From the IMG/VR virus record IMGVR_UViG_3300035698_021783, positions 1 to 23,907 of that record: 23,907 nt of DNA; one strand, 5' to 3'. The DNA comes from a virus. Shown here one piece after another: positions 1 to 23,907 of the stretch (its first letter is position 1; each line of letters starts with the position of its first letter). Position numbers and translations under genes: made by a program. The notes beneath the pieces were generated by a model. That model searched no databases and was not told the origin of the DNA. It worked only from the letters and a program-made list of their open reading frames with translations.

Positions 1-1087
1 ACATGTCATCCACATCGGATAATGTGTGAGGATGCATGTCATAACACACATGTACCGCGTTATGGGCATCGCGCGTAAATAAGAATAGTGGGTCCGAGTT
101 CTCCAATATAGCAGTGTCTGCATCCAGTATTACCAAACTACCGTAGCGAACAGTTTTGCTGCGTACAAGTGCGTCCAGTATGGGGAACTTATCCATCATT
201 AGGCTTTCGCGGAACTGATATGGATGTAAATCTGGGTAGCGTTCTAAGAACCAAGGACTTGCATTATCCGTGAACAGGTATATTCCAGCATCTGGATAGA
301 ACTGCTTTATGCTTGTAACCAGACGATCAGCATACCGCTCAAATCGCTCACCACGCACAGGTATCACGAAGCTTATCTTATCCATTAAATCGCCAAATGG
401 GTTCTCTAGCCCGGCATCCACAATTATTTCCTGATCATCTCTAATATGCCCTTGCCTTTGATGCCGATCATGGTGTAGCCAGCCAAAGTGGAATAGTTTG
501 CACGTGGCTTCATTAAGCATTATACGGCAGTTGTGGTAAGCTTGTGACTGGGCGTTGATTCCATCTGCCTCAAGCACGTGTGTTCCAGCTATATCGTATT
601 CCAATTCTATACGCCAGAACGCTTTGTTAAATATTCTAGGCTCGGTAGTTGTGCGCGGAATGTATGCACCTTTACTAATCATCTCATCTACTCGCATACA
701 GAATAGATCAGATGCCTTAGGATTATTCGGTAGATCTAAAGTACCGTCAAAAACTACATCTGCATCAAGTACAAAAACCCAGTCATTGCGAGCCTTGTCA
801 ACACCAAAGCGATGCATAGCTGCACGTGAATTGGGATCATATGCTTTAGACGCCATTGCTTCAGGAGTACATGCTTGAACTATTTCGTATGGGTATGAGA
901 ATACCTTTATGTGGTCCTTGCCATATTCATATTGAAGTCTACCTACTATAGCCATAGTCTGATCAGTAGATCGATTATCAATAAAAACGATCTCATCCGC
1001 TAGGTCTATTATAGAGCGTATCGCACGCTCTACTGTGCGCTCTTCGTTGCGCGCTCTCATCAACACAGAAAATTTCATGTTACTCAT
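1..1087 (-). CDS. Two-domain glycosyltransferase (partial, C-terminus beyond left edge)
   Basis: The frame is open for 362 codons and leaves the window at base 1. The N-terminal half is a family-2-type glycosyltransferase: a beta strand and RARNEE near residues 11-16, a FIDNRSTD segment near 35-42 that binds the nucleotide sugar in this fold, and a VLDAD metal-binding DxD motif at about 108-110. A second nucleotide-sugar domain appears to begin near residue 236 (ISFVIPVRGERFE) and has its own ILDAD motif near 320, followed by TAILENSDPLF, resembling family 8 transferases. The likely role is modifying phage DNA, virion proteins or host surface sugars; the substrate cannot be read. The start is taken at 1087 because ATG overlaps the TGA of the upstream gene as ATGA; a second ATG at 1078 is possible. 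Family assignment of domain 1 is firm, of domain 2 moderate. Confidence 0.75.
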   Translation of the reverse strand, partial: MSNMKFSVLMRARNEERTVERAIRSIIDLADEIVFIDNRSTDQTMAIVGRLQYEYGKDHIKVFSYPYEIVQACTPEAMASKAYDPNSRAAMHRFGVDKARNDWVFVLDADVVFDGTLDLPNNPKASDLFCMRVDEMISKGAYIPRTTTEPRIFNKAFWRIELEYDIAGTHVLEADGINAQSQAYHNCRIMLNEATCKLFHFGWLHHDRHQRQGHIRDDQEIIVDAGLENPFGDLMDKISFVIPVRGERFERYADRLVTSIKQFYPDAGIYLFTDNASPWFLERYPDLHPYQFRESLMMDKFPILDALVRSKTVRYGSLVILDADTAILENSDPLFLFTRDAHNAVHVCYDMHPHTLSDVDDM

Positions 1088-1575
1088 ATTAGTTGTTTAT
1101 CCACCATTAGTTTAAGGTGAGGTATATTCTTTGTGTCGACTGCACGTGCAAATGCCTTACCAGCGTCTGCTCCCTTGGCGATCTTTGCAAGGATACGACC
1201 GAGCTCCACATGTGATAGAACATACGACGCTAAGTATTCTCGGGCCCACTGAGCCTGGGCTAGTAGGTTATCCTCGTTTACAAAGTGGAAGTTTATTTTT
1301 ATTGGGCACACGCGGCGTTTAGGAATTTCACCTAGCTCTTTTATAGACTTACGCAAATGCTGGCCATCTTTTCCGATAACGCTAACATCTGCCCAAGGTA
1401 CTAAATCGCCGCGATCTATTAAGAAGGTTCCGGTGAGGGTCATATCACCATTCCATAGGGGAAGGTCTTGTATGGAATTTCTGACTAGGTCGCCTATACT
1501 CTTTTGTATGGCAGATCCGCGTTTACTAATCCACAGAAGTTTCTTGTAAAGTTCGTATTGTTCGTTGTATTTCAT
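1084..1575 (-). CDS. Hypothetical protein
   Basis: This 163-residue protein is not recognised. It is soluble in character, begins with a charged helix (MKYNEQYELYKK) and has a central beta-rich segment around LIDRGDLVPWADVSVIGKDG, then a long helical C-terminus rich in Ala and Leu. No signal peptide, membrane segment or metal motif is visible. The frame can be extended to a TTG at 1611, but ATG at 1575 gives the more ordinary start; neither has a good ribosome-binding site. Its stop overlaps the glycosyltransferase start by four bases (ATGA), so the two are probably translated together. It could be a partner of that enzyme, but this is only inferred from position. Confidence 0.6.
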   Translation of the reverse strand: MKYNEQYELYKKLLWISKRGSAIQKSIGDLVRNSIQDLPLWNGDMTLTGTFLIDRGDLVPWADVSVIGKDGQHLRKSIKELGEIPKRRVCPIKINFHFVNEDNLLAQAQWAREYLASYVLSHVELGRILAKIAKGADAGKAFARAVDTKNIPHLKLMVDKQLI

Positions 1576-1582
1576 TAAACTA

Positions 1583-1611
1583 AGTTTAATAAAATAGAGT
1601 TCAAAAGTCAA
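1583..1611 (-). promoter_or_regulatory. Weak sigma70-like promoter candidate
   Basis: On the minus strand TTGACT (1606-1611) is followed after exactly 17 bases by TAAACT (1583-1588). The -35 box is good and the -10 box matches four of six positions. A transcript from here would begin almost at the ATG at 1575, giving a nearly leaderless message, which fits the absence of a ribosome-binding site but makes the call uncertain. Confidence 0.25.
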
Positions 1612-1783
1612 GTAAATTATGGAATAAGAAAGATGTACGTTGTATACACTACAATGTGCGCCTTTCTCGTAATTAAATATTAACCACTAAACCCCCAGGA
1701 AAATTAACTAGACTGCACTCTCTGACCTGGACCCCACAACAAGAAGCACGCGGGAGAAAGAAAGGCCCCGTGCCGCATTAAAC

Positions 1784-3007
1784 TCATGCAGTGATGTGAG
1801 CATGCGGTAGGAGGTATGACGATAGGAACGGCATTGGGTCGTTCACGTCGTTAAGACTATATTGATCATTGGCAGGCGGGTCCACTGGATCCGCCGAGCT
1901 GATTTTCAGCCATTTTATTTTTTTATTATCAAGCATATAGCGTTTCCAGTTATCCATATGAACTAGATTCTTGTGGGCTATATGAACCTTGCCCTCAACT
2001 AGCTTGCTAGTACTACCAGCAATACCGCGATCTTCTGTTCCATCTATGCTACTCGAGTAGTTTGATAGCACCCCCGCCACAGCGGCACTAACTGGAACGT
2101 TTTTGGTCTTCTCCATCCACATGTGGAGTACATTACGAAAAAATTTGATTTCTCTTTTACGTTTGGGATTGGTAATAACGAGATCGTCAAGCAGGACATT
2201 AAAAGAAGTTGGGCGTAACCTTGTATCATAATACCTATGGTCCCCAAACGAATTGAACTTGTCGTTTAATTCAAGTCCCAAGCTAGCAAGCAGTTGTCTG
2301 AACATAAACCAAAAATCAGAATTTTGGTCAATGCATACAAATCTAGGACGTGATACATCATCGTGGAATTCCATACCTCCGCCCCTTACAACTCCATCTC
2401 CCCCAATTGGCAAAAGTCCATACACATTAAACAGCCCAGAGAAAAAACCTAGCCTATACTCACGACTACGACCAAGCACATACTTAGGCATGCTTAGTTT
2501 GTGTGTATCACACTTAGCGCCACCCCTTGTCTTTTTAGCTTTCTTTACCATCTTTGTAGCACGCGCTACGCCCGCTTTAAAAGAGCCCTCTCCATCATCT
2601 ATCATATCAAAATGCAACGGCATGGGCATCCACAGTCCTACAGAATCTAAAGGTTCCAAATAATCTATGGAGCCGAGGTCTCGGTTATACGCTAGTATCT
2701 CTGTGTCACGAACTACTTTATTACCAATGCGGATATCATAGAATTGTAGTTTGCGTGTATCACGGACTAAGCAGCGAGGATGCTGCAGCTCATAACCGTC
2801 TAGGTCGAAAGTAAAGACTTTTAGGTAGGCAGGTAATGGGCCCTCCCCAAAGAATTCAATGAAGTTAGCCCATTCCATGTTTTCAAAATATAACTTCCCA
2901 GTTCGACGAGCCTTATCGGCCAGTTTGGGTAGTTTTTCAAATTCAGTATTGTACGTACGCCTGAAATCATAGCCTAGTAGAATGTGCGCACACGGACCGT
3001 GCAGCAT
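1784..3007 (-). CDS. Hypothetical protein with degenerate LAGLIDADG-like segment
   Basis: This 407-residue protein follows the polymerase with a one-base TAATG overlap, so it is probably translationally coupled to it. I do not recognise the family as a whole. Residues 184-199 (YRLGFFSGLFNVYGLL) followed 30-45 residues later by FMFRQLLASLGLELND resemble the helix and downstream pattern of LAGLIDADG homing endonucleases, as found in inteins and group I introns, but the acidic residue expected after GLF is replaced (NVYG), so a nuclease here would be inactive or highly diverged. A basic stretch (TKMVKKAKKTRGG) lies near 151-163. The N-terminal third and the C-terminus match nothing I know. Alternatives are a polymerase accessory subunit or an unrelated phage protein. 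Confidence 0.6.
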   Translation of the reverse strand: MLHGPCAHILLGYDFRRTYNTEFEKLPKLADKARRTGKLYFENMEWANFIEFFGEGPLPAYLKVFTFDLDGYELQHPRCLVRDTRKLQFYDIRIGNKVVRDTEILAYNRDLGSIDYLEPLDSVGLWMPMPLHFDMIDDGEGSFKAGVARATKMVKKAKKTRGGAKCDTHKLSMPKYVLGRSREYRLGFFSGLFNVYGLLPIGGDGVVRGGGMEFHDDVSRPRFVCIDQNSDFWFMFRQLLASLGLELNDKFNSFGDHRYYDTRLRPTSFNVLLDDLVITNPKRKREIKFFRNVLHMWMEKTKNVPVSAAVAGVLSNYSSSIDGTEDRGIAGSTSKLVEGKVHIAHKNLVHMDNWKRYMLDNKKIKWLKISSADPVDPPANDQYSLNDVNDPMPFLSSYLLPHAHITA

Positions 3008-6000
3008 TAGTAATTTCCCTTCTCACCCTTTCCAAATTCGGTGCCGTATAGATAGGCAGGTATAGGGTCAACGCCATGTATATTAGAAGCTAAGCCACGT
3101 GAGGCAGCTTCCTGCACTGTACTGCGAATACGGTTAACAGTTAACCTGCTTAGCCAATCAGCTCTATCATGTGGAAGCATATCAATCGATTTAAAATAAG
3201 GATCGTATTTTAGTTGATCCTTACCTTCGGATTCTCGTTTCTTGTTTATGCGTTTAAGTTCCCAAATGTCACCAACATCTCCGCGAATTATATCGCTGTC
3301 TTCTGGTGACTCTGTAACTTTAGCTTGCGATCCCATAGCACGAACTACTGTCTCGTATGTACGTTTATGGAATATACCATCGAACACACTATCAAGTTCA
3401 TCAACTATATACTTTTCAGCATCGAGATGAGACTTAAGTTTACCAAGTTCTTGGGGCTTGATAATACCCTCTGAAAGCAGTTCACCACGCTTAACTTTAT
3501 CTCCAACTTTAACAGATACACCAACGCCGGCAGGAACTCTATGCTCTACCCCGGATACAAATAGATTATTACCGCCAAGTGGGTTTTTCGTAATCTTTTC
3601 AACTGTACCGGATATCTCAGATAGTGTAGCTTTACCTCCGAGTTCAGCAGGAACTTTAAGTAACTGTAGAATACGTGGGAAGCCAGACACAAGCATTGAA
3701 GTGCCTTTAGCAGTACCACCTGTATGGAAGGTCTGCATCTGTAACTGTGTACTACGCTCGGTCATAGTCTGACCATCAATAATGCCAACATTGTCACCTA
3801 CCTTAGCAGGCTGGCCTCCAGCAACTAAGCCGTAGCATTTAACACATACACCCTTAGGCGTCTCACAAGTTAGCGGAGATCTTACCTTAAGTGTTTTAAT
3901 GCCTTTTGCTTTAGCTTTACGTAACATTTCTGGGGTAACGATGGTGTCCTTTTTAGACAAGCCTTTTATGTCTTCTGCTAGATACCGGTCTGCCGCATTC
4001 TTATCAGTTACAGCAATATCTATACCATCCTCTGTGCCACAGTCTTCAACGGTAACAACAAGGTTACGTGTTACAGCCAGAAGTGACTTGTTCAGGAATC
4101 CGGTATCCTGCGTGTTAATAGCCCTATCTACGGCACCCTTACGAGCTGCATACATTGAATTCCAATAGCCTGCAACATCTTGTCCCTCTGTCCATGATCT
4201 AGTGTTAGGAATTGGAATAGGTTTATTATGGACGTCAAGTAGTACACCAGGCATTGACAGAATCTGCTGCGCAGCCCCTTTAACCTTTTTACCGCCAGCC
4301 CCAGACTCAAGCATTATGTTTAGGTTATTCTCACGCTTCATCTCGCGCTCACTCCGCGCAACTTCCTTGGTCTGCCCAGCTATTATACTAGCATCTATTT
4401 TCATAAATGCATCAACCACTTCTTTATTAGAAGGATCTTTGCCAAGATTCTTCCATGTGTTAGCTACAATTTTATCGCGATAACCGCGGTCAATGTCTAA
4501 GTCATTCAGTGATATACTAAACCCATGATGATGGGCCATGTCGGCACCAATAGTCTTTAAGGAGTCAGATACTGGACCATAGTCCTTATTGGACTTCTTG
4601 GCTATTTCTGTCATTAACTCATCGACCTTTTTACCGGTCATCTCGTTAACTCGCACAAACTTATGGAATTCTTTTGGTATTGATTTGATCAATGTTTCAC
4701 GACCAAGAGTTGTTTTACCAATACCCTTGATTGTTATTTCTGTAGTTAAAGGCACTTTCGCTTTTTGAGCTGCTCCTACTGAGTCATATGTTTTTGTGCT
4801 GCTTTTTAACTTACGTGTTAGCAGCCAGATACCAAGCTGGTAGTCCTGCCCAAACCCTTGAATAGGCATGGTCTTATTTCCATGCACACCTGGCATAAAT
4901 ACGTTGCGCGAAGGCAACATGCCAAATGATTCGTCTACGGCTTTATCAGTAACAGGAACATGGACTGACATTGTATCACCATCAAAGTCGGCGTTGAATC
5001 CCTTGGTTACTAGCGGGTTCAGCTTGATAGCATTACCCTCAACAATAACTGGCTTAAATGCCTGTAGTCCGAATTTGTGTAGGGATGGAGCCCGGTTGAC
5101 TAGCACTGGGCGTTTTTCTGATCCTAGTAATAGGGCAGTTTTCGCACGATCACTTTTCTTTTCTATTTCATCCATGGCCTGTACAGGGGAGAATCCCTGC
5201 TTCTTAAGCTCATTCATCATGAACGGCTTATAGATTGACCACGCCATGACCTCTGGGATACCAATCTGATCCAATCCTAGACTAGGCTCAAGAGTAATAG
5301 TTGAACGGCCAGTTAAGTCCTGACGCTTACGCCATAACTTGCCTTGTATGAAACCATATTTTGGGGATGTGCCTTTCTTACCTGATAGCTGGCCTAGTGC
5401 ACCTAGACGCTTTTCTTGGCCATACCCAATAGGATCTGTGACACCTTGCACTTCACTAACAGCTTGGTAAAGCTCCTTACGTGACTGCAATCCAAGTTCT
5501 TTGTATACATTTGGGCCCATGGCCTTGTATTCTTTTAAGCCATTATTGATTAGGCCTAGTTGTCTGTATGACCAGTTTATAGGGTTAACCATAAGGTCAC
5601 CACTAGGTAGGGGATACACCGGACGGAACACTGGCGGTAGAACGGGAACTTTGGATATCATTAGATCTTCAGGCTTAAGTTCAAACTTCTCTAGTGCCTG
5701 TAGATAGCGTACACGCTTATTCAGTTTATCAACCGCAGCAGGACTGGCCTTTTTAAGATCAGCCTTTGCTTTATCTATTTCTTTAGGAACGTCAACTTTC
5801 TTTAGGGCCTTCTCTATAGCCTTGAATCCGGTTTCTCCGTTTAGCTCTTCTTGCTCATTGACGATGGCCTTGAATTTTGTACCAGTAATCTTGAGAATAG
5901 ATGTAATGGATCCTTCCATAAGCGGTGAAGGTACTTTTTCCTGAAGTTGAATGTAGCCCCACTTCTTACCTTGCATACCACCAGTTATATTTGTATCAAA

Positions 6001-9000
6001 CAGTCCTCCCTTAATACTTGACAGGTTTTTACCTATAAGCATATGGCCGGCATTAGCAATTTCACCGGTAGCAAGCTTATCTACCTCTCTATCAGTTAAA
6101 GGAGATGCCTGTATGTAGTCACCTTTCTTTTCTACATTAACACCAGAGGCTTTTAAGTAGTTCACCATCTTATCCCAAGCAAAGTTGCGATTAGGTGGGG
6201 GAACCGGCAGGCCTAGTTGTATATTTCTCCAGATCTCATCGTTCTTCTGGCCTTTTATCGCTGTGGCGTCGTAAAGGTTATGCTTGGCTCCGTGAGCCAT
6301 GGCAACATACGTTGTAAGTTGATCCATAGCCTGTCCACCCTCGTCACCGCGGGTAGGCTGCTCGTCCATACTATATGAACCGTAGCTACGATGTTTCAGT
6401 TTATGCTCTACAACATGCATAAGCTTTAATATATGCTGATCGCCTGTGAATACTTTATTTTTGAATGGCTTACCATCCTTACCATCGGTAAGGGTTTCAT
6501 CCATTTCTAAATCGTTCTCTTTGAACTCTTTCTTGAGTTTAGCTAAATGGTCTGTTCCATCAAAGTTTGAAATCTCGTACGATTTGCCAGTTTTGCTAGA
6601 AAGTTTTCCAGCGGCTGTTTCAAGAAGCTGCCCAACATTCATACGTCCAGGAACACCGAACGGGGAAGCGATGACATCCATTGCTACACCTGCCTTAGTG
6701 TGCGGTGCCTCATCGTCTGCAATGATCTTGGATATAATCATTTTGTTGCCATAGCGACCAGCAATCTTGTCACCCACTTCCATAGGTGCTACAACTTTGA
6801 CGTGTATGGCGTATCTACCGCCCGTCAGCTTGCGAACATATAAAACCTTACCCTTGGCATGGCCTGAATAAGTAACGGTGCTACGGGCGTATGGGACGGC
6901 TAAGCTCTTGTTCATGGTTTTAAGTATACGCTCTTCATCCGTATACTCTTTTGGAGCGATAGCAGCTACCAGTACTTCGTTTGGTAGAACCTCTTCCCCT
7001 TCTTTAACAATTCCCTCTTTATCTAACTTCGCGAAGTTTTCAGGGGTAAGGGAGTCGGGGTAGTAAGCCATCAATTTTTCTTTATCAATCAATCCTTCTT
7101 TTGGAAGGGTGTAGTTGAATTTAAGAATCTTTTCAGATGTCATACGATTTGCAAACGACTCAGTGACAACCACAGAGTCTTCGAAATTGAATCCCTTCCA
7201 CGGCATGTAAGCCACTTTGGCATTTATACCAAGTGCTAACTCGCCTTCGTTCTGAAAGTTATTCTCTGCAAGCATTTGATTGGCAACTACTTTGTCGCCT
7301 TTTTTAACTGTTGGCTTGCTATGAATGAATGCTTCTTGGTTTAGTGGGAAGTTATTGAACAGGCCAATCTTATGAGTTTTGTTATTACCGGTTTCCTTAA
7401 TGTAGATGTAGTCATCCGTAACTTTGCTAACGGTACCAGAAGCTAGCTTAGGGGGAACAAATGGGTTCATCACATTGCTTATAACTTTGCCAAATGTCAT
7501 CTTTTTGTTAGGACCGAGAACACGAACGTGCGGCTTATCCGGGTTCGATACAGCAACTGCTTGGCCGATTTGCTTACTAGCTACCATGGCGCGGTTACCA
7601 GATACCGTTCCCAGGAACGGGATCAAGTTACTTTGATATGAAAACATGAATGCCGGATTATGTATGTATCCGTATATCTCGTCGCTGTTGAAAAGTAAAG
7701 ACTGGCCTTTGTAGTTAGCCTTTACTAGAGCACCATTCGCAACTACTTTCCCATCTTTCATAGTGTACTGATCAGGGAAACCTATTTTGTGATCCCACAT
7801 TTGCTTTGGAGTAAGCTCTTTTAGCTTACCGCCTACGGTTAGTATTTTAGTTACTAAACCTTTTTCAGTTTTGGCTACACCAATGGACAACGGAAGTGTG
7901 ACACCGATCTTTCCACTATTACCAGTCCAAGAAGGAATATAGCTATCTTCCTTTACATATAATAATCCACCGGGCACAGTAACACCATAAACTTTACCAG
8001 TGTAGTTATCTTTGGAATGGTGACCCTTAGTGGCTAATACCTGTGTGTCAGATTTTCCCAAAATACGAACTTCATAAACATCTAAATATCTTTCTTCTCG
8101 GCCATCAGGGTAACATTTGATAGATGCGGGGAACCCAAGTGAAATAATTAAACGTTCAACGTCTTTGGCAAGGTGTTCACTTGTGGTGGTATATGTTTCT
8201 TGATCAAATCGTTCTACTTTTAATGAATTTCTGGGATCTGTTCTTCTGCCATCTCCTAACATAAGAGATTCTAGTAGGGCTTCTCTAGCTTCTAGTGGGG
8301 CCTCAAATAGATCTTTAGGAATATACTTTTTATCACAATAACCAAACTGGTGAAAGTAGTTAGCAAGTTCACTATCTTTTACATATATACCGTGCGCATG
8401 CATAGCATATTTCAGTCCGAGTCTAGACAATAAGGCTTCTATGATATTTCGATTACTGCTTATAACTTGTGATATATCTAGATGATATGGTTTTTTATTA
8501 TATTTTTTTACACTACCCTCTGACAGCTGCCACCCAACAAGTGAACACCAGTCCACTATATTAAATTTTTGGCCAGAAGGAAACACAAAATGCTTATAAT
8601 TTGAATTACCTAAATAAGCCGTGTGGTCTAATTTGATAAGTCTATCTTTACCATATAACTCTTCGGCGGTTTCTATACGGTATCCTAGATTACTACGCGT
8701 ATCTATTGGCCGTACCCACATTCTGTGGTTATGCGTAACAGTTTGTTTTATTTTTTTGTTTCTAAAGGTATATAAGGTTCCATCATAATCAAATTCTTGA
8801 ATCTTGTGTGGAGTATGGAACTGTAATTCACTGTCTATATTACAAGCTACTTTGTCTTCATATGTTAATTTGTAAACATACTTCCATCCACCTAAAGTCA
8901 ATATTTTCATATACTTACAAAAACATTCCGGAGTATTCACTGGATCCAAGAAACCAACTGTTGATGGATGCACATCACGCACATTCATAGTAACAGCATG

Positions 9001-9027
9001 GCGTGATCCAATACCACCAGTACCCAT
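3007..9027 (-). CDS. RNA polymerase beta-beta' fusion, main part, with intein
   Basis: One frame encodes the C-terminal half of a bacterial-type beta subunit joined to beta'. Extein beta landmarks are RDVHPS near residue 18, LIPFLGTVSGNRA, AYMPWKGFNFEDS and AGRYGNK at 757-762, all matching conserved beta blocks. Beta' follows from roughly residue 1000: DLTGRSTIT, VNRAPSLHKFGLQAF, then the catalytic NADFDGD at residues 1345-1351 (4975-4995), whose three aspartates hold the active-site magnesium. The second beta' zinc site is complete (C1663, C1721, C1728, C1731), followed by TQLQMQTFHTGG. The first, four-cysteine zinc finger normally at the beta' N-terminus is absent. Residues 35-370 are an intein. 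The ATG at 9027 is internal to the conserved domain: homologous coding continues upstream in this frame to about 9130, where the frame breaks from the N-terminal fragment. Beta-beta' fusions are known in Helicobacter. Confidence 0.93.
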   Translation of the reverse strand: MGTGGIGSRHAVTMNVRDVHPSTVGFLDPVNTPECFCKYMKILTLGGWKYVYKLTYEDKVACNIDSELQFHTPHKIQEFDYDGTLYTFRNKKIKQTVTHNHRMWVRPIDTRSNLGYRIETAEELYGKDRLIKLDHTAYLGNSNYKHFVFPSGQKFNIVDWCSLVGWQLSEGSVKKYNKKPYHLDISQVISSNRNIIEALLSRLGLKYAMHAHGIYVKDSELANYFHQFGYCDKKYIPKDLFEAPLEAREALLESLMLGDGRRTDPRNSLKVERFDQETYTTTSEHLAKDVERLIISLGFPASIKCYPDGREERYLDVYEVRILGKSDTQVLATKGHHSKDNYTGKVYGVTVPGGLLYVKEDSYIPSWTGNSGKIGVTLPLSIGVAKTEKGLVTKILTVGGKLKELTPKQMWDHKIGFPDQYTMKDGKVVANGALVKANYKGQSLLFNSDEIYGYIHNPAFMFSYQSNLIPFLGTVSGNRAMVASKQIGQAVAVSNPDKPHVRVLGPNKKMTFGKVISNVMNPFVPPKLASGTVSKVTDDYIYIKETGNNKTHKIGLFNNFPLNQEAFIHSKPTVKKGDKVVANQMLAENNFQNEGELALGINAKVAYMPWKGFNFEDSVVVTESFANRMTSEKILKFNYTLPKEGLIDKEKLMAYYPDSLTPENFAKLDKEGIVKEGEEVLPNEVLVAAIAPKEYTDEERILKTMNKSLAVPYARSTVTYSGHAKGKVLYVRKLTGGRYAIHVKVVAPMEVGDKIAGRYGNKMIISKIIADDEAPHTKAGVAMDVIASPFGVPGRMNVGQLLETAAGKLSSKTGKSYEISNFDGTDHLAKLKKEFKENDLEMDETLTDGKDGKPFKNKVFTGDQHILKLMHVVEHKLKHRSYGSYSMDEQPTRGDEGGQAMDQLTTYVAMAHGAKHNLYDATAIKGQKNDEIWRNIQLGLPVPPPNRNFAWDKMVNYLKASGVNVEKKGDYIQASPLTDREVDKLATGEIANAGHMLIGKNLSSIKGGLFDTNITGGMQGKKWGYIQLQEKVPSPLMEGSITSILKITGTKFKAIVNEQEELNGETGFKAIEKALKKVDVPKEIDKAKADLKKASPAAVDKLNKRVRYLQALEKFELKPEDLMISKVPVLPPVFRPVYPLPSGDLMVNPINWSYRQLGLINNGLKEYKAMGPNVYKELGLQSRKELYQAVSEVQGVTDPIGYGQEKRLGALGQLSGKKGTSPKYGFIQGKLWRKRQDLTGRSTITLEPSLGLDQIGIPEVMAWSIYKPFMMNELKKQGFSPVQAMDEIEKKSDRAKTALLLGSEKRPVLVNRAPSLHKFGLQAFKPVIVEGNAIKLNPLVTKGFNADFDGDTMSVHVPVTDKAVDESFGMLPSRNVFMPGVHGNKTMPIQGFGQDYQLGIWLLTRKLKSSTKTYDSVGAAQKAKVPLTTEITIKGIGKTTLGRETLIKSIPKEFHKFVRVNEMTGKKVDELMTEIAKKSNKDYGPVSDSLKTIGADMAHHHGFSISLNDLDIDRGYRDKIVANTWKNLGKDPSNKEVVDAFMKIDASIIAGQTKEVARSEREMKRENNLNIMLESGAGGKKVKGAAQQILSMPGVLLDVHNKPIPIPNTRSWTEGQDVAGYWNSMYAARKGAVDRAINTQDTGFLNKSLLAVTRNLVVTVEDCGTEDGIDIAVTDKNAADRYLAEDIKGLSKKDTIVTPEMLRKAKAKGIKTLKVRSPLTCETPKGVCVKCYGLVAGGQPAKVGDNVGIIDGQTMTERSTQLQMQTFHTGGTAKGTSMLVSGFPRILQLLKVPAELGGKATLSEISGTVEKITKNPLGGNNLFVSGVEHRVPAGVGVSVKVGDKVKRGELLSEGIIKPQELGKLKSHLDAEKYIVDELDSVFDGIFHKRTYETVVRAMGSQAKVTESPEDSDIIRGDVGDIWELKRINKKRESEGKDQLKYDPYFKSIDMLPHDRADWLSRLTVNRIRSTVQEAASRGLASNIHGVDPIPAYLYGTEFGKGEKGNY
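7918..8925 (-). mobile_element. Intein with LAGLIDADG homing endonuclease in RNAP beta
   Basis: The 336-residue insert occupies residues 35-370 of the polymerase frame and interrupts the near-invariant TPE-G segment of beta. It starts with Cys (CFCKYMKILTLGG, splicing block A), has a block B TVTHNHRMWV with the conserved T-x-x-H, and ends with KVYGVTVPGGLLYV (block F) and WTGN followed by extein Ser; the penultimate residue is Gly rather than His, a known variant. Between them are two endonuclease motifs, LVGWQLSEG (163-171) with E170 and LLESLMLGDG (251-260) with D259, both acidic residues intact, so homing activity is plausible. The DNA is visibly more AT-rich than the flanking exteins. Splicing would rejoin TPE with SGKIGV. 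Confidence 0.92.
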
Positions 9028-9050
9028 AACAGTTGTCTTACGCCACTCAC

Positions 9051-10115
9051 CTACAATAGCTGCGGGGTTGGTTTGTGGAGGCGGGCTACTAAGTTCACCA
9101 GTAGAGAAGAAATCTTTAATTGGATCACCGTATACATTTGTGGAACGATGTCTCTGATTGTGTCCTTATTATCCAATCGCCATTTTATCTTCTTTGTAAT
9201 GGTTACAGCTTTAGAATCAAGGAACGCTTTTAGCTGATCTTGCGGTGTAAATAGGTCCTTGAATACCAACGAGTCACGCTCATCTTCAGGCTCTTCACGA
9301 CGCATAACCTTCAGCAGCTTTTTGGAGGTTGCAAGGATCATGCCCTTGTTTACTTTGTCAAAACTTTGACCAAGTGTTAATTCGGTAGTCTCCGCAGATA
9401 CTGATGTATCGGCTAGATACTTATTAAACAGAACTAAAGCCTCTGCGTACGTTTTTGGTTTAGTATGCAGTAATGTTTCAACAAGCTTTATAATGGCGCC
9501 TTCAGGATCTTTCGCCCCTGCTTTAGCATTGGCCTCAAATATCTCTAAGCCCCAAGCTTTCTTCATTGGTGCGTCAGGCATGCCAAGTGCGTTAAGTATA
9601 GCATATATTGGATAGTTCTGATTACCGGCCTGAAGAAAGAATACCTCTTTCTTTGGATCCAGCATCATTTTGAAGTTGAAACCCTTTTCCAAGTTGAATT
9701 GGCTCTCAAACTGGCCGTTTGCTTTTTCGCGAGTGTAGACTCCAGGGCGCAAACGAAACTGATTAATAGTTTGATACTCATTACCATTGATGATGACAGA
9801 ATAGCGATTTGTCATTCTAGGGATTGAGGTTATCTTCAGCTTCTTGCTAGTAGATATGGTTTTATTTGTTTCATTATCAATTAGATCAAAATCAGCATAT
9901 ACAGGCATTGTCCAAGACTTGCCACTAAGCTTAACTTCCTTTTGGGATGGCAAATCATTGATTGGTGCCTTAGTCTCGTCTATGACTATGTTTTTAATCT
10001 GTATAGTATGCTTTGCGCCCGTTATCGGAAATTCATTATACAATGATTTCACGACCGTTTTCTGCATCAAGATGTCTTGAGCATTAGCATCGAGGGCGTC
10101 TACTCTTCCAGCCAT
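9051..10115 (-). CDS. RNA polymerase beta N-terminal fragment (frameshifted)
   Basis: The start is ATG at 10115 (MAGRVDALD), with AAAGGTAA just upstream; the frame could run back to 10280 but that part overlaps the promoter. Conserved beta N-terminal sequence is visible around PRMTNRYSVIINGNEYQ and RLRPGVY, matching the lobe region. Homology stops at RDIVPQ (about 9137): the following 29 residues read as nonsense to a TAG at 9051, while the next frame continues with NVYGDPIKDFF and GEWRKTTVMGTGG straight into the 3007-9027 coding sequence. Adding one base to the AAA run at 9137-9139 would rejoin the two into a single 2369-residue reading frame. It is thus one gene split by a lost base, through real mutation or sequence error. 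The fragment alone cannot be an active enzyme. Confidence 0.85.
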   Translation of the reverse strand: MAGRVDALDANAQDILMQKTVVKSLYNEFPITGAKHTIQIKNIVIDETKAPINDLPSQKEVKLSGKSWTMPVYADFDLIDNETNKTISTSKKLKITSIPRMTNRYSVIINGNEYQTINQFRLRPGVYTREKANGQFESQFNLEKGFNFKMMLDPKKEVFFLQAGNQNYPIYAILNALGMPDAPMKKAWGLEIFEANAKAGAKDPEGAIIKLVETLLHTKPKTYAEALVLFNKYLADTSVSAETTELTLGQSFDKVNKGMILATSKKLLKVMRREEPEDERDSLVFKDLFTPQDQLKAFLDSKAVTITKKIKWRLDNKDTIRDIVPQMYTVIQLKISSLLVNLVARLHKPTPQLL

Positions 10116-10162
10116 TGGGTTACCTTTTAGTGTTTTTGTGGTATAAGATGAGTATAAAGAGA

Positions 10163-10170
10163 TATTTATA
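10163..10170 (-). promoter_or_regulatory. TATAAATA motif upstream of polymerase
   Basis: The minus strand reads TATAAATA, identical to the T4 late promoter core, 47 bases before the polymerase start. The region is AT-rich, so a chance match is possible and it lies downstream of the stronger sigma70-type promoter. Confidence 0.2.
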
Positions 10171-10179
10171 ACTAAACAT

Positions 10180-10208
10180 ATTATAAGGTAACAACCGCAA
10201 CCGGTCAA
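10180..10208 (-). promoter_or_regulatory. Sigma70-type promoter for RNA polymerase gene
   Basis: TTGACC (10203-10208) and TATAAT (10180-10185) on the minus strand are separated by exactly 17 bases. The -10 box is perfect and the -35 box misses one position. Transcription would begin near 10173 and leave a leader of about 58 bases before ATG 10115. This suggests that the host polymerase transcribes the phage polymerase gene. Confidence 0.75.
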
Positions 10209-10260
10209 GCAGCTCGACACTCTTGATGTTTGTACCGTAGACAAGGAGGATTCATGTTGC

Positions 10261-10455
10261 ATGAAGCTAGGTGACACCACTCTATTTCAATCTAGCGGAC
10301 AGTCCCAGTTCGGGACAAAACTGTCGGCTAACCTCTCTGGGGGTGCTAAAATACCCGAGGAGTGGGATATTTTTCTGAAAGTAGACCTGAGGCCAGCAGC
10401 AGCAAATCTAATGAATGCTGTAATTTCAAGCATACGGACTAATTTCAGAAAGTAG
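10261..10455 (+). CDS. Small hypothetical protein
   Basis: A 64-residue ORF lies divergent from the polymerase and ends 13 bases before a strong terminator, so it may form a self-contained transcript of about 250 bases. A perfect Shine-Dalgarno AAGGAGG sits at 10243-10249, but two starts compete: ATG 10254 (4 bases away) opens only a six-residue peptide ending at 10274, and ATG 10261 (11 bases away) opens this frame. The product is unrecognised, Ser/Gly-rich at the N-terminus (FQSSGQSQFGTKLSANLSGG), with a helical basic C-terminus. No clear plus-strand promoter is visible. The segment could instead be a regulatory RNA or leader. Confidence 0.45.
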   Translation: MKLGDTTLFQSSGQSQFGTKLSANLSGGAKIPEEWDIFLKVDLRPAAANLMNAVISSIRTNFRK

Positions 10456-10468
10456 CGAAAATTACGGG

Positions 10469-10493
10469 GAAGGAACGATCAGTTCCTTCTTTT
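10469..10493 (+). terminator. Rho-independent terminator
   Basis: A perfect 8-bp stem GAAGGAAC/GTTCCTTC with a five-base loop GATCA is followed by TTTT. It ends the short transcript above and separates it from the operon starting at 10516. There is no T-tract for the opposite direction. Confidence 0.9.
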
Positions 10494-10515
10494 ATCATAA
10501 CAATAGAAGGATAGA

Positions 10516-10764
10516 ATGCTAACACCAGAACAAATAAAGCTAAACATGGGTATAGCAGAAATATTCGATGACGAAGAAGCGGTTACATTGATTTTTGCAA
10601 ACAAAACAGTAGAAGAGATGTCGCTTATTTTCGATGGCATAAAAATGGCGGCTACAGCTTTAGCTATAAACCCAAAAACCATGGAACGATTCGAAAGTTT
10701 TTCGGAACAACACAAGGAAGAGCTCCGTGACTTTCTGCAAAAACTAAAGAAGGACACTAAATGA
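10516..10764 (+). CDS. Hypothetical protein, first gene of MoxR-VWA operon
   Basis: This 82-residue acidic protein is unrecognised. It appears wholly helical, with a hydrophobic middle (MSLIFDGIKMAATALAI) that is amphipathic rather than a membrane span, and a charged C-terminus (KEELRDFLQKLKKDTK). AGAAGG at 10505-10510 gives a well-spaced ribosome-binding site for ATG 10516. Its stop overlaps the next start as ATGA, tying it to the zinc-finger gene and through that to the MoxR and VWA genes. It may be an adaptor or regulator of that pair; only the context supports this. Confidence 0.75.
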   Translation: MLTPEQIKLNMGIAEIFDDEEAVTLIFANKTVEEMSLIFDGIKMAATALAINPKTMERFESFSEQHKEELRDFLQKLKKDTK

Positions 10765-11348
10765 CATGCGAAAGATGTGGTCGAGAGTTGACACAAAAAG
10801 AGGTAGCAATAAAGAAAGCCTTATGTTATTTCTGCATCTTTGATAACATTCTGAGAGCCAGGGAATTCAGCGATGACCCAGACGAGGTACGCGTGCCATC
10901 GCCAGAATCCCTTGGCCGCACTAAAGAGGCTCTGCAAAAACATATACAACAAACAAAGGATGGCAAAGCAACGGCGCAAAAGACGCTCGAGCGAGCCGGG
11001 GCAGAGGTAGCTAATAAGGGGTTTGTGCCAACACACAAATTGGGATTTACCGAAGAAGAGCGAAAAGCTACGGTGCTGGAATTTGGGTATGACCCAGGTG
11101 TCCAGCCAAAGGTAACACGCATTGCAAGCGAAAAAACAGGGCCCGGGCAATCACAGTTATCGTTCTCCATTCCCGCACATGTAGGGGATATGGAATCTGA
11201 TGTGGTACAGCGGCTACTGGAGGAGTGGAACCAAATGCTTATTAGGTTCTTAACATACGGAAGTACAACACCTAAGTCGATAGAGGAAATATTTTACGGG
11301 ACCAAGCCAAGCCAGCCATCTTTTGGCGGACCGATGGGAGATTATTAA
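10761..11348 (+). CDS. Zinc-finger hypothetical protein in MoxR-VWA operon
   Basis: The 195-residue product starts with a four-cysteine zinc knuckle: C3-x2-C6 (CERCGRELT) and C22-x2-C25 (CYFC), separated by a basic helix. A helical charged middle follows (about 45-90), then a region with GFTEEERKATVLEFGYDPG near 94-112 and a helical segment VVQRLLEEWNQMLIRFL near 148-164. The C-terminus is Pro/Gly/Ser-rich. I do not recognise the family. It overlaps its upstream neighbour by ATGA and the MoxR gene by TAATG, so all four genes of the cluster are probably translated from one message. A role as substrate adaptor for the AAA+ ATPase is possible but unproven. Confidence 0.8.
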   Translation: MTCERCGRELTQKEVAIKKALCYFCIFDNILRAREFSDDPDEVRVPSPESLGRTKEALQKHIQQTKDGKATAQKTLERAGAEVANKGFVPTHKLGFTEEERKATVLEFGYDPGVQPKVTRIASEKTGPGQSQLSFSIPAHVGDMESDVVQRLLEEWNQMLIRFLTYGSTTPKSIEEIFYGTKPSQPSFGGPMGDY

Positions 11349-12526
11349 TGAGTACAAGTTTGACATTGCACCAGAAGGTTAAAGCCAATGAAGATTTTTT
11401 ATCCAAAATGTACGTAGAGCGCGAAGACATTATACATGGGATTCCATTGGCTATGTTCTCGAACAGTAACATGTTGCTGCTAGGCCCTCCAGGAACGGCT
11501 AAAAGCGCGGTTATTAAACGCTGGGCCGAGGCATTCGGTGGGGAGTATTTTGAGAGATTGGTTACTAAGTTCTCTACACCTGACGAATTGTTTGGACCTA
11601 TATCAGCACAGGGTCTAGACGAGGATGATTATCGACGTATCACGGACGGTAAATTACCAGAGGCTGACTTCGCCTTTATTGACGAAGTATTCAAGGCTAA
11701 CAGCGGTATTCTAAATTCGTTGCTAACTGTTATGAATGAACGTATCTTTCACAACGGCAAGCACCAGGATCCAAGAATTCCACTCAAGCTTTTAATTGGG
11801 GCCTCTAATGAGATTCCGGCAGAAGATGACGGATTGGATGCCATGTATGACAGATTCCAATTTAAGTTCCGCGCCGCATACATCAATGACGCAGCTGAAT
11901 TTGTCAATGCGTTGACGAATGATTACACGCTGCAAATGCCAGAGAAGATCCTGATGTCAGAAGTAAAGCAGGGATTAAAGGATGCCCAAGATGTTACTAC
12001 TGATCAGGCCATCATTAATTTTGTGGTGGATATTAAAAAGGCTCTGGAGAAAAAAGACATCATAGTAACCGATCGTACATGGGTAAAATGTATACAGATA
12101 ATGAAGACCGAAGCCTTCTTGCAAGGACGTCATCATGTCAGCGAAGAGGATTTCGAGATTCTGAAAAATGTGCTGTGGTCTAATCCCGATGATGAGCGTA
12201 TAGTTCATTTCTCTGTGCTGAGTGTCGCACTTCCGGAAAAGGCTACCGTGGTAGATCTGTTTGAAAAAGCAAGTAACATCTATCGCGACTTCAAGGACAG
12301 TAAAGGAAAAGTTTCTGATCGTAGTGCTTCAGGTATCGATGCCATGAAGAAGATAAAAGATGCTATCAGAGACATAGAGAAGCAGCTGAAGTACTTGCGG
12401 GAACGCGGTAAAGTTGTAGACTCTTTAGTTAAGTACAAGACCAGGCTCCAGACCATGAACAAAGAGATAGTACAGGAAGCTGTAGGTTTGGACGTGAGTG
12501 ACATATCAGCGGATATCACATTATGA
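11348..12526 (+). CDS. MoxR-family AAA+ ATPase (RavA-like)
   Basis: This 392-residue ATPase has the MoxR signature. The Walker A GPPGTAKS is at residues 46-53, FSTPDELFGPIS at 75-86, the Walker B FAFIDEVFKA at 108-117 with D112 and E113, NSLLTVMNER at 123-132, sensor-1 GASNE with N154, and MYDRF with R169 as the candidate arginine finger. A helical lid follows, and a charged coiled-coil-like region lies near 310-370 (IKDAIRDIEKQLKYLRERGK). Family members assemble as hexameric rings and remodel protein complexes together with a VWA protein, which here is the next gene, overlapping by ATGA. The closest known arrangement is RavA with ViaA in enterobacteria. The phage target is unknown. Confidence 0.93.
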   Translation: MSTSLTLHQKVKANEDFLSKMYVEREDIIHGIPLAMFSNSNMLLLGPPGTAKSAVIKRWAEAFGGEYFERLVTKFSTPDELFGPISAQGLDEDDYRRITDGKLPEADFAFIDEVFKANSGILNSLLTVMNERIFHNGKHQDPRIPLKLLIGASNEIPAEDDGLDAMYDRFQFKFRAAYINDAAEFVNALTNDYTLQMPEKILMSEVKQGLKDAQDVTTDQAIINFVVDIKKALEKKDIIVTDRTWVKCIQIMKTEAFLQGRHHVSEEDFEILKNVLWSNPDDERIVHFSVLSVALPEKATVVDLFEKASNIYRDFKDSKGKVSDRSASGIDAMKKIKDAIRDIEKQLKYLRERGKVVDSLVKYKTRLQTMNKEIVQEAVGLDVSDISADITL

Positions 12527-14130
12527 AAAAGGTAGACAATAGTATATTATCAAAGAAGCACGGGTCATTCGCTGACCCGCTCTTCGACGAAAAGTACTCA
12601 ATTATTAATGACGCGTTCGACATAGATAACTTTAATGAGCTCAAGGAAAGTGCGGCAGAAATAGGCGCACTGGGACGAAAGGGCGAAAAAGACTATGAGC
12701 AGTTCCCCGAGCTGTACCAGGACGTGTACTCATCGTTTTACAGATATAATGCAGGGCTACTCCCTGAGTATCAAATGGATCACAACTTCCTACTTAACAA
12801 CGCAGTAATGTCTAACCTTACTGAGTCACAAAAGTTCAAAGAGTTGAGAGCCATGACTAAGCTGGACACCATGGCTACTGCAATAGCAACTGAAGTGTTT
12901 GGGCGTGAGGCACTAGAAATGGCTAATGAGCTTAAAGAGAAGCAAGATGCCATTAACCGGGCTATACAAGACGCATTAGATGCAGCAAAGAAATTGCAGG
13001 AAGAGGAAGAAGCCGCAGAAGGCACCGGTGAAGATGGTGATGGCAAAGGTACAGGCGAAGCTGGAGATGGCGAAGGTGAAGAAAGTGGTGGACCTAGTGC
13101 AAATGAAATCTCGCTAAAAGAGGCTGAAAAGGCTCTACAGGAAGCGTATAAAGACGTTAGCGCTTGGGCCAAAAAAGATCTTAGTAAGGATATCAACCGA
13201 GCGATGTCTACTGTGATACAGCGCACTTCCGACACTCTGGATACCTTAAAACAATGGGGGTTAGGTGCCGGTGGAGGTGAGAACATTGGATATCGTCAAC
13301 AGATGGAATTGTTCAACAAGATCAAGAACAGCCACAAGATGAAGGAAATTGCAAAGATAGCTGGACGCCTACGCATGATTGCAACAAAGGTTTGCAAAGA
13401 AAAAATCAAGCGCGGCAGCGATGAAGTATACTCTATTGAACGCGGAAACGACCTCGCTAGAATATTACCATCTGAATTGTGTAACATGCGAAGTGCCAAC
13501 AAGGGACGTCGTAACCTATTCAAGATAGACTTCATAGAAGGTAAACTGCTTCAGTTTGCACTGTCCGGACAGGCCAAAAAATCCAAGGGTCCAATCATAT
13601 GCTGCATCGACGAATCAGGTAGCATGAATGGCATGCCTGAATACTGGGCAAAAGCTTTAGCACTTTCATTGCTGGACATAGCACAAAAAGAGCATCGTGA
13701 TTTCATGGTGATACACTACTCCGGTGAACACAGCGTTGAGCAATTAAGGGTACACGACTTCCCCAAAGAAGAAGGCCCTAATACACAGAAGACAATAGAA
13801 ATGGCAGAACTGTTTCTTAACGGCGGCACAAACTTTGAGCCTCCGCTAACACTGTCAATGCAGTATATCGACAGCAAGCCAGCGTTTTCAAAGGCAGACA
13901 TAATCTTTATAACTGATGGAGAATCACCACTTAGGGCTGACTTTGTAGAAAAATTCAACAAGTGGACTAAGGAAAAAAAGGTCAGTGTCATATCGTTACT
14001 CGTAGACACTGGATGGCATACAGCAGAAGTGTTGAACACCATTTCCAGATTAGTAATAAAGATGTCGGACATTTATAATCAGAATGCAGAGAGCGAAATC
14101 GCTCTAAACATTTTTGCAACAATGTCCTGA
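12523..14130 (+). CDS. VWA-domain protein (ViaA-like partner of MoxR ATPase)
   Basis: The 535-residue product has a helical N-terminal half, a Glu/Gly/Asp-rich low-complexity linker at about 160-192, a second helical region, and a C-terminal von Willebrand A domain starting near 356. The MIDAS metal site is intact: DESGS at 363-367, T436 in NGGTNF and D465 in FITDGES. The layout (helical N-half, C-terminal VWA with GPIICCIDESGSM) matches ViaA more than other VWA partners, though the acidic linker is unusual. ViaA binds and stimulates the ATPase of RavA, and the same is likely here given the four-base overlap with the ATPase gene. Structured RNA follows directly after its stop codon. Confidence 0.9.
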   Translation: MKKVDNSILSKKHGSFADPLFDEKYSIINDAFDIDNFNELKESAAEIGALGRKGEKDYEQFPELYQDVYSSFYRYNAGLLPEYQMDHNFLLNNAVMSNLTESQKFKELRAMTKLDTMATAIATEVFGREALEMANELKEKQDAINRAIQDALDAAKKLQEEEEAAEGTGEDGDGKGTGEAGDGEGEESGGPSANEISLKEAEKALQEAYKDVSAWAKKDLSKDINRAMSTVIQRTSDTLDTLKQWGLGAGGGENIGYRQQMELFNKIKNSHKMKEIAKIAGRLRMIATKVCKEKIKRGSDEVYSIERGNDLARILPSELCNMRSANKGRRNLFKIDFIEGKLLQFALSGQAKKSKGPIICCIDESGSMNGMPEYWAKALALSLLDIAQKEHRDFMVIHYSGEHSVEQLRVHDFPKEEGPNTQKTIEMAELFLNGGTNFEPPLTLSMQYIDSKPAFSKADIIFITDGESPLRADFVEKFNKWTKEKKVSVISLLVDTGWHTAEVLNTISRLVIKMSDIYNQNAESEIALNIFATMS

Positions 14131-14230
14131 GTATTTTAGTTTCGACATAGCGAAGCGCATCGCTACGCACGGCAGTTATAGACTGCAAGCACATCTCACA
14201 GCCAACCTCTGAGACGGTTAGCTGAAATAG
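14131..14230 (+). other. Structured RNA segment between VWA gene and retron RNA
   Basis: No ORF is visible. The segment opens with GTATTTTA (14131-14138), which can pair with TAAAATAC at 14231-14238. Inside are three hairpins: AGCGA/TCGCT near 14149-14163, GCAGT/ACTGC near 14173-14187, and CAGCcAACC/GGTTaGCTG near 14200-14224. It may be an extension of the retron RNA, an mRNA-processing structure, or a separate RNA. No T-tract follows, so it is not a simple terminator. Confidence 0.5.
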
Positions 14231-14244
14231 TAAAATACTTTAAT
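14231..14244 (+). repeat. Inverted repeat arm a1 of retron RNA
   Basis: TAAAATACTTTAAT is the exact reverse complement of 14456-14469; a G-T wobble extends the pairing by one base (14230 with 14470). Its first eight bases can also pair with 14131-14138. Confidence 0.8.
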
Positions 14245-14455
14245 AGCATTCAACACAACATGAGTGTGATACGCACTCGTTAGCCTACCACCATGGAGTT
14301 TCGTAAAGCCGGGCGAAGCGACCTAACCTTAACAGGGTCGCGCCCGGACGGGGAAACCCCTTGTTACCCAATTCAGCGATAGCTTTTGTACCCTCGAGCG
14401 TGGATAAACCGAGTAAGACCCGGTGACAAAAGAAAAGTCGGCTATCGCTTTAAGT

Positions 14456-14469
14456 ATTAAAGTATTTTA
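14456..14469 (+). repeat. Inverted repeat arm a2 of retron RNA
   Basis: ATTAAAGTATTTTA closes the structured RNA by pairing with all 14 bases of a1, and lies seven bases after the msd hairpin, as expected for the a2 arm. Confidence 0.8.
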
Positions 14470-14739
14470 TACATCTCCTTTTATAGAAACTAGTACAGCG
14501 GAGCGCTGTATATGAGGCAAGAGTTGGATAGAACACCCCCTGATAAGGACGGGCGTGTCTTCCATACAAGTTACAAGTATAAAGAGAAGTTTTAGAACAT
14601 AAATGCAAGGCGAAGCGCTTTGATACGAGTAATGATCACATGCCCACAGCCGTGGGTTTATGTGATGTGAATAAAAATTAATCCGCGGATTATTTTTCGA
14701 TATTCCCACCAACAGGGAAAGTAAAACTTAAGGAGAACA
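14470..14739 (+). other. Long structured leader between retron RNA and reverse transcriptase
   Basis: These 270 bases contain no gene of normal size but several hairpins: ACAGCG-GAG-CGCTGT (14495-14509), an imperfect ACACcCCC/GGGcGTGT stem near 14534-14558, a two-part stem ATCACAT + CCCAC against GTGGG + ATGTGAT (14635-14666), an AT-rich palindrome around AATCCGCGGATT (14673-14697), and TTCCC/GGGAA (14703-14719) close to the ribosome-binding site AAGGAG (14730-14735). The palindrome at 14673-14697 ends in ATTTTT and could act as a weak terminator or attenuator. A 27-codon ORF is described separately. No convincing promoter is visible. Confidence 0.55.
14512..14595 (+). CDS. Possible 27-residue peptide in retron leader
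   Basis: ATG 14512 opens 27 codons ending in TAG, giving a hydrophilic basic peptide (MRQELDRTPPDKDGRVFH...). GGAG at 14500-14503 is 8 bases upstream, but most of it lies in the loop of the ACAGCG/CGCTGT hairpin, which could control its use. It may be a leader peptide, a small accessory gene or chance; nothing besides the ribosome-binding site supports it. Confidence 0.25.
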   Translation: MRQELDRTPPDKDGRVFHTSYKYKEKF

Positions 14740-15558
14740 ATGGATACATCGGCTACATACCAAACATTCAGAATACCAAAACGCTCTGGTGGATATAGGG
14801 AAATAAATGCACCACAAGGCAAAACTGCGGAACGTCAACAAGTTATTTTGTATACACTGTTGTATCGATTTTCGGCGCACCCAATAGCGCATGGATTCAC
14901 AAAAAATAGAAGTCCAGTTACAAACGCATCGTATCATATAGGAGCAAAGATACTGGTAAAGTTAGACATCAAAGACTTTTTCCCGTCCCTGACAGAAGGC
15001 AAAGTTCGCAAGATGTTTGAGTATCTACTACCAATGTGCAACGATGCATCTTCGTGGGACATTGATGAGCTGGTAAGCGCGGTAACATACAAAGGCAATT
15101 GTCCGCAAGGAGCATGCACGTCTCCGGCCATAGGCAACCTAGTGTTGCTTGGCATGGATAAGCAGCTTCAAGAACTGCAGCATGATTTCAACTGCGTTAT
15201 AACAAGATATGCAGATGACATTGTTTGCTCATCGAGATCAAATATGGATCTGCCGAAAATTATACCAGTGATCACTAAGCTGTTCTCAATGCACGGCTTC
15301 CGCCTAAATCGGAAAAAGGTAAAGGTCCAAAGACGGCATAGAAGAATGTCTGTTACTGGGGTAGTAGTAAATGAGAAGCAGAATATAGCAAGAGATAAGA
15401 GGAGGAATCTTAGAGCACAGCTGCATAATCTTAAGGGTAAGACGATTACACAAAAAGAGTTCCAAGTATTAAGTGGTAAGGTGGCGTGGGCAAAACAATT
15501 GAACCCACATCACGGCGAGAAACTAGAAAAGCAGCTAGAACTTATTTACAGGAATTAA
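14740..15558 (+). CDS. Retron-type reverse transcriptase
   Basis: This 272-residue RNA-directed DNA polymerase has both retron hallmarks: NASYH (NAxxH) at residues 62-66 in region X and VTG at 205-207 in region Y. Other motifs are FRIPKRSGGYREINAP at 10-25, LDIKDFFPSL at 75-84 with catalytic D76, CPQGACTSP at 121-129 and the active-site YADD at 157-160. The C-terminal thumb, which recognises the msr RNA, is basic (DKRRNLRAQLHNLKGK). Its length is on the short side for retron enzymes, which are mostly near 300 residues. ATG 14740 has AAGGAG four bases upstream. It lies 270 bases after the predicted msr-msd RNA, more than in many retrons. It would make branched multicopy single-stranded DNA. 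Bacterial retrons mostly act in anti-phage defence, so one on a phage suggests competition with other phages or counter-defence; that part is inference. Confidence 0.93.
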   Translation: MDTSATYQTFRIPKRSGGYREINAPQGKTAERQQVILYTLLYRFSAHPIAHGFTKNRSPVTNASYHIGAKILVKLDIKDFFPSLTEGKVRKMFEYLLPMCNDASSWDIDELVSAVTYKGNCPQGACTSPAIGNLVLLGMDKQLQELQHDFNCVITRYADDIVCSSRSNMDLPKIIPVITKLFSMHGFRLNRKKVKVQRRHRRMSVTGVVVNEKQNIARDKRRNLRAQLHNLKGKTITQKEFQVLSGKVAWAKQLNPHHGEKLEKQLELIYRN

Positions 15559-15571
15559 CACATGAGACACA

Positions 15572-15769
15572 ATGAAGATTTCGTCATTTTTAACTACTGT
15601 GACAAACGCGTGGACTTTGTTCAATGACTTGACAAGTAGCATAGATCATGATATTATAGGTAACACACCCGAAGACATAAAGTTGTCGGATATCGTGCGA
15701 AACCTATGTCAAAATCCACAAGTACGCGAACAAAGCAAAAAGGCAGTTAATGGCGAACAAGAAGACTAA
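15572..15769 (+). CDS. Small hypothetical protein after retron RT
   Basis: The 65-residue ORF starts 14 bases after the reverse transcriptase stop and overlaps the glycosyltransferase start by 20 bases. It is acidic, with an N-terminal mildly hydrophobic helix (MKISSFLTTVTNAWTLFNDL) and a polar C-terminus, and is unrecognised. The ribosome-binding site is weak; an ATG at 15562 in another frame opens only 21 codons. A good promoter lies inside this ORF, so part of it may serve as a leader for the next gene. Its position next to the reverse transcriptase makes it a candidate retron accessory protein, but nothing in its sequence shows that. Confidence 0.5.
   Translation: MKISSFLTTVTNAWTLFNDLTSSIDHDIIGNTPEDIKLSDIVRNLCQNPQVREQSKKAVNGEQED
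15629..15657 (+). promoter_or_regulatory. Sigma70-type promoter for glycosyltransferase gene
   Basis: A perfect TTGACA (15629-15634) and TATTAT (15652-15657, five of six) are spaced by exactly 17 bases. Transcription would start near 15664, about 86 bases before ATG 15750, uncoupling the glycosyltransferase from the retron. Confidence 0.7.
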
Positions 15770-17099
15770 AAAAAGAATACTTATATGGGGAGACTCACCA
15801 AACGTTCCAACAGGATTTGGTGTAGTATCTAAGAACCTATTTAGGGATCTACACAAAACATACTCCGTCGGATTCGTAGGCATCAACGAACACGGCATGA
15901 AGCATTATGATACCAGCAAATGGTTCATCTATCCGCTCGATCAGGGCGATCCATTTGGGTACAACAAAATGCCACGCATTATAAACGACTTTAAACCGGA
16001 TGTAATACTACTGTTTCAAGACATCTTTAACGTCGAGAACATGGTGAAGGTGGTACGGCAGGCATCACAAAAACTTCCAGTAATTGTATACTTCCCAGTT
16101 GATGGGCACCCGTACAATAAAGCCTGGGGCACAATTTTCCAAAAGGGTAAAATAAAGGATTCGGATATCGTATTTGATATGACAAATGAAATCATAACTT
16201 ATACCAAATGGGCATTGGATGAGATAAGAGCGGCTATACCGCCGTCAGCATCTAAAGAAGTGCATACACTTGCCCACGGAATTGACTTTAAATCCTTCTA
16301 CCCGTTAGCGGAAACTGAAGTCAGCAAATTGCGCAAGAAGAACGGTTGGGCCGATAAGTTTATGATTATAAACAACAACCGCTTCCAACCACGTAAACAA
16401 ATGCTGCTAACCTTGCTAGCAACATCAATGCTATACTACGGATACAATAAGTGCAAATGCGGTAATTACTACCCAATAGGCGAATACGCGTGCCCACTAA
16501 ATGGCTGCGGAATAGAGGACATAGTAGATGTTGTCCCCGGAAATTTCGATATAGGGCTATACATTCATGCCGGCAATCACGAACTAATGATGGGCCCGCC
16601 TCCTGGATGTCTATTACAATCATCAGCGATTAACGCTGGATGGGCACCTAACGAGCTTAGTAAGAACCTTCTGTTACGGAAGGAGCATCCGTATGCAGCT
16701 CCGCTAACTGAGGCAGAGCTAAATGAGCTATATAACATGGCTGATCTGAATATTACCACAGCCATCGGCGAGGGTTTCGGGTTCTCATTAGGGGAAGCAA
16801 GTGCTACTGCTACTTCAACAGTGGCGCCAAAGAACTCAGTCATGAGGGAAATACTAGGCGAGCCTGGAACGTTTGTAGACAATGCTGGTGTATTCTCAAT
16901 GGCAAATGATAACGGGCATATGCGGCCTATCGTTAGCTTACCAAAGCTAGTAGAGGCGCTAACAGTGCACTACGACGCCTGGGTTGCTAATGATCGTACA
17001 AAGGTACGGAACTACCCAGCAATGGCCAGAGCCAAGAAGCTATTTGATTGGGATGATAAACGAAAGACTTTGGAAGGATTAATCAAGAAACATGTTTGA
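15750..17099 (+). CDS. GT4-like glycosyltransferase with zinc-knuckle insertion
   Basis: This 449-residue enzyme has a GT-B fold. The N-terminal domain starts with ILIWGDSPNVPTGFGVVSKNL (9-29), the glycine-rich acceptor-side loop of family 4 enzymes; HGIDF lies near 176-180; the donor domain has NNRFQPRK with R211 and K216, and EGFGFSLGE (341-349) with the E-x7-E pair that binds the nucleotide sugar. Between the basic pair and the donor site there is an insertion with C235, C237, C248 and C253 (CKCG...CPLNGC), a probable zinc knuckle that is not part of the usual fold. The start ATG 15750 is preceded by AAAGGCAG. The acceptor is unknown; modified phage DNA, virion proteins or host surface glycans are all possible. 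It has its own promoter upstream and overlaps the next gene by 8 bases. Confidence 0.88.
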   Translation: MANKKTKKRILIWGDSPNVPTGFGVVSKNLFRDLHKTYSVGFVGINEHGMKHYDTSKWFIYPLDQGDPFGYNKMPRIINDFKPDVILLFQDIFNVENMVKVVRQASQKLPVIVYFPVDGHPYNKAWGTIFQKGKIKDSDIVFDMTNEIITYTKWALDEIRAAIPPSASKEVHTLAHGIDFKSFYPLAETEVSKLRKKNGWADKFMIINNNRFQPRKQMLLTLLATSMLYYGYNKCKCGNYYPIGEYACPLNGCGIEDIVDVVPGNFDIGLYIHAGNHELMMGPPPGCLLQSSAINAGWAPNELSKNLLLRKEHPYAAPLTEAELNELYNMADLNITTAIGEGFGFSLGEASATATSTVAPKNSVMREILGEPGTFVDNAGVFSMANDNGHMRPIVSLPKLVEALTVHYDAWVANDRTKVRNYPAMARAKKLFDWDDKRKTLEGLIKKHV

Positions 17100-17490
17100 C
17101 GCAAATAAACTGATCAGCACGATCACCGATAGCGAATATTACATAGCAAATCATAAGGCCTGTACTTTGTGTAGTACACTAGAGTACGAAAGTATACTGC
17201 TAGATCCCATTAGGTCAGATGTACCAGCATCTACAATAGCAGTGAAAGTTGGGCCGGTATCACCGTATGCTATTATGGTAGAAGCAAAGATCCGAACCGA
17301 CATAAATGGTCCGAACATTAGTCAATGGAGACTTATAAACTGGCTAGCTGGGTTAGAAAAAACTTTCAGTTTGAATACCCCAACTGCCCACTATATTAAG
17401 AACACAGCTGACAACTTCCAAGAATCGCAAATGGTGATACACGTACCACCAGATGCAAATGGACCGATGATAACTTCAACGAAACCGTAG
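17092..17490 (+). CDS. Hypothetical protein
   Basis: This 132-residue protein overlaps the glycosyltransferase by 8 bases and has no separate ribosome-binding site, so coupling is likely. It has a C-x2-C pair (CTLC, residues 24-27) but no second pair, so zinc binding is doubtful. Mixed alpha/beta composition, no signal peptide or membrane span; family unrecognised. The stop codon TAG (17488-17490) lies inside a perfect hairpin CCGTAG-ATT-CTACGG (17485-17499), and a strong terminator follows, so this is the last gene of the unit. Confidence 0.8.
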   Translation: MFDANKLISTITDSEYYIANHKACTLCSTLEYESILLDPIRSDVPASTIAVKVGPVSPYAIMVEAKIRTDINGPNISQWRLINWLAGLEKTFSLNTPTAHYIKNTADNFQESQMVIHVPPDANGPMITSTKP

Positions 17491-17510
17491 ATTCTACGGT
17501 ATGAGAAAAA

Positions 17511-17538
17511 CCTAAAGGAACCTTTGGTTCCTTTTTTT
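17511..17538 (+). terminator. Rho-independent terminator
   Basis: AAAGGAACC and GGTTCCTTT form a 9-bp stem around a TTT loop, and the T run continues to 17538. It ends the transcript carrying the glycosyltransferase and the 132-residue protein. Confidence 0.93.
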
Positions 17539-17649
17539 AGGGTATAAGAAGTATGTAAGAGTATTAACGTTAACTTGGGGGATACAATGAGCGATAAACA
17601 GTCCTTAATAATGATTTAATACTGAAGATTAGAATAACTGGAGAATGAA

Positions 17650-17931
17650 ATGAAAAGATTAATTTTGACTATTCTGGTGCTTGCTATTATGGTTTCATCA
17701 GGATTCGCCCGACTGTTCGTGCTGGATAGGACTATCCGAATCGAAGACAACGGCACAAAGGTGTGCTACGTGACAGGATCAGCCGATACAAAGGCCGAGA
17801 TTGTTGAGTATGTACACCGCATGGCAATGTTCATGTCGTGGAATAATCCCGGACGTCGGTGCATATACGTGTTCCATAATGGGCAGAAGATAGTGTCGGC
17901 TGCCGCATATCTCAATGGAATGAAGCAGTAA
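17650..17931 (+). CDS. Small secreted protein A (signal peptide)
   Basis: The first 20 residues are a textbook Sec signal peptide: MKR, a hydrophobic core (LILTILVLAIMV) and SSGFA before the cleavage site. The mature protein of about 73 residues has two cysteines (VCYV and RRCIYV) that could form a disulfide in the periplasm. A WNNPGRRC-x-Y segment matches KNNPDIRCCY in the next gene, so the two are paralogues. GGAG (17640-17643) is six bases before the ATG. A tiny ORF at 17587 (ten codons) precedes it. The function is unknown; a periplasmic role such as superinfection exclusion or modulating the host envelope is an inference from export alone. Confidence 0.85.
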   Translation: MKRLILTILVLAIMVSSGFARLFVLDRTIRIEDNGTKVCYVTGSADTKAEIVEYVHRMAMFMSWNNPGRRCIYVFHNGQKIVSAAAYLNGMKQ

Positions 17932-17943
17932 AAGAGGAGAATT

Positions 17944-18231
17944 ATGAAAAAGCTTATAATTTTAGCATTCGTCATCCTGATTATGGCATCGAGTGCGTTT
18001 GCGTGGGACATTGTCTCACGGAAGATGCAAGCCACGGATGAGTACGGTGGCACGCTGACGGTATGGCTAACTGTATCCGGAACTACCGTTGTAAAGCGAA
18101 TTGAGATAGCGCACGCAAGTGCAAAGAAACTATCTAAGAACAACCCAGATATCAGGTGCTGCTACCTGGTATATGATGTCAGAGATCGTCGTGGAGGTGG
18201 CGCTTCTGCGTGTTACCGAAACGGCAAGTAA
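17944..18231 (+). CDS. Small secreted protein B (paralogue of A)
   Basis: It begins with a signal peptide (MKK, core LIILAFVILIMA, SSAFA) cleaved near residue 20-21. The mature part shares the ordering of its neighbour: beta-like segments, a helix ending in KNNP, then RCCY and a C-terminal ACYRNG, with three cysteines (two adjacent). Only 12 bases separate it from the preceding stop, with AGGAG four bases before the ATG; the pair probably arose by tandem duplication and diverged strongly. A bidirectional terminator follows its stop directly. No known family is recognised. Confidence 0.85.
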   Translation: MKKLIILAFVILIMASSAFAWDIVSRKMQATDEYGGTLTVWLTVSGTTVVKRIEIAHASAKKLSKNNPDIRCCYLVYDVRDRRGGGASACYRNGK

Positions 18232-18234
18232 AAG

Positions 18235-18259
18235 AAAAGGGCCAATCGGCCCTTTTTTT
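18235..18259. terminator. Bidirectional terminator between converging units
   Basis: AAAAGGGCC-AATC-GGCCCTTTT gives a 9-bp stem with a seven-T run on the plus strand; on the minus strand the stem is followed by TTTTCTTTT. It stops the secreted-protein unit and the long structural operon; the minus-strand stop codon at 18258-18260 lies in its edge. Confidence 0.93.
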
Positions 18260-18446
18260 ATTTTTCTATTTCATACCAAATCGTTATCAACGGTTCGGCT
18301 GATTTTGTGTTCGGTGTTGAATACTTGAAGTTTTCTTTTTTTACCTTAACAAGCGGCTCATTTAAAATCGCTTCGTACTCTGCACGTTCACTAGGCTTGG
18401 ACAAATTAAAGTATCCAACCTTCTTCTCCATGTTATCATGATTCAT
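18258..18446 (-). CDS. Small hypothetical protein, end of structural operon
   Basis: A 62-residue charged, unrecognised protein closes the minus-strand operon. ATG 18446 has GAGGTAG upstream; Met6 is an alternative start. It overlaps the preceding small gene by 11 bases, and its stop codon abuts the terminator stem. The C-terminus (EPLITIWYEIEK) suggests a beta strand. No signal or membrane segment. Confidence 0.65.
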   Translation of the reverse strand: MNHDNMEKKVGYFNLSKPSERAEYEAILNEPLVKVKKENFKYSTPNTKSAEPLITIWYEIEK

Positions 18447-18612
18447 TCGCAGCTACCTCTTCAGGTTTATCTTCCTTCATCTCTTCCCAACGCTCGCCAA
18501 GTTCGGCGACCTTTTCCATTTCCAATTCGCGATACACTGCTTCAGGTATACGCTTCTCTTCGCCAGTTTCTTTATTTATGAACAAATGATATGTTCCGTA
18601 TTTTTCCATCAT
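18436..18612 (-). CDS. Small hypothetical protein downstream of portal
   Basis: A 58-residue ORF starts with ATG 18612, overlapping the portal stop as TAATG, and ends with TGA at 18436. The product is highly charged and probably helical (VYRELEMEKVAELGERWEEMKEDK, with an N-terminal KYGTYHLFINKETGEEKR strand pair). It fills the otherwise empty gap between the portal gene and 18446 and continues the chain of overlaps, which is the main support. Function is unknown. Confidence 0.7.
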   Translation of the reverse strand: MMEKYGTYHLFINKETGEEKRIPEAVYRELEMEKVAELGERWEEMKEDKPEEVAANES

Positions 18613-20480
18613 TATGGATTGCCTTTCTTTGGCGCCGTATGTGCTTCAGGTTTAGGCTTGTTGACAACTTGAGTTCGTTTAATTTCGTTCTCTTCTGCCT
18701 TTTGGTCAGATTCCATAGTTTGAGGCATAGATGCCATCATATATTCCTGAACCATTGACATACGTTTTTGAATTAGCCCAAATGTTACAGGTCTCTCGGC
18801 CAGCAGTTGTTGCATAATTTTTGCTTTCTGCTTTTCTGGGGCCGTCATAAGCTGCAAGGCTAACATATGTAATTGTTTAGACGGGTTAGCTGTTTCTGGG
18901 AGGCCCTCACGATGTAATTCGTCTTCGAACATCTCCTCATCAATCTTTAACTTTTCGTCTGTAAATGCCCACTCTGCCCTAGCTTGGGCACGTGCGCTCT
19001 GTATTTGTATCGTCTGCTGTACTTCAGATTCAGCGGCAGTGGTCTTCGCAAGTAACTCTTTTTTACTTTCTAATTCCTTAGCACGCTGCTGTAAATCTTC
19101 CTCTACATCGAATCCAAATTCACCAAGTAGTTTACTATCACTTATTTTATCTGCCATGCCTAGCTCAAGCATCAATCTCTTACTCTCTGAATCGTCTGAC
19201 ATTCTGAAGCGTTTAAATCGTACAGTAACATCTGGATATCCGAGGAATTTCTTTACTGTTGGTATCACGAAGTAGTTGACAAAATCTAAAAGCTGTTCCC
19301 TGTACGACAAGAAATGATTCTCAACAATACGAAGTGAGATAGATGATCCTGTCCAACTAGCTCCACCTTTTACAAATTCTACTGGTACACCTAAGGACGT
19401 TACGATGTTATCTTCCAGGAACTTAAGTTCAGGAGTTACCATAAGGGCCCTAGCGTCGCCACCAAGCGACTGATAGCCTATAGGTATAGGAAAGATACCA
19501 ATATGATTAGGATCCTTCTTCCAGTTCGTTATTTGAGCCTCAATCTTACTGCGCCATTTACCTAGATTCATACCTGAATACGGATCCATGGTTCCCTGCG
19601 CCGCAGGATAAATAGCCCTCATAGGAATGATGTGCTCAACAGCAATAGCTTCATTGCCGCGACGTAGTGTCTGCATGTACCAAATCAATGACAATGCAGG
19701 CAATAGCATAGGTTTACCCCAACCCATATCATCTTCAGCTAGAGTGTGGCGTTTGAAGTGGTACAGGTTATCATGATTCAATTCTATCTTTCTCTTGTTT
19801 TCCATAGAATATAGAAATAAAAGAGGAATATGCTCTAGGGTATAGCGCTCATTCTTTAAGATAAGGCCCTGAGTCTTTTTAGGGATGTTGTAGAAGTACC
19901 TACTTTTTCCTGTAAGTGGATCGTACAATATATCTATGTTCTCTGGCGCCCATCTAATGAAGTTTAGGTTATTCGGTGTTTTGATAACTTTGTCTTCTGG
20001 ACGGAATTCAGTTTGTGTGTTACACTTGGGACATGTGCCGTGGAACTTCCACTGCTTTAGTTTTATTTTTTTAACTTCATCAAACTGCATAACCTCTTTG
20101 CATGCGTTACAATGCAAGTATCTATTGAAGTCCATATTGGCACTTACAAAGCAGTTACCGAAGGTCATGTAATCGAGACCGATCTCGATAAGCAAAGACT
20201 TCAGTTTAAGGTAGTGCCCGAACAGCTCCCTGTAGCTGTCTTTGGTTTCCTGTTTATCAATACGATCATATAGAAAATCCGTGATTGGATATTCTGACAA
20301 TTTGTAAATGACTGAATTAATAAATTCATTTTTGTAAAAGAAGCTTCTGCAATACTTGAACAGCTTCTTTATTGTAGACGGAATGTAGTCCTTTGATAAA
20401 TCAAAAAATGGATTCGGGTATTTTTGCTTGTTAGCGGTACCACCACCGGAAGACCCAGTCAGGTGTGATGCTGTTGACAT
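18612..20480 (-). CDS. Portal protein
   Basis: The 622-residue protein has the portal pattern: helical N-terminal part, a central region with EDDMGWGKPMLLPALSL, then a stem-like stretch with LGVPVEFVKGGASWTGSSISLRI and ENHFLSYREQLLDFVNYFVIP, and a long charged helical C-terminus (about 470-620) that may be crown or scaffold-binding. Portals form the dodecameric ring at the capsid vertex through which DNA is packed. An inserted zinc knuckle with C124-x2-C127 and C150-x2-C153 is unusual. The start overlaps the preceding gene by TAATG. No terminase or capsid gene is in the window, so the call rests on sequence pattern, with structural context as weak support. Confidence 0.8.
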   Translation of the reverse strand: MSTASHLTGSSGGGTANKQKYPNPFFDLSKDYIPSTIKKLFKYCRSFFYKNEFINSVIYKLSEYPITDFLYDRIDKQETKDSYRELFGHYLKLKSLLIEIGLDYMTFGNCFVSANMDFNRYLHCNACKEVMQFDEVKKIKLKQWKFHGTCPKCNTQTEFRPEDKVIKTPNNLNFIRWAPENIDILYDPLTGKSRYFYNIPKKTQGLILKNERYTLEHIPLLFLYSMENKRKIELNHDNLYHFKRHTLAEDDMGWGKPMLLPALSLIWYMQTLRRGNEAIAVEHIIPMRAIYPAAQGTMDPYSGMNLGKWRSKIEAQITNWKKDPNHIGIFPIPIGYQSLGGDARALMVTPELKFLEDNIVTSLGVPVEFVKGGASWTGSSISLRIVENHFLSYREQLLDFVNYFVIPTVKKFLGYPDVTVRFKRFRMSDDSESKRLMLELGMADKISDSKLLGEFGFDVEEDLQQRAKELESKKELLAKTTAAESEVQQTIQIQSARAQARAEWAFTDEKLKIDEEMFEDELHREGLPETANPSKQLHMLALQLMTAPEKQKAKIMQQLLAERPVTFGLIQKRMSMVQEYMMASMPQTMESDQKAEENEIKRTQVVNKPKPEAHTAPKKGNP

Positions 20481-20953
20481 TATTTGCTTTTCCTATCTAT
20501 ATAAAGCTGTATGGCTAAATACTTGTCACGTTGTATGCGGATAGTCTCGGGGACATCGCCATCTGACAGTGTATTTAGTATGCGCTGAAAGTAATAGTCA
20601 TCTAGCTTTTTAAACTGAGGGGGGTAAACATACACCCCGTCTTCGTTAAACAAGTATTGACAATACTTCTGAACTTCCCAAGAATAGCTTTTATTTGGGC
20701 GTAGTTTCGAAGCCAGTGACACCGTAAACCATATATGCTGTGGGTCACACCCTTCGACAAATCCAAAATCTGGGATTATGCCGTTAGTTGCAAGTACACA
20801 CTTTTCGAATACATTCATATCATCAAAGAATACGTCTGTGCCGCGTATCACTTTTACAGCGTTAATGGATTCTCTATCTAACTGACCAAGCTCTGGGAAC
20901 AACTTATCTATTGTTTCCGGTTCCAGGTCATCCATGTAACTAATTTTTGCCAT
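20480..20953 (-). CDS. Hypothetical protein upstream of portal
   Basis: ATG 20953 (MAKISYMDDLEPETIDKLFPE) has GAAGG six bases upstream and is preferred over the longer start at 21010, which would overlap the previous gene by 71 bases. The 157-residue product is acidic, mixed alpha/beta, with a single cysteine-containing loop (EKCVLATNG) and an aromatic-rich C-terminal half (QKYCQYLFNEDGVYVYPPQF). It overlaps the upstream gene by 14 bases and the portal start by one. A role in head or connector assembly is inferred from position only. Confidence 0.75.
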   Translation of the reverse strand: MAKISYMDDLEPETIDKLFPELGQLDRESINAVKVIRGTDVFFDDMNVFEKCVLATNGIIPDFGFVEGCDPQHIWFTVSLASKLRPNKSYSWEVQKYCQYLFNEDGVYVYPPQFKKLDDYYFQRILNTLSDGDVPETIRIQRDKYLAIQLYIDRKSK

Positions 20954-21263
20954 CAATGGCCTTCGTAACTTGTTTTGCAACCATCCACGCCGTTCCCATG
21001 CCGAGCGCACTTTTCATTGCGCGTGCTGGATACTTTTTGAGATACTCATTTTTAAAATCTTTGCCAAAGGTATTTCTAAAAGACTTCGCTAGCATGGATC
21101 TCACAGGAATTTTTGCCTTTGGATTGTCGGCCATATGTCGTGTTACAAGCTGCTCATACTTATCGAACGGTAAAGTAACCGCAGCCTGTACACCTCCAGC
21201 GGCCCCACCGATTCCCAAATCTCGCAAAGCGGTATTTGTTTCGACATATTTTTTCTTAGCCAT
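20940..21263 (-). CDS. Small basic protein, structural operon
   Basis: This 107-residue, Lys/Arg-rich protein is unrecognised. A Gly/Ala-rich segment (LGIGGAAGGVQAAVTLPF, residues 16-33) and a second one (ALGMGTAWMVAKQV) could each be a membrane-active or buried helix, separated by a basic middle (RSFRNTF, KNEYLKKYPARAMK). Neither is long enough to call a clear membrane span. It overlaps genes on both sides (8 and 14 bases) and stops with TAG. Confidence 0.75.
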   Translation of the reverse strand: MAKKKYVETNTALRDLGIGGAAGGVQAAVTLPFDKYEQLVTRHMADNPKAKIPVRSMLAKSFRNTFGKDFKNEYLKKYPARAMKSALGMGTAWMVAKQVTKAIDGKN

Positions 21264-22359
21264 TCATCTTCTCCACTAGCGATCTCTTGATCGGGGTAGG
21301 TAAAGAACTAAAGACATCAAGTGATTCGTTTGTATCGCCATACAACTCGCCCTGAGTGTACGAATCAACAATCCCAGATAAATCTGTTCCCTGTAAACTC
21401 TTAAACGAGTCACGTGTAATAGTAGTGCCTTCAAAATCAATGCTGGCTATTTTTTCAAGCGGACCCATAACGGTTAACAGCGGTTCTTCAACACGGCTGC
21501 CCCAATGCCTATTTAGCTTAAATTTACGGTCAATAACTTCCAAAGCTTCTGCTGTTTTCTCAGGCCCTAGCTCAGCAGATTTCTCTAACAGTTCATCGTA
21601 AATAGTAAGTGCGTCTTCATTTCCTGCTAGCTCACGTTTGCGAGCAGTTAGATGCAATGGAAAATTCCTGCTAAATTTACTAGTATCCAGCTCAGCAAAT
21701 TTTACCAGCGTGCCCTCAATCTCCACGGATTCCCGCTCACCTGCGGCACTTGTGTTTTTGCAATAAGCAAGTTTATCCAATGCCTTGAATTCATGCTTAT
21801 ACTTTTCGAAATATCCACAAGCTGTTTTAATATAGCTCTCATCATGCAAAGGATATCTTTTACGTCCATGATTTAGTGCATAGGATTCTTCCTTACGATC
21901 AATATCGCGATACTTAGCTAACTTGCGCATGTACGCTAGTTCATCTATGTCTCGTATATTTAGTAACGAATTAACCCGCTGCCCTGATACATAATCATCC
22001 AGATCCTCAGGAAAATCTAAATCAAATCGCTCGGCTGCTTTATTTAAATTGTATGCAGCAACTTTACAAATTTCATCAGGTATGTTTTTGTGATTCTTAG
22101 ACAGCATTGCAATATTTAGCTCAGCTAAGTCTTTACGGTAGTGCGCAAACTTTCTTATCGAGCCCGTACCGGACACAAATAAACTAACAGCACATTGCTC
22201 AGGATTCAGCTCATCCATTTCTTCAACTGATGGGATCTTAGCGCTTCTAGACGGTTGGGCAATATTAGAGCTACCGATAAATTCAGCTAGCTTTTGGATA
22301 TCCCCAGACGTTGCTTCGTCTGTTATATCATACAGAACGTGCAAAAATTTATTAGTCAT
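21256..22359 (-). CDS. Hypothetical (probably virion-associated) protein
   Basis: The 367-residue protein is acidic and largely helical, with no signal peptide, membrane span or recognised motif. Segments such as FAHYRKDLAELNIAML, PDEICKVAAYNLNKAAERF and EKTAEALEVIDRKFKLNRHWGSRV suggest packed helices, and the C-terminus is Leu/Ser/Thr-rich. It lies between the endolysin and the portal-side genes with 8-base overlaps at both ends, so it is likely part of the virion or assembly set. An internal virion or assembly protein would fit but nothing proves it. Confidence 0.75.
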   Translation of the reverse strand: MTNKFLHVLYDITDEATSGDIQKLAEFIGSSNIAQPSRSAKIPSVEEMDELNPEQCAVSLFVSGTGSIRKFAHYRKDLAELNIAMLSKNHKNIPDEICKVAAYNLNKAAERFDLDFPEDLDDYVSGQRVNSLLNIRDIDELAYMRKLAKYRDIDRKEESYALNHGRKRYPLHDESYIKTACGYFEKYKHEFKALDKLAYCKNTSAAGERESVEIEGTLVKFAELDTSKFSRNFPLHLTARKRELAGNEDALTIYDELLEKSAELGPEKTAEALEVIDRKFKLNRHWGSRVEEPLLTVMGPLEKIASIDFEGTTITRDSFKSLQGTDLSGIVDSYTQGELYGDTNESLDVFSSLPTPIKRSLVEKMNG

Positions 22360-22858
22360 TATCTTTTCTCCAACTATTCAAGTATGTCAATAGATTGTTT
22401 CCTGGGCATGCTGGTTTGTGATCTGCTATTTCGCAGTGTCCAACAACCATAGATTTCTCAATGTTATATTTCTCTCGTAAAATGGTAAGCAAAACCGATA
22501 GGCCCTTAAGCTGCGGCTTGCTAACCTCCTCTGTACCGATATATCCTGGACCGCTAAAGTTGCCCAGCACAAGAATACCTATACTGTGATAGTTATGGCC
22601 CTTGGCATGCCATACAAGATCAGATATTCTGTTTACTTGTAACAACTCCCCACTTTTATCAATTACAAAATGATAGCATATATGCGGGCATCCAGTAGAT
22701 GATATGTGATTCATAAGTCCAACGTGATACGCGTTAACTTCTTCAATATTACTTGAGGAAGCGGTCTGGTGCACCACAAGTTCATTTATAGCTTTAATCG
22801 GCCTCTTGCTCCAAGTCTTAGAATTGTGCCAAGGTAGGGCCTTTATCAGGTTTTTCAT
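22352..22858 (-). CDS. N-acetylmuramoyl-L-alanine amidase (endolysin)
   Basis: The 168-residue enzyme belongs to the Amidase_2/PGRP group that includes T7 lysozyme. It cuts the bond between N-acetylmuramic acid and L-alanine in peptidoglycan. The zinc ligands are H30 (VVHQTAS), H141 (VVGH) and C151 (PACPG), and Y62 and K148 occupy the T7 catalytic tyrosine and lysine positions. GILVLGNF near 94-101 is the usual central strand. There is no signal peptide or separate wall-binding domain, so it is a single-domain enzyme needing a holin or a virion position to reach the wall. It overlaps the upstream small gene by TAATG and sits in a unit with its own promoter. Confidence 0.92.
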   Translation of the reverse strand: MKNLIKALPWHNSKTWSKRPIKAINELVVHQTASSSNIEEVNAYHVGLMNHISSTGCPHICYHFVIDKSGELLQVNRISDLVWHAKGHNYHSIGILVLGNFSGPGYIGTEEVSKPQLKGLSVLLTILREKYNIEKSMVVGHCEIADHKPACPGNNLLTYLNSWRKDND

Positions 22859-23076
22859 TATTTAAAAATGCCAACCAATTTAGTTAATACTTCTAGAACC
22901 TCGGTAAACTCTTTCATTAGAGTTTGCACTTCAGTTGCGCTAAGGTTCTTTCCTTTTTCTGAATCTTTAGATTTGAAATCTTTAAATTTTTCTATAACAT
23001 CCTTACCTTCGTCCAGAAGCTTAGGAAAGTTCTTTCTATTTTTCCAAATCTTGAATGCGAGTTTCGTGATATTCAT
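22858..23076 (-). CDS. Small helical protein before endolysin
   Basis: The preferred start is ATG 23076 (MNITKLAFKIWKNRKNF), 72 residues, because an upstream ATG at 23118 lies ahead of the start point of the predicted promoter (about 23096); AGGAG is 11 bases before 23076. The protein is Lys-rich and amphipathic, with a basic N-terminus and a C-terminal helix LMKEFTEVLEVLTKLVGIF. No membrane span is clear, so a holin is not supported, although its position beside the amidase invites that guess. It shares a TAATG overlap with the amidase gene. Confidence 0.75.
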   Translation of the reverse strand: MNITKLAFKIWKNRKNFPKLLDEGKDVIEKFKDFKSKDSEKGKNLSATEVQTLMKEFTEVLEVLTKLVGIFK

Positions 23077-23102
23077 TCCCGCTAAAACTCCTATTTTTAT
23101 TA

Positions 23103-23131
23103 AATATACTTGCAACATTAGGATCTGTCAA
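23103..23131 (-). promoter_or_regulatory. Sigma70-type promoter for lysis unit
   Basis: A perfect TTGACA (23126-23131) and TATATT (23103-23108, five of six) are spaced by 17 bases on the minus strand. Transcription would start near 23096, just before the small protein and endolysin, inside a longer structural operon. Confidence 0.7.
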
Positions 23132-23133
23132 CC

Positions 23134-23907
23134 TTATGAAAATATTTGTGTCATTAGTACATCGGTAATTTGTGGCTCAATTGTTGTACTGGTTTCTCCT
23201 TCGCCCTTACCAGTATCGCTGGGATTCCAGCCAGGGGGATCTGTTTGGATCCAAGGCAGTTGAGCCCTGTACCAGCTTTCAGTTTCTTCGCTATATATCC
23301 ATGTCAACATATAATTACCAGGTGAGCCTGGAACATAAGGCCCAAATGCTAATATATTACCATGCTGCGCAAGCGTTTGGCTTATTCCTAGCCCGCTACC
23401 GATAATAGATACCTTACTGTATGCGTATTTGGATGTATGTTGATACAAATCAAATGCTTGAAGATCGCTGCAGTTGGATTTATATACTCGCACATTATCC
23501 AAGACCATGTTATCGAGATAAATGTTATCCTGTTTGCCGATATACATGTCTCCTGTAGCATCCGCAGGATCGTCCATTTCGCCTATAGCTTCACTTTCAA
23601 TAAGATTGCCATTTACCCAAGCAGATAAAATACCAGATGCAGGAGTCCAGAATGAGCACGTTCCAACACAATGAAGGTTTAAATCTGCGATGTTGTCTAT
23701 ACGATATTCGGCTGGAAGTTCGGCTACAACTTCGTAGTTTGTGCCAGTACCATGTATACCAAATACGAGATGGGTTTCACTGTCATCCATACCTGATAGC
23801 GCCATGTAATATTGACTATTACTAACTAGCGGCATGTAGGCGTCTGGTATTTTTACGGTATTATATACAGTAGCTTCAATCGTAATAGGATCACATACAT
23901 TAGCTCT
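23134..23907 (-). CDS. Lectin-domain (LamG-like) structural protein, partial
   Basis: The frame is open to the right edge, so the N-terminus is missing; 257 residues are visible. The pattern is a concanavalin-A-like or laminin-G jelly roll: CDPITIEATVY and YYMALSG strands, LNLHCVGTCSFWTPASGILSAWVNGNLI, and YLDNMVLDNVRVYKSNCSDLQAFDLY, matching the usual end of LamG_3 domains. The last 80 residues carry a second beta-rich, Gly/Pro-rich part (GPYVPGSPGNYMLTWIYSEE) and end in VLMTQIFS. Such domains bind carbohydrates in phage tail or fibre proteins, so a receptor-binding or capsid-decoration role is likely but inferred. Confidence 0.75.
   Translation of the reverse strand, partial: RANVCDPITIEATVYNTVKIPDAYMPLVSNSQYYMALSGMDDSETHLVFGIHGTGTNYEVVAELPAEYRIDNIADLNLHCVGTCSFWTPASGILSAWVNGNLIESEAIGEMDDPADATGDMYIGKQDNIYLDNMVLDNVRVYKSNCSDLQAFDLYQHTSKYAYSKVSIIGSGLGISQTLAQHGNILAFGPYVPGSPGNYMLTWIYSEETESWYRAQLPWIQTDPPGWNPSDTGKGEGETSTTIEPQITDVLMTQIFS

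Follow-up and report, generated by a model that had tools for sequence, protein, structure and literature searches.

Genes of the Locus

The DNA considered here, referred to below as the window, is the virus record IMGVR_UViG_3300035698_021783 of IMG/VR at its full length of 23,907 bases. On the basis of open reading frames and of Pfam and PHROG matches, it encodes a beta/beta-prime type RNA polymerase, a portal protein, an amidase, a MoxR-vWA pair and a glycosyltransferase, in agreement with an initial annotation that had described a phage genome with RNA polymerase and portal genes. A reverse transcriptase (RT) gene (14740–15558) lies downstream of the genes for a MoxR-type AAA ATPase (11348–12526; Pfam bpMoxR, 2.7e-54) and a vWA protein (12523–14130; Pfam VWA_2, 5.3e-8), and upstream of a 65-aa ORF belonging to no family (15572–15769) and of a glycosyltransferase gene (15750–17099; Pfam Glycos_transf_1, 5.1e-6), all of them on the plus strand. 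By synteny, MoxR and vWA are conserved upstream neighbors and the glycosyltransferase is a conserved downstream one, and the 65-aa ORF occupies the place of a different ORF of the relatives, here termed ORF-X. A scan with the vWA protein as a single sequence returned no matches. PADLOC, Pfam and PHROG recognise no effector among the neighbors of the RT in the window, which bears out the earlier remark that no obvious toxin is adjacent.

Some genes of this phage family carry insertions or unusual codons. On the minus strand of the window, an insertion about 1 kb long (7915–8926), bearing a LAGLIDADG-like domain, interrupts the RNA polymerase gene between NTPE and TGKIG; we read it as a putative intein, and it is missing from the RNA polymerase of the relative L002 (the same virus as L003). 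A frameshift at about 9050–9150 of the same strand also disrupts the reading frame of this gene and, since the frame is unbroken in L002, is likely an assembly indel. The vWA gene, in turn, is split in L109 (4050–5222) and L103 (4337–5271) by insertions of roughly 1 kb, that of L109 encoding an endonuclease-like protein in the fashion of a mobile intron. Finally, the portal genes of L222, L215 and L128/L216 contain in-frame TGA codons where relatives have tryptophan, a pattern that suggests recoding of TGA as tryptophan in some members.

A Minimal Reverse Transcriptase of the Retron Class

The RT is a minimal retron-type enzyme of 272 aa (Pfam RVT_1, 3.9e-20). The NASYH, VTG and YADD motifs, from which it had originally been taken for a retron RT, are all present, together with LDIKDFF and PQG, and PADLOC, NCBIfam, PDB and phylogeny agree on the retron class. 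Specifically, the top PADLOC matches are all retron RTs, the best being RT_XIII (249.7 bits, over the RT domain only); the NCBIfam model of the retron St85 RT scores 214 bits, just below its cut-off of 235, versus 66 bits for group II introns; and in PDB the leading hits are the RTs of retrons Ec86 (first, at 2.4e-29), Ec67 and Ec78. A maturase-type RT lodged in an intron RNA, as expected of a group II intron, is not what the Rfam search and the NCBIfam scores indicate. In a tree rooted on the RT of a diversity-generating retroelement (DGR), the enzyme groups with retrons and not outside their clade: the RTs of the phage family form a clade (support 98) within an all-viral group placed among bacterial retrons, and the nearest bacterial branches include RT_XIII-scoring loci of Myxococcota, Thiofilum and Psychrobacter. 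Further viral retron-type RTs, on large contigs with other surroundings (L101, L113 and L160), branch just outside the family.

The window RT starts with the first fingers strand, without the N-terminal helices that the RTs of bacterial relatives possess. The L002 enzyme, 75% identical, has the same start point, and the other RTs of the family are about 25 residues longer. All 21 family RTs retain intact catalytic motifs, including TG and YADD (YVDD in one), and the NAxxH motif is frequently GAxxH in the relatives. Strong purifying selection acts on the gene, with dN of 0.18 and saturated dS between the window and L002, and values of 0.13 and 2.89, respectively, between L099 and L100. Despite the RT_XIII match, the window locus has neither the N-terminal RT extension nor the partner proteins of type XIII retrons: alignment to the type XIII profile begins at position ~143, as seen with the full-length L002 match and its alignment, and PADLOC finds no type XIII partner protein adjacent to the window RT. 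The RT of the window fits no retron type cleanly.

Predicted RNA Units in the Leader

Directly upstream of the RT, the initial annotation had proposed a folded msr-msd RNA of 239 bases bracketed by perfect 14-base arms. The unit exists as described in its length and in the perfection of its arms, which, when measured, are 15 nt long (14231–14245 and 14455–14469). This predicted unit, U2 (14230–14470), has the arms GTAAAATACTTTAATA, followed by G, and TATTAAAGTATTTTAT, preceded by AAG; a G stands directly after the first arm (TTTAATA, then GC), at the expected branch site as far as the sequence can tell. A three-base-loop hairpin occupies 14260–14280, and the 75-nt msd-like hairpin expected before the second arm is found at 14375–14449. 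The predicted fold (-82.6 kcal/mol, z -5.6) is more stable than those of all 200 shuffled sequences, and among the units of the window U2 stands first in z-score and, by a wide margin, in arm length.

A single msr-msd per RT, as assumed at the outset, is usual though not strictly defining for retrons; the window leader instead holds an array of four units. U1 (14129–14240) has a left arm, GAGTATTTTA followed by G, that overlaps the vWA stop codon, and a right arm, TAAAATACTT preceded by AG, that is also the left arm of U2; its fold closes the a1/a2 helix (z -2.8). U3 (14476–14586, its signature arm pair spanning 14479–14584; z -1.9) has short arms of 7 bp, CTTTTATA followed by G and TATAAAGAG preceded by AAG, and a three-base-loop hairpin at 14493–14511 (GTACAGCG-GAG-CGCTGTAT) with four both-side changes relative to L002. 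U4 (14587–14729; z -4.3, with none of 200 shuffles as stable) is delimited by AAGTTTTA followed by G and by TAAAACTT preceded by AAAG, its 3' end falling at the RT ribosome-binding site, and its three-base-loop hairpin (14606–14622) likewise shows two-sided changes relative to L002. With three further units beyond U2, the predicted noncoding RNA would thus fill the whole interval between the vWA stop codon and the RT ribosome-binding site. U4 excepted, the small units exceed shuffled sequences in stability by a modest margin only (z -1.6 to -2.8). A candidate branch G directly after a1 (TA, then G) is found in every unit of the window and of L002.

Comparison of the window leader with Rfam gave no family match at the gathering threshold and no retron RNA family at a relaxed threshold. 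A sub-threshold U6atac match at 14505–14594 (25.4 bits, gathering threshold 33), together with an opposite-strand U4atac match, is not conserved in L002 and was set aside as chance. The conserved stretch AGTATAAAG...AGTTTTAGAA was considered as a phage promoter and rejected, as it occurs once in the window and is explained by the abutting arms of U3 and U4.

RNA Units in the Phage Family and in Bacterial Retrons

The features shared by these units were condensed into a signature, with a left arm ending in TA and followed by G, and a right arm beginning with TA and preceded by AG (that is, G before TA). As the signature was defined after seeing the window, it was tested on other loci. In the window it retrieves five pairs, one of them a shadow of U2, versus 0.16 in dinucleotide shuffles, none of 1000 of which reaches five; in L002 it retrieves three, versus 0.155, with three in 1000 shuffles reaching that number. 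The count is four units in the window, three in L002 and two in several other members of the family. Under the strict arm test, at least one unit is found in 14 of 19 members (shuffles 2.4), at least two in 6 of 19 (shuffles 0.12) and a shared arm in 3 of 19 (shuffles 0.01); five of the 19 fail, and two distinct members, L217/L221, have no noncoding stretch 5' of the RT. With relaxed criteria, admitting more G-U pairs and using hairpins, about nine members have at least two units, and in five of them (the window, L108, L109, L110 and L128) the first two units overlap, the right arm of the former doubling as the left arm of the latter. Unit lengths range from 78 to 320 nt.

In nearly all phage units the first arm is soon followed by a 5–9 bp hairpin whose three-base loop is closed by G..CG, although under a strict hairpin scan the fit is loose or lacking for U1 of the window and for the second unit of each of L108 and L128. 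A search for further units in the downstream noncoding gaps found no three-base-loop hairpins, and no usable consensus emerged when the last units of six phages were aligned with MAFFT. Covariation of a1 and a2, the loss of which had been named in advance as evidence against a retron, is kept in relatives: between L099 and L100, 20 arm pairs are retained, five of them with two-sided changes and none broken.

Of 74 loci from bacterial relatives of the retron, 43 carry the signature upstream, with no unit in 31, one in 39 and two in 4, and a shared arm occurs in none. The share of loci with at least two units differs between the phage family and the bacterial retrons (Fisher p 0.004), and the reverse strand contains nearly no signature pairs.

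A Core Gene of a Large-Genome Phage Family

A profile scan of IMG/VR with the RT recovered phage RTs at 36–47% identity on contigs reaching 210 kb. The relatives are without exception metagenomic contigs, and no isolate of this family is found in the phage collection. The common gene order is RNA polymerase (opposite strand), p195, MoxR, vWA, a noncoding stretch, RT, one to three ORFs, glycosyltransferase and portal (opposite strand). To avoid the bias of recovery through the RT itself, a second survey was queried with the neighboring glycosyltransferase. After removal of duplicates, about 20 distinct viruses have contigs extending far enough upstream, and every one of them has the RT in the same slot (that of L223 reads as two pieces). 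The RT is about as conserved as portal, glycosyltransferase, vWA and MoxR; its pairwise identities correlate with those of the portal, glycosyltransferase and vWA (Spearman 0.64–0.66, Mantel p 0.0005) and of MoxR (Spearman 0.43, Mantel p 0.0025). The RT is inherited vertically in this family and was not acquired recently. The retron is therefore an old, universal core gene of a large-genome phage family, and not carried defence cargo.

The region immediately 3' of the RT is more variable. In most relatives ORF-X (150–214 aa) overlaps the end of the RT gene by about 75 bases and is followed by ORF-Z (~70 aa) and then, in many, by a GP88-like or another Cys-rich ORF-Y. ORF-X represents a new protein family: no family match was found, and searches of PDB and BFVD returned no structural match (best E 0.05). 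The AlphaFold model of one example (L128, 6777–7340) is of moderate confidence (pLDDT 78, pTM 0.74). ORF-X is absent, with the RT retained, from the window, L002, L206, L217/L221 and L224; the equivalent place in L002 holds a 68-aa ORF that cannot be aligned with the 65-aa ORF of the window and is unrelated to it.

Discussion

Current understanding casts retrons as bacterial defence systems against phages, each composed of one RNA, one RT and one effector. The phage locus resembles several known systems and departs from each. Type XIII (RT_XIII), or myxobacterial-type, retrons provide the best profile match and the nearest bacterial branches, yet the phage RT is missing the N-terminal ~140 residues of the type XIII profile, and the locus has several leader units and no adjacent PADLOC partner protein. 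Retron-Eco1 (Ec86), first among solved structures in the match of its RT to the phage enzyme, combines a single noncoding RNA with an effector and an RT extended at its N-terminus, features that the phage locus does not share. The Ec86 RNA follows the same arm logic as the phage units (a1 ending in TTA before G, a2 beginning with TAA after G), a likeness to be taken as a lead and not as a test. Retron RTs are likewise present in P2-like, Pf and fecal phages (for example, Klebsiella phage 4LV2017 and Pseudomonas phage PfAC01a, the latter with an annotated St85 effector), but these are 24–33% identical and scattered among unrelated phages, whereas the RT described here belongs to the core of one large-phage family. 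The RTs of Staphylococcus jumbo phages (MarsHill, Madawaska, S6 and UFV_DC4) are similarly conserved among related large phages, where their role is unknown (PMC10638138); they are ~27% identical to the phage RT, and an msr-msd array has not been described for them. Retrons in prophages are already known (PMC8867640). In the open-access literature we found neither a core retron of a phage family nor tandem msr-msd units described; most subscription papers lie outside that scope, so that a missing report is not proof of absence.

The leader could be explained more simply if U2 alone were an ordinary retron unit making msDNA, the other arm pairs serving to regulate the RT mRNA leader (for example, by RT autoregulation or as an X-Y-Z switch for U2) and not as templates. 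The pre-eminence of U2 in arm length and z-score would fit such an arrangement, as would the arm common to U1 and U2, well suited to a switch, and the single unit of L099, L100, L103 and L104. On the other hand, U3 and U4 share the end signature and the three-base-loop hairpin and are kept separately in L002, and L098, L105 and L107 have two separate, non-overlapping units, so that we regard regulation alone as unlikely. A DGR or another template-copying retroelement is largely refuted and very improbable. Phage RTs often belong to diversity-generating elements, but in the tree the BPP-1 DGR RT forms an outgroup on a very long branch, and no template/variable repeat pair was found for the L002 leader, which has no second copy in the 189-kb L002 contig and is thus not a DGR template there.

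The remaining alternatives concern the partners of the RT. Retrons are established tripartite defence systems with the effector beside the RT (PMC12548924), and the phage RT and its msDNA might guard a toxin against competing phages, with ORF-X in the relatives, or the 65-aa ORF in the window, as the effector. The overlap of ORF-X with the RT end in most members and its new structure would suit this role; nevertheless, the effector position is not conserved, given the RT-bearing members that lack ORF-X and the failure of the small ORFs of the window and L002 to align, and defence cargo is usually patchy, not universal like this RT gene. An anti-phage retron of this kind is accordingly rather doubtful in our estimate, somewhat more so than leader regulation. 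MoxR-vWA pairs have also been described in conflict systems (PMC7159879), and the MoxR-vWA-RT order, kept in most members, may reflect a single conflict or chaperone module with the RNA or msDNA as its sensor. We judge this improbable, and the pair was rejected as a retron-specific effector or sole partner: L209, L224 and L229 have the RT without an adjoining MoxR-vWA, and Moorella phage MTATph1 has MoxR-vWA without an RT in the stretch read.

The interpretation that we consider probable is a phage-core multi-unit retron, comprising both the array anatomy and msDNA synthesis. In this scheme, one minimal retron RT would be transcribed behind a leader with several msr-msd-like units, each closed by an a1/a2 helix with UA beside the branch G and AG before the second arm. 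By analogy with retron biochemistry, the RT would fold onto a unit, use the 2'-OH of the branch G as primer and copy the hairpin adjoining the second arm. If the hairpin of each unit is copied, several different branched msDNAs would arise from one transcript; where two units share an arm, as U1 and U2 do in the window, only one of the two can form per transcript.

Given the universal presence and vertical descent of the gene within the family, and the lack of a conserved toxin, the msDNAs would serve the phage itself, and we favour their use as a set in phage counter-defence or in the phage life cycle. The likeliest use may be counter-defence, which the initial annotation had suggested alongside inter-phage competition, with decoys or antitoxin-like msDNA-RT complexes directed against host nucleases or host retrons; taken by itself, this role is a possible but rather unlikely one, its basis being gene conservation and effector absence only. 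Taken as a whole, the picture of a domesticated core retron, in which one minimal RT and an array of msr-msd units, some sharing arms as an either/or switch, supply an msDNA repertoire for the phage infection program instead of guarding a toxin, is a tentative one, to which we give somewhat less than an even chance.

If true, a fixed core retron with no conserved effector and several template RNAs would mean that msDNA is useful to phages too. It would also offer an example from nature of a single RT supplied with several templates, of use in developing retron editing tools, and the action of msDNA without a tied toxin would become directly testable.
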